Below are positions 1 to 51,512 of a stretch of 51,512 nucleotides of DNA, piece after piece. Numbering within the stretch: the first letter of the stretch is position 1; each line of letters starts with the position of its first letter. The position numbers were made by a program, and so were the translations under genes. This stretch comes from Verrucomicrobiales bacterium (GTDB taxonomy: Bacteria > Verrucomicrobiota > Verrucomicrobiia > Verrucomicrobiales > DEV007). The stretch lies in assembly GCA_028033615.1 (NCBI GenBank), contig JAOFDG010000006.1, positions 1 to 51,512 of the forward strand, read 5' to 3'. A model generated the notes under the pieces. That model searched no databases. It worked only from the letters and a program-made list of their open reading frames with translations, and was not told where the DNA came from.

Positions 1-21
1 TCATGTAATAATAAAGAAGGA

Positions 22-882
22 TTGATCTGGTTGAATGGCGAATTTGTTAAAGAGCTTGATGCAAGCGTATCGGTTTTTGACCATGGTCTTTTAACTGGAG
101 ATGGTGTATTTGAGACATTAATTGCATATGATAATAATCCTTTTGCTTACACCCGTCATTACAGAAGACTAGAGAGATCAGCTAAAGCATTTAATCTCAA
201 AGTCCCAGATATTAATTTAATTAGAAATGCCTGCGTTAAAGTGTTGGAATCTACATCTATTTTTCCAGCTAGGTTAAGAATTACAATTACTGGAGGCGTT
301 GCTCCTTTAGGATCTGAGAAGGGACGATCCAAAGAGAATGTAATAATAGCGAGTAACATTGCACCTGTTCAGCCTGATTTTAGCGACGTAATAACCGTTT
401 CATTCCCAAGAAATGAATATGGAGCTCTTTCTGGACTTAAAACGACCTCATATGGAGAGAATGTTATTGCATTAGCGCAGGCTCATTCCATGGGCGCGAA
501 GGAAGCAATGGAAGATGTGATAGTTGCCTATGAAAATAGCCCAAGAGCAAAAGAAGCCGCAGATGCACTTAAGCAATTAGACTCAATTCAAGGAACTCAA
601 CTTTATGAAACTGGATTATTTTACGAAAAACAAAAACAATTACGAAGCGCTGTTATTTACTACGAAAAAGCCATTGAATCTAAAAGTCCAAAAATAACAG
701 AAATGGCAAAAGTTCGAATAAAAAATATTACCCCTCAACTTGTGTCAGATACCACACCCTCACTTTCTTCTTCTGAAAGCAATAGTAGTACAGTCAATCA
801 ACAGGAGAAAAAAATTGATACTAAATCAATATCTAATAAAGAAGGCCCATCAATTTCACCTCCTCCTCCAAATAATCCATAA
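22..882 (+). CDS. Chimeric frame: class IV aminotransferase N-terminus joined to BamD-like C-terminus
   Basis: The first ~162 residues match the N-terminal part of fold-type IV PLP enzymes (branched-chain aminotransferase / aminodeoxychorismate lyase): start MIWLNGEF, motif FDHGLLTGDGVFET, and the probable PLP lysine K140 in GLKTTSY. The family normally continues for another ~110 residues after GAKEA; here the sequence switches near residue 163 (about nt 508) to a BamD-like TPR segment (NSPRAKEAAD..L, then LYETGLFYEKQ and AVIYYEKAIE) with a Ser/Pro-rich tail. Neither half is complete. The frame is open upstream to the window edge; TTG at 22 is chosen because family members start MIWLNGE, although AAGAAGG lies only one base before it. 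The next gene is an LptE-like lipoprotein, a natural neighbour for bamD. A deletion fusing two genes, or an assembly join, is more likely than a designed two-domain protein. Confidence 0.7.
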   Translation: MIWLNGEFVKELDASVSVFDHGLLTGDGVFETLIAYDNNPFAYTRHYRRLERSAKAFNLKVPDINLIRNACVKVLESTSIFPARLRITITGGVAPLGSEKGRSKENVIIASNIAPVQPDFSDVITVSFPRNEYGALSGLKTTSYGENVIALAQAHSMGAKEAMEDVIVAYENSPRAKEAADALKQLDSIQGTQLYETGLFYEKQKQLRSAVIYYEKAIESKSPKITEMAKVRIKNITPQLVSDTTPSLSSSESNSSTVNQQEKKIDTKSISNKEGPSISPPPPNNP

Positions 883-909
883 ACTGTAAATCAGTTTACG
901 AAAATTATA

Positions 910-1443
910 ATGCAAAAAATAAAGCTACTAAATTACTGGAATTCAATAGTTTTAATTACTGTCTTAGTTTTCGCTTTGACTTCATGTGTTGGCTATCGCT
1001 TAGGAAACAATAAACCCAATAAATTTAAAGACATCAAAAGCTTATCAGTGCCAATTATTGGAAGCGATGTTATTCAACCAAAACTTCAAACAATTCTAAC
1101 AAATTCTATTATTAGATCGATTCAAGAACAGGGTTCATACCAGATTCGAAAAGAGAAAGATTCAGACGCAAGCTTAATCGCGAGAATAAAAAAAATTAAC
1201 CGAAAGCAACTTAGAGCAAACAGGGAGAACGTTCTTGAGACAACTGAAATGGAATTCAGTATCGAGCTTGAGTATAAAGTAATAAATAATATCACAGGAG
1301 AAACTCTTGAAAAAGGTATTACAACTGGGAAATCAACCTCCTATTTGAATACTAACTTTCAACTTACAGAATCACGTTCTTTGCGCAGCGCCGCAGAAAA
1401 AGTAGCCATTTCGCTTACCAGTAAGCTTAGTGAAGGCTATTAG
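910..1443 (+). CDS. lptE: LptE-like outer-membrane lipoprotein (LPS assembly)
   Basis: A 177-residue lipoprotein: hydrophobic stretch at residues 12-24 ending in the lipobox LTSC with Cys26 as lipidation site, followed by VGYRLG. The remainder (SLSVPIIGSDVIQPKLQTIL, then ..LTNSIIRSIQEQ) resembles the LptE/DUF4136-like family of small outer-membrane proteins, in which early residues and a helix precede mixed beta strands. Known LptE partners the LptD barrel for LPS delivery to the surface. It lies 27 nt after the BamD-like frame and 11 nt before rsmI, so the three are probably cotranscribed. Family assignment rests on the lipobox, size, GYRLG start and context; the symbol is therefore tentative. 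Confidence 0.65.
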   Translation: MQKIKLLNYWNSIVLITVLVFALTSCVGYRLGNNKPNKFKDIKSLSVPIIGSDVIQPKLQTILTNSIIRSIQEQGSYQIRKEKDSDASLIARIKKINRKQLRANRENVLETTEMEFSIELEYKVINNITGETLEKGITTGKSTSYLNTNFQLTESRSLRSAAEKVAISLTSKLSEGY

Positions 1444-1454
1444 ATTAATAGACA

Positions 1455-2165
1455 ATGAATTCAAGCCCGGGGAAATTACTCGTCATATCAACCCCAATTG
1501 GGAACCTTGAAGACATCTCCTTCAGGGCCATTGAGAGCCTAAAAAATGTTGATTTAATAGCGTGCGAAAACACTAGACACAGCAGTATTCTTTTGAATAA
1601 ATATGAAATTTCTACTAAAAGAATTAGCATTCACAAATTCAACGAAGCCTCAAAAACTGAAAGTGTTCTTAAGATGCTAAGTTCAGGTAAAAATATCGCA
1701 TATATCTCAGATGCTGGGACGCCCCTTATCTCAGACCCTGGAGCACGTCTTGTAAACCATGTCGCTCAAGCCAATTACAAAATTGAGATCATACCAGGCC
1801 CTTCAGCTTTAACCTCAGCACTAGCGGGGTCAGGCCTTCCGGCAAACAAATTTCATTTTGGTGGTTTTTTAGCAACAAAAAAAGGAGCCCGTGGGAAAGA
1901 GATTGAAAGCGCTCTTTCGAGAAATGAAACCTCGGTTTTTTTTGAAAGTCCCCACAGAATACAATCAACGCTAGAGATTATTAATGAAAAATCACCCGAT
2001 AGATTTTTAGTAATAGCAAGAGAGATGACGAAAAAGTTTGAGGAATTTTTAAGGGGCACTGCTTTTGAGCTGAACCAAAAATACAAAGATAAGAAACCAA
2101 AAGGTGAATTTGTTTTAGTTATGAGTGGAAAAAAACTACCTAAATCATTTACTGATAAGTCATAA
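1455..2165 (+). CDS. rsmI: 16S rRNA (cytidine1402-2'-O)-methyltransferase RsmI
   Basis: A 236-residue member of the tetrapyrrole-methylase fold. It shows the family signatures in order: VISTPIGNLEDIS near the N-terminus, ACENTRHS, SDAGTPLISDPG at about residues 90-101, IIPGPSALTSAL at about 115-126 and FFESPHR at about 155-161. RsmI uses SAM to methylate the ribose of C1402 in the decoding centre of 16S rRNA. It is slightly shorter than E. coli RsmI (286 residues), lacking part of the C-terminal region. The ATG at 1455 follows the lptE stop by 11 nt; the next gene starts 15 nt after its stop, so it sits inside an operon-like run. Confidence 0.95.
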   Translation: MNSSPGKLLVISTPIGNLEDISFRAIESLKNVDLIACENTRHSSILLNKYEISTKRISIHKFNEASKTESVLKMLSSGKNIAYISDAGTPLISDPGARLVNHVAQANYKIEIIPGPSALTSALAGSGLPANKFHFGGFLATKKGARGKEIESALSRNETSVFFESPHRIQSTLEIINEKSPDRFLVIAREMTKKFEEFLRGTAFELNQKYKDKKPKGEFVLVMSGKKLPKSFTDKS

Positions 2166-2180
2166 AATACATCAAACTAT

Positions 2181-5100
2181 ATGAAACTACTTACCTTTTT
2201 GTTTTTCGTATACACACTTTTAGATATAATTCATGCGGCCCCTCAAAGTGCACCTCCTGCAGTTAAAAATGCTATTGACTCGCTGCTGAATCCAAAAAAG
2301 GGTCCTTCTGCACTTCAAAAATCCTGTGAAAAAATCAGCCGCGAACTAAAATCTTTCGTTTTTGCTAATCTTAAACAAGGAACAAATTTTGATAAAGCGC
2401 TAAAAAAGAATCAGACTGAAAATGAACTTAGCTCATTTATCAGTAATTTTGACAAGCAACAAAGTATCGATGCATTCATCCTTCATTCTGTTGTTTTTTT
2501 AATAAAATTTCCTGAAAGCAAAACATATCCAGAAAGACTTTGGAAGTTAGCAGCAATTGTAGAAAGGCATGAGAGGAAATCTGAAAACAATTTAATTAAC
2601 AAGCCTTTTTTTTCTGCACTAGTTAATGCTTGTAGCCTTTTACCCCCTGATAATACTTTTAATATTGAAGGACGATTTTTAGCGGCACGACATTACGGTA
2701 GAAAAGGTGAAACTGACAAGCAAGAACAGATTGTTAGAGAAATTCTGAAAAGGGATAAACTTAACGCGGAAGTTTATTTCACGTGCCTCAGGGAACTAGG
2801 TTTAATAAACGAGTTAGCTGAAAATTTTGATAAAGCTTTAAAACTGTATGAAGTAACCAATCAGCAAATTATAGAATTTCCCCAATACTTAGACCTTCGA
2901 ATGAGGTCAATTTTCATACATCTTGAATTAAGTAATATCGACGAAGCAACCAAGACAATAGAAGAAACGCGGAAAATACCTAAAACGAAAAGAGATTTAT
3001 ATACATCGAATGACATTTTAGATGAATTTTTACTCCTTAATAATGACAACGGAGAACTAAAGAATTATTGGATTAATTCGAATCAATGGTGGTCACATTG
3101 GTTAGCTTTCAGGAAAAATAATATTCCTGGCAAAAACTTAAATCACATTCGAATCCCCGATGTAAACAAAAGGTTAGGATTCAGTAACCTTCTTAGTAAA
3201 GATATAGAAAAAAACAATAAAATAGAATTTTTTTCTACTCTAGACCTTCTGCTTCACGGTCTTCGTTGGTCCCCTTCGCTTCTTAATGAGGCAGGACCTG
3301 CACTATGCTTTCTTCTTCCACAAATTATACCTAACAAAGAAAAAGAAATTCATAATCTTATTTTATCTATATGTAAACCAATCTCAGATAAAGAAAATCA
3401 ATTCAATAGAAGAGCTAAACTTTATAAATCTATTAGCTATTCATCTGTTAAAAGTCATGACGAAGCAATCGTCACAATTAGAGAATTCCTGAAAAACGAT
3501 AAAACTTCTGACGAGGTAACTGAAACAATAGTTAGACTTTGGGCCCACATTGCTATCAACGAAAATAAAGATACTATTGGTCCTGAGGCAGCCTTAATCA
3601 AATTATTATCAACAGAAAGAAAACTCAACAATCGCGCCCAAACAGTCCTCTACCTTTCGCAATTATTTAGAAAAAACGAAGCCTATAATAAAGAGAAGGA
3701 ATTACTGATCACTGAAACTCAGAATACTGATATCTTAAAAGACAAAAATTCATTACAGGTCTTTGTATTAAGATTAAAGGAACTTGATAGAGGAATAGCA
3801 AATGACGAAGAACTTTCAAATGCGTTCATCGAATGGGGGGCGGAACATAGCCCTACGTTTTTAAATTTTACGTTACAAGACGGACTCAATGATGATCGTT
3901 TATTAAATGAAAATATTGAAGACCTTATCTTTACTCCTTCTCAAGTTAAATTGTCCCAAGAAGAAGCATTGAAATTGAGATTGCTAGTTGCTCAATCACA
4001 AAATTTTTCCAGAATAATTCGAGAACAATCTTTTCAACAAGCTTTCTCGGAGATTTACTCTAGTACATTTAGGTACTCCTCTGCCAGAAAGATGCTTCGT
4101 TCGGTTGTTAATGATGAGCGTTTTCCGTTACGTCTCTCGCAAAACATACTTTTGCTAGCCATGGAAGATGCTATGAGTCGGGGGGAAAAGAGAGACATAA
4201 TTTATGCTATAACTCATCCGTTAATGGACAGAAATGCTCCTAGGATACAAAACCTGATTCAAATTTATGGGCGTTATGCTGATACCGACCTCGATTCGTC
4301 AGACTCTCTTAAAAAGTGCTATAAAGATGTAACGAATAGCATCAATTTCCCTTCAAGCTTTGGAGTGATCGCTAAGATATTCGAACGATCATTGGAGTTG
4401 GGAGACATTGACCTTGCTGAAGAAATATCGCTAGACTCAAAAAATTGGAAGACGCCCCCTGCACTTGAACGGCGTAAAGAAATTATTTCAAAAGCTTTAA
4501 GCCAATCTTTGGAGCGCTCCGAAGAAAATATAGTATTTGCGAAAGAAATGAGGGCAATTGCTATTAAGTACATTAAAAATATTGATCGTGATAATATATT
4601 CTCTTCAGCCGACTATAGAAAAGAACTGAATTTAAAAACACTATCCGAAAAGAATGGATATGAATGGCTTGCAAAAAGAGGTTTGAATAAAAACACTGTC
4701 GAATCGTCCCCAAGATTTTGGTTCGATCTAGCTGAAATTATGCCAAGAGACGACAATCAGGTAGACTTCTCATTCGCTCTGGTAGAGACACTGTTAAAGA
4801 GCAATATTAATGACCTTGAAAAATCATTCAGTGTATTTTCGACTCCCTCCATAATTGACACTGATGATTTAATTTTGCGAGAACGACTATTTAAAGTTCT
4901 TGAGAAACATGATGATTTAAAAACATCACCATATACTCATGCTGCAATAATCATTACAATGACTCAATCAGCAGACATTAGGGATGGAAAGATTGTAAAC
5001 ATTAATGAAAGATGGGAAACACTAGAACACCCAATCCTTGAGGACGTCAGATTATCAACAAAGATTGGTTATTTTATGGCAAGAAATATGATTCCAGACT

Positions 5101-5645
5101 TGAAGAATACATTAAATTCATTAAGTGATGAAAAATTATTTTCCTCTGAATTCATTGATGTTTCTGTGCCAGCTTTAGCTTTTGCTGGAATGAAGGAAAA
5201 ACTCAATAATGCTCTATTAGTTTCGGCTAATTTGATGAATCAATATTTACCAAAGGCAGTCAGAACCTTAGATTTCCAGCTCATTCGTTTCATTTATAGA
5301 TATGATGAGCTAAATACAACTAATAATAAAATCCCAAAAAATTGGTTTACCTCAATTGATGGACAGATCAAATCTGAACGAGATAGTTATTCTTTAAGAA
5401 TAATGGAAGCCGAACACAAAGGAAATTGGAAAAGTTTAACAAAGTGGTCAGGAAAAGCGGTGGCAGAATATCCAACCTACTATAACTATTATAGACCAAG
5501 AGGAATTGCTCTGTATAAGATTGGTAAAATTGAATCAGCAATCAAAGCATTAGAGGTTTACATTAAGTTCAGTAAAGACGAAAGCACATGGACAGAAACA
5601 ACAGAACTACTTAAAAAATTAAAATTTCAAAATGATCCCAACTAA
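2181..5645 (+). CDS. Large secreted helical-repeat (TPR-like) protein, function unknown
   Basis: A 1154-residue protein with a signal peptide (MKLLTFLFFVYTLLDIIHA, probable cleavage after HAA). The mature part is almost entirely alpha-helical in pattern. Recognisable TPR-like units occur around residues 165-270 (for example EVYFTCLRELGLINELAENF, with ALKLYEVT next) and near the C-terminus (ALYKIGKIESAIKALEVYI). No catalytic motif is visible. The C-terminus overlaps the start of the protease gene by 14 nt, suggesting translational coupling. Expected location is the periplasm or cell surface, where TPR arrays act as scaffolds. I do not recognise a named family; large degenerate TPR proteins of this type are common in Verrucomicrobia. 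Confidence 0.8.
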   Translation: MKLLTFLFFVYTLLDIIHAAPQSAPPAVKNAIDSLLNPKKGPSALQKSCEKISRELKSFVFANLKQGTNFDKALKKNQTENELSSFISNFDKQQSIDAFILHSVVFLIKFPESKTYPERLWKLAAIVERHERKSENNLINKPFFSALVNACSLLPPDNTFNIEGRFLAARHYGRKGETDKQEQIVREILKRDKLNAEVYFTCLRELGLINELAENFDKALKLYEVTNQQIIEFPQYLDLRMRSIFIHLELSNIDEATKTIEETRKIPKTKRDLYTSNDILDEFLLLNNDNGELKNYWINSNQWWSHWLAFRKNNIPGKNLNHIRIPDVNKRLGFSNLLSKDIEKNNKIEFFSTLDLLLHGLRWSPSLLNEAGPALCFLLPQIIPNKEKEIHNLILSICKPISDKENQFNRRAKLYKSISYSSVKSHDEAIVTIREFLKNDKTSDEVTETIVRLWAHIAINENKDTIGPEAALIKLLSTERKLNNRAQTVLYLSQLFRKNEAYNKEKELLITETQNTDILKDKNSLQVFVLRLKELDRGIANDEELSNAFIEWGAEHSPTFLNFTLQDGLNDDRLLNENIEDLIFTPSQVKLSQEEALKLRLLVAQSQNFSRIIREQSFQQAFSEIYSSTFRYSSARKMLRSVVNDERFPLRLSQNILLLAMEDAMSRGEKRDIIYAITHPLMDRNAPRIQNLIQIYGRYADTDLDSSDSLKKCYKDVTNSINFPSSFGVIAKIFERSLELGDIDLAEEISLDSKNWKTPPALERRKEIISKALSQSLERSEENIVFAKEMRAIAIKYIKNIDRDNIFSSADYRKELNLKTLSEKNGYEWLAKRGLNKNTVESSPRFWFDLAEIMPRDDNQVDFSFALVETLLKSNINDLEKSFSVFSTPSIIDTDDLILRERLFKVLEKHDDLKTSPYTHAAIIITMTQSADIRDGKIVNINERWETLEHPILEDVRLSTKIGYFMARNMIPDLKNTLNSLSDEKLFSSEFIDVSVPALAFAGMKEKLNNALLVSANLMNQYLPKAVRTLDFQLIRFIYRYDELNTTNNKIPKNWFTSIDGQIKSERDSYSLRIMEAEHKGNWKSLTKWSGKAVAEYPTYYNYYRPRGIALYKIGKIESAIKALEVYIKFSKDESTWTETTELLKKLKFQNDPN

Positions 5646-6504
5646 TATAATCAAATCAGTTTCAATCATCTCTATATTATTAGTTCAATTTTCCAACTAC
5701 GCATTGTGCAAGGATCAGGCCAAACCTATCCATGATATATATATAAAAATGCTATTTGAAAAAAAGCTCGGAAAACTTAAAGACCAGAATAAAACATCAA
5801 ATACAAATGAAATTGCAACCCAGCTAAACTCTCAGAACTCTATTAAAGTTAATTTACAAGAACCCAATAAAAATGAAATAAGCCCTTCGGAGATATACAG
5901 CTTAAATAAAGAGGGTGTATTATGCTTGGGAAACATATATAAATGTGACAAATGTGATAATTGGCATGGCAATATAGCTGGTGGATTCATTATTTCTGAT
6001 GACGGACTAGCCGTTACTAATTATCACGTTATGAAGAATGATAAAGCCGGTGCATTTGGAGCGCTAACAGTGAACGGACAGATTTATCCTATTGATAAGG
6101 TAGTTGCATCATCACAAAAAGATGACTTAGCGATAGTCAAATTAATCGGATCCAACTTCAAACCCGTTGTATTAAGAGCTAATGCCCCTGTTGGATCAGA
6201 CGTTATCGTTATCAGCCATCCTGAGGGGCGCTTTTATACTGTTTCAAGGGGTATCGTCTCAAGATATTACCTCCAAAGAGGAGGCAAGGAAAAGGGCTCT
6301 AATCGCATTGCTATTACTGCTGACTTTGCAAAAGGTTCAAGCGGTTCACCCGTCTTCGACAACACAGGTTCAGTTATTGGGGTCGTAGCGGCTACCAACT
6401 CTATTTATTACAATAAAGTAGAGGGAATTGAACGAAATCTTCAGATGGTTGTTAAGTCGTGCATTCCTACAAGCTCAATTCTTAAATTGCTCAATAGTGA
6501 TTAA
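5632..6504 (+). CDS. Secreted trypsin-like serine protease (S1C/HtrA-type catalytic domain, no PDZ)
   Basis: A 290-residue exported protease. An N-terminal hydrophobic segment (residues 6-23) is followed by a low-complexity linker to about residue 90 and a chymotrypsin-fold domain. The catalytic triad is visible: His132 in TNYHVM, Asp165 in DDLAIVK, Ser237 in KGSSGSPVF. Before the domain is a cysteine cluster, LCLGNIYKCDKCDNWHG, directly leading into GGFIIS; this Cys/His pattern could bind metal or form disulfides. There is no C-terminal PDZ domain, unlike DegP. The start lies inside the preceding TPR gene (14 nt overlap), so the two are probably made together; the TPR protein may present substrates to the protease (inference). 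Confidence 0.85.
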   Translation: MIPTNIIKSVSIISILLVQFSNYALCKDQAKPIHDIYIKMLFEKKLGKLKDQNKTSNTNEIATQLNSQNSIKVNLQEPNKNEISPSEIYSLNKEGVLCLGNIYKCDKCDNWHGNIAGGFIISDDGLAVTNYHVMKNDKAGAFGALTVNGQIYPIDKVVASSQKDDLAIVKLIGSNFKPVVLRANAPVGSDVIVISHPEGRFYTVSRGIVSRYYLQRGGKEKGSNRIAITADFAKGSSGSPVFDNTGSVIGVVAATNSIYYNKVEGIERNLQMVVKSCIPTSSILKLLNSD

Positions 6505-6507
6505 CTT

Positions 6508-7464
6508 TCATCTATTTAAAATTATCGTTATATAAACTCCATAGATAACAATAAAAACAAAGCCTTTTATTCTACCAATTCTCAACTGTTTAAAGATAAA
6601 CAAACCACACAGGACGACAGAACCCAACATAAACGCATAATCTAAAAAACTAATACCTGAAATAGTCATTGGTTTATACAGGGCCGTAATTCCAAGAATA
6701 GCCAGCACATTAAAAATTGAAGATCCAATTGCATTGCCGGCGATTATATCACCTTCTTTTTTAATACAAGCAACAATTGAAGTTGCCAGTTCTGGCAACG
6801 ACGTACCGAAGGCTAATAAAGTTAATCCGATCACCGCCTCACTTACTCCGAATGCTTTGGCTAAACCTATGCCTCCTTTCTCAAAAAATGAAGCACCTAA
6901 AACAAGTAGTAAAAGACCTGCAATGAGCAATGAAATTAGAGTAACTGAATTTCCGTTCTCTTTTTTTAAAGCAACATCTCCTTCTAAGCACTCTTCGCAT
7001 TCTTCATTGACTGGCTCTATATTTGATCCTTTGAAACTTGATAGGATATAAATAATAATTCCAAAACATAAAAGAAAAGCTTCCCATCTTGCTACCTCTT
7101 GATTTATTAACATAACTATTAAAGTTACAGAAACTACCAGCAAGATTGGTATCTCTTTTCTTATAATCTGCCTATGTATTTGGAGCGGGCGAATTAAGCT
7201 ACTAAAACCAAGTATCAATAAGATATTACATATATTTGAGCCAACTATATTCCCAATAGCCGCGTCAGGGCATCCCTCAACATTTAACCGAAGGCATACC
7301 GCGAGTTCAGGTGCACTAGTACCTAATGCCACCACAGTAAGACCTATAACCAAAGGAGAAACTCCGATTTTTAAAGCCAACCTTGAACTTCCGCCGACCA
7401 ACCACTCAGCACCAAAATATAATCCAAACAACCCTAATATTAGAAATAAAAAATCGTTAATCAT
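6508..7464 (-). CDS. yrbG: Calcium/sodium antiporter (CaCA family, YrbG-like)
   Basis: A 318-residue inner-membrane protein with about ten hydrophobic segments and the two inverted alpha-repeats diagnostic of cation/Ca2+ exchangers: VVALGTSAPELAV in the first half and LLAFGTSLPELATS in the second, each followed by a GN(I/A)(V/I)GS(N/S)I(C/F)N motif. The acidic glutamates in the two PEL motifs are the ion-binding residues in the family. A charged loop (EECEECLEGD, about residues 155-164) separates the halves. It is 49 nt downstream of hrpB on the same strand and converges with the protease gene, stop to stop, with 3 nt between. Confidence 0.93.
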   Translation of the reverse strand: MINDFLFLILGLFGLYFGAEWLVGGSSRLALKIGVSPLVIGLTVVALGTSAPELAVCLRLNVEGCPDAAIGNIVGSNICNILLILGFSSLIRPLQIHRQIIRKEIPILLVVSVTLIVMLINQEVARWEAFLLCFGIIIYILSSFKGSNIEPVNEECEECLEGDVALKKENGNSVTLISLLIAGLLLLVLGASFFEKGGIGLAKAFGVSEAVIGLTLLAFGTSLPELATSIVACIKKEGDIIAGNAIGSSIFNVLAILGITALYKPMTISGISFLDYAFMLGSVVLCGLFIFKQLRIGRIKGFVFIVIYGVYITIILNR

Positions 7465-7513
7465 TATTCTCTAGATTCCACTAGGTCAGCAATGAATGCA
7501 AGAGCCAAGCCGA

Positions 7514-10048
7514 TCAACGCCATTCGTGCTTAGGATATCTTCCTTTAAGTTGCTTCTTTATATTCGGATAACTCTCTCTCCAAAAACCTTGTAAATCATT
7601 TGTTGTTTGAACCGGTCTATGGTTGGGTCCGAGAATTTCTACTTTTAATGGCACTCGCCCCTCACACAGAGATGGCGTCTGATTAACGTCATATAGCCGC
7701 TGTAAAATAATTGATATTTTTGGCCCTGACGATTCATAAATAATAGTCACTTCTTTTCCATTCAATAATTTAATCCTCTCCGGTGCTAATCTCCTTACCG
7801 TTTCTTCTTGCGCTTGGGAAAGCCATTTGAGTAAAAATGGCAAAACAGGCTTATCTTTGATTTCCTTATAACTTACAGCTCCATCACAGAAGTCCGCTAT
7901 CACTAAACTCTTATCACTTTCAGAAAATTCGGGTATATCATATTCTGGATAATTCTTGGAAACGAAGTTCATTCGCAATATCCACTTGTCACATTTATCA
8001 TCCCATCCCTTAATTCTGATGTTAAGATTAATTATTTCTCTTGTAAGAATTTTAGATGCAGCAGAAAGCGATACCTGGCTACAAGGTCTCCTCTCTAAAA
8101 TTAAGTCCAAAAACTTCAACGTATTATCGGTAACCACTCTTCTTGAACTCTTATCAAAACGGCTTTCTTCTCCCTCGTTCAGCTGATTTTTAAAAATTTC
8201 TTTTATCCAATTAATTTTAATAACTGTTGCCTTAGAAATAACAATAGAAACTTCTTTACCTTCTATTTCATTCACTTCAGCCGCCACGGAGACATTTGAA
8301 TCTGTAGCCAAACTGCCCTTAGCAAGCTTCCCTTTGCGCCCACCGACCAACTTGCACGACATTGTTGATTTGGAAAGTTTCCTAAATAAATTATCATAAA
8401 AACCAACTAAAAACACTTTAGCCAGATTTTCTCCTGACACATCAGGCCTTAAATCATTAAAATTAAACTCACTGTGTCCAGCAACATGAAGTAAACTCTT
8501 AGCAATTAGGTAAGCCTCTCTGGAAACTTTTGCATTCAGTTCATATGATTGACACTTTTTAAGGTCAAAATTTGCTCTAAATGCATACAACCAAGCTCTC
8601 ATGATTGGTTGAAAGTCCGAAATATCATTTTTATTTGAAAAATCACATTTATTTAGTTGAATCCTTTTTGTGAAAATGTCTCGCCCCTGACTAAGTGCAA
8701 TGCACAGGACAACCTCATGAAGGCAGCTCCTTGCATCAGCTTCAATTATCATCCTAGAAAATCGAGGATGTACTGGATAGGAAGCCATTTTTTTTCCTAC
8801 AGGTGTTATTTGCCCAGTTTTAAAATCAATGGCCTTCATTGAAACCAATATATTTTTTGCCCTATCAATCCCACTTTTATTTGGTAAATCAAGCCATTCT
8901 AAACTGTCAATATCAGTCAGTCCTGATGCGGCTAAGGTTAATAAAACTTCAGATAAATCAAGCCTTAGAATCTCTGGGATCAACTCCTTAGGTCTCAGGG
9001 AATGATCAGCTTCAGACCACATCCTAAAACATTTCCCAGGAGACGTTCTACCTGCTCTTCCAGCACGTTGATCAGCTGAAGATTCCGGAATCTTATTAAC
9101 TAAGAGCGTATTGATTCCTCTGACTCGATCATAAGAAGCCATCCGCGCCAAACCTGAATCAACAACAATCTCAACCCCGTCAATAGTTATCGAAGTTTCG
9201 GCTATGTTAGTTGAAATAATAATTTTTCTTTTATCACTTGGCTCAAGTGCTATTTCTTGTTGCCTGTGACTTAAGTCACCATAAAGAGGAATCAATAGAG
9301 CATCCTTAAACTGTTTTAGTGGCCTTAACTTTTCAATAGTTTTGCGTATTTCATGAGCGCCATGAACAAAAACTAAAACATCACCACTCAAGTCACTTTT
9401 TACGACCTCTTTCTTCATGACGTCGGCAATCGCATCCCATATTGGTTTAACCTTAAGATTTACATTTATGTGTTTTATCTCAACTGGGTAGGCCCGCCCA
9501 GAACACTTGACTACCGAACACGGATATAAATACTTAGCAATTCGAGACGTGCTCAACGTAGCTGACATCACTATCAGCTTTAAATCACTACGGTGGTTAT
9601 TTTGTAACTCTAATGCCAGTGCAAGGATCACATCCGACTGGACATGTCGCTCATGGAATTCATCAAAAACGATTGCTCCTACCTTTGAAAGTGTAGGATC
9701 TAAAAGAAATTGTCTTAACAATATGCCTTCAGTAACAAATCTAATTTTTGTTTTTTTAGAAACTACTTTTTCAAACCTTACCTGATAACCCACATCGTCA
9801 CCTAATTTACAACCAACCTCATTAGCCACTCTCTTTGCCAGCAACCTAGCAGCAACTTTTCTCGGCTGAAGTATTACAATTTCTCCGGAAGGGATTATAT
9901 TTTTCTTTATTAAAATTTGTGGAAGTTGGGTAGACTTTCCTGAACCGGTAGGCGCCTCAATAATTAAACGCCCCTTATTTTTACTATCTAATACAGCTTG
10001 AACAATGTCCCCCTCAACGTCATAGATTGGTAGCTTTTTCTTTTCCAC
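7514..10048 (-). CDS. hrpB: ATP-dependent RNA helicase HrpB (DEAH family)
   Basis: An 844-residue superfamily 2 helicase of normal HrpB length. Motifs in order: Walker A APTGSGKSTQLPQ (about residues 34-46), motif II DEFHERH, motif III SATL, motif V TNIAETSITI, motif VI QRAGRAGRTSPGKCFRMW, then the HA2 region and a long HrpB-specific C-terminal domain ending GRYPKHEW. The form DEFH rather than DEAH is usual for HrpB. The start codon is GTG. HrpB is widespread but its physiological role is poorly defined. It is divergent from the tatA pair with 115 nt between starts. Confidence 0.96.
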   Translation of the reverse strand: MEKKKLPIYDVEGDIVQAVLDSKNKGRLIIEAPTGSGKSTQLPQILIKKNIIPSGEIVILQPRKVAARLLAKRVANEVGCKLGDDVGYQVRFEKVVSKKTKIRFVTEGILLRQFLLDPTLSKVGAIVFDEFHERHVQSDVILALALELQNNHRSDLKLIVMSATLSTSRIAKYLYPCSVVKCSGRAYPVEIKHINVNLKVKPIWDAIADVMKKEVVKSDLSGDVLVFVHGAHEIRKTIEKLRPLKQFKDALLIPLYGDLSHRQQEIALEPSDKRKIIISTNIAETSITIDGVEIVVDSGLARMASYDRVRGINTLLVNKIPESSADQRAGRAGRTSPGKCFRMWSEADHSLRPKELIPEILRLDLSEVLLTLAASGLTDIDSLEWLDLPNKSGIDRAKNILVSMKAIDFKTGQITPVGKKMASYPVHPRFSRMIIEADARSCLHEVVLCIALSQGRDIFTKRIQLNKCDFSNKNDISDFQPIMRAWLYAFRANFDLKKCQSYELNAKVSREAYLIAKSLLHVAGHSEFNFNDLRPDVSGENLAKVFLVGFYDNLFRKLSKSTMSCKLVGGRKGKLAKGSLATDSNVSVAAEVNEIEGKEVSIVISKATVIKINWIKEIFKNQLNEGEESRFDKSSRRVVTDNTLKFLDLILERRPCSQVSLSAASKILTREIINLNIRIKGWDDKCDKWILRMNFVSKNYPEYDIPEFSESDKSLVIADFCDGAVSYKEIKDKPVLPFLLKWLSQAQEETVRRLAPERIKLLNGKEVTIIYESSGPKISIILQRLYDVNQTPSLCEGRVPLKVEILGPNHRPVQTTNDLQGFWRESYPNIKKQLKGRYPKHEWR

Positions 10049-10163
10049 GTCAAAATATTAAACAATATTGAATTCAAACCTACTATTTATACTCCAATTT
10101 ACATTAGAAAGGAAATTAACTTTCTTTTTGCACGTGGCTATAAAAACCTCTAAATTATAGAAA

Positions 10164-10385
10164 ATGATAAACTTTAATTTACTAGCATTTACCTTAGGAG
10201 GCCCGGAAGTAATAATTGTTCTTCTTCTTATACTTCTTCTTTTTGGAGCAAAGAGAATCCCCAAACTTGCAAAGAGTATTGGTCAAGCCACAGGTGAACT
10301 TAAAAAGGGTCGACTGGAATCCGAAAAAGAAATGAAAGATGCTAAAAAAGCATCTGACGAAGAAATTACAGACAACAAAGAATAA
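10164..10385 (+). CDS. tatA: Sec-independent translocase subunit TatA/TatE (first copy)
   Basis: A 73-residue protein with the TatA plan: a short N-terminal segment with [22 protein letters not shown], that is, one transmembrane helix, the FG hinge and an amphipathic helix ([16 protein letters not shown]), then a charged tail. TatA forms the pore through which folded proteins with twin-arginine signals cross the inner membrane. It is followed after 8 nt by a second, paralogous copy. No tatC is nearby. Several Tat-type exported proteins are encoded at 39-51 kb in this window. Confidence 0.92.
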
Positions 10386-10393
10386 AAGTTTTT

Positions 10394-10621
10394 ATGAATT
10401 CATCAATTTTACTTGGTTTTGCTTTGGGCGGTCCAGAAATAATCGGAATCGGGATTATAGTTCTTCTATTATTTGGAGCGAAGAAACTTCCTGAATTAGC
10501 GAAAGGAATAGGTCGAGCATCAGGAGAATTTAAAAAAGCCCAAAATGAATTCAAACATTCTCTTGAATCAGCTGAAGAAGAAGCAATAAAGAAAGATCAG
10601 GACTCAGATTCAAAATCTTGA
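10394..10621 (+). CDS. tatA: Sec-independent translocase subunit TatA/TatE (second copy)
   Basis: A 75-residue paralogue of the preceding gene: [29 protein letters not shown] gives the membrane helix, FG hinge and amphipathic helix; the tail is acidic and ends DQDSDSKS. The pair shares the spacing of all conserved elements, so tandem duplication is the simplest explanation; one copy may act as TatA and the other in a TatB-like or TatE-like role (inference). The stop directly abuts the stop of the convergent argA gene. Confidence 0.92.
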
Positions 10622-11863
10622 TTAAAAGTATTTACAAAAAATCTTAGAGTTTCTACCACTACTTAGAAGTTCTTGCCTCCTAGCTTTAGGTAAATCATTT
10701 ATCATACCTTCATTCCAACCCAGAGACTCAAAGAATCCTGAAGCCTGTGTAGATAAAGCATATATTTTTTTTACTTCTCTTTCCTTGGCTACCCCAAGAA
10801 CATGCTTAACCAATCTGCATCCATAACCAACCCCTTTGTGTGATTTCTTAACAAAAAGACATGCCATCTCGGCAACATCCTCTGTAGAATGAATTGCAAC
10901 CGTTCCAACAATATTTTCGTCAATTTCTAAAACATAAAAATCTTTAATCTTCGATACTATATCTATACTACTTCTTGGTAATAATTCATCATCAATAATT
11001 GCTGACTGGATAATTGAAAACACTTCCGAAACATCACTAATGTCTGCTGACCTAATCATTCCATAAGGATCTCGATGGATCATTATTCCAACTCCCTCAT
11101 TACTAAAAAGCTCAGCTAGTATTGCATAATCTTTTAACCCATTCAGTATATGCACTCTATCCACAGCTTCACTACATACCTTTGCTGAATCTATAAGAAT
11201 CTTAGATAACCTCGTAGAAACAACAACTTGCTCTTGAGCAAAATTATTGGCTTCAGAAACCGTAAATTCATTACCTTTGACAGAATTTATAATATCAGAA
11301 CCGGTAAGAAAAATGATCTTTGAACAACTTGTTGAAAGACCTACAGAAAAGGCTAAATCATCCGAATTAAGGAGGTAATTCTTACCTTTTTTATCAAAGG
11401 CAATAGACGGTAGAATTGGAATTATTCCATTATCTATAAGATCTAATAATCCAATATTATCAACTTTTTCAACCTTACCATCATTAGGGTGATCAACACC
11501 ATTAATAACCCCTCTTGATCTAGCAATAACCGAATTAGCTGTCGCTACTTTCAATCCAACCGCCGTCAACTCCCTCATTAAAATGTTTGTCACTTTAGAA
11601 CTTTCATTCAAGTGATAGTCTAACTCTTCATTCGTTATCGGTATTTTTTTATCACCTAAAGCCTTTTGATCAGTTTGCTCATACTTCAGCGTATCATGAA
11701 CTATGATATAATTAACATTAAGAGAATTTAAAACAGCAAGGTCTAAAACAATATTAGACATGTTATCTGAATGAACGACTGCGCCATCCATTTTAATAAC
11801 AAAGAGTTTATTTCTAAACTGAGGAACGTAATGAAGAATACCTCTAAGATCACCAAATTCCAT
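10622..11863 (-). CDS. argA: N-acetylglutamate synthase (amino-acid N-acetyltransferase)
   Basis: About 413 residues from the preferred start MEFGDLRGILHYVPQFRNK; an in-frame ATG 20 codons upstream (11923) would add a hydrophobic stretch not expected in the family. The N-terminal half is an amino-acid-kinase fold (FVIKMDGAVV, FLTGSDII) that in ArgA binds arginine for feedback inhibition; the C-terminal ~150 residues are a GNAT acetyltransferase (ACLFVKKSHKGVGYGCRLVKH carries the acetyl-CoA loop; FFESLGW is typical of the end of the domain). It catalyses the first step of arginine synthesis, acetyl-CoA plus glutamate to N-acetylglutamate. Other arg genes are not nearby. Confidence 0.9.
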   Translation of the reverse strand: MEFGDLRGILHYVPQFRNKLFVIKMDGAVVHSDNMSNIVLDLAVLNSLNVNYIIVHDTLKYEQTDQKALGDKKIPITNEELDYHLNESSKVTNILMRELTAVGLKVATANSVIARSRGVINGVDHPNDGKVEKVDNIGLLDLIDNGIIPILPSIAFDKKGKNYLLNSDDLAFSVGLSTSCSKIIFLTGSDIINSVKGNEFTVSEANNFAQEQVVVSTRLSKILIDSAKVCSEAVDRVHILNGLKDYAILAELFSNEGVGIMIHRDPYGMIRSADISDVSEVFSIIQSAIIDDELLPRSSIDIVSKIKDFYVLEIDENIVGTVAIHSTEDVAEMACLFVKKSHKGVGYGCRLVKHVLGVAKEREVKKIYALSTQASGFFESLGWNEGMINDLPKARRQELLSSGRNSKIFCKYF

Positions 11864-11968
11864 GTAATAACATATACTTAAATGAAATAATGAAACTTTA
11901 TATTTATTGAAATAAAAATTCAAAAATAAATATATTGAATCACGGAATAATGCTTTGAAATTAAATTA

Positions 11969-12538
11969 CTAAGTTACAGCCTCTTGGTTAGTTCCCTTAT
12001 GTCCTAAAATTTTCACCGTTCTATTTAGCTGCTCAAATTCAATTGGCTTTTTAATAACTGTTACCGGACCAATAGAAAGGATTTTGCTAAGAATTTCACT
12101 ATCTGGATAACCTGTAATTATAACAATAGGAAGCTCTGGGTTAATTGATTTCAACTTCACGTAGAGCTCATCTCCCGATATATCAGGAAGCTTCAAATCA
12201 AGGAACACAAGATCAAATTCTTGCTTTTCAGCAAACGAAATGGCCTCAGCTCCAGAACCAACGACGACTCTTCCAAATCCTGCTTTTTTTAAGAATTGCT
12301 TAAAGAGTGTTTGTAAGGCGGGATCGTCGTCAATTACTAATACAGTAGGCTGACTTCCTTCATCTTTTTTTAAAACTTCTGTATCAAGTAAACTCCTCTT
12401 AATTCTCCATCGCCCACCTATTTGGATTGCAGGCAATTGCCCTCTTTGAACTAGATAATATACTGTAGGCAACGGTATTCTTAAATACTCTGCAGTTTCT
12501 TTAACTGTCATTAATTCGGGTGAATCTTCAGTACTCAT
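11969..12538 (-). CDS. Excisionase-type HTH domain fused to a response-regulator receiver domain
   Basis: A 189-residue protein. Residues 8-52 form a MerR-like/excisionase HTH (MTVKETAEYLRIPLPTVYYLV, then a wing GGRWRIKRS). Residues 64-180 form a CheY-like receiver with acidic pocket D70-D72, phosphoacceptor Asp114 in VFLDLKLPD, Thr142 in IITGYPD and Lys164 in IKKP. The order HTH first and receiver last is the reverse of most response regulators, where the DNA-binding domain is C-terminal. It may bind DNA under control of phosphorylation by an unlinked histidine kinase (inference); no kinase gene is in the window. Transcribed towards argA, 105 nt upstream of the argA start. Confidence 0.9.
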   Translation of the reverse strand: MSTEDSPELMTVKETAEYLRIPLPTVYYLVQRGQLPAIQIGGRWRIKRSLLDTEVLKKDEGSQPTVLVIDDDPALQTLFKQFLKKAGFGRVVVGSGAEAISFAEKQEFDLVFLDLKLPDISGDELYVKLKSINPELPIVIITGYPDSEILSKILSIGPVTVIKKPIEFEQLNRTVKILGHKGTNQEAVT

Positions 12539-12862
12539 ATTAATTATCTGTTTTGAGAATCTACTCTGTGTTTTTAACGAACTCTTATTGAATATCTAGT
12601 CAATCATCTCCTTATAGATAGATTAATTAATATAGATATTTATAATATTTATAGTTTCAATTCCTTATCACACAAGAAATTAAAACTAAAATCCATAAAA
12701 ATAATACTTTTTCTTATTTTTGAGAACCAAATAGGTTGAATTTTAAACCAATAACAATTTAAAAGCCATTTCACAGCAATTTGACGTTCTATTTTGAGTA
12801 ACTCAAACTTGAAAGAATGCGAGTTTAGACGAACTCTAATAGAAAACATTATCAATTTGTAA
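12539..12862. promoter_or_regulatory. 324-nt AT-rich divergent intergenic region
   Basis: It separates the HTH-receiver regulator (minus) from the class V aminotransferase (plus), so it must hold both promoters. It is very AT-rich around 12600-12720. Two inverted repeats built on the same GAGT/ACTC half-site lie at its right end (see separate entry). No credible RNA gene is seen; a 96-codon minus-strand frame starting inside the aminotransferase gene is a shadow. Confidence 0.5.
12794..12836. promoter_or_regulatory. Two inverted repeats sharing GAGT/ACTC half-sites, possible operator
   Basis: TTGAGTAACTCAA at 12794-12806 is palindromic apart from its central base. GAGTT (12821-12825) and AACTC (12832-12836) form a second inverted repeat with a 6-nt spacer. 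They lie 27-69 nt upstream of the aminotransferase start, where a repressor or activator site would be expected. The neighbouring HTH-receiver protein is a candidate ligand, by position only. Confidence 0.3.
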
Positions 12863-13933
12863 ATGAACCCTATAAAACTATATAATCCAGGCCCAATAAA
12901 CGTTTCAGAAGACACATACAAAGCAATGTCAACTGCCATGATAGGTCATAGAGGTAGCGATTTTGTTAATTTGTATGAGGATATTCATCCGAAACTACAA
13001 AAAATATTTAACACTCCTGAGCCTGTATACCTGAGTACTTCCTCTGCATGGGGCATAATGGAAGCCTCAATCAAAAACCTAACATCTAAAAAAGTTTTAA
13101 ATTGCTGTAATGGCGCATTTTCAGACAAATGGTTAGATGTCTCCAAAAGATGCGGACTAAATGCAGAATCTCTTTCTGCTGAATGGGGCTCACCCATTTG
13201 TCCCGAAGAGTTAGACAAGAAATTGTCCACTAATGAATTTGATGTTGTAACTTTAGTTCATAATGAAACCTCTACAGGCGTAATGAACCCTCTAAAGGAA
13301 ATTTCTGAGATTGTTAATAAATATGAGGATGTTCTACTTATTGTTGATACAGTATCTTCATTCTCAGCAACACCGATTAATACAGAAGACTACAAAATAG
13401 ATGTTGTTCTAACAGGTAGTCAAAAGGCACTCGCATTACCTCCAGGGTTAGCCCTTTTCACAGTTTCAGAAAAAGCCTTAAAGAAAGCTGAAACCATTCC
13501 TAACAGGGGCTACTACTTTGATTTTTTAGAATTTCACAAGAATTGGAAAAAGATGATGACTCCCAGCACTCCATGTATTTCTTTGTTATACGGTTTGCAG
13601 CACCAATTGAATAAAATATTCAATGAAGGCATTGAAGCTAGATACGAAAGACATCAACTACTCAATAACATCGTCCACAGCTGGGTAAATGATCATGGTT
13701 TCGAGCATTTCGCTCCGGATGGTTATAGGTCAAAATCTCTCACGTGTGTTGCTAATAATAAAGATATTGATGTGCCGGCATGGATAAAGAGAATGAGAGA
13801 AAAGCACTCTTTAATTATTAATGGCGGCTATGGAAAAATTAAAGGTACCACATTTAGAATTTCTAACATGGGAGACGAAACTGCTGAAAGCATAAAGCAC
13901 ATGCTCGAAGCTATAACCGATACTCTTCCCTAA
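12863..13933 (+). CDS. Class V PLP-dependent aminotransferase (alanine-glyoxylate / serine-pyruvate aminotransferase type)
   Basis: A 356-residue fold-type I enzyme. The start MNPIKLYNPGPINVSEDTY, the segment MIGHRGSDF, the TLVHNETSTGVMNP loop, the cofactor aspartate in LLIVDTVSS and the PLP lysine in TGSQKALALPPGL are hallmarks of the group that includes alanine-glyoxylate, serine-pyruvate and 2-aminoethylphosphonate-pyruvate aminotransferases. Substrate cannot be fixed from sequence. No phn genes are near, which argues against phosphonate use; a role in serine/glycine or glyoxylate metabolism is more likely (inference). Divergent from the regulator gene. Confidence 0.85.
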   Translation: MNPIKLYNPGPINVSEDTYKAMSTAMIGHRGSDFVNLYEDIHPKLQKIFNTPEPVYLSTSSAWGIMEASIKNLTSKKVLNCCNGAFSDKWLDVSKRCGLNAESLSAEWGSPICPEELDKKLSTNEFDVVTLVHNETSTGVMNPLKEISEIVNKYEDVLLIVDTVSSFSATPINTEDYKIDVVLTGSQKALALPPGLALFTVSEKALKKAETIPNRGYYFDFLEFHKNWKKMMTPSTPCISLLYGLQHQLNKIFNEGIEARYERHQLLNNIVHSWVNDHGFEHFAPDGYRSKSLTCVANNKDIDVPAWIKRMREKHSLIINGGYGKIKGTTFRISNMGDETAESIKHMLEAITDTLP

Positions 13934-13948
13934 TTTAAATCTATAAAT

Positions 13949-14587
13949 TTAGAAAACTGGATACCCAATAATTTCGTCTCCTTCACGAATATTTATACCA
14001 GGGGGTTTTTTATCTATATCGATATTACCAATTGAATTAGATGAATCGACGACCTCATCAATCTCTACTTCAGCGACGATAAATTTATCACGTCTTATAT
14101 TAAATCTTGAACCTTTTTCAATTCCTTTTGCTGAACCTGCATCTATGACAACAAATCCTAGCTCCTCCTTCACAGCTACAACCTTAGCAATTGCTGGAGC
14201 TTCTCTGATTTTTTTCTGTAATGGAGTTAACTCATCCTCTTTCTTTTTCAACTTTGCAGTTATGGTTTCAGTCAACTGAGCTCTTTCAGCTTTGACTGCC
14301 TCGAGGTCAGCTGTTGCCGCATCTGATGCGGTTTTCATTTCTTCTCGAAGCTGGTCTATTCTGAGGTCATTTTCGAGTTTTTGTTTGTTAAATGCAGCCT
14401 TCATCTGTTTTTCAACTTCTGCGTTATTATCCTTAATTGAACTGTTCTGATCAGTGATCTGCTTAACAAGATTGGAATTTTCGGTTGTTGCCGTGGACAA
14501 CTTCATTACCAAACCCATTATAAAAACAACACCAACAAGGGTAATTCCTATGGCCGAAGCGAGTATAATCTTGGTCATTTTGTCCAT
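13949..14587 (-). CDS. Membrane-anchored coiled-coil protein, function unknown
   Basis: About 212 residues from the preferred start MDKMTKIILAS; an ATG 30 codons upstream (14677) is possible but would place a polar segment before the membrane helix. One transmembrane helix (about residues 4-26) is followed by a long coiled coil (NSNLVKQITDQNSSIKDNN onward, through KAERAQLTETITAKLKKK) and a C-terminal beta-rich domain (LGFVVIDAGSAKGIEKGSRF, then VAEVEIDEVVDSSNSIGNI) that resembles the small beta-barrels that end several envelope proteins. Not a recognised family. It converges on the aminotransferase gene and is divergent from ileS. Confidence 0.75.
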   Translation of the reverse strand: MDKMTKIILASAIGITLVGVVFIMGLVMKLSTATTENSNLVKQITDQNSSIKDNNAEVEKQMKAAFNKQKLENDLRIDQLREEMKTASDAATADLEAVKAERAQLTETITAKLKKKEDELTPLQKKIREAPAIAKVVAVKEELGFVVIDAGSAKGIEKGSRFNIRRDKFIVAEVEIDEVVDSSNSIGNIDIDKKPPGINIREGDEIIGYPVF

Positions 14588-14668
14588 ATTTCTGCGTGAT
14601 TTTTTACTTAAGGGTTTATAACTTACCCCAGAGGCAGTCACTATCAAAGTGAAATAATCTTGAAGAAA

Positions 14669-14697
14669 TTGACCCATAATTTCTCTAGTGCTAATGT
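14669..14697 (+). promoter_or_regulatory. Possible sigma70-type promoter of ileS
   Basis: TTGACC (14669-14674, 5 of 6 to consensus) and TAATGT (14692-14697, weak) are separated by 17 nt and would start transcription about 12 nt before the ileS ATG. The -10 box is poor, so this is only a suggestion. Confidence 0.3.
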
Positions 14698-14715
14698 CTG
14701 CGCTCTAAACATACT

Positions 14716-17484
14716 ATGGCCGACAAGGGACCCAATTACAAAGACACACTAAACCTTCCTCATACGGATTTTCCAATGAGAGCAAGTCTAGTAGAACGCG
14801 AACCATTGAGACTAAAAAAATGGGAGTCGATTAACTTATACGAAAAGATTATCAAATTAAGAGAATCAGATCGTGGTCCAGAATTTATACTCCATGACGG
14901 CCCCCCTTTTGCAAATGGCGACGTTCATATGGGCACAGCTCTTAATAAATTACTAAAAGATTTAGTCATTAAATCAAAATCCATGTCTGGGTTTATTACA
15001 CCTTTTATACCAGGTTGGGACTGCCATGGTCTTCCAATTGAGTATAAGGTAGTTAAAAAGGCACAAGGTTTAGATGCAGCTGAAATCAGAAGGCGGTGCG
15101 AATCCTTTGCTCGAGACTTTATTGATATTCAGCGTGAATCATTCAAGAGATTAGGAGTCCTTGCGGCATGGGATACACCATACCTGACACTTGAGCCTAA
15201 ATATGAAGCGGATATCATCAGAACTTTTTCTAAATTCATTGAACAAGATCTAGTCTACTCAAGTAAAAAACCAGTACAATGGAGCTTCGGCGCGCAAACC
15301 GCACTTGCTGAGGCCGAAGTTGAATACAAAGATGTAACCGACACCGCCATATTTGTTAAATTCCAAATTCTATCAGGAGAGCTTGCTAAAAAATCTTCAT
15401 TAGTAATATGGACAACAACCCCATGGACTCTTCCTGCAAACTTAGCAATAGCTCTTAACCAAAAGTTTGATTATATCGATGGAGAATTTACCGATAATGA
15501 AAACACCACTCACAGGCTAATAATTGCCAAAGACCTAGTTGAAAAATTTGAGGAAAAGACAGAATTCAAACTAACTCAAACGGTGAATACTTTAAAAGGG
15601 CATGATTTTAAAGATTGTTACACTGCTCATCCTTTTTTAGATAGACACTCACCTGTTATATTTGGAGATTTTGTGACAACTGAAACGGGAACAGGCGCCG
15701 TCCACATTGCACCTGGTCATGGAGGCGATGATTATTTAGCCGGCAAGGCCGCTGGATTAGATGTCCTATCCCCCGTTGATGATTTAGGCAATTATACCGA
15801 AGAAGTTGGCATAAGAGACCTTGTAGGCAAGCACGTGCTAAAATCTAATGATCATATTATACAAATACTCGAAAAACAAAAAGCATTAGTTGGGCAAGAA
15901 GAGTATACCCACTCTTATCCACATTGTTGGAGATCAAAGACTCCAATAATTTTCAGAGCTGTACCTCAGTTTTTCATTTCTATTGAATCATTTAGAGAAG
16001 AGGCATTAAAAGAAATTGATAAAGTCGACTGGTTACCCTCAAAAAACCGTAACAGAATTTATGGAACAGTTGAAGCTAGACCCGACTGGTGTATCTCTAG
16101 ACAAAGAACTTGGGGAGTCCCTTTGCCAATATTTTATGATGGCTCAGGGTCCCCACTAATTAATTCTGAAACAGCAAAACAAGTAGCTGATATCATAGAG
16201 AAGGAAGGCTCTAATATATGGTTTGAGAAAAGTGATTCTTGGTGGATAGAAAAATTAGGTCTTGAGAGTGACTGTACTCGCTGTGGAGACACCCTTGATG
16301 TATGGATCGATTCAGGAACGAGCCACATTGCCGTTTGTGATAAACACCCTCAATTACATTCGCCTGCTGATCTTTACCTTGAGGCCACAGATCAACACAG
16401 GGGCTGGTTTCAAAGCTCCCTAATGATAAGCATGGTCACAAAGGGAACAGCGCCATACAAGTCGGTTCTCACTCACGGCTTTGTCGTAGATCAAGATACA
16501 GGAAAAAAAGTTTCCAAATCAGACCAATCAAATAATGATCAGAAGAAAAAGAAGAAGGTAAAGCCAATGGAGGCTGACCATTTTATCTCAAAGTTTGGCG
16601 CTGACATATTACGATTGTGGGTAGCCAGTGTTGATTGGGAAACTGAGGTCCCTTTTGGAGAAGGTCTATTTAAACAAACTGCCGACACCTACAGAAGAAT
16701 TCGTAACACTCTTAGAATTTTACTTGGAAACCTTCATGACTTCGATTGCTCAGAAAATCAAGTTACGCACGAAAATCTAACTTTCATTGATAAGTGGATC
16801 TTAGAACGTTTACACAAAACAACAGAAGAATGCTTAGAAGGATATGAAAGTTATGAGTTCAGAAAAGTTTTTAACTCTATCAATAACTTCTGCACTAATG
16901 ATCTTAGTAGCATTTATATAGATATAACTAAAGATAGATTATATTGCGATCATAAAGATTCTAAAAAAAGAAGATCAACTCAAACTTGCATGAACATTGT
17001 CTTAACTGACCTCTGTAAATTACTAGCTCCTATTCTTAGCTTTACGGCTGATGAGACATGGGAACATGCTGGCAACGAATCTGGAGACATACACTGCGAA
17101 ACCTTCCCAAAACCTGACCCTGAATTTTCACCAGGGAAAATATCAAGTTACATGGAGATTTTACTAAAATACAGAAACATCATCCAACAGTCCATTGAGC
17201 CACTCAGACAAGAAAAATTAGTCAGGTCCAATTATGAAGCATCAGTCGAACTTTATCTGAATAATGATGACAAAGAACCGATGGATATCTTAGGTGACAA
17301 TGAGGATATTCATGAATTTTTCATGGTTAGTGAACTAAACACAATCAAGGGAAATCAGGATTTAAGTGCTAAAACAATCAAATCTTCACATCCCAAATGC
17401 CCACGGTGTTGGAGACTATTAGCTAGCAACCATGTTGACAATTTATGTGAGCGTTGTGAGTCAGTTGTAAACTCTGCAACCTGA
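14716..17484 (+). CDS. ileS: Isoleucyl-tRNA synthetase
   Basis: A 922-residue class I synthetase of normal bacterial IleS length. The HIGH motif is HMGT (His71 to Thr74) after PPFANGDV; the CP1 editing domain carries WTTTPWTLPANLAIA and the GTGAVHIAPGHGGDDY segment; the KMSKS motif is KVSKS (598-602); the C-terminal zinc-binding segment is CPRCWRLL...LCERC. It charges tRNA-Ile and edits valine. After KVSKS there is a lysine-rich insert (DQKKKKKVKP, residues 608-617) before the usual HFISKFGADILRLW, where most bacteria have a short S-L-G-N-x loop. The gene is convergent with the aldo/keto reductase (8 nt between stops). Confidence 0.97.
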   Translation: MADKGPNYKDTLNLPHTDFPMRASLVEREPLRLKKWESINLYEKIIKLRESDRGPEFILHDGPPFANGDVHMGTALNKLLKDLVIKSKSMSGFITPFIPGWDCHGLPIEYKVVKKAQGLDAAEIRRRCESFARDFIDIQRESFKRLGVLAAWDTPYLTLEPKYEADIIRTFSKFIEQDLVYSSKKPVQWSFGAQTALAEAEVEYKDVTDTAIFVKFQILSGELAKKSSLVIWTTTPWTLPANLAIALNQKFDYIDGEFTDNENTTHRLIIAKDLVEKFEEKTEFKLTQTVNTLKGHDFKDCYTAHPFLDRHSPVIFGDFVTTETGTGAVHIAPGHGGDDYLAGKAAGLDVLSPVDDLGNYTEEVGIRDLVGKHVLKSNDHIIQILEKQKALVGQEEYTHSYPHCWRSKTPIIFRAVPQFFISIESFREEALKEIDKVDWLPSKNRNRIYGTVEARPDWCISRQRTWGVPLPIFYDGSGSPLINSETAKQVADIIEKEGSNIWFEKSDSWWIEKLGLESDCTRCGDTLDVWIDSGTSHIAVCDKHPQLHSPADLYLEATDQHRGWFQSSLMISMVTKGTAPYKSVLTHGFVVDQDTGKKVSKSDQSNNDQKKKKKVKPMEADHFISKFGADILRLWVASVDWETEVPFGEGLFKQTADTYRRIRNTLRILLGNLHDFDCSENQVTHENLTFIDKWILERLHKTTEECLEGYESYEFRKVFNSINNFCTNDLSSIYIDITKDRLYCDHKDSKKRRSTQTCMNIVLTDLCKLLAPILSFTADETWEHAGNESGDIHCETFPKPDPEFSPGKISSYMEILLKYRNIIQQSIEPLRQEKLVRSNYEASVELYLNNDDKEPMDILGDNEDIHEFFMVSELNTIKGNQDLSAKTIKSSHPKCPRCWRLLASNHVDNLCERCESVVNSAT

Positions 17485-17492
17485 TGTTTGAG

Positions 17493-18518
17493 CTATTCGC
17501 CTGCCCATAATGATTTCGGCAGATTAATTTGTGAAAGAAGATCGTCTATTGCCCGCTCTTCATCGTCTGAGAAAATAGAATTTTCTACACACTTTGAATT
17601 CTCAATGACTTGCTCTGGTGAACTAGCTCCGATTAAAGCAGAGGTAACTCTCCGGTCTCTCAAAACCCATGACAATGCCATCTGAGCAAGAGACTGCCCC
17701 CTATCAATTGCTAACTTATTGAGGCTTTGAATGCAGTTTAAAATAGGTTCTGATAATTCAGATTCACGAATTAAACCGCTAGTATTTGCGGCCCTAGATG
17801 AAGCAGGAATTTCATTCAAGTACTTGTTAGTTAAAAGGCCTTGATAGAGTGGGCAAAATGCAATAACACCGATTCCTAAATTTCCAACCGATTCCAGTAA
17901 ACTCTTTTCTATCCACCTATTGAACATTGAATAATTGGGTTGATGAATAATAATAGGAGCCCAACCATTTTCCTTGCATATATTTGAGGCTTGTATGGTC
18001 TGGTCGCTATTGTAACTACTTATACCTGCGTAAAGGGCCTTGCCTTGTGCGACCGCCGAATTAAGAGCGCTTAGAGTTTCCTCCATGGGGGTTTCAGGGT
18101 CAAATCGGTGACTGTAAAAAATATCAACATAATCCATATCTAACCGATTAAGTGATTGATCTAGACTATTTATTAAATATTTTCGAGAGCCCCACTCACC
18201 ATAGGGCCCAGGCCACATGTCATAACCAGCCTTTGATGATACAACAATCTCATGTCGGGGAAGGGCTTTCAGAATTACTCCTGCATTTTTTTCAGCAGCA
18301 CCATAAGGAGGACCATAATTATTAGCTAAATCAAAATGAGTTATTCCTCTATCAAATGCAGTATAAACAATCTCTTTTTGAAGCGAGGTTACTTGAGGCC
18401 CTCCAAAATTATGCCAAAATCCTAATGTTATTGATGGTAACTTTAATCCCCACTGACCACATTTGCGGTACGGCATACGTCCATCATATCTGTCTTTATC
18501 TGGAGAGTAATTTGACAT
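17493..18518 (-). CDS. Aldo/keto reductase, YghZ (L-glyceraldehyde 3-phosphate reductase) type
   Basis: A 341-residue TIM-barrel NADPH oxidoreductase. The start (..RMPYRKCGQWGLKLP), GFWHNFGG, the active-site segment THFDLANNYGPPYGAAE (Asp, Tyr), the lysine in SSKAGYDMWPGPYGEWGSRK, SHRFDPETPMEETL and the LLTNKYL segment correspond closely to E. coli YghZ, which reduces L-glyceraldehyde 3-phosphate and methylglyoxal. Related Kv-beta-like reductases act on similar aldehydes, so the substrate is not certain. It is divergent from the sialidase-like gene. Confidence 0.9.
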   Translation of the reverse strand: MSNYSPDKDRYDGRMPYRKCGQWGLKLPSITLGFWHNFGGPQVTSLQKEIVYTAFDRGITHFDLANNYGPPYGAAEKNAGVILKALPRHEIVVSSKAGYDMWPGPYGEWGSRKYLINSLDQSLNRLDMDYVDIFYSHRFDPETPMEETLSALNSAVAQGKALYAGISSYNSDQTIQASNICKENGWAPIIIHQPNYSMFNRWIEKSLLESVGNLGIGVIAFCPLYQGLLTNKYLNEIPASSRAANTSGLIRESELSEPILNCIQSLNKLAIDRGQSLAQMALSWVLRDRRVTSALIGASSPEQVIENSKCVENSIFSDDEERAIDDLLSQINLPKSLWAGE

Positions 18519-18659
18519 TATTTATTTTTTCCACACATAAATGCTGAAATCGAGAAATTTAATCAGTTAATCAACTCATTTTTAATTATTAGAAATTGAA
18601 TTCTCGCAATTTAATAAGAAATACCAATAATTATATATTCTTCTTAGAAGTACAATTTT

Positions 18660-19685
18660 ATGCAAATGGTAAAACAAAAAACAATCCTAACTTTATTTTT
18701 AATAATTAGTAAATTTTCATCATGTGAAATTATTTTCAGTAAAGAGATTTCGATTATCGAAACTGTTAAAATATGGGACAAGGCGCCTCATAATGCATTT
18801 ACTGACCTAGAATATTACAAAGGCAAATGGTACTGCGCTTTTCGGGAAGGTAACGGACATGTGGGCTCAGGTGATTACGGAAGAATACGCATCATAAGGT
18901 CTAATGAAGGCAAAGCTTGGCAGTCCGTTACTTTATTAGCAAAAGATAAAGTAGATCTAAGAGATGCAAAACTTTCAGTAACTCCTAATAACAACCTCTT
19001 GCTTAATTCATGCGAATATAGATTAGATAATGACTCTGACTCTATCAGAAACAATACATCAATAACATTCCTTTCCAGCAATGGAATAGATTGGTCAAAT
19101 GAAAATGAAATTGCTGATAAAAATTTCTGGTTATGGCAGACAACTTGGCATAATTCGAAAGGCTACGCTCTAGGCTATCGTTGGGGACATAATGACATGA
19201 CTAGGCTATACACAACCACTAATGGGATTGATTACATTCAATTAGTAGATCACTTACGCCCCCCCAATGATAAAAGCAATGAACATGCAATGCTGTTTGA
19301 CTCAGACAATACAGCTCACATGTTATTAAGAAGAGATAACACATCATCTAAGGAAGCAGGTCATGCATTACTCGGGAAAGCCTCCCCTCCATACAAAGAC
19401 TGGGAGTGGAGACGGCTAAACATTAGGATTGGTGGACCTGCAATGATTCAGATTGATCCAGATACTATCATTGCTTGCATAAGAAGATACGGTAACACTA
19501 ATTGGACAGAACTAGGATGGATTAATACTAATACTGCGAAGTATGAACCCGCCTTAAAACTTCCAAGTGGTGGTGACACTAGCTACGCAGGGTTAGTATG
19601 GCATAAAAAAGTTTTATGGATAAGTTACTATAGTAGTCATGAAGGGAAGTCCTCAATTTATTTATCAAAAGTTAAAATTCGATAA
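18660..19685 (+). CDS. Exported sialidase-fold (BNR-like) protein
   Basis: A 341-residue protein with an N-terminal hydrophobic segment (residues 9-21) ending in SSC, compatible with a signal peptide or a lipoprotein signal. The body matches the six-bladed sialidase-like propeller: Asp-box-type turns (SNEGKAWQSV, SSNGIDWSNE, TTNGIDYIQL), RDAKLSVTPNNNLLLN and the closing GGDTSYAGLVWHKKVLWISY. Such proteins in this phylum are often annotated as exo-alpha-sialidases or glycoside hydrolases, but several sialidase catalytic residues cannot be confirmed by eye. It starts a plus-strand run with two sugar-type dehydrogenases, which supports a role in glycan breakdown (inference). Confidence 0.8.
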   Translation: MQMVKQKTILTLFLIISKFSSCEIIFSKEISIIETVKIWDKAPHNAFTDLEYYKGKWYCAFREGNGHVGSGDYGRIRIIRSNEGKAWQSVTLLAKDKVDLRDAKLSVTPNNNLLLNSCEYRLDNDSDSIRNNTSITFLSSNGIDWSNENEIADKNFWLWQTTWHNSKGYALGYRWGHNDMTRLYTTTNGIDYIQLVDHLRPPNDKSNEHAMLFDSDNTAHMLLRRDNTSSKEAGHALLGKASPPYKDWEWRRLNIRIGGPAMIQIDPDTIIACIRRYGNTNWTELGWINTNTAKYEPALKLPSGGDTSYAGLVWHKKVLWISYYSSHEGKSSIYLSKVKIR

Positions 19686-19702
19686 AATATACCATTAACT
19701 TA

Positions 19703-20740
19703 ATGAAAGCACTATCACTCGAATCTTATAATAATTTTTCATACATAAATGTTCCTGATCCCGATTTCGGTGATAATGATGTTCTTATAAGAGTAAACTC
19801 ATGCGGAATATGTGGCAGTGATGTCCATGGCATGGATGGCAGCAGTGGGCGAAGAATTCCTCCAATTATAATGGGGCATGAAGCTGCTGGAACAGTCGAA
19901 TCAGTTGGCTCAAATGTCTCTAATTGGAAACCTGGTGACAGAGTCACGTTTGACTCAACTATTTATTGTGGAGAGTGTAAGTTTTGTGCTTTGCAACAAG
20001 TTAACCTTTGTGAAGACCGAAGAGTTATCGGTGTATCACCTGGCACATACCGTCAGCACGGCGCATTTGCAGAATTTGTTTCCATCCCAGCAAGAATTCT
20101 CTACAGATTACCCGACAATGTACCTTTTGAAGAAGCCGCATTTGTAGAACCAGTTTCAATCGCTCTGCATGGGGTGAACCGGATACCTACAGTTAAATCA
20201 AAATCGGCAGTTGTTATTGGATCTGGAATGATCGGCCTGCTAGTAATTCAAGCACTTAAACTAAGAGGAGCTTCTAATATAATTGCCGTTGATTTAGATG
20301 AAAAAAAACTCAAAAAAGCTAAAGAACTAGGCGCAGATGATGCGCTCTTAAGTAACGAAAATACTGTCTCATCTATTCATGAAATCACAGATGGCGGAGC
20401 AGACATTTCCCTCGAAGTAGTTGGAATGACGCCTACACTAAATCTTGCAATAGAAAGCACACGAAAGGGAGGAAGCGTAGGCCTAATAGGAAATATTGAA
20501 GCAAGAACTGATTTCCCTTTACAATCAGTTGTCACCAGAGAATTGACGTTATATGGATCATGTAGCTCTAACGGAGAATATGGGGAAGCTTTAAATTTAA
20601 TCTCAATGGGAGAAATTAAAGTTAGAGAACTAATCAGCTCTATAGCACCTTTATCATCTGGTGCAGAATGGTTTTCTAAACTTTATAACTCTAGTGAAGA
20701 TATGCTAAAAGTCATTTTAAAACCTGACAATGAACTCTAA
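19703..20740 (+). CDS. Zinc-dependent alcohol/polyol dehydrogenase (MDR family)
   Basis: A 345-residue medium-chain dehydrogenase. Catalytic zinc ligands Cys37 (CGICGSD), His59 and Glu60 (MGHEAAG) are present, as is the four-cysteine structural zinc site Cys89, Cys92, Cys95, Cys103. The Rossmann motif is VIGSGMIGLLVIQ, followed by an acidic residue in AVDLDEKK, which indicates NAD rather than NADP. The closest family types are sorbitol, galactitol-phosphate and threonine dehydrogenases; the exact substrate is open. It sits 17 nt after the sialidase-like gene and 22 nt before the short-chain dehydrogenase. Confidence 0.92.
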   Translation: MKALSLESYNNFSYINVPDPDFGDNDVLIRVNSCGICGSDVHGMDGSSGRRIPPIIMGHEAAGTVESVGSNVSNWKPGDRVTFDSTIYCGECKFCALQQVNLCEDRRVIGVSPGTYRQHGAFAEFVSIPARILYRLPDNVPFEEAAFVEPVSIALHGVNRIPTVKSKSAVVIGSGMIGLLVIQALKLRGASNIIAVDLDEKKLKKAKELGADDALLSNENTVSSIHEITDGGADISLEVVGMTPTLNLAIESTRKGGSVGLIGNIEARTDFPLQSVVTRELTLYGSCSSNGEYGEALNLISMGEIKVRELISSIAPLSSGAEWFSKLYNSSEDMLKVILKPDNEL

Positions 20741-20762
20741 TTTTTTAAATATATAATTTAAC

Positions 20763-21539
20763 ATGTTTAACCTCGAAGGGAAAAAAGCATTCATAAGTGG
20801 AGCAAGTAGAGGCCTCGGTAAACAATTTGCCAATGCACTAGCCAAAGCCGGAGCCGATATTGCCATAACTAGTAGAACGCTTGATTCACTAGATGGTACA
20901 TGTAATGAGGTTCAAGCTCTGGGAAAAAAATGCATTCCACTTAAAATGGATGTCCTAGAAGAACAAAGTATAATTGATGCAGCACAAAAGGCAGAAACTG
21001 AACTAGGCTCGATCGACATTCTAATAAATAATGCAGGGTGTAATATTAGAAAGCCGGCTCTCGAAGTAACTTGGGAAGATTGGGAAACTGTTGTAGATAC
21101 CAATCTCAAAGGGGCTTTCTTTCTTGCAAAAGAACTGGCCAAAGGGATGACTGATCGTGCCTACGGTAGAATTGTAAATATAGGTTCTGTAACTTCGGTC
21201 GCTGGATATGCAGGGCTGGCGCCTTATGGGGCTAGTCGAGGTGGAATTAAACAATTAACAATGAGTCTAGCTCACGACTGGGGCGATAAAGGAGTAACGG
21301 TAAACTGTTTGGCTCCTGGCTGGTTTAAAACGGAACAAAATTCAAAATTATTTGAAAACTCTGAGTGGGTAACTTATATCGAAGAAAGGATCCCACTCGG
21401 AAGAGTCGGTCGACCAAGTGATCTTGATGGGACTTGCATATTTCTAGCGTCCGATGCAAGTTCTTACGTTACAGGCCAAACGATATTAGTCGATGGAGGA
21501 ATTTCAATCGGTGCTGTAAGAGCAATGCCGAAAAGTTAA
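20763..21539 (+). CDS. Short-chain dehydrogenase/reductase, gluconate 5-dehydrogenase type, with Arg at the catalytic Lys position
   Basis: A 258-residue classical SDR. The cofactor motif is SGASRGLG (12-19), NNAG follows at 89-92, Asn114 and Ser142 are the usual catalytic residues and Tyr155 begins the YxxxK motif; here the motif reads YGASR, so residue 159 is Arg instead of Lys (codon cga). The C-terminal VTGQTILVDGG is typical. Best-fitting relatives act on gluconate or deoxygluconate-like sugar acids. Together with the polyol dehydrogenase and sialidase-fold gene it probably forms a small sugar-catabolic operon. Confidence 0.9.
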   Translation: MFNLEGKKAFISGASRGLGKQFANALAKAGADIAITSRTLDSLDGTCNEVQALGKKCIPLKMDVLEEQSIIDAAQKAETELGSIDILINNAGCNIRKPALEVTWEDWETVVDTNLKGAFFLAKELAKGMTDRAYGRIVNIGSVTSVAGYAGLAPYGASRGGIKQLTMSLAHDWGDKGVTVNCLAPGWFKTEQNSKLFENSEWVTYIEERIPLGRVGRPSDLDGTCIFLASDASSYVTGQTILVDGGISIGAVRAMPKS

Positions 21540-21540
21540 T

Positions 21541-22464
21541 TTATTCTAGAGGCTTGCCCGAAGCCAGTCTCTTTAAGTCTGCGAGAGAAGGCTTCATATG
21601 CTGAACGCTCGCAAATGAAGAAAAACAATTTTCTCCAAGCAAAGAAATTTTTGCGGTTCCACGTTCAATTCCTACATCAGATTTAATTAATAATTTATCA
21701 TTCACGAACATTAGGAAATAAGTTCCAACCCAGGCCATCTGAACATCAAAGAACTTCCCTTCTCTTGACCCACTCTTTAGATACCCAAGATCAACATCAG
21801 GGTTTATATTTGTATACCCATAAGCGTTTCCCTCTAAACTTAAATAGCCCATCACAAGACTATCTTTAGAATTAATAAATCCAAAGCCGGCGTGTTTTCT
21901 TTCATCAGCATTTTCCTTATTTTCATTGTCTTCAATTTTCGCTTTAAGTCTTACTACAACATCTCCTTCAGGTGCGTCATGAAGAGCAACTGAATCATCA
22001 AAGAGGCATTTCATTATAAAAACTCCCTCTTTATAATCCCATCCTCCGTCAGGGCCTTTAGTGATAATCCATGACTTGGGAAGCTCCTCAGGTGAAAACA
22101 AATTTGACCACTTGGATTTACTAAGTTCACCGGATATGTCTTCAGAATTTGAAGTGGCACCAGATATTTCCTTACGGTCAGATAATGAAGATGCCATTTC
22201 TAGAACTGCTCTCGCCATTTCCGCATTCCCACTTCTACTAAGGGCAGCTGATTGCTTTTCTAAAGTTGATATTGTTTCAACTCTTTTCTTTTCAATTAGT
22301 TGAGATGCTTTATTACGAATATCACTTTCATAATCCTCATACTCTTTTATTAGTTTCTTGGTAGCAAAAGGGACCCGATCCTGAGAATACACAATCGAGT
22401 GAAAAAAATTAATAAATAAAAAAACGACTAGTGTGATGTTAATGCGCATACTTAATTTCCTCAT
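21541..22464 (-). CDS. Secreted protein with N-terminal helices and C-terminal beta-sandwich-like domain, unknown
   Basis: A 307-residue protein with a signal peptide (MRKLSMRINITLVVFLFINF, cleavage probably after VYSQ). Residues 30-100 are helical and charged (coiled-coil-like, AALSRSGNAEMARAVLEMAS). Residues 125-295 look like a jelly-roll domain of the DUF1080/LamG type: WDYKEGVFIMKCLFDD, VVVRLKAKIED, GFGFINSKDSLVMGYLSLEG, and a GTAKISLLG strand. Such domains in this phylum often bind or cleave carbohydrate, but I cannot name it. It converges on the SDR gene with no gap and is divergent from the ABC-F gene. Confidence 0.75.
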   Translation of the reverse strand: MRKLSMRINITLVVFLFINFFHSIVYSQDRVPFATKKLIKEYEDYESDIRNKASQLIEKKRVETISTLEKQSAALSRSGNAEMARAVLEMASSLSDRKEISGATSNSEDISGELSKSKWSNLFSPEELPKSWIITKGPDGGWDYKEGVFIMKCLFDDSVALHDAPEGDVVVRLKAKIEDNENKENADERKHAGFGFINSKDSLVMGYLSLEGNAYGYTNINPDVDLGYLKSGSREGKFFDVQMAWVGTYFLMFVNDKLLIKSDVGIERGTAKISLLGENCFSSFASVQHMKPSLADLKRLASGKPLE

Positions 22465-22512
22465 TCTTTTTTAATATTAATAAATATAGAAAGAATAACG
22501 ACAATTCATCAA

Positions 22513-24489
22513 ATGCTTTCTGTAGAAAATGTATCCATACAATTTTTAGGCCGAGTTCTATATAAAGAGCTATCATTCACTGTAAGTGCAAAAGATAGAG
22601 TCTGTTTTGCTGGCCCTAATGGTGCAGGGAAATCTACGTTAATGAAAATAATAGCGGGGCTAATGAATCCTGATTCGGGTTCAATCAACAGAGCAAAGTA
22701 CACTGAAGTCGGATATCTTCCTCAAGATGGCATTAAACACACTGGTAGAACCTTATTCAAAGAAGCTGAAACTGCCTTTGAAAACGAAATGGTTTTGAAA
22801 AAAAGCGTTGATGAATGCAGCGAACAGCTAGGAAAGCTTAATCCAACAAGTGCTGACTACGCCCAAGTTCTTGAAAAGTTTGGAGAATTACAACTAAAGC
22901 TTGATAGTTTTGATGTCAGCAAAATGAAACCAAATATAGAAAGAGTTCTCATTGGCCTAGGCTTTAAATATTCCGACATGGATCGTGAGACATCAGAGTT
23001 TTCAGGTGGATGGCAAATGAGACTTGCTTTAGCAAAGTTATTACTTAAAAGCCCGTCAGTGTTGCTCTTGGATGAGCCTACTAACCACCTCGATATAGAT
23101 TCTCAACTATGGCTTGAAAATTATATTCAGAGCTATCAAGGGTCTGTAATTATAATCTCTCATGACAGTGCTTTTCTAGACCTATTGGTAAAAAAAACTC
23201 TGGCATTTGAAGCAGGAAAGGTAACGGAATTTGCGGGAAATTATAGTTATTATGTAAAGCAAAGTGAGATACAAAGACAGCAAATTCAGCGCGCATATAA
23301 CAATCAACAAAAGGATATCGCCAAGGCAGAACAATTCATTAATAGATTTAGATCTAAAGCGAGGAGAGCATCACAAGCACAAAGTCGATTAAAACAACTT
23401 GAAAGAATTGAAAGAATTCAACTACCTCAGGAGGCAGCAAAATCAATAAAATTAGAATTCCCCCAGCCCGAAAGGTCAGGTCAAATTGTAATAGAGTTAA
23501 CTAATGTCGTAAAGGCATATGGGAAAAACGTTGTATTTAATGATTTTAATTTCAGAATTGATCGGGGAGAAAAAATTGCAGTAGTAGGGGCAAATGGTGC
23601 AGGGAAATCAACCTTCTCGAGAATACTTTCAGGAGTAGAAAACTTTGATACAGGTAATAGAAAAATTGGTCACAAAGTGAGCATTTCTCATTTCGCTCAA
23701 GACCACGCTGAAAAATTAAACCCAAATATGAATGTTCTAGAAACTATAGAGGAGGTTGCGGGATCTGATTCCGCTGGAAACCTTAGATCATTGTTGGGTT
23801 GTTTTCTTTTCAGGGGTGATGATGTATTCAAAAAAGTTTCCGTACTCTCTGGAGGTGAGCGTAGTAGATTGTCATTAGCTAAAATACTGCTAAAGCCAGC
23901 AAATTTTTTAATTCTTGATGAGCCTACCAATCACCTTGATATGGAGTCTCAAAAAGTTTTACAAGATGCTCTAATTGCATATAAGGGAACTATTGTGATT
24001 GTATCTCACAATAGAGATTTCCTTGACCCCATCACTGACAAGGTAATTGAATTTCACTCTAACGCTCAACCTATAAAAGAATTTCACGGGAATTTATCTT
24101 CATTTATTGAATCCAGATCTAGCGATAATCTTGAAACGCCAAAATCAAATATCTCAAGAAAAAAAGATGTTAAAAGTCCTGCAAATAGAAAGGAAATGAG
24201 AAAAGCTCAAGGAAAGATAAGGCAAGAGAAATCAGAGACCTTAAAACCTCTTCAATTAAGATTAGAGCAAATAGAAGAACAAATTGAGAGCCTTGAACAT
24301 AGGAAAAAAGAAATTGAATCTTTAATGACCGATGAGAATTTCTTTAAATCTAAAGACCATATTGAATTAACTGAAGAGCACAAAACATCATCACTAGAAC
24401 TTGAAAGCTCTTTCACTAATTGGTCAAAGATCTCAGATGAGATTGAGAATATCTCCAAAAGCTTTGAAGAACAAATAAATCAAATCTAA
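22513..24489 (+). CDS. ABC-F family ATPase (ribosome-associated, Uup/EttA type)
   Basis: A 658-residue soluble protein with two ABC cassettes and no membrane segments. First cassette: Walker A GPNGAGKST, signature FSGGWQMRLALAKLL, Walker B VLLLDEPTNHLD. Second: GANGAGKST, LSGGERSRLSLAKIL, FLILDEPTNHLD. The linker between them (YNNQQKDIAKAEQFINRFRS onward) is the P-site tRNA interaction motif region of ABC-F proteins. A C-terminal lysine/glutamate-rich coiled coil of about 110 residues is present as in Uup. ABC-F ATPases act on stalled or antibiotic-bound ribosomes. The stop overlaps the hisD stop by 4 nt in convergent orientation. Confidence 0.93.
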   Translation: MLSVENVSIQFLGRVLYKELSFTVSAKDRVCFAGPNGAGKSTLMKIIAGLMNPDSGSINRAKYTEVGYLPQDGIKHTGRTLFKEAETAFENEMVLKKSVDECSEQLGKLNPTSADYAQVLEKFGELQLKLDSFDVSKMKPNIERVLIGLGFKYSDMDRETSEFSGGWQMRLALAKLLLKSPSVLLLDEPTNHLDIDSQLWLENYIQSYQGSVIIISHDSAFLDLLVKKTLAFEAGKVTEFAGNYSYYVKQSEIQRQQIQRAYNNQQKDIAKAEQFINRFRSKARRASQAQSRLKQLERIERIQLPQEAAKSIKLEFPQPERSGQIVIELTNVVKAYGKNVVFNDFNFRIDRGEKIAVVGANGAGKSTFSRILSGVENFDTGNRKIGHKVSISHFAQDHAEKLNPNMNVLETIEEVAGSDSAGNLRSLLGCFLFRGDDVFKKVSVLSGGERSRLSLAKILLKPANFLILDEPTNHLDMESQKVLQDALIAYKGTIVIVSHNRDFLDPITDKVIEFHSNAQPIKEFHGNLSSFIESRSSDNLETPKSNISRKKDVKSPANRKEMRKAQGKIRQEKSETLKPLQLRLEQIEEQIESLEHRKKEIESLMTDENFFKSKDHIELTEEHKTSSLELESSFTNWSKISDEIENISKSFEEQINQI

Positions 24490-25778
24490 TCAGTTCTTCT
24501 TAATAATACTGATTCGCCATGAGCGTCAAGCCCTTCAATCTCGGAAAAAACTTTTACTGATTCCACTGATTTATTCAAAGAATCCTTACTTACTTCAACA
24601 ATACTTGTACGCCTTTGAAACATATCTACCGTCAAACCTGAGAAAGACTTGCCTCCCCCGCCAGTAGGTAAAGTATGACTTGGTCCTGCTATAAAATCTC
24701 CGATAGCAACAGCTGAATATGGACCAACAAAAATAGCACCCGATGTATTTAATTTCGGTATAACTACCTTGGGTTTTTTTACTAACAGTGAAAGGTGCTC
24801 TGGTGCAAAATTATTTGCTAATTGTATTCCCTGATTCAGTGAGCCTACCAAAACTAAAGTCGTTCCTTTTTCAAGAACTTCTTTGATTTGTTTTTGTCTG
24901 GATAACAACTTGGACTGAGTATTTAGTTGTTCTTTTACACTCTCAAGTAACTTTGAGGAAGTCGTAACGAATGCAATTTGACTATCTCCTCCATGCTCTG
25001 CCTGAGCAAGTAAGTCAGAAGCAATGAAGTCAGCCCGACCAGACGAATCTGATAGAACTAATATTTCACTAGGGCCAGGCAATAGGTCAATACTCACACT
25101 TCCAAATAGTTGCCTCTTTGCTTCCACCACAAATGAATTACCAGGGCCAAAAATCTTATCCACCTTAGGTATAGTTTTTGTTCCTAAAGCCATTGCAGCA
25201 ATTGCTTGAACTCCTCCTACTCTATAAATGGAGGTTGCCCCACATTGTTGCAATGCATAAAGTAGTTCTGAGCAAATTTTTCCGTTTTTACCTGGTGGTG
25301 TACATACAACTATCTCATTAACTTTAGCAGCTTTAGCTATAGCAACAGTCATTAATACTGTTGACACAAGAGGCGCTGACCCGCCTGGAATATAAATACC
25401 TACCCGTGAATATGGTTGATAAATTTCACCTACAGAAACGCCTTGTTCATTAAGCATTTTCCAATTTTTTCTCCTACTGGCTGTTGCAAATTTTTGTACA
25501 TTTCTCTGCGAAAGCTTAATGGCCCTCTTCGTCTGAGAACTAACTTCTTTAACCGCACACAATAAGTCTGATTCATTTACTCTAAATTTTGAAGGTGCAA
25601 TATCAACACCGTCAAAGCTTTTAGTGAAATTACTAATAGCTTTATCCTTACCTTTCTTTATCGATTCAATAATTTCAGAAACCTTTGACTTGAGGGTATC
25701 ATTCGGCTCGGCATCTCTAGAAAAGACTTGAGCCACTTTTTTTTGGAACCCTGGATCGTTAAACCTTAGTTGTTGCAT
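24486..25778 (-). CDS. hisD: Histidinol dehydrogenase
   Basis: A 430-residue enzyme of normal HisD length. The family segments are all present: GVSVGEIYQPYSRVGIYIPG, KIFGPGNSFVVEAKRQLFG, IDLLPGPSEILVLSD, LLAQAEHGGDSQ, NNFAPEHLSLL, and the zinc/substrate segment SHTLPTGGGGKSFSGLTV. It oxidises L-histidinol to histidine in two NAD-dependent steps. No other his gene is adjacent. It lies 59 nt downstream of the methyltransferase gene on the same strand. Confidence 0.97.
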   Translation of the reverse strand: MQQLRFNDPGFQKKVAQVFSRDAEPNDTLKSKVSEIIESIKKGKDKAISNFTKSFDGVDIAPSKFRVNESDLLCAVKEVSSQTKRAIKLSQRNVQKFATASRRKNWKMLNEQGVSVGEIYQPYSRVGIYIPGGSAPLVSTVLMTVAIAKAAKVNEIVVCTPPGKNGKICSELLYALQQCGATSIYRVGGVQAIAAMALGTKTIPKVDKIFGPGNSFVVEAKRQLFGSVSIDLLPGPSEILVLSDSSGRADFIASDLLAQAEHGGDSQIAFVTTSSKLLESVKEQLNTQSKLLSRQKQIKEVLEKGTTLVLVGSLNQGIQLANNFAPEHLSLLVKKPKVVIPKLNTSGAIFVGPYSAVAIGDFIAGPSHTLPTGGGGKSFSGLTVDMFQRRTSIVEVSKDSLNKSVESVKVFSEIEGLDAHGESVLLRRTD

Positions 25779-25837
25779 TTTTTTTAAGAATTGTTAACAC
25801 CTGCATTATCTATTTGCAAAGATCTCTAATATATTTT

Positions 25838-26746
25838 TTAGGATAACTTTACCCAGACACTCTTTAAATATTTCTCACCACTAAAATCAAACGGCATTTG
25901 AGACAACTCAATGTCAATAATTTTACGTTTTGCGTTTTTTACGCCTTCTTTGATTGAGGAAATAAATTTATTATTCGTTAGTTTTCTATGATTCGAACAG
26001 GCTAATATCCATCCAAAAGGTTCAACGAGATCAGCCGCCAATTCAACCAAGGATGAATAATCATTAATAACGCTAAATGAACCACTCTTACCCGACCTAG
26101 AAAAAGAGGGAGGATCAAGAATCACCAATCCAAATTTTCTACCTTTACGGTTAAACTGTTTCAACCAGTCAAACACATCACCTCTACAGAAAAAATGATT
26201 CGCGCCTCTCTCTTTAATATTATTTAAAATAAAATTCTTTTTTCCCCACTCAAGATATGATTTCGACAAATCAATACTTGTCGTTGACTCGGCACCTCCT
26301 AACGCTGCGACAACTGAGAAACAACATGTATAAGAAAAACAATTTAGAACTCTAATGTTTGGTGCTCTCTCTATCACTTTAAGTCTATTATCCCTCTGAT
26401 CCAAAAATATGCCCTGAGAGTAACCTGCAGAAAAGTCAATTTCAAACCGAGCATGATTCTCAGTAATCTGAACTTTTGGTGATTCAGGGTCTCCTTTAAA
26501 ACATATTGGTGGCAATTTATGGTCCTGATTCAGCTCCTTAATCCAAATGCTTTTCTCCTGCAAATTTAGATTAATAGGGACCCTAGGCTTATCATTGATA
26601 TATGAAACTAGATAATGGCCAGCAAAATTATCAATATAAACACCATCCATTCCATCACTAACACCATCAAACAATCGATAGGAATCAGTACCTATTGGAA
26701 TATGTTCTTGTCGTCTTAAAAAGGCAGATTTTATTAGATTATTCAA
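25838..26746 (-). CDS. RlmI/RlmK-like SAM-dependent RNA methyltransferase, without the PUA domain
   Basis: A 302-residue class I methyltransferase. RlmI-family features: YRLFDGVSDGMDGVYIDNFA near the N-terminus, GIFLDQRDNR, the SAM-binding segment VLNCFSYTCCFSVVAALGGA, TTSIDLSKSYLEW, and catalytic-region LDPPSFSRSGKSG. The N-terminal PUA domain of RlmI (about 80 residues) is missing. RlmI makes m5C1962 in 23S rRNA; whether this protein has that target is not shown by sequence. Its start and that of the divergent sugar-phosphate mutase are only 23 nt apart, so the promoters must overlap coding sequence. Confidence 0.85.
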   Translation of the reverse strand: MNNLIKSAFLRRQEHIPIGTDSYRLFDGVSDGMDGVYIDNFAGHYLVSYINDKPRVPINLNLQEKSIWIKELNQDHKLPPICFKGDPESPKVQITENHARFEIDFSAGYSQGIFLDQRDNRLKVIERAPNIRVLNCFSYTCCFSVVAALGGAESTTSIDLSKSYLEWGKKNFILNNIKERGANHFFCRGDVFDWLKQFNRKGRKFGLVILDPPSFSRSGKSGSFSVINDYSSLVELAADLVEPFGWILACSNHRKLTNNKFISSIKEGVKNAKRKIIDIELSQMPFDFSGEKYLKSVWVKLS

Positions 26747-26769
26747 AATTTATCGTTATAGAGAAGACA

Positions 26770-28722
26770 ATGAACGAACTATTATCAATTATTGAAAAAG
26801 CCAAGCTAGACGGAAAGGTTCTCGAAAGCGCTTCAATTAATATAACCGAATTCATTCATTCAAATTCTCAACCTTTATATATTAACGTCTTAAAGGAGTT
26901 GTGCGATCAAAATCTGTGGGAAGAACTTAATGATAGATTTTATAAGAAGTTATCATTTGGAACAGGCGGACTTCGAGGTCGAACCATCGGACGAAATATA
27001 ACAAAATCCGAACAGGGTAAAGGAGGTATAAACGAAAGGCCCGAGCACACATGCGTTGGTACGAACATGATGAACACCTTTAATGTCTCAAGAGCAACGA
27101 TGGGGCTTGTACTCTATTTGCAGGATTGGCTAAAAGGTTTTTCGAAAAGTGAAAAAATTCGATTAGTGTTTTGTTATGATACTAGACATTTCTCCAAAGA
27201 CTTTGCAGATCTTTGTGCAAAAGTAGCATCAGAACTAGGGGCTGACGTTTTTCTTTTTCAATCGCACAAAGCTACCCCAGTTATGTCTTTCGCCGTTAGA
27301 AACTTAAATTGCCACGCAGGCATTATGATTACGGCAAGCCATAACCCATATCATGACAACGGTTATAAAGTCAACTTTGCTGATGGCGCGGCGATTGTCC
27401 CACCGCATACTGATGGTATAATTACCAGAGTTAACGGTATTCTTTCTGAGACCTACTGTGCACTTGATGCCTCAGATCAAGGTACAATCAAGCCCGTCCC
27501 TGAGCATATTGAAAAAGAATATTTAAATAGGGTCAAATCTCTAGTTCTCCGTCCTGATTTAATTAAAGAAAACAATTCATTAAAAATAGTTTTCACCTCA
27601 TTACATGGAACTGGTGGTGTTCATGTTCCTTTACTCTTAAATGAACTTGGATTTGAATGTGAAACTGTTAAAGAACAAGACTCTCCTGATGGCAGGTTCC
27701 CCACCGTAAAATCTCCTAATCCAGAAAATGGAGTGTCTTTGAAAATGGCAATTGATTTAGCTAGAAATAATGGATCAGAAATCGTGATAGGGACTGACCC
27801 TGATTGTGATAGGATGGGAGTTGCAGTCAAAGATTCTTCCGGTCAATTAGAATTACTGACAGGCAACCAAATTGGATCACTTCTTTTATATTACAGAATA
27901 AAAACCTTATTTTCACAAAAAATATTAAATTCAACGAATTCTGAAAATGCCATTGTCATTAAAACATTTGTAACTACGGGCTTACAGCAAGCCATAGCTG
28001 AAAAGTTTGGCGTAAAAATTATAAATACTCTAACTGGATTTAAATATATTAGTCAGAAGCTATCTAAATACGAAAGAAACCTCCCGGAAGACCTTCTTGC
28101 CAATTATAAAAACCTGAATGTTCAAGAGGCTAGAGACATACAATTGAACAAGGGAACGTTCATGATATTTGGAGGAGAAGAAAGTTATGGTTACCTAGCA
28201 TGCGATTTCACTAGAGATAAGGATGGCAACGGCGCCGTCGTCCTCTTTGCTGAAACTGCGGCATACGCAAAATCTATTGGGAAAGATTTAATTGAGCTAC
28301 TAGATGATATATATGAAGAGTTCGGATATTTCCTCGAAGTCAATAAAAGTAAAGTTCTAGAAGGTGCTGACGGCGCCAAATTAATCCAAAAACTTGTGAA
28401 GTCTTACTCAGAATCACAACCAACAAAGTGTGATTCATCAAATGTTACTAAAGTGGTTAACTTTGCAAAAGAGAACATTCTCGATGCTGAAGGCGATTCA
28501 ATACCAAAAGAAAACATGATATTTATCCATTTAGAGGATGGTCGTCATTTTGCAATTAGACCATCAGGGACAGAGCCGAAGATTAAGTTCTATCTATTTG
28601 GGTACTGCTCTCCAGAGACAATTAGAGAAACTAGTTTAGATGACGCTAAAGAGATAACTAATAAAAATATTTTTTCACTTTGGCAATGGATACAAAACGA
28701 CATCGAAATAAGGTTAGAATAA
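26770..28722 (+). CDS. Phosphohexose mutase (phosphoglucomutase/phosphomannomutase family)
   Basis: About 650 residues from the preferred start MNELLSIIEKAK (in-frame ATG 25 codons upstream at 26695 would overlap the divergent methyltransferase). Motifs in order: FGTGGLRGRTIG, the phosphoserine loop TASHNPYHDNGYK (Ser about residue 190), the metal loop DPDCDRMG (Asp about 343, 345, 347), sugar loop GGEESYGY and phosphate loop RPSGTEPKIKFY. The length and the layout resemble the PGM2/phosphopentomutase-like branch rather than short bacterial PgmB or AlgC. It interconverts sugar-1- and sugar-6-phosphates. lnt follows closely and is probably cotranscribed. Confidence 0.93.
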   Translation: MNELLSIIEKAKLDGKVLESASINITEFIHSNSQPLYINVLKELCDQNLWEELNDRFYKKLSFGTGGLRGRTIGRNITKSEQGKGGINERPEHTCVGTNMMNTFNVSRATMGLVLYLQDWLKGFSKSEKIRLVFCYDTRHFSKDFADLCAKVASELGADVFLFQSHKATPVMSFAVRNLNCHAGIMITASHNPYHDNGYKVNFADGAAIVPPHTDGIITRVNGILSETYCALDASDQGTIKPVPEHIEKEYLNRVKSLVLRPDLIKENNSLKIVFTSLHGTGGVHVPLLLNELGFECETVKEQDSPDGRFPTVKSPNPENGVSLKMAIDLARNNGSEIVIGTDPDCDRMGVAVKDSSGQLELLTGNQIGSLLLYYRIKTLFSQKILNSTNSENAIVIKTFVTTGLQQAIAEKFGVKIINTLTGFKYISQKLSKYERNLPEDLLANYKNLNVQEARDIQLNKGTFMIFGGEESYGYLACDFTRDKDGNGAVVLFAETAAYAKSIGKDLIELLDDIYEEFGYFLEVNKSKVLEGADGAKLIQKLVKSYSESQPTKCDSSNVTKVVNFAKENILDAEGDSIPKENMIFIHLEDGRHFAIRPSGTEPKIKFYLFGYCSPETIRETSLDDAKEITNKNIFSLWQWIQNDIEIRLE

Positions 28723-28740
28723 TCAATACGCTGAAGTAAG

Positions 28741-30375
28741 CTGAAAAAGATAATCAACATATGGCGCATACTGGCTGCTTTAATATCTGGAGCATTATTA
28801 GCATTTTGCTACCCTAAATTTAGCATTGGGGCTCTAATATGGATTTGGCCTGTGCCTCTACTTTTTGCTCTATGGACTTTAAGATCAAGAAAGCGTAGAT
28901 GCCTGCGAGGCTTTGGTTTAGGGTACCTCTCAGGGTTAATTTTTTTTCTTATCAATCTTTCTTGGCTACATCACATCCATTTTGCATCATGCTTATTACT
29001 CTCATCTTTTTTAGCGATCTATTTTGCAATTTGGGGTGGATTCGCAGCTACTATTGGTATACCAAAAAAAGAAGATTCAACATTAGCTGAATCCAATTCA
29101 TATTATTGTTTAAAGGCCGCATTTTTAAATGGCTCTGCTTGGTGTGGCCTAGAGTGGGTAAGAGGTTGGATGTTGACAGGTTTTCCTTGGAATGGTCTTG
29201 GAGTAGGATTAGCAAATGATTTAGTAATGGTTCAAACCGCTGATATCATCGGAGTCACTGGAATTTCTTTTATTCTTATATTCTGTTCTACAATAATCAC
29301 ATCATTGCTATTAAGAATACCCTATGAAATTAGAAATTCATCATTGAAGGCTCATCCTGACTTCATAGTTGGAGTCACTTTAATAATTATTATCTTCTTT
29401 TATGGAAGCCACCGACTAACCGAGTTTTCAGAGGATGAGGAAATAGAAATACGAACACTTCTTGTTCAAGGTGGAATTAATCAGGATGAAAAATGGAACC
29501 CTGGATCCGCCAAAAAGATTTACAACCGATATTGGGATATGACATCACCATATCTGAAGCTACAAGAAGCTGATTTTGATTTAGTCGTATGGCCCGAAAG
29601 CTCACTTCCCTATTCTATACATGACAGAGAAACCCAAAACTATCTCAATAAAATACTATCTTTAGACGACTATGAACTTGTGCTCGGCCTAAATGAACGC
29701 ATTCCTCAGGAAGGCATCTATAACTCTATCATCAAATTAAGAAACAACTCAAAAAATTATAGCTCTTATCGAAAAACTCATTTAGTACCGTTTGGTGAAT
29801 ACGTACCTTTCAGAAATTCCATTCCATTCATTGAAAAAATTGCAGCTAATGCTTTAGGTGTAGACTTTCAACCTGGCGATGGATTTAAACCTTTAGAGAT
29901 GGAGCTCCCTGAGCCATATCAAATAATTCCGCTTGTTTGCTTTGAAGATACATTTGGAAGCCTTGCTAGAGAATTTATATCAACATCTCCACAATTAATT
30001 GTGAACGTCACTAACGACGGATGGTTTAAGCAAAGCGCAGCCTCCGAACAACATTTCATTAATTCAATATTTAGATGCATTGAATTAAGAAGGCCAATGA
30101 TCAGATGTGCAAACACTGGAATGTCATGCCTAATCGATGATTGCGGAAGCCTATATGATCGAAGCTCAAAGAACCAAGGTGGTGAAAGATTAATATACGG
30201 CAAAGACCGGTCAAACACATTTATCACTGGCACACTACCAGAAACAATAAGAATAAAAAAGAAGCCAAAGATGACTCTTTATGCAAGATTCGGAGATTCT
30301 TTTTCTATCAGCTTAGGAATGATTCCTTTATTTACTTTGTTCTTAAGAATCTTTAAGACAACTCGAAGGAATTAA
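28741..30375 (+). CDS. lnt: Apolipoprotein N-acyltransferase, likely initiated at a non-canonical codon
   Basis: Adds the third acyl chain to lipoproteins at the inner membrane. Nitrilase-domain catalytic residues are visible: Glu in VVWPESSLP, Lys in KTHLVPFGEYVP and Cys in LVCFEDTFG, preceded by a multi-helix membrane region. A GTG at 28852 is the first standard start, but the frame stays open and clearly homologous upstream (RILAALISGALLAFCYPKFS, then IGALIWIWPV), which is the conserved first membrane helix of Lnt. The frame closes at TGA 28732-28734, and no in-frame ATG, GTG or TTG lies between it and 28852; CTG at 28741 is the most likely start, giving 544 residues. A sequencing error is the alternative. 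Confidence 0.9.
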   Translation: MKKIINIWRILAALISGALLAFCYPKFSIGALIWIWPVPLLFALWTLRSRKRRCLRGFGLGYLSGLIFFLINLSWLHHIHFASCLLLSSFLAIYFAIWGGFAATIGIPKKEDSTLAESNSYYCLKAAFLNGSAWCGLEWVRGWMLTGFPWNGLGVGLANDLVMVQTADIIGVTGISFILIFCSTIITSLLLRIPYEIRNSSLKAHPDFIVGVTLIIIIFFYGSHRLTEFSEDEEIEIRTLLVQGGINQDEKWNPGSAKKIYNRYWDMTSPYLKLQEADFDLVVWPESSLPYSIHDRETQNYLNKILSLDDYELVLGLNERIPQEGIYNSIIKLRNNSKNYSSYRKTHLVPFGEYVPFRNSIPFIEKIAANALGVDFQPGDGFKPLEMELPEPYQIIPLVCFEDTFGSLAREFISTSPQLIVNVTNDGWFKQSAASEQHFINSIFRCIELRRPMIRCANTGMSCLIDDCGSLYDRSSKNQGGERLIYGKDRSNTFITGTLPETIRIKKKPKMTLYARFGDSFSISLGMIPLFTLFLRIFKTTRRN

Positions 30376-31946
30376 TTAAATACTTTACCGCTGGACTGAC
30401 AGGAAATTTTTATTTCTTCTCTGTCATATGACGGATCACTTCTAAAAGTAAATCTCCCATGATGCCTTCTTTCCATTTCCAATAAAGCCTTTGAGTCTTC
30501 ATCTTTAAGTCTTTGCATCACCTCGGGGTGAACAACGACAACCAAATCACTAATACTTTCATCTTCCATTCTTAATAGACCAGAGAGTTTTCTTTGAAGC
30601 TCAACACTGATACTTTCTGCGGACTTGATCCTGCCCGACCCTTTGCAAAGTGCACAAGGCTCATACATAGATCTGCTAAGACTCTCATTAAGTCTCTGTC
30701 TAGTCATTTCCATCAGGCCAAGTTGAGATAGCTGTAAAACCTGAATCTTGGCTTTATCATTATCAGTACTTTTAAGCATTCTTCTGTATACTGCATTCTG
30801 GTCTTTACGACCCTTCATATCAATAAAGTCAACGACTATTAGACCTCCAATATTTCGCAACCTTAACTGTCTAGCAACTTCATCAGCTGCTTGCAGATTT
30901 GTCTCTAGTATCATCTTCTCAGAATTATTTTTTCCTCCGCGATTCCTACCTGTATTAACATCTATTGATATCAACGCTTCAGTTTCATCAATAACAATGT
31001 ATCCACCACAAGGCATCCAAACCTCTCTACCAAAAGCGCTTTTTATTTGTTTCTCTATATTAAACCTTTCAAATATTGGTTGCTTAGTAGGAAGAAAATG
31101 AACTCTTTTCTTTGATCTAGATGAAATTGTTGAAACTGATTCCTGCATTCTCAAAACAGTATCTTCGTCATCACACAAAACTTCAGCAACCTCATCCGTC
31201 AAAAAGTCTCTAACCGTTCGCTCCACTAATTCTGGCTCTCGAAAAACACATATAGGAGCTTTCTTATCTTGCCTGTTTTCATCTATCTCATTCCATTGTT
31301 TAAGCAAAATATGTAAATCCCTTATAAGGAACCTTTTCTTTTGACCTTTGCATACGGTCCTCAGAATCACGCCCATCCCTTCAGGCACATCCATTTGTTC
31401 AGTAATTTTTCTTAATCGAGCTCTTTCCTTTGGATCATCGATCTTTCTCGAAATTCCAAACTGGTCATTAAGGGGCATCAAAACCATATATCTACCTGGG
31501 AGAGTTATATTTGTTGTTACTCTAGGCCCTTTCTCTCCAATTGCCCCCTTACTTACCTGAATCAATACCTCAGAACCCACTGGGTAAATGCTAGGTATAT
31601 CTTTTGCTGATATTCTTTTGGGTTTCTTTTGATTCTTCTTACGTCGAACTTCTTCCAAGCCCTGATCAAGGGCAGCAGGAATAGCATCCCAAAAATGAAG
31701 AAACGCATTTTTGTCAGTTCCAATATCAACAAACATTGCCTTGAGTCCAGGCTCAATGTTTTTAACTCTACCTTTGAAAATACTTCCAACTATGTTCTCA
31801 TCCCCTACTCTTTCAATCGTGTAGTCTACAAGTTTCGAATCTCTGAGCTGAGCTACTCTAGTCTCTAATTTTTCAACATTTACAATAATTTGATATCCTG
31901 CGTCCAAGGCTTTATTTCGCCTGGATTCCCGTAATTTCTTAAACAT
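30372..31946 (-). CDS. rng: Ribonuclease E/G family endoribonuclease
   Basis: A 524-residue RNase G-sized protein. An S1 RNA-binding domain (GSIFKGRVKNIEPGLKAMFVDIG, with 'KNAFLH') is followed by the RNase H-like and DNase I-like parts with magnesium ligands in SIDVNTGRN and VVDFIDM, and the zinc-link motif CALCKGSGR. The long C-terminal scaffold of RNase E is absent. It acts in rRNA maturation and mRNA turnover. It lies downstream of the mre/mrdA genes on the same strand, the order found in many bacteria, and its stop overlaps that of lnt by 4 nt. Confidence 0.96.
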   Translation of the reverse strand: MFKKLRESRRNKALDAGYQIIVNVEKLETRVAQLRDSKLVDYTIERVGDENIVGSIFKGRVKNIEPGLKAMFVDIGTDKNAFLHFWDAIPAALDQGLEEVRRKKNQKKPKRISAKDIPSIYPVGSEVLIQVSKGAIGEKGPRVTTNITLPGRYMVLMPLNDQFGISRKIDDPKERARLRKITEQMDVPEGMGVILRTVCKGQKKRFLIRDLHILLKQWNEIDENRQDKKAPICVFREPELVERTVRDFLTDEVAEVLCDDEDTVLRMQESVSTISSRSKKRVHFLPTKQPIFERFNIEKQIKSAFGREVWMPCGGYIVIDETEALISIDVNTGRNRGGKNNSEKMILETNLQAADEVARQLRLRNIGGLIVVDFIDMKGRKDQNAVYRRMLKSTDNDKAKIQVLQLSQLGLMEMTRQRLNESLSRSMYEPCALCKGSGRIKSAESISVELQRKLSGLLRMEDESISDLVVVVHPEVMQRLKDEDSKALLEMERRHHGRFTFRSDPSYDREEIKISCQSSGKVFN

Positions 31947-32036
31947 TTTTCCAAAATAAATTTATAAGCCAATTGATTGGCTTCGGTTAAAACTTTTTCT
32001 TTTTTATAATATATCACAATCTAGATAAGGAGTTGA

Positions 32037-34346
32037 TCATCGACCTCTTCTCCTTCTTTCCAGTATTCCAATTCTTTTCTTAACTGTCTTTGATTTAACT
32101 GACCCCCTTGTATCAGGTGCTTTTTTAACAGTAGGCATCAATAACAATTTTCTAGAGGAATTGTTTGGGTCAGGAGCTGGTGTTGCGGCTACTGATGTCC
32201 CATCATCACCGTCACTGTCCGAAACAAAACCATCTGTAGGATCATCATCAAAGCTCACTAATTCAACAAAGTCAAAGTTTCCCTCAGATTCTTCGACTTT
32301 TGATAGGGCAAGATCCTTATTATAGTCTTCCAATAGAGTGATTTCATCAATAATTCTTTTTACTATGGGAGCGCATACTCCTCCGCCAGATTTAGCATTT
32401 TCAACCATAACACAAACTGCTAATTTAGGATTATCGTAAGGCGCAAACGATATAAACCAGGCATTAGTTTCATTACCACCTTCTGGGCGCTTTCTACCTG
32501 TTTGAGCAGTGCCAGTCTTTCCTGAAAGTTCAACAACTTCAGATCTAGCCCTCTTCGCTGTTCCTTTAACCTCATTGACTACATCCCACATTCCACTTTT
32601 ACAAATCTCAATTTTTTCTTGAGGTATGCCAATTTCTGTTAATCGGTGCATGAGCTTTGAAGGAGACATCTTTTCACCACTTAAACCTACAGTTTTGTGA
32701 ATTAGCCTGGGTTTATAGTAATCTCCACCGTTCGCAGTCGTTGCTGCAACCATCGCCATCTGTAAAGGAGTTGCTTCCGTTGCACCTTGACCAATTGAAA
32801 CAAGCGCGGTATCTGCATCTCCCCACCTTCCTAGCCCTTGCGCTATTTTCCATTTAGGGTTTGGAATGAAACCAGAATCTTCATTATTCAAAGGTATTCC
32901 TGAACTTTTACCTAAACCCATACTTGAAGAAACTTTCAAAATATTATCAATACCTGAAGCATTTCCATATCGATAAAAAAATCCGTTACACGATGTCTTA
33001 ATAGCTCCTCTCGCTGAAATGCTACCATGTGTATACCCCTTGGAAAGAGCCCAACATTTCATGAAAACTTTCGGTCCGTACCTTGCTCCACCAGCACATT
33101 CATAAAATTTATTTTCTATACCACCAAGCATTCCTGATAGGGCTACTGGAATTTTAAATGTAGATCCAGGAGCATGGTCTTTTAACGCTCTATTTATTAA
33201 TGGGTCATTATCATTGTTTAAATACGCATTCCAATCCTCCTCACTAATAGAAGGAATAAACTTATTTGGATCATAAGATGGAACTGAAGCCATCGCTAAT
33301 ATATCACCCGCGTATACCGTATCTTGTTCTCCGTCACTTCCTCTTTGATATGTTCTTGGAGCAACTACCACTGCAGCTCCTCTACCGACTTTTCTAAGCG
33401 CCTTCTCTACGATATATTGATACCTAAGATCAATAGTCAACCATACATCTGAACCTGGCTTGGCTTCATCATAAGACAATTCACCTAACACTCTGCCAAA
33501 TTCATCTTTTGAATCCACAATCCTCCCCTTTTCGTCTCTCAGCATAACTCTCTCCCCTGGACGGCCTCTTAAAGAGCTATTCATTGTTTCCTCAATACCA
33601 TCACCACCAAAATCATCGGGAACATAATAGTTCCACTGCCTTCTCTCTTCGGCTGGAACTTTTTTAATATCAGGCTGCCTTACAAAACCTAATATATGAG
33701 ATGCAAGGGCTCCATAAATATACTTTCTCATAGGTCTAGCTATCACCGACACGCCAGGGATGTCTAGTGAATGCTCAGCTGCAAGAGCATACTCCTCAAA
33801 TGTCAAATCATCTCTGTATGTATAAGCTACCAATCCACCGTGAGTTCTCCAATGACGCTGCAAGTCTCCAGAATGAAATTCCTTATAAAGACCTAATCTA
33901 GCTAAGTAAGGTAATACGGATTCAGAAACAATAGTAACCATATCCTTCTCTTTTCTCTTTCTCTTTATTCCAGAACCATCCACATATTCAAAAAATGTTA
34001 AAGGAGCCTCTTTTAATGAAATATTGGTTGAACTCGTTTTATTTTTTTTTCGAATCGCAGAATTTTCTTCCTTAATAAGAACATTATAGTTATCAGAAAT
34101 TTCCTTTAAATTAAACTGCATTTCATATCTTGCGATGTTCTCAACTAAGACCTTTCCTTTACGGTCTCTTATCAAACCTCGAACTCCAGGAATTCTCACT
34201 TTGACTTCCGATGTCCCTGGAACTTTAGCAGCAAACTCTTCATAGCGATCAATTTGCACGACAAAAAGTCTAAATAAAATCAATGATATTCCAACCAATA
34301 AAAGTAACGCTAAAAGGTAAAATCTTATTCTATATCCTAATGTCAT
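32037..34346 (-). CDS. mrdA: Penicillin-binding protein 2 (peptidoglycan transpeptidase)
   Basis: A 769-residue class B PBP. An N-terminal membrane helix (about residues 10-29) precedes the pedestal domain (RGLIRDRKGKVLVEN at 56-70) and the transpeptidase domain with Ser395 in STFK, SCN at 452-454 and KTGT at 610-613. The C-terminal ~90 residues after the transpeptidase domain are low-complexity and basic, an extension beyond E. coli PBP2 (633 residues). It cross-links side-wall peptidoglycan with the MreBCD elongasome, whose genes lie immediately upstream (11 nt from mreD). A rodA gene is not in the window. Confidence 0.95.
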   Translation of the reverse strand: MTLGYRIRFYLLALLLLVGISLILFRLFVVQIDRYEEFAAKVPGTSEVKVRIPGVRGLIRDRKGKVLVENIARYEMQFNLKEISDNYNVLIKEENSAIRKKNKTSSTNISLKEAPLTFFEYVDGSGIKRKRKEKDMVTIVSESVLPYLARLGLYKEFHSGDLQRHWRTHGGLVAYTYRDDLTFEEYALAAEHSLDIPGVSVIARPMRKYIYGALASHILGFVRQPDIKKVPAEERRQWNYYVPDDFGGDGIEETMNSSLRGRPGERVMLRDEKGRIVDSKDEFGRVLGELSYDEAKPGSDVWLTIDLRYQYIVEKALRKVGRGAAVVVAPRTYQRGSDGEQDTVYAGDILAMASVPSYDPNKFIPSISEEDWNAYLNNDNDPLINRALKDHAPGSTFKIPVALSGMLGGIENKFYECAGGARYGPKVFMKCWALSKGYTHGSISARGAIKTSCNGFFYRYGNASGIDNILKVSSSMGLGKSSGIPLNNEDSGFIPNPKWKIAQGLGRWGDADTALVSIGQGATEATPLQMAMVAATTANGGDYYKPRLIHKTVGLSGEKMSPSKLMHRLTEIGIPQEKIEICKSGMWDVVNEVKGTAKRARSEVVELSGKTGTAQTGRKRPEGGNETNAWFISFAPYDNPKLAVCVMVENAKSGGGVCAPIVKRIIDEITLLEDYNKDLALSKVEESEGNFDFVELVSFDDDPTDGFVSDSDGDDGTSVAATPAPDPNNSSRKLLLMPTVKKAPDTRGSVKSKTVKKRIGILERRRRGR

Positions 34347-34357
34347 TATTTAAAAAT

Positions 34358-34927
34358 TTAATCCTCGGCTAATTCACCAATAATAATAGAATTTCCACAA
34401 AATTTGCTAAGTCTTAAAATGAGGTAAAAGAAAAAAGGTGACACAACCATACCAAAGAAAACGGAGACCCAAAGCTGCTTCCAATAATTTTCAGGGAAAG
34501 TAAAATTAGCCCTAGCAAAACTAATAAAAAACCATTCCATTAACAAGAATAGTGACGTTGAAACTCCGACCAAAACTACTGGCGCCTCCCATCTACCTCT
34601 ACTGAAAAAAGGGCTCATACCCTGCATAAGCAAACCAGTAACAAAAAAAAGAAAAATAGAGTATCCAAAACCTACATCTTTACCCATATCAATTGCCATA
34701 TGAATGGAGTCCCAAGTCAATCCAGTCAGAAATGCAAAAAGGAGCATTATTGGGAACGAAACGGATAAACTACATGTGAAAAACAGTGTTTGCACAATGA
34801 AAAACCTAATTCCCAGTGGGGATAAAAAAGTTGCTATAAATTCATCAAGAATAAATGATGCAAAAAGCAACACTATCAAAACAAGAACAAATATCAGTCT
34901 GGACTTATCAAAGTTGAGCATACTCAA
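34358..34927 (-). CDS. mreD: Rod-shape-determining protein MreD
   Basis: A 189-residue integral membrane protein with five to six hydrophobic segments (for example LIFVLVLIVLLFASFILDEF, then FPIMLLFAFLTGLTWDSIHM). The assignment relies on membrane pattern, the segment FLTGLTWDSIHM typical of MreD loops, and position between mreC and mrdA. Its start overlaps the mreC stop by 4 nt, indicating coupled translation. Confidence 0.88.
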   Translation of the reverse strand: MSMLNFDKSRLIFVLVLIVLLFASFILDEFIATFLSPLGIRFFIVQTLFFTCSLSVSFPIMLLFAFLTGLTWDSIHMAIDMGKDVGFGYSIFLFFVTGLLMQGMSPFFSRGRWEAPVVLVGVSTSLFLLMEWFFISFARANFTFPENYWKQLWVSVFFGMVVSPFFFYLILRLSKFCGNSIIIGELAED

Positions 34928-35925
34928 TTATTATCACCCTTCACGTTCGGCAATCCCTCAACTCCTATATCTCCGACATTAAGGCCTAACTCTACTTCCC
35001 TATTTTGATCGGTTACTAAAACAAAAATATAGGATAGTTGATTAAAATTTATAGCAGGTTGAACCCTAGCAACCGCATCAAAATCACCAACCTCAAATTC
35101 TTTAACATATCCTAAAATAAGTCCAGGCGGAAAAATACCACTAACCTCTGCATTCCCGACACCCGATGAATAAACTTTAGCCCCTGCCGATACACCAAAC
35201 CTGTCAGCTTCTTTAGGAAGGTTTTGGAGCATTAAATATGTCACGTCTCTACCAGCTCCAGGAGCACCAGAAAGAATACCTTGAACTCGCTCAAGCCCCT
35301 TATCATTTTCACCAGCAAAAACACCATGAACGTAAGCTCCAACCTTACATTCTGAATCGGTAACCAAAACAACCGTGGATTGTGATTTGCCAACGTTCAT
35401 AACCTTTCCAACTAGTGCTCCTTCAACTTGCTCCGCCCGGTCGACGGCTACAGGCGTCATCACTGGATCATTTAGCTCCAAACCATCATCTGAACCTCTA
35501 TCAATAACAAAGGTTTTCCACCATGTACTACTTGGTCTATTGATAACCCTAGCTGCTACTAACTTTTGAGACTGCCTTTTTTTAAACTCAACAAAGTTTA
35601 AGGATCTCTTTAATTCAATGTTTTCTTCACGCAGTAAATCAATTTGGCTTTTCCAAGCCCTTAGTTCATAAAGGTCCAACAATAATTTGTTGTATCTGGT
35701 TTCTAATTCTTTTTTATTATATTTTCTAGATATTTCACTAATAGAAATTGGCTCCCCGTTGACGATATCTTGTTCAAATGTCAAATAATCTATGGACTCA
35801 TAAACGATTCCAAAGAGCCCCAGTATCTTAGACTGAACCGCTCTAATGTCCTTACTTTTAAGGGTAAAAACCCAGACCATAGCCAGAACAAATATTACTA
35901 GGGCTATTAGATTGTTCCTCTTCAT
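34924..35925 (-). CDS. mreC: Rod-shape-determining protein MreC
   Basis: A 333-residue bitopic protein: one N-terminal membrane helix (residues 6-22), a coiled-coil region (about 70-115, ELETRYNKLLLDLYELRAWK) and a periplasmic double beta-barrel domain (AARVINRPSSTWWKTFVIDR with GSDDGLELNDPVMT, then GALVGKVMNVGKSQSTVVLV). It links cytoplasmic MreB to PBP2 in the elongasome. The stop overlaps mreD; the start is 37 nt after mreB. Confidence 0.95.
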   Translation of the reverse strand: MKRNNLIALVIFVLAMVWVFTLKSKDIRAVQSKILGLFGIVYESIDYLTFEQDIVNGEPISISEISRKYNKKELETRYNKLLLDLYELRAWKSQIDLLREENIELKRSLNFVEFKKRQSQKLVAARVINRPSSTWWKTFVIDRGSDDGLELNDPVMTPVAVDRAEQVEGALVGKVMNVGKSQSTVVLVTDSECKVGAYVHGVFAGENDKGLERVQGILSGAPGAGRDVTYLMLQNLPKEADRFGVSAGAKVYSSGVGNAEVSGIFPPGLILGYVKEFEVGDFDAVARVQPAINFNQLSYIFVLVTDQNREVELGLNVGDIGVEGLPNVKGDNN

Positions 35926-35962
35926 AAAGCCTACTAGGAACCTAATTTTTTATAACCATCAT

Positions 35963-37021
35963 CTAAACCCCTGCTGATGTCACCTTCTTCAAAAAAGAAA
36001 TCTCACTCAAAACCCTTCCCGTTCCCTCTACGATAGCTTGGAGCGGATCATCCGCAAGATGTGTTGGTATTCCTGTTTGTTCTGCCAGCCAAATATCAAG
36101 CCCCCCTAAAAGCGAACCTCCCCCAGCCAACATTATCCCTCTATCAACTAAGTCTGCTGCTAACTCCGGAGGGCATCTTTCCAATGTAACCTTAACCGAA
36201 TCAAGTATAGCCGCCAAAGGCTCAGCCATAGCCTCTCTGATCTCCTGAGAAGTAACATTAATCGTCTTTGGCAATCCCTCAACAAGGTCTCTTCCCTTGA
36301 CGTCCATTGACGTCTCTTGATCAACAACAGTAGCTGAACCAATTTCAATTTTAACCATTTCTGCAGTCCTTTCGCCAATCATCAGATTATACTTACGCTT
36401 CATATAAGAAATAATTGACTCATCAAGTTCGTCTCCACCTACTCTCACGCTTCTACTCTGAACAATACCAGAAAGAGAAATAACTGCGACTTCAGTGGTC
36501 CCTCCTCCAATATCCACAATCATATTACCGCTGGCATCTTGAATCGGAAGACCTACTCCAATGGCAGCAGCCATAGGTTCCTCAATCAAATAAACCTCAT
36601 CAGCTCCTGCATGTCTGGCAGAGTCTTTAACCGCACGTTTCTCTACTTCTGTTATTCCTGAGGGAACAGCGACCACGACCCTTATCTTTGAAGCTTTTAC
36701 AATTTTACGCCCACTTCCCGTATCCTTAGTTCTAGCCTCTTTAATAAAATGCTTGAGCATTGCCTCGGTCATCTCAAAGTCAGCGATAACTCCGTCTCTT
36801 AAAGGTCTAACAGCGGATATTGTGTCAGGTGTTCGGCCAAGCATTCTTTTGGCGTCATCTCCAACTGCAACAATCTCATTAGAACCCTTTTTTACAGCGA
36901 CAACAGAGGGTTGCCTCACTTTAATGCCTTCATCTTTGACGTAAACAAGTGTGTTTGCAGTACCGAGATCGATACCAATGTCCATGTTCAAAAGACCAAA
37001 AATTCTATGAAAAATACTCAC
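35963..37021 (-). CDS. mreB: Rod-shape-determining actin-like protein MreB
   Basis: A 352-residue actin-fold protein. Phosphate-1 motif GIDLGTANTLVYV, hinge and phosphate-2 motif IVDIGGGTTEVAVISL, and adenosine motif LAGGGSLLGGLDIWL are all present, with the membrane-binding N-terminal amphipathic start MSIFHRIFGLLN. The start codon is GTG. MreB filaments position the side-wall synthesis machinery. First gene of the mreB-mreC-mreD-mrdA-rng run on the minus strand. Confidence 0.97.
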   Translation of the reverse strand: MSIFHRIFGLLNMDIGIDLGTANTLVYVKDEGIKVRQPSVVAVKKGSNEIVAVGDDAKRMLGRTPDTISAVRPLRDGVIADFEMTEAMLKHFIKEARTKDTGSGRKIVKASKIRVVVAVPSGITEVEKRAVKDSARHAGADEVYLIEEPMAAAIGVGLPIQDASGNMIVDIGGGTTEVAVISLSGIVQSRSVRVGGDELDESIISYMKRKYNLMIGERTAEMVKIEIGSATVVDQETSMDVKGRDLVEGLPKTINVTSQEIREAMAEPLAAILDSVKVTLERCPPELAADLVDRGIMLAGGGSLLGGLDIWLAEQTGIPTHLADDPLQAIVEGTGRVLSEISFLKKVTSAGV

Positions 37022-37211
37022 AACAAAATGATGACCGGTTACAATTTTCAGTTGGTGAAAAAAGAATTAAATCACTAGTTTTAATTATTAATCAACAATT
37101 GCATTTAAGAAAACTTAAAAATAAAGATAAGTGCTATTTTTTTTCTTTTAAATCAATAGATTTATCTCATATATTTATCAAAATTTTTTAAATAGTCCTT
37201 CATGTTACTTA

Positions 37212-37240
37212 TTTACAACCAGTTAGCTCATTAATATACT
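37212..37240 (+). promoter_or_regulatory. Good sigma70-type promoter in front of the YkgJ-like gene
   Basis: TTTACA (37212-37217) and TATACT (37235-37240) are each 5 of 6 to consensus and are separated by exactly 17 nt. Transcription would begin at about 37247, directly at the ATG at 37249, so the message would have almost no leader. Confidence 0.45.
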
Positions 37241-37248
37241 TACTTATA

Positions 37249-37572
37249 ATGATAAGGTATGAGTGCGAAAGATGTGGCAAATGTTGTCAGTGGCCAGGTG
37301 AAGTCGTCATAAGTGAAAAAGAAGTTCGAGCAATGGCAGAAGATCTTGATATATCTCCTTATGATTTCACGCAAAAACATACTCAATTACGAGCAAGTCG
37401 AAACGGATTAACTTTAAAACATGACAAAAAAGGTTCGTGCGTTCTTCTAAAAAATAATTCTTGCTCAGTCCATTCTAGCAAGCCTCAGCAATGCAAGGAC
37501 TTTCCTAATAAATGGAGATTCAAAGGTTGGAGGCAAATTTGTGAAGCTACGCCTAAAGAAAGTAGGAAATAA
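37249..37572 (+). CDS. YkgJ-family cysteine-cluster protein
   Basis: A 107-residue protein of the YkgJ/Fli-type family with the CxxCxxCC-like cluster: YECERCGKCCQWPGEV at residues 4-19, then CVLLKNNSCSVHSSKPQQCK and a final Cys in RQICEATP. The six or more cysteines probably coordinate a metal or Fe-S cluster. Members have no firm function. The gene stands alone between mreB (divergent) and the tRNA gene; codon use is like the core genome. A strong promoter lies 8 nt before the start (see the promoter entry). Confidence 0.85.
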   Translation: MIRYECERCGKCCQWPGEVVISEKEVRAMAEDLDISPYDFTQKHTQLRASRNGLTLKHDKKGSCVLLKNNSCSVHSSKPQQCKDFPNKWRFKGWRQICEATPKESRK

Positions 37573-37655
37573 ACTTTATCGGAAAAAAAAGATATACTTG
37601 AACCATAGCAAGACGCATGCAAATTAAAGATCCTTGGTTTTCAACCAACAATATT

Positions 37656-37739
<84 letters not shown>

Positions 37740-37966
37740 CTTTAATTGCAAAAGCGTTAAAGTTAAATCTCATCCCCGGGAGAAATATTGGGAAAGTAAA
37801 CACGATCTTAATTAAAAAGTTTACTCAAAAAATCGTAGGCTATATTAATACTAAACACTGCGTTGAAATTGGGAATGTTAGCCAATTTTTTGAACTAATT
37901 AAAACAAACCAATCAGAAGAGATTATTGTACTAGCCAGCGATCCAACTATATATATTGTTTACTAA
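37740..37966 (+). other. Open frame without a normal start between the tRNA and the desaturase
   Basis: The frame runs from GTG inside the tRNA (37709) to a TAA at 37964-37966. The region after the tRNA encodes about 74 residues, with plausible protein-like stretches (KVNTILIKKFTQKIVGYINT and EEIIVLASDPTIYIVY), but no ATG, GTG or TTG start lies outside the tRNA. It may be the tail of a gene displaced by insertion, or chance. I recognise no family. Confidence 0.25.
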
Positions 37967-37980
37967 GGAGACATTCTCCA

Positions 37981-38004
37981 GTGAATAAATTTAACGATGA
38001 ATAA
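37981..38004 (+). other. Possible 7-codon leader frame with strong Shine-Dalgarno
   Basis: AAGGAG at 37965-37970 is followed after 10 nt by GTG, then six codons and TAA at 38002. The frame overlaps the desaturase ATG (37997) by 8 nt. It could couple translation into the desaturase, or simply show that the ribosome site serves the ATG at 37997 from a longer distance. Confidence 0.3.
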
Positions 38005-38995
38005 TTGCTCAGGTCCAAAGCAGGAAGTTATCTCTGGAATGGAGGATTTTGTGTCCACCCAACTACAGTATTTAAAGTCAGTAGAAGAGAGCTGGCAACC
38101 ACAGGACTGGTTACCAGATCTGACTAGGGAGGATTGGATAGAAAGTGTACAAGCCTTCCGCGAACCCGCTGAGGGCCTATCAGACGCAGTCCTAGTGGTT
38201 TTAGTTGGTGACATGGTAACTGAAGAAGCCCTACCAACTTATCAAACATTGATCAATGGATTTGAAGGTATCACGGACAAGAGCGGCGCCGACCCAAGCC
38301 CTTGGGCACAGTGGACCCGTGGTTGGACTGCGGAAGAGAACCGGCATGGAGATTTACTTAACAAATACCTTTACCTCACCGGACGAGTTGATATGCGTGC
38401 AGTAGAAGTGACGATTCAGAATTTGTTGCGCAATGGTTTTGATCCCAGCACGGCGCAGGACCCTTACAAAGGATTTGTTTACACCTCCTTCCAAGAACGG
38501 GCCACCAAAATTTCTCACAAGAATGTTGCCAAACTCGCAAGGTCCGAAGGCGACGAAAGCTTACAGGGAATTTGTAGTGCGATAGCTTCAGACGAAGCTC
38601 GCCACGAAAAAGTATATACAAATTTTATGCGACACATTTTCGAGCAAGATCCTAACGGGGCAATAATGGCGTTTTACGATTTAATGCGCGCCCAAATTGT
38701 GATGCCCTCTCATTTGATGCAGGATGGAACTGACCCTAACTTGTTCGAAGATTTCTCCGCAATTGCACAGCAATTAGGCGTCTACACAGCCAAACACTAT
38801 GCGAAAATCGTCGATCACTTGGTCAGCACTTGGAATGTCGAAAACTTAACCGGACTCAGCGGTGAATCAGCGAAGGCTCAGGATTATTTATGCCTCCTAG
38901 GTACTCGTTATGCAAAATTGGCCGACCGGAGTGAACGACGCTCATCCAGAATCGAGCAAAGGAAATTTAGTTGGATCTTTAATCGGGAAGCTTGA
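37997..38995 (+). CDS. Soluble acyl-ACP desaturase, plant stearoyl-ACP Delta9-desaturase type
   Basis: A 332-residue ferritin-like di-iron enzyme. Iron ligands are in place: Glu76/77 (VTEEALPTYQ), Glu114 and His117 in EENRHGD, Glu167 in SFQERAT, Glu200 and His203 in DEARHEKVY. The conserved runs (VVLVGDMVTEEALPTYQTLI, EENRHGDLLNKYLYLTGRVD, DNLFDHFSA-like NLFEDFSAIA, QRLGVYTAK-like QQLGVYTAKHYAK and FSWIFNREA at the end) follow the plastid stearoyl-ACP desaturases of plants closely, as I recall them, and lack their transit peptide. It introduces a double bond into ACP-bound acyl chains using O2 and ferredoxin. The row 38341-38400 is about 47% GC by count. Sits just after the tRNA gene. Confidence 0.93.
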   Translation: MNNCSGPKQEVISGMEDFVSTQLQYLKSVEESWQPQDWLPDLTREDWIESVQAFREPAEGLSDAVLVVLVGDMVTEEALPTYQTLINGFEGITDKSGADPSPWAQWTRGWTAEENRHGDLLNKYLYLTGRVDMRAVEVTIQNLLRNGFDPSTAQDPYKGFVYTSFQERATKISHKNVAKLARSEGDESLQGICSAIASDEARHEKVYTNFMRHIFEQDPNGAIMAFYDLMRAQIVMPSHLMQDGTDPNLFEDFSAIAQQLGVYTAKHYAKIVDHLVSTWNVENLTGLSGESAKAQDYLCLLGTRYAKLADRSERRSSRIEQRKFSWIFNREA

Positions 38996-39002
38996 CCCCA
39001 AT

Positions 39003-40370
39003 TCAGGCCTGTATCTCAGAGACAGTCCCATTGCTATCGGCATAATTGTCTCGTTCAATCCCTAAGGCTCTGAGTTGAGTCAGCCAAAGGTTCGCAAGAG
39101 GCGTACCCCTCTTGCAATGAACGTGCTTGCCCATTTTTAAGTTGCCTCCACCGCCACCGGCAACAACTAATGGCAGGTCATTGTACTGATGCGTTGTTCC
39201 ATCTCCCATACCTGCACCTAAGGTAAAGATTGTATTATCTAGTAGTGTAGTGCCATTAATTTCTTTGATCTGGTCCATTCGTTCGAGAAGTCTAGCAAAG
39301 GCCGACACATGGAAACGGTCCAACAGAAGAAGATGCTCAAGGTGGTTACCAATAGAGTGAGTCATAGCATGATGACTGTAAGGCTTGTCTAAAATGCCTT
39401 CCCAATTAGTAGGAGTCGTCCAACGCTCAGGTCCAAGCATTAGAGAACCTACATTTGTTAGTCCATTTTGTAATGCAGTAACCAAAAGGTCACCCATTAA
39501 ATGAATGTACTCATTACGCGGCAAATGCTCGGCAGGGCGCTCGATTCTGGCTTCAGCCAACTCTAGCTTCATTTCATCGATCCTATCCATTCTAGTTTCA
39601 ATGGTGCGTATCGATTCAAGATATTCTTCAAACTTCTTTCGATCATCAACACTTAAACGTTTTTGCAACTGACTCGCATTGCCAAGGGCAAGGTCAGTTA
39701 TATTACGAAACCGAGTATTTACCTGAGTACCAAATAATCGATCATAGACTTTGCGCGGATTTCTCATTGATGGCGCCACATGACCAGTTCCATACCAGGA
39801 CATATTATCAAAGTATATCGATTCAATGTTATTCTTATGATCATTGCAGCTCAATTCGAGTGTTGAATATGGTGTGTTCTGTCCAATACTGTCAGCTGCG
39901 ATGTGGTCGAGGGTACGAGTTAATGGGTATGCAGAGCTTTTTACCTCGTATGGCGCAACACTGGTCAGGAAACAAGACGCGCACTGTGCATGGGAATCTG
40001 TCCCATGTTGAAACGTACGATCCATGCCAGTAATTAGCGTCACTTTTTCCCGCATTTTATGCAAAGGAGCTAAGGTCGGCGTAAGAGTCATAGGATGACT
40101 GCCAGGCGGAACTGTCTTTCCTTCAAACCTCCAAACATTATTTTGACCTGCAAAACCAGGCAACGGGCGATCACCTTCTCCAGGAAAGAATCCACGACGC
40201 GTAATTCCGTTAGGAAGGTAAAAGAAAGCCAGTCTCTGCGCAGGACTCTCTTTTACACTTTTACCGTTATCAGCAAAGCTCTCAAGCCAAGGCAAACTCA
40301 AAGAGGATCCACCGGCACAAGCTATGAACCTACGGCGTGAAACGGGTCGAATGTTTTCTTTGTCTCTCAT
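39003..40370 (-). CDS. Exported DUF1552 family protein
   Basis: A 455-residue protein with a twin-arginine signal (VSRRRFIACAGG, about residues 10-21). Family segments: LAFFYLPNGITRRGFFP, ITGMDRTFQHGTDSHAQCAS, the LDHIAADSIG region, KFEEYLESIRTIETRMD and the C-terminal LPLVVAGGGGGNLKMGKHV with TPLANLWLTQLRALGI. DUF1552 proteins are encoded beside DUF1587/DUF1592-type cytochrome proteins across Planctomycetes and Verrucomicrobia; their function is unknown, though the fold is sulfatase/DUF1501-like. Here the partner lies 71 nt upstream on the same strand, so the pair is probably cotranscribed and acts in the periplasm. Confidence 0.93.
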   Translation of the reverse strand: MRDKENIRPVSRRRFIACAGGSSLSLPWLESFADNGKSVKESPAQRLAFFYLPNGITRRGFFPGEGDRPLPGFAGQNNVWRFEGKTVPPGSHPMTLTPTLAPLHKMREKVTLITGMDRTFQHGTDSHAQCASCFLTSVAPYEVKSSAYPLTRTLDHIAADSIGQNTPYSTLELSCNDHKNNIESIYFDNMSWYGTGHVAPSMRNPRKVYDRLFGTQVNTRFRNITDLALGNASQLQKRLSVDDRKKFEEYLESIRTIETRMDRIDEMKLELAEARIERPAEHLPRNEYIHLMGDLLVTALQNGLTNVGSLMLGPERWTTPTNWEGILDKPYSHHAMTHSIGNHLEHLLLLDRFHVSAFARLLERMDQIKEINGTTLLDNTIFTLGAGMGDGTTHQYNDLPLVVAGGGGGNLKMGKHVHCKRGTPLANLWLTQLRALGIERDNYADSNGTVSEIQA

Positions 40371-40441
40371 ATTGGTGCTACGCTTACTTCATTTTAGTGT
40401 TAATCTTCACTCTTACAATTTTAAACTGATTAGTCTTGATC

Positions 40442-42550
40442 TCATGGGCTCTGAGGCACATTACCTTTCGAATCTTCTATCTTTTCATTTCTTTTAAAAT
40501 TGTCCATTTGTAAGAAAGGATCGCTCATAGCAATACTTTTAAGGACATCCCTCATGCCATCTTCTCCTGCCATCGCCTTATCCGTCATTTCATCGAGCGC
40601 AGGCGAATCTGCCGGATCAAGTTCACGGCTCAGAGCATAAGAAAGTAGATGAGAAATAAATCCCCTCACAAATCGGTCTTTTTCCTTAATGATGATCTCC
40701 TTGAACTCAGGAAATGTCTTGAACTCATACTGATTAAACAAAACGCCACTCACATCAACTTCACGGCCATTTTCATATTTATCACGCCAGACCCCGGTCG
40801 GACCATAGTTTTCCATGGCAAACCCCATCGGATCTATCTTGTTATGACAACCTGCGCAGTCTTTCCTCTCACGATGGAGCGCTAGCCTCTCACGAATAGT
40901 AAGCTTGGCAAGCTCATCATTATCATCCTCAGGAAGTGGAGGAATATCAGCAGGAGGAGGTTCAGGGGGATCATTAAATATTACGGCATTAATCCAAGCA
41001 CCACGAGTAATTGGCTGAGTTCTCGTTGGAGTCGCCGTCATCGTCATTATGGCCGCATTTGTAATAACGCCGCCTCGTCGGGGATCATTTAGTGGGACTC
41101 GCCTAAAGAGCTGAGTCACAACATCATGTCCAGCCTTTGCATGCCCCTCATAATTAGCTTTCAGCATAGGGTTCTCCCAAGTGTACTTAGGATCAAGCAA
41201 TTCGATGATCGAGCGATCCTCAATAAAAATGGTTTCAAAAAGGAGAAGTGGTTCAGGCATCATATGCATACTGGACCGATAGCCATCAACAAGATAGAAG
41301 TATGGAAATTTTTTAGGGTCAGGAACTGACGTTATTAAACGATCAAGCTGTAACCATTGAGCCGGAAAACTATCACAGAACCTACTCAATTTTTGATCAT
41401 TTAGCATTCGATCAATTTGAGAACTAAGAACTTGTGGGTCACTTAATTTACCTTGTTCAGCGAGATCTAGTAACGGATCGTCTGGAATGCTACTCCAAAA
41501 GAATAAAGCAAGTCGCGAAGCCAATTCAAAATTCCTAATAATCTGACTTTCATCATTTTCATCTGCTGAATTTTTAGAGTCGGAAACTCCATAAAAATAG
41601 AGAAAGTCTGGCATGCTTAGGACCACAGCGATCACACTACGCATCGTGTCTTCGAATGTTGCTCCAGTATCGAGCTGATCTAAGGTAAATTTAACGAACC
41701 TATCCAAGGTCACTGGATCAACGGGTCTTCGAAATGCACGCCGAAAAAGCTTAGTGAGCCTAGATCTAATAATCTCCTCTGCGTCTTCAGCGTTTGTACT
41801 TTCTGGAGATGCAAAGAGCCAAGGCCAGCTTCGGCACTCTTTGGAGTTCAGGTCAGGACTTTCTGAGATCGTTTGACTCAAATTAAGAAAAGACTCCATT
41901 AACAGTGGCGAGAGAGTCAAATGATCGGCACGGTTATCATAGCCATGCTCAGCACGCTTATCCTGGGGGAATGACGCGACCCCCCTGAATCCTTCCGGAC
42001 GTTGGTTATCAATGTCTTTACTTAGTGGTCGGGTCGAGATACGTACCTGTGGAGGCATCTTTTTGGTTTCAGGTTTGAAATAATTTTCGCGCCGCCGCAT
42101 AAGCCGCTCATTGAGCCTGAATATTGGACGGTCCAGCTCAAGTAAATCCACTACAGAATTATTGTACTGAAAACGGTTCATCCTCCGAATTTGGGTAGGT
42201 AAAAACGGTTGATCTTTGATGGAATCACTGAGTTTAACCTCTAACCATTTTAACAATTCTCCACGTTCAGAATCACTAAGAGGCGGCTCATCCTCCGGCG
42301 GCATTTCACGGTCCTTTACAACTCCAATTAATGCCTCGAGCAGTTCAGGTTTAGATGAAATTAAATTAGCCGATCGCAGTTCCTTCAAATTTACCTTGCC
42401 CTTAACTTTACCACCCTCCCCATGACATTTGATACAATGCGAATCTAATATTGAATTGATCCTGACCAAAGAATCATCAGCAAAAGAAGTTCCCACCAAG
42501 ATCTTCAAAAATATAAAAAAATAAAAATATCTACGAAACACCTTACCCAT
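40442..42550 (-). CDS. Exported cytochrome-type protein with DUF1587/1592/1588/1585 domains
   Basis: A 702-residue protein with a signal peptide (residues 8-24) and an N-terminal haem c motif HCIKCHGEGG (CxxCH, Cys39, Cys42, His43). Then QIRRMNRFQYNNSVVDLLEL (DUF1587), a central region with LFRRAFRRPVDPVTLDRF (DUF1595) and LASRLALFFWSSIPDDPLLD (DUF1592), and RRGGVITNAAIMTMTATPTR with a second CxxCH, DCAGCHNKIDPMGF (DUF1588), and finally FVRGFISHLLSYALSRELDP (DUF1585). Two haems suggest electron transfer in the periplasm. The substrate is unknown. Parts are markedly GC-rich (row 41941-42000 about 62% GC by count). Confidence 0.93.
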   Translation of the reverse strand: MGKVFRRYFYFFIFLKILVGTSFADDSLVRINSILDSHCIKCHGEGGKVKGKVNLKELRSANLISSKPELLEALIGVVKDREMPPEDEPPLSDSERGELLKWLEVKLSDSIKDQPFLPTQIRRMNRFQYNNSVVDLLELDRPIFRLNERLMRRRENYFKPETKKMPPQVRISTRPLSKDIDNQRPEGFRGVASFPQDKRAEHGYDNRADHLTLSPLLMESFLNLSQTISESPDLNSKECRSWPWLFASPESTNAEDAEEIIRSRLTKLFRRAFRRPVDPVTLDRFVKFTLDQLDTGATFEDTMRSVIAVVLSMPDFLYFYGVSDSKNSADENDESQIIRNFELASRLALFFWSSIPDDPLLDLAEQGKLSDPQVLSSQIDRMLNDQKLSRFCDSFPAQWLQLDRLITSVPDPKKFPYFYLVDGYRSSMHMMPEPLLLFETIFIEDRSIIELLDPKYTWENPMLKANYEGHAKAGHDVVTQLFRRVPLNDPRRGGVITNAAIMTMTATPTRTQPITRGAWINAVIFNDPPEPPPADIPPLPEDDNDELAKLTIRERLALHRERKDCAGCHNKIDPMGFAMENYGPTGVWRDKYENGREVDVSGVLFNQYEFKTFPEFKEIIIKEKDRFVRGFISHLLSYALSRELDPADSPALDEMTDKAMAGEDGMRDVLKSIAMSDPFLQMDNFKRNEKIEDSKGNVPQSP

Positions 42551-42596
42551 AAATTTTAATTAAATTATAATCATTATTTTCATTTCAAAATTAAAA

Positions 42597-43592
42597 CTAA
42601 TGGACAATTGATTCAATTTTCCGGTTACGGATTTTAGGGCAGATCTCTTCACCATCTGTTAAATTTGGTTTGGACGCAATACCAAGTTGCGATGGAGACT
42701 TACCCACCCATTCACTATCACTCCCCTTGACTAGAATACGATTTCCCTTTGGATCGATGGTTAATGTCATGAATAGACTGTCACGATAAGGACAGGTGTA
42801 TTCAATCCAAGGAAACTTAGAGTGAATATTTTCTGGATAACTCTTATTTCGAAAAGAACCCCCAACCCATTTATAAGAGGCAGAATTGACATGTAAGTAA
42901 TTTACAGCTTCCACCTTAGTCAAATAGTCGATATGGGTATGACCGTTTAGTGCCATCAGAACTTTATCAGAATACAAACTAATAAGACCCTGAACCTCTT
43001 TAGCATTATCAATACTTGAAGGACCCGCCAGTGGTTGATGACTGACAATAAGAATCGGACCTTTAAGCGACTTTAATTTATCTGACAACCATTCGAGTTG
43101 TTTATCTCCAATATAGGAAGGATAGCCTTTTTTATGATTTTCCGGTTTTTCATTTCCGTCGAGAACAACAAGATCAAGACCATTAAGGCGCTCGGTATAA
43201 TACCTTCCCTTCATACCCCAGAGTTTGGCAACTTCATCAAATGAATGCCCTCCGTCTATCTCATGGTTACCTAAAACATGAAAAGTTCTCGAATGCGCTT
43301 CCTCAAAAGCTTTTGTTACAATGTTATTTTGTTTTGAAGGGTAAGCAAAATCACCTAACTGCATTAACGCATCGGGTTTTTCAACTTTCATTGAGTCAAC
43401 AAAGGCCTTTAGCCTCGAAGGACCATCATGCATAACATCTTGGTGAAGATCAGTTATCACTCCGATCTTAACTGGTTTATTTAATTTTTTTAAAGAACCC
43501 AAAACCTGATCAGGCAATAAAATTGATGTCGTCATAACACCGGCTACGCCCAAGAAATCACGCCTTAAAGAAACATCTCTTTTATTTATCAT
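42597..43592 (-). CDS. Exported calcineurin-like metallophosphoesterase
   Basis: A 331-residue protein with a Tat-type signal (SLRRDFLGVAG, residues 8-18). The full two-metal site is present: Asp48 and His50 (TDLHQD), Asp81 (LGDFAY), Asn109 and His110 (LGNHEID), His185 (VSHQPL), His218 and His220 (NGHTH). Such exported enzymes hydrolyse phosphate mono- or diesters, including nucleotides. It is the first gene of a minus-strand run with the DUF1592-type and DUF1552 genes (46 nt and 71 nt spacing) and is divergent from thuA. Confidence 0.92.
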   Translation of the reverse strand: MINKRDVSLRRDFLGVAGVMTTSILLPDQVLGSLKKLNKPVKIGVITDLHQDVMHDGPSRLKAFVDSMKVEKPDALMQLGDFAYPSKQNNIVTKAFEEAHSRTFHVLGNHEIDGGHSFDEVAKLWGMKGRYYTERLNGLDLVVLDGNEKPENHKKGYPSYIGDKQLEWLSDKLKSLKGPILIVSHQPLAGPSSIDNAKEVQGLISLYSDKVLMALNGHTHIDYLTKVEAVNYLHVNSASYKWVGGSFRNKSYPENIHSKFPWIEYTCPYRDSLFMTLTIDPKGNRILVKGSDSEWVGKSPSQLGIASKPNLTDGEEICPKIRNRKIESIVH

Positions 43593-43720
43593 ATTTTCTA
43601 AATCCTATTTTTTATTTCAAATGCCTGAATTATTAAAATTTCTTTGAACTGTAAATTGTAAATTTTAAAGTTAGTTAGCACTCGACAATGTCCACACATG
43701 CATTTTGAATTGTTTAACCA

Positions 43721-44506
43721 ATGAAGCGTATTCTATCAATCTTATTAGCATATTGTCTATTAATAACATTCTCACTAGCTAGCCCAATAGAAGTTATAAT
43801 TTATTCGGCAACGGCTTGGTACAGACACCCTGAAATACCAAAGTTAAACGGATTCTTGGTTCGTCTTGGGGCAGAACAAAATATTAATGTCAGTGTAACT
43901 GAAGACCCTAATGATCTGAAAACTTCGAGTTTAAAAAAATACGATTTGTTATTCTTGAACAATTCTACAAACCTCGGCGAAAGCATCCCCAAGGAAATAC
44001 AAAAGGATATAATCAACTGGTTTAATAAAGGTGGCGGGATAATGGCAATGCATGCCGGAATTGTTCAGAACGGAACATGGCCAGAATTAATTAACATTGC
44101 AGGGTGTGATTATGATTCAGATTCAGATTTCGTAGAGGCCCGATTTTTAATTGATCCGAAGGCTGAAGGAGATCCTCTCGTTGCTGGAAAGAAAAAAGAA
44201 TTCACTTATACAGCAGACTGGCTTTGTTTCAATAAAACAGTGACAGGACTTCCTGGAGTAGAGGTAATACTGAGGCTAGACGAAAACAGTTACACCCCGA
44301 TCAGAAAACATCCCAACTATGTTGGAAAAAAGCCAATGGGAGATGACCATCCAATTTGTTGGCGTCGTAAGGTTGGTCAAGGACGCTATCTTTTCACTGG
44401 CCTAGGTCATGATGTTCGCTCAATCGATAATGACTTTGCCAAGAGACATTTAATAGCAGGAATCAGATGGGCGGCTAACTCGGTTAAAAAGAACGTGAAA
44501 AAGTAA
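43721..44506 (+). CDS. Exported ThuA-like protein (trehalose-utilisation family)
   Basis: A 261-residue protein with a signal peptide (MKRILSILLAYCLLITFSLA). ThuA signatures: VIIYSATAWYRHPEIPKLNG, LLFLNNSTNLGESIP, WFNKGGGIMAMHAGIV, then the DHPICWRRKVGQGRYLFTGLG block and HLIAGIRWAANSV at the end. The fold is glutamine-amidotransferase-like; in this phylum ThuA domains accompany sugar dehydrogenases and secreted hydrolases. It opens a plus-strand run with three propeller or phosphatase proteins (47, 22 and 36 nt gaps). Confidence 0.92.
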   Translation: MKRILSILLAYCLLITFSLASPIEVIIYSATAWYRHPEIPKLNGFLVRLGAEQNINVSVTEDPNDLKTSSLKKYDLLFLNNSTNLGESIPKEIQKDIINWFNKGGGIMAMHAGIVQNGTWPELINIAGCDYDSDSDFVEARFLIDPKAEGDPLVAGKKKEFTYTADWLCFNKTVTGLPGVEVILRLDENSYTPIRKHPNYVGKKPMGDDHPICWRRKVGQGRYLFTGLGHDVRSIDNDFAKRHLIAGIRWAANSVKKNVKK

Positions 44507-44553
44507 ACGCATTGATATTCTTTAAAAATTACCTGTAAATAATTTTATTTATT

Positions 44554-45804
44554 ATGAAACTCTCATTACAGATTCTGATCCCTTTTTTAATATTAGAAAT
44601 TGCTACTGCGAAGGATCAATGGTCGCAATTTAGAGGCTCACAAGGAAACGGATATATATCCCAAACCTCCGCGCCAGTCAGGTGGAATGAGACTGAAAAT
44701 GTAGTCTGGAAAACTCCTATTCACGATAGAGGTTGGTCGTCGCCAATCATCTGGAATGATCAGGTTTGGATGACAACAGCCACAAAAAAAGGGCACAAAA
44801 TGTTTGCTGTATGCGTAGATAAAGAAACAGGTGAAGTTATTCATGATATCCACGTTTTTGATGTCAAATCCCCTCAAGCTATAACGATAGACAATACTTA
44901 TGCATCCCCAACACCAGTCATCGAAAAGGATCGGGTATACGTTCATTTCGGAACTTATGGAACAGCATGCATCTCCACTAAAACCGGAGAAAAAATTTGG
45001 GAAAGAAGGGATCTCAACTGCGACCATGAGGCCGGCGCAGGCCCTGCAAGCTCACCTTTCTTATTTAATGATTTTTTAATATTTAATGTAGACGGCAGGG
45101 ACGTTCAATACGTTATCGCTTTAGACAAGAAGTCTGGTAAAACGGCCTGGAAAACCAACCGATCAGTCGATTTTAGTGGCGTGCAAGTAAATCAAAGAAA
45201 AGCTTACGGCACGCCTTTAATCATTCCAAGGGGTGACAAAAAACAAATGATAAGCATAGGCGCGAAAGGTGTTTATTCCTATGACCCATACAATGGAAAA
45301 GAATTATGGAAAGCTACTCACAGGGGTTGGTCAATTGCGCCAAGACCAGTCTATGGAGAAGGTTTAGTATTCACCATGATAGACCGGGACAGGCCCGAGA
45401 TGTGGGCTATCAGGCCAAACGGAAAAGGTGACATAACAAAAACACATATAGAATGGAAAGAAACTAAAAGGATGCCTCCTCGAGCTTCACCACTCATTGT
45501 TAATGGCCTATTATTTGTTGTAGATAGAAATGGCTACATTTCATGCCTAGAAGCAAGAACCGGTAAATCAATTTGGCAAAAAAGAATGAAAGGTCGTTTT
45601 TCGGCATCTCCAATACTGGCAAATGACCTAATTTATTTTTTTAATGAAGACACCATATGCACAATAATTAAACCGGATCGAAAATTTGAAATCATTGCAG
45701 AAAATGAGCTAGCCGAAGGGCAACTTATGGCCACTCCAGCATTCGATGAAAATTCAATCTACGTAAGAACGGCAAAAAATCTTTATCGAATAAAGAAAGA
45801 ATAA
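44554..45804 (+). CDS. Exported PQQ-like beta-propeller protein
   Basis: A 416-residue protein with a signal peptide (residues 1-19) and repeated propeller blades with tryptophan-docking motifs (GKTAWKTN, GKELWKAT, GKSIWQKRM) plus the family start WSQFRGSQGNGYISQ. Calcium/PQQ-binding residues of true quinoproteins are not obvious, so this is a structural relative rather than a proven dehydrogenase. Proteins of this kind are numerous and mostly uncharacterised in Planctomycetes and Verrucomicrobia. Confidence 0.9.
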   Translation: MKLSLQILIPFLILEIATAKDQWSQFRGSQGNGYISQTSAPVRWNETENVVWKTPIHDRGWSSPIIWNDQVWMTTATKKGHKMFAVCVDKETGEVIHDIHVFDVKSPQAITIDNTYASPTPVIEKDRVYVHFGTYGTACISTKTGEKIWERRDLNCDHEAGAGPASSPFLFNDFLIFNVDGRDVQYVIALDKKSGKTAWKTNRSVDFSGVQVNQRKAYGTPLIIPRGDKKQMISIGAKGVYSYDPYNGKELWKATHRGWSIAPRPVYGEGLVFTMIDRDRPEMWAIRPNGKGDITKTHIEWKETKRMPPRASPLIVNGLLFVVDRNGYISCLEARTGKSIWQKRMKGRFSASPILANDLIYFFNEDTICTIIKPDRKFEIIAENELAEGQLMATPAFDENSIYVRTAKNLYRIKKE

Positions 45805-45826
45805 CTTTCAACCAACTCTCACTAAA

Positions 45827-46912
45827 ATGAACAAAGGCAAGCAACAAACTCGTCGGCACTTCCTCACAGCATCTTCAATAGCTGCAGCATCGTTTTCAAC
45901 ACCACAATTGCTACTAGGAAAAAAAGCTGATAAAAACACAATCATAGGAGAAGGCGACCACCAGTATGAAGTACAACATGACTGGGCCAAATTGCCTGAT
46001 AAATATTCCTGGCAAACGACCCACAATGTCGCGGTAGATGCAGAAGGATTACTCTATGTTATTCACGAGGGACATGTAGATAAAAAGGATCATCCTTCTA
46101 TTTTTGTTTTTGACCAACAAGGCAAGTTTATAAGAGCATTTGGAAATCAGTTCCAAGGTGGGGGCCACGGAATCGAAGTAAGAACAGAGGGAACTAACCA
46201 ATATCTTTATGTTTGTTCGTATCAACAGGTGAAATCCTTTGCCAAGTTAACACTTAAAGGGGAAACAGTTTGGGAGAAATATGCCCCCATGGAAAGTGGA
46301 GTTTACAGAAAAGACGAGGATAAAGTGCGAGTAAAGCGCTGGGGAAGAGACGCCTTTATGCCAACTAATTTTGCGTTTCTTGATGATGGAGGATTTCTAC
46401 TCGCGGATGGATACGGCTCGTTTTACATCCACCGCTATGACAAAGATGGAAACTGGATTTCAAAATTTGGAGGCCCAGGAAACGGAAAGGGCAAATTTAA
46501 TACACCTCACGGAATATGGATCGACCGCAGGCCTGGAAGAAAGCACCAAATCGTGGTCTGTGATAGAGCGCATCATACTCTACAATATTTCTCGATGGAT
46601 GGAAAATACAGTGAAACACTAGAAGGCTATGGACTTCCTGCTAATATCGATTCATGGAACAACCTTCTACTTGTTCCCGAGCTACACGCTAGAGTCACTC
46701 TACTTGATGACAAAAATAAGGTTGTCGCTAGGCTCGGAGATGACGTGGAACGAGTTACTAAAAAGGTGAAGGGAGTACGCAATGATTCGAAGAAGTGGAT
46801 TCCCGGGAAATTTGTACACCCGCACGACGCTTGTTTTGATCAAGACGGTAATATTTTTGTTGCTGAATGGGTTTCAACGGGTCGAGTATCACGTTTGCGG
46901 AGATTAAACTAA
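45827..46912 (+). CDS. Exported NHL-repeat six-bladed propeller protein
   Basis: A 361-residue protein with a twin-arginine-like signal (TRRHFLTASSIAAASF, residues 8-23). NHL-type blades follow: THNVAVDAEGLLYVIHEG, SIFVFDQQGKFIRAFG, FAFLDDGGFLLADGYGSFYI, HGIWIDRRPGRKHQIVVCDR, YFSMDGKYSETLEGYGL, and the last HPHDACFDQDGNIFVAEW. This blade series resembles peptidylglycine-lyase-like propellers; no enzyme activity can be claimed. It is 22 nt after the PQQ-propeller gene and 36 nt before the PhoD-like gene. Confidence 0.9.
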   Translation: MNKGKQQTRRHFLTASSIAAASFSTPQLLLGKKADKNTIIGEGDHQYEVQHDWAKLPDKYSWQTTHNVAVDAEGLLYVIHEGHVDKKDHPSIFVFDQQGKFIRAFGNQFQGGGHGIEVRTEGTNQYLYVCSYQQVKSFAKLTLKGETVWEKYAPMESGVYRKDEDKVRVKRWGRDAFMPTNFAFLDDGGFLLADGYGSFYIHRYDKDGNWISKFGGPGNGKGKFNTPHGIWIDRRPGRKHQIVVCDRAHHTLQYFSMDGKYSETLEGYGLPANIDSWNNLLLVPELHARVTLLDDKNKVVARLGDDVERVTKKVKGVRNDSKKWIPGKFVHPHDACFDQDGNIFVAEWVSTGRVSRLRRLN

Positions 46913-46948
46913 TTAGATATTAGTAAAACCCTATAGGTTAATAAAATT

Positions 46949-48781
46949 ATGAATTCATTACTTAAGATCACACTTATCGCTCTTCTTTTTTTTCCGATTA
47001 CTTCGAATTCATTTGGACAAAAGAAGAAGAGACTCGATCCACTGGCTATACCTGAAGTCACTCGTGACAAGGTTGTTTGCTTTGCACTTTATACCGTTCA
47101 TAACAAAACTTTGAAACTTACTGCGCAACTATACCCACTAAAAGATGGAGAGGATAGAAATGTACACCTTGAAGTTAAAAAAGAAGGACAATGGATCAAC
47201 ATTGCAAAAACAAAAGTTATTGAACGAGGTTGGACTGCACCTTTCAGAGTAAATGACTGGGATGACTCTAAAAGCGTTACATACAGAGTGCGGCACGGAG
47301 AAAATGCAAAGTACGATGGAATAATTCAAAAAAATCCAAAAGATAAATCTGAATTTATTATGGTTGGTTTCACAGGAAACTCAATCAACCCTGGACATGG
47401 AGGCGACATCCCAAAAAACGATCTCGTAGAAAATATCAAAAGAATTAAACCTGATCTCTTATTCTTTTCAGGTGATCAAGTCTATGATCACAAACGTCAT
47501 TATGCGGCTTGGTTAAGGTTTGGAAGGGATTTTGGTGAAGTAATTAAAAACTACCCAACCGTCACTATTCCTGATGATCATGATGTTGGTCAACCTAACC
47601 TTTGGGGCCATAATGGAAAAAAATCCACCCTTCCCGGTGCCTCTGACGGCGGTTACACCATGCCCGTTGATTACGTCAAAGAAGTCGAACGTGCACAAAC
47701 CAGTCATCTTCCTGATCCTTATGATCCCACCCCTATCCAAAGAGGGATAAGAACTTACTACACAAGTCTAAATTGGGGCCGTATTAGTTTTGCAATTATA
47801 GAGGATCGGAAATTTAAAACTGGCCCAGCTGGAATGATCCCCAAACAAGGACCACGACCAGACCACATCCGCAACCCACAATATGATCCGAAATCAGTTG
47901 ATGTTGAAAAAGCTAGACTATTAGGACAAAGACAACTCAAATTTCTTGACGAGTGGGGTAAGGATTGGACTCAAGCAGACATGAAAGTAGCCTTATCACA
48001 AACCATATTCTGTGGAGGTGCGCACATTCACGGTAAAGTTGGAGGAAGACTCCATGCCGACCTAGATTCAAATGGTTGGCCGCAAACAGGGAGAAACAAA
48101 GCCATCGAAGCTCTTAGAAAAGCCTATGCATTCCATTTTGCAGGTGACCAACACCTAGCCACCGTATTCCATCATGGCATTGATGAATGGCGTGATTCAA
48201 TCTATTCATTTTGCGTCCCTTCAATAGCCAATTTATATCTTCGGTGGTGGAAACCACTAAAGCCTGGAAAGAACCTTCGACCAGGCCAAGACCCCATTCT
48301 TGGAGATCACCTTGATGGATTCCACAACAAGGTCACCGCGATTGCTGTGGCTAACCCATCCGCCGAAAAAGGAGGAGATAAACTTACAACAAGAGCTGCA
48401 GGTTTTGGAGTGACCCGAATCAACAAGAAAACTCGAGACATAACATTTACCTGCTGGCCACGAAACATCGATATATCAGATGAAAATTCTAAACCTTATC
48501 CAGGCTGGCCTTTTACATTTAATCAACTCGATAACTATGGTCGAAAAGCAATTTCTTACTTACCCAATCTTAAAATTAATAAATCCAATCAAGTCGTCCA
48601 AGTTATTAATGAAGACTCTGGGGAGACGGTCTATACAATTAGAATCAAAGGAAATCAGTTTAAGCCAAAAGTATTTGTAGCCGGTTCGTATACAATAAAG
48701 GTAGGTGAAAAAGGCAATGAAAAGATTATTAGCGGACTAAAATCTAGCAATGATACAAAAACCCTTACAGTTACATTGTAG
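46949..48781 (+). CDS. Exported PhoD-like phosphatase/phosphodiesterase
   Basis: A 610-residue protein with a signal peptide (residues 1-23). An N-terminal Ig-like domain (to about residue 125) is followed by a metallophosphatase region: VGFTGNSINPGHGG where family members have the first metal motif, DLLFFSGDQVYDH, PTVTIPDDHDVGQPNLWG, AFHFAGDQHLATVFHHG and YSFCVPSIANLYLRWW. PhoD-like enzymes release phosphate from diesters and teichoic-acid-like polymers. The first motif lacks the usual Asp at the GDxH/TDxH position by eye, so activity is not assured. It ends the plus-strand run. Confidence 0.87.
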   Translation: MNSLLKITLIALLFFPITSNSFGQKKKRLDPLAIPEVTRDKVVCFALYTVHNKTLKLTAQLYPLKDGEDRNVHLEVKKEGQWINIAKTKVIERGWTAPFRVNDWDDSKSVTYRVRHGENAKYDGIIQKNPKDKSEFIMVGFTGNSINPGHGGDIPKNDLVENIKRIKPDLLFFSGDQVYDHKRHYAAWLRFGRDFGEVIKNYPTVTIPDDHDVGQPNLWGHNGKKSTLPGASDGGYTMPVDYVKEVERAQTSHLPDPYDPTPIQRGIRTYYTSLNWGRISFAIIEDRKFKTGPAGMIPKQGPRPDHIRNPQYDPKSVDVEKARLLGQRQLKFLDEWGKDWTQADMKVALSQTIFCGGAHIHGKVGGRLHADLDSNGWPQTGRNKAIEALRKAYAFHFAGDQHLATVFHHGIDEWRDSIYSFCVPSIANLYLRWWKPLKPGKNLRPGQDPILGDHLDGFHNKVTAIAVANPSAEKGGDKLTTRAAGFGVTRINKKTRDITFTCWPRNIDISDENSKPYPGWPFTFNQLDNYGRKAISYLPNLKINKSNQVVQVINEDSGETVYTIRIKGNQFKPKVFVAGSYTIKVGEKGNEKIISGLKSSNDTKTLTVTL

Positions 48782-48789
48782 GTGCCAGA

Positions 48790-49104
48790 TTACTTGATAA
48801 ACCTACAAACGTATTGGCACATTTCAGAATCGACAACGATATCAAATCCTGAAGCCTCAGGAACATCGAAATGATTTCCTGAATCGCATTCTTCGGTCTT
48901 ATCAGATCCATCTATTTTAACTTTACAGCTTCCGGATATAATTTCCATCCTCTCTGCGAGATCGGTGTTGAAATGAAATTCCCCAGGATAAATGAGACCT
49001 ATTGTAATCTTGTCCCCTTCTTGAGTTATTAGAGAATGAGATACTACCTTGCCATCAAAATAGATATTCGCTAAAGCCTCAGCATTTACATTTTCAAAAA
49101 CCAT
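48790..49104 (-). CDS. ppnP: Pyrimidine/purine nucleoside phosphorylase PpnP
   Basis: A 104-residue single cupin-type domain of the DUF1255 family. Matching features: NIYFDGKVVSHSL, GLIYPGEFHFNTDLAERMEI, ISGSCKVKI, GNHFDVPEASGFDI and the end YVCRF. E. coli PpnP (YaiE, 94 residues) phosphorolyses several nucleosides. It converges with the PhoD-like gene (8 nt between stops) and is 79 nt downstream of the Sel1 gene. Confidence 0.9.
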   Translation of the reverse strand: MVFENVNAEALANIYFDGKVVSHSLITQEGDKITIGLIYPGEFHFNTDLAERMEIISGSCKVKIDGSDKTEECDSGNHFDVPEASGFDIVVDSEMCQYVCRFIK

Positions 49105-49183
49105 AGATTTTAATAATTATTCTCCGAAGATTCGCACAGACTAGCATCAGCATGCAAGTCATTAGAATCTAATATTGAGTTAA

Positions 49184-49843
49184 TTAAAATTTCAATCTTT
49201 GCAATGCCTGCCTAGCTCCTTGGTGTCCCTGGGCAGCAGCTTTGCGATACCACTTAAGAGCTTCATCAACATTCTTCTCAATACCCTGACCTCTTGCGCA
49301 CATAACTCCTAAGTTATACTGAGCTAACTTATTACCCTGTTCAGCTGACAACCTCCACCACTTGACAGCAGTGACCGTATTTTTAATAACACCAATACCT
49401 GTCGCATACCGAACGCCCAAGTGAGCTTGCGCAACTTTATGACCTTTTTGAGATGCTTTTTGCCACCAATAGACAGCCTGACTTTCACTTTTTTTTAAAC
49501 CTAACCCTTTAGCATAGAGAAAACCAAGCTGAGTCTGAGACTCTTCATTACCCTTGTCAGCACCTTTCCTGAACCATTTAGCCGCCTCTTTATAACTTTG
49601 AGCAACGCCATCCCCCCTGTAGTAAGCTTTAGCAAGACTCGTTTGTGCCTTAGAGTTGCCGTTAGCAGCTGAAATTTTGAATAATTCTACAGCTTTAGCA
49701 GCATCCCTTTCAACTCCATCACCAAACATGTATTTTACCCCCTTTTGATAATGAGTTTCGGAATTAGAATTTTGGCTCTGGGCATCAACAAAAACAACAA
49801 ATAAAAAAATAATTACGTAAAAGAAATGATCGATGTAACGCAT
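49184..49843 (-). CDS. Secreted Sel1-repeat protein
   Basis: About 219 residues from the preferred start MRYIDHFFYVIIFLF (ATG at 49843; an ATG 5 codons upstream is also in frame). A signal peptide is followed by about five Sel1-like repeats, each ending in a segment like AAKWFRKGADKGNEESQTQL or AVKWWRLSAEQGNKLAQYNL. Sel1 solenoids mediate protein-protein contacts, often in the periplasm. No partner is evident in the neighbourhood. It is divergent from the small lipoprotein, with a 65-nt inverted-repeat element between them. Confidence 0.88.
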   Translation of the reverse strand: MRYIDHFFYVIIFLFVVFVDAQSQNSNSETHYQKGVKYMFGDGVERDAAKAVELFKISAANGNSKAQTSLAKAYYRGDGVAQSYKEAAKWFRKGADKGNEESQTQLGFLYAKGLGLKKSESQAVYWWQKASQKGHKVAQAHLGVRYATGIGVIKNTVTAVKWWRLSAEQGNKLAQYNLGVMCARGQGIEKNVDEALKWYRKAAAQGHQGARQALQRLKF

Positions 49844-49903
49844 GATCCTGAGAGTCAATTAAATGAAAAATGTTTACGACTTGATAGATTGAATATTTAT
49901 AAA

Positions 49904-49968
49904 AGTGACCTGCGATCTCAATAAAAAAATCAAAATTTTTAAACTATTTATTATTATAACAGGTCACT
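49904..49968. repeat. Perfect 9-bp inverted repeat AGTGACCTG ... CAGGTCACT with 47-nt spacer
   Basis: AGTGACCTG at 49904-49912 is matched exactly by its reverse complement CAGGTCACT at 49960-49968. The spacer is AT-rich and contains a TATTATTATAA-like tract. The element lies in the 203-nt gap between divergent sel1 and lipoprotein genes and could be an operator pair or a long-loop RNA hairpin. No other function is seen in this gap. Confidence 0.35.
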
Positions 49969-50046
49969 CTTATTTATTATTGAATAAATGTTTATTTCCA
50001 TTCTTACAGAACAGTGGTTATAACGAAATATAATAACCTATATATT

Positions 50047-50307
50047 ATGCCGAAATTGAAATTAGCACTCCCTCTAATAGTTCTTCTATTATCTTCCTGC
50101 AGCGGTCCCGACAACACAGAAAAGTTAGTCCAGCTTGAAAAGAGAATTGAAAAACTTGAAAGCATAAACTCAAGCATTTCCAAAATCGAAAACATCCAAC
50201 AAACAATTCCTCTTTTAGAAACACTTCCAATCACTTTTTCTCGAATTGATAACCTAGAAAAAGAATTATCTAATCTAAAAGAATCAAACCTTCCTAGGAA
50301 AAATTAA
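50047..50307 (+). CDS. Small coiled-coil lipoprotein
   Basis: An 86-residue protein from the ATG at 50047 (an upstream ATG at 50014 would add 11 residues before the signal). Lipoprotein signal MPKLKLALPLIVLLLSSC with Cys18 lipidated, then a heptad-like helix (KLVQLEKRIEKLESINSSIS) and a second helix near the C-terminus (IDNLEKELSNLKES). Its stop TAA overlaps the next ATG by one base (TAATG), so it is translationally coupled to the FAD oxidoreductase. No family recognised; the short anchored coiled coil resembles Lpp-like proteins only in layout. Confidence 0.75.
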   Translation: MPKLKLALPLIVLLLSSCSGPDNTEKLVQLEKRIEKLESINSSISKIENIQQTIPLLETLPITFSRIDNLEKELSNLKESNLPRKN

Positions 50308-51512
50308 TGCTCCGTAGAAAAGCACTTTCGGGACTGACACTAGGAGCTACTGCATCGTCCTTGAATGCTCGTTTTAATTCCTCTAAACCACCCAAGGAGC
50401 TTCATAGCGACATTATAATAATAGGGGGAGGATTAGGCGGATGCGCAGGTGCGCTAAGCGCTCTTAGGTCTGGGCTAAATGTAATACTAAGCGAAGAAAC
50501 TGATTGGCTAGGTGGACAATTAACATCTCAAGGAGTCCCACCCGACGAGCACAAATGGATAGAAAAATTTGGATGCACTAAAAGCTACAGACAACTACGT
50601 GACTCAGTAAGAGAATTTTATCGAAAGAACTATCCATTAACAAACACAGCAAAGAACAATATTCTTCTTAATCCTGGAAACGGTTCCGTATCAAGAATTT
50701 GTGCAGAACCGAAAGCCTATTTAAAATGCATTGAGAATCTATTTCAAAAATACTTAGCAACTAACCAACTAACTATTTTAAAAAACTCTATTCCCAAGTC
50801 TGCAGAATTAATACGAGATGAAATCAGGTGTATAAGCGTCGAAAACCAGAGAACCGGGAATATTAGCCTCCTAAGGGGTTCTTACTTTGTAGACTCTACT
50901 GAGCTTGGCGACCTTCTTGCAATCACTAAATGTGAACATGTGGTTGGGACCGAAGGTAAAAATGAGACTAACGAGTTACATATGCCTGAGAGGCAGTCCA
51001 GTAAAAATCAACAAGCCTTTACAATGTGCTTTGCAATCGAACACATGGCCGGTGAAAATCACACTATTGATAAACCTGATAGCTATAAATTTTGGAGGAA
51101 TTTTATACCGGAAATAACACCTCCTTGGCCAGGTCGACTCCTTGATTTTTCTTATACTCACCCACCGACAGGATTGAAGAAAGTTCTAGGATTTAATCCA
51201 TCAGGGCCTCACAAATCTGGCATAATAAATCTGTGGAAATACCGTCGTATAAGAGCCAAAGAAAACTTTACAAATCAAAGTAATTTACAAGATGTCAGCT
51301 TAATTAATTGGCCTCAAAACGACTACTTGCTCGGGAATCTAACAGGCGTCAGTCTAAAAGAACGCAAGTCACACATATACAAATCAAAGGAATTAAATTT
51401 GTCACTCCTGTATTGGTTACAGACAGAAGCCCCAAAAGGTGATGGAGGTACCGGATGGCCAGGACTAAGAATCAAGAAAGACATCTTTGGAACAAGCGAC
51501 GGAATGGCCAAA
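50307..51512 (+). CDS. FAD-dependent oxidoreductase, partial (runs off the window)
   Basis: 402 codons are open from ATG 50307 to the last base; no stop is reached, so the C-terminus is missing. A Tat-like signal (LRRKALSGLTLGATAS, residues 2-17) is followed by the dinucleotide-binding motif DIIIIGGGLGGCAGALSALR (35-54), an acidic end of strand 2 (ILSEETDWLGGQLTSQG, 60-76), and VDSTELGDLLAI in the second FAD region. This matches the FAD_oxidored family (PF12831) of secreted oxidoreductases abundant in Planctomycetes and Verrucomicrobia. Substrate unknown. It is coupled to the preceding lipoprotein. Confidence 0.88.
   Translation, partial: MLRRKALSGLTLGATASSLNARFNSSKPPKELHSDIIIIGGGLGGCAGALSALRSGLNVILSEETDWLGGQLTSQGVPPDEHKWIEKFGCTKSYRQLRDSVREFYRKNYPLTNTAKNNILLNPGNGSVSRICAEPKAYLKCIENLFQKYLATNQLTILKNSIPKSAELIRDEIRCISVENQRTGNISLLRGSYFVDSTELGDLLAITKCEHVVGTEGKNETNELHMPERQSSKNQQAFTMCFAIEHMAGENHTIDKPDSYKFWRNFIPEITPPWPGRLLDFSYTHPPTGLKKVLGFNPSGPHKSGIINLWKYRRIRAKENFTNQSNLQDVSLINWPQNDYLLGNLTGVSLKERKSHIYKSKELNLSLLYWLQTEAPKGDGGTGWPGLRIKKDIFGTSDGMAK

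Follow-up and report, generated by a model that had tools for sequence, protein, structure and literature searches.

A full-length plant-type acyl-ACP desaturase in marine Verrucomicrobiales, with palmitoyl-ACP as its predicted substrate

The window, by which we mean the whole 51,512-nt stretch of DNA analysed, very probably encodes a plant-type acyl-ACP Delta9 desaturase, a soluble and O2-dependent diiron enzyme that is native to a genus of marine Verrucomicrobiales, with 16:0-ACP as its likelier main substrate and a gene that was probably acquired horizontally. Plant-type relatives occur commonly across several bacterial phyla, so the gene adds a new member to a known bacterial family, in a phylum that rarely carries it, and is not a special link to plants.

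Protein identity, iron site and genomic setting

The desaturase open reading frame is complete (ATG start, TGA stop) and encodes 332 aa. The features discussed here are as follows:

37656..37740, + strand: tRNA-Leu(AAG), just upstream of the desaturase gene and kept beside it in genus-mates L023 and L041
37966..37971, + strand: AAGGAG, a candidate ribosome-binding-site-like motif read from the sequence, about 25 nt 5′ of the ATG (beyond the usual distance)
37997..38995, + strand: plant-type soluble acyl-ACP desaturase (open reading frame, profile, PDB matches, alignment and AlphaFold2 model)
39003..40370, − strand: DUF1552 (HXXSHH) protein, the convergent neighbour of the desaturase gene, on a side that is syntenic in genus-mates

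The protein matches the PF03405 (FA_desaturase_2) profile over positions 2–325 of 325 with 462 bits (E 8e-139; curated cut-off 22.7 bits), and an NCBIfam profile search gave no match. Its best PDB matches are the castor Delta9 desaturase (E 7e-120), the ivy enzyme (2e-116) and Thunbergia acyl-ACP desaturase (down to 7e-113), whereas mycobacterial DesA2 was retrieved at E 7e-12 only. By alignment, the protein is 55% identical to the castor and 54% identical to the ivy enzyme, compared with about 24% for the Nocardia DesA-type protein L097; the claim of the initial annotation that the protein resembles plant enzymes rather than the mycobacterial DesA type is therefore borne out. The same holds for its reading of a complete iron site and long plant-matching runs: all six diiron ligands align (E76, E114, H117, E167, E200 and H203, equivalent to castor E105, E143, H146, E196, E229 and H232), and the stretches identical between plants and the desaturase include WTAEENRHGDLLNKYLYL and YTSFQERAT. 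The equivalents of castor W62 and D228 are likewise conserved. An AlphaFold2 model (pLDDT 84.2, pTM 0.86) superposes on the castor structure with a TM-score of 0.92 and an rmsd of 2.0, against a TM-score of 0.55 for DesA2. Only seven residues precede the region homologous to mature castor enzyme, and no transit-peptide-like extension is present.

The gene resides in the genome of its host lineage. Six of the ten sampled genomes of the genus carry it (window genome included) at 85–97% identity, as do two genomes of another genus of the family at 84%, and nine of 75 genomes do so family-wide; the genes downstream of it are collinear in genus-mates as far as the contigs reach. Since the window genome is a fragmented assembly, 54% complete, a foreign contig or gene introduced by binning might be suspected, but the 85–97% identical copies with common flanks in genus-mates, together with a typical bacterial mreB/mreC/PBP2 cluster (named from its sequences) that adjoins the locus on the same 51.5-kb contig, make the chance of such contamination negligible, and we rejected it on the synteny across the genus. 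The GC3 of the desaturase gene is 0.46, compared with 0.26–0.39 in 16 other coding sequences of the window, which we regard as weak evidence of transfer; composition and patchiness together suggest horizontal acquisition at some point, many of the genomes being incomplete.

Several further observations concern the surroundings of the gene. In genus-mates L021, L025 and L027, detectable synteny with the window starts only past the tRNA-Leu, as at an insertion boundary. The DUF1552 protein and its 702-aa neighbour (39003–42550) have a GC content above most of the window, and the latter resembles the planctomycete-type DUF1592 cytochrome-like proteins. A 1154-aa open reading frame at 2181–5645 has no Pfam match. 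In a third genus of the family, protein L009 (G040:C91) is a divergent plant-type desaturase, 52% identical to the window protein and 50% to castor, that groups outside the clade of the window protein.

Distribution and relation to plant enzymes

Searching 84,980 species genomes with an alignment headed by castor yielded 311 relatives. The best 80 of these are 50–60% identical to castor and carry the labels Latescibacterota, Ignavibacteria/other Bacteroidota, Gemmatimonadota, Verrucomicrobia, Elusimicrobia, Sumerlaeota, Omnitrophota and Flavobacteriaceae; no cyanobacterial relative occurs among them, and one checked "Gemmatimonadota" MAG falls among Latescibacterota in the genome collection. 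Within phylum samples, the PF03405 family is carried by 90 of 345 Bacteroidota (a count that includes a second, more distant type, about 32% identical to castor), 10 of 64 Latescibacterota and 3 of 100 Elusimicrobiota; the two matches among 288 Verrucomicrobiota are the window genome and one marginal hit (19.6 bits). Proteins L147–L156 belong to the second Bacteroidota kind, with all iron ligands present where checked and Trp at castor position 181 in the patterns listed. No relative turned up in viral contigs or phage records, and on plasmids the matches were limited to one Bernardetia homologue (46%) plus DesA-type proteins. Ignavibacteria proteins reach 60% identity to castor, compared with 55% for the window protein, so that "strikingly plant-like", as the protein had been described, is apt for its type and overstated for its closeness.

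Trees of 67 and 75 proteins (LG+C20, IQ-TREE), plus a reduced tree without long branches, were computed with plants represented by two land-plant sequences from the PDB. A branch supported 100/100 in the 75-row tree separates the plant-type group from the DesA-type and type-2 Bacteroidota proteins, and the plant-type/DesA split is supported 99/96 in the smaller one; the grouping with distant bacterial DesA proteins that would have spoken against a plant-type enzyme did not occur. Within the larger of the two, the window protein falls with Verrucomicrobiales (98/94), and these fall with Latescibacterota (100/99, again 100/99 in the reduced tree), whose proteins, at 67–69% identity, are its closest outside kin. 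Plants form a separate deep branch in the large trees. They join the main Bacteroidota group with support of 58/96 in the large tree and 98/94 in the reduced tree, which leaves Bacteroidota a fair candidate for donor of the plant gene.

Two closer ties to photosynthetic eukaryotes were weighed against these trees. Recent capture of a eukaryotic plastid gene from an alga such as a diatom or green alga, a transfer that the initial annotation had raised, would suit marine Verrucomicrobiales living alongside algae, the patchy occurrence of the gene in the phylum and the family, and the F118 and L114 residues common to diatom PtAAD and the window protein (PMC7772203). Against it stand the bacterial nearest kin in a 100/99 clade, relatives spread across many phyla, an N-terminus without a transit-peptide-like extension, and rejection of a plants+Verrucomicrobiales clade by the AU test (p 0.0097); in a comparison with two land-plant sequences, recent transfer thus finds no support, and we consider it highly improbable. 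The reverse direction, in which the window lineage would be the specific sister of the plant enzyme and Verrucomicrobiales or their kin the donors of the plastid gene, draws on the AU test allowing plants with Verrucomicrobiales+Latescibacterota (p 0.33). Yet the same test equally allows plants with Ignavibacteria (p 0.275), as it does plants outside all bacterial members (p 0.47), it rejects the pairing with Verrucomicrobiales alone, and the reduced tree joins plants to Bacteroidota, so that this direction too appears very unlikely. Because the AU test rejects plants+Verrucomicrobiales and the nearest kin are bacterial, the window gene has, as judged from these sequences, no special tie to plants; it was probably acquired horizontally from, or is shared with, other bacteria.

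The plastid SAD has been traced to a non-cyanobacterial, Bacteroidetes-like origin, with Bacteroidetes as the main source (Sato 2019, PMC6946739), and red algae, glaucophytes and cyanobacteria are stated to lack a counterpart (Sato 2021, PMC8227023). A literature search for bacterial plant-like SADs found nothing specific besides Sato 2019, the text of which names none of Verrucomicrobia, Ignavibacteria and Gemmatimonadetes (PMC6946739). The proposed bearing of the gene on the origin of the plastid enzyme is real, but it is a property of the whole bacterial clade and its outline was already published (PMC6946739). What our survey adds is plant-type carriers among Ignavibacteria, Latescibacterota, Verrucomicrobiales, Elusimicrobiota, Sumerlaeota and Omnitrophota, which widen the sampling needed to settle the source of the plastid SAD. 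The window gene is one ordinary family member; its practical value would lie in offering a testable bacterial desaturase with predicted 16:0-ACP specificity.

Proposed reaction and substrate pocket

In the family mechanism, established for the castor enzyme, a diiron site supplied by a small electron carrier uses O2 to desaturate acyl-ACP at Delta9; by homology, this mechanism would extend to the window protein. Acting as a homodimer, the desaturase would accept an ACP-bound acyl chain supplied by type II fatty acid synthesis and bind it in a bent hydrophobic pocket. There the diiron centre would use O2 and two electrons, delivered by a small redox carrier, to introduce a cis double bond at C9–C10; with 16:0-ACP the product would be 16:1-Delta9 (palmitoleate), to be used in membrane lipids. 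Among the PF00111 matches that were read across the genus, none is a stand-alone plant-type [2Fe-2S] ferredoxin, even in genome G008 (94% complete; the window genome is 54% complete); they belong to NuoG-like and formate-dehydrogenase-like proteins, and the electron donor may therefore differ from that of the plastid. Furthermore, most genus members carry a membrane desaturase (PF00487) that could provide a further route to unsaturated fatty acids, whose synthesis would then not depend on the soluble enzyme alone.

Specificity for 18:0 has been tied to eight pocket residues, M114, L115, T117, L118, P179, T181, G188 and F189 (PMC7772203). The window protein keeps four of the eight (P179, T181, G188 and F189) and departs from castor at the others (M114L, L115I, T117G and L118F), and hence lacks the full 18:0-specific set. 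All 13 Verrucomicrobial members of the clade that were checked show the pattern LIGFPTGF or LLGFPTGF; F118 is likewise present in 13 of 13 Latescibacterota-group members, 12 of which have L114-L115-S117-F118-P179-A181. In plant 16:0 enzymes, a bulkier residue at castor 118 has been described as a key determinant (PMC8002970), and the diatom enzyme PtAAD, with F118, A181 and L114, is 16:0-specific, changing all three having abolished 16:1 production (PMC7772203; PMC8360179). Because Phe at castor 118 and Leu at 114 match such 16:0-ACP-specific enzymes, palmitoyl-ACP is the likelier main substrate and we predict a palmitoyl-ACP Delta9 desaturase; the "stearoyl" of the initial annotation is probably wrong. 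A stearoyl-ACP (18:0) enzyme of the same family is a less likely though credible reading, to which the castor-like T181, P179, G188 and F189 and a Gly at 117 that could lengthen the pocket would lend themselves, but F118 has repeatedly been linked to 16:0 specificity (PMC7772203, PMC8002970). Pocket length is uncertain because Gly at 117 is smaller than the castor Thr and T181 is castor-like.

Latescibacterota-group proteins L012, L014, L017, L049 and L130–L133 carry L114, F118 and A181, the three PtAAD variants (PMC7772203). This pocket match, read from residues, may hint at where the diatom plastid gene came from. We consider it improbable that Verrucomicrobiales and Latescibacterota form a palmitoyl-ACP Delta9 desaturase lineage that gave rise to the diatom plastid enzyme; Sato 2019 placed the diatom homologues within Bacteroidetes (PMC6946739).

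Comparison with known systems

Mycobacterial DesA2 (1za0) and the actinobacterial DesA-type proteins belong to the same superfamily, and the iron ligands are alike in the aligned DesA-type rows. Assignment of the window protein to that type is ruled out by the identity of about 24% and its separate clade, to which the DesA2 match (E 7e-12, TM-score 0.55) and the 100/100 branch may be added. The acyl-ACP desaturases of Bacteroidota such as Winogradskyella and Bernardetia are also plant-type PF03405 proteins, but they are only 45–47% identical to the window protein, have the pocket W-L-D-V-I-T-N-F and form a separate clade.

Phaeodactylum PtAAD/PAD, a 16:0-ACP Delta9 enzyme, carries Phe and Leu at castor positions 118 and 114, respectively, as the window protein does (PMC7772203), in a comparison made through reported residues; unlike the window protein, it is a eukaryotic plastid enzyme with A at 181. 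The castor (Ricinus communis) Delta9 stearoyl-ACP desaturase (PDB 1afr / 1oq4) is matched over its full length (55%, TM-score 0.92), with the six Fe ligands and the W62 and D228 equivalents in common; the window protein differs in its M114L, L115I, T117G and L118F changes and in having no transit peptide, and no plastid-type ferredoxin was found in its genus. The closest outside group is formed by the Latescibacterota desaturases (e.g. L012, L017 and L049, some from MAGs labelled Gemmatimonadota), which are 67–69% identical, lie in the same 100/99 clade and have F118 and L114 in common with the window protein, with A181 and S117 where it has T181 and G117.
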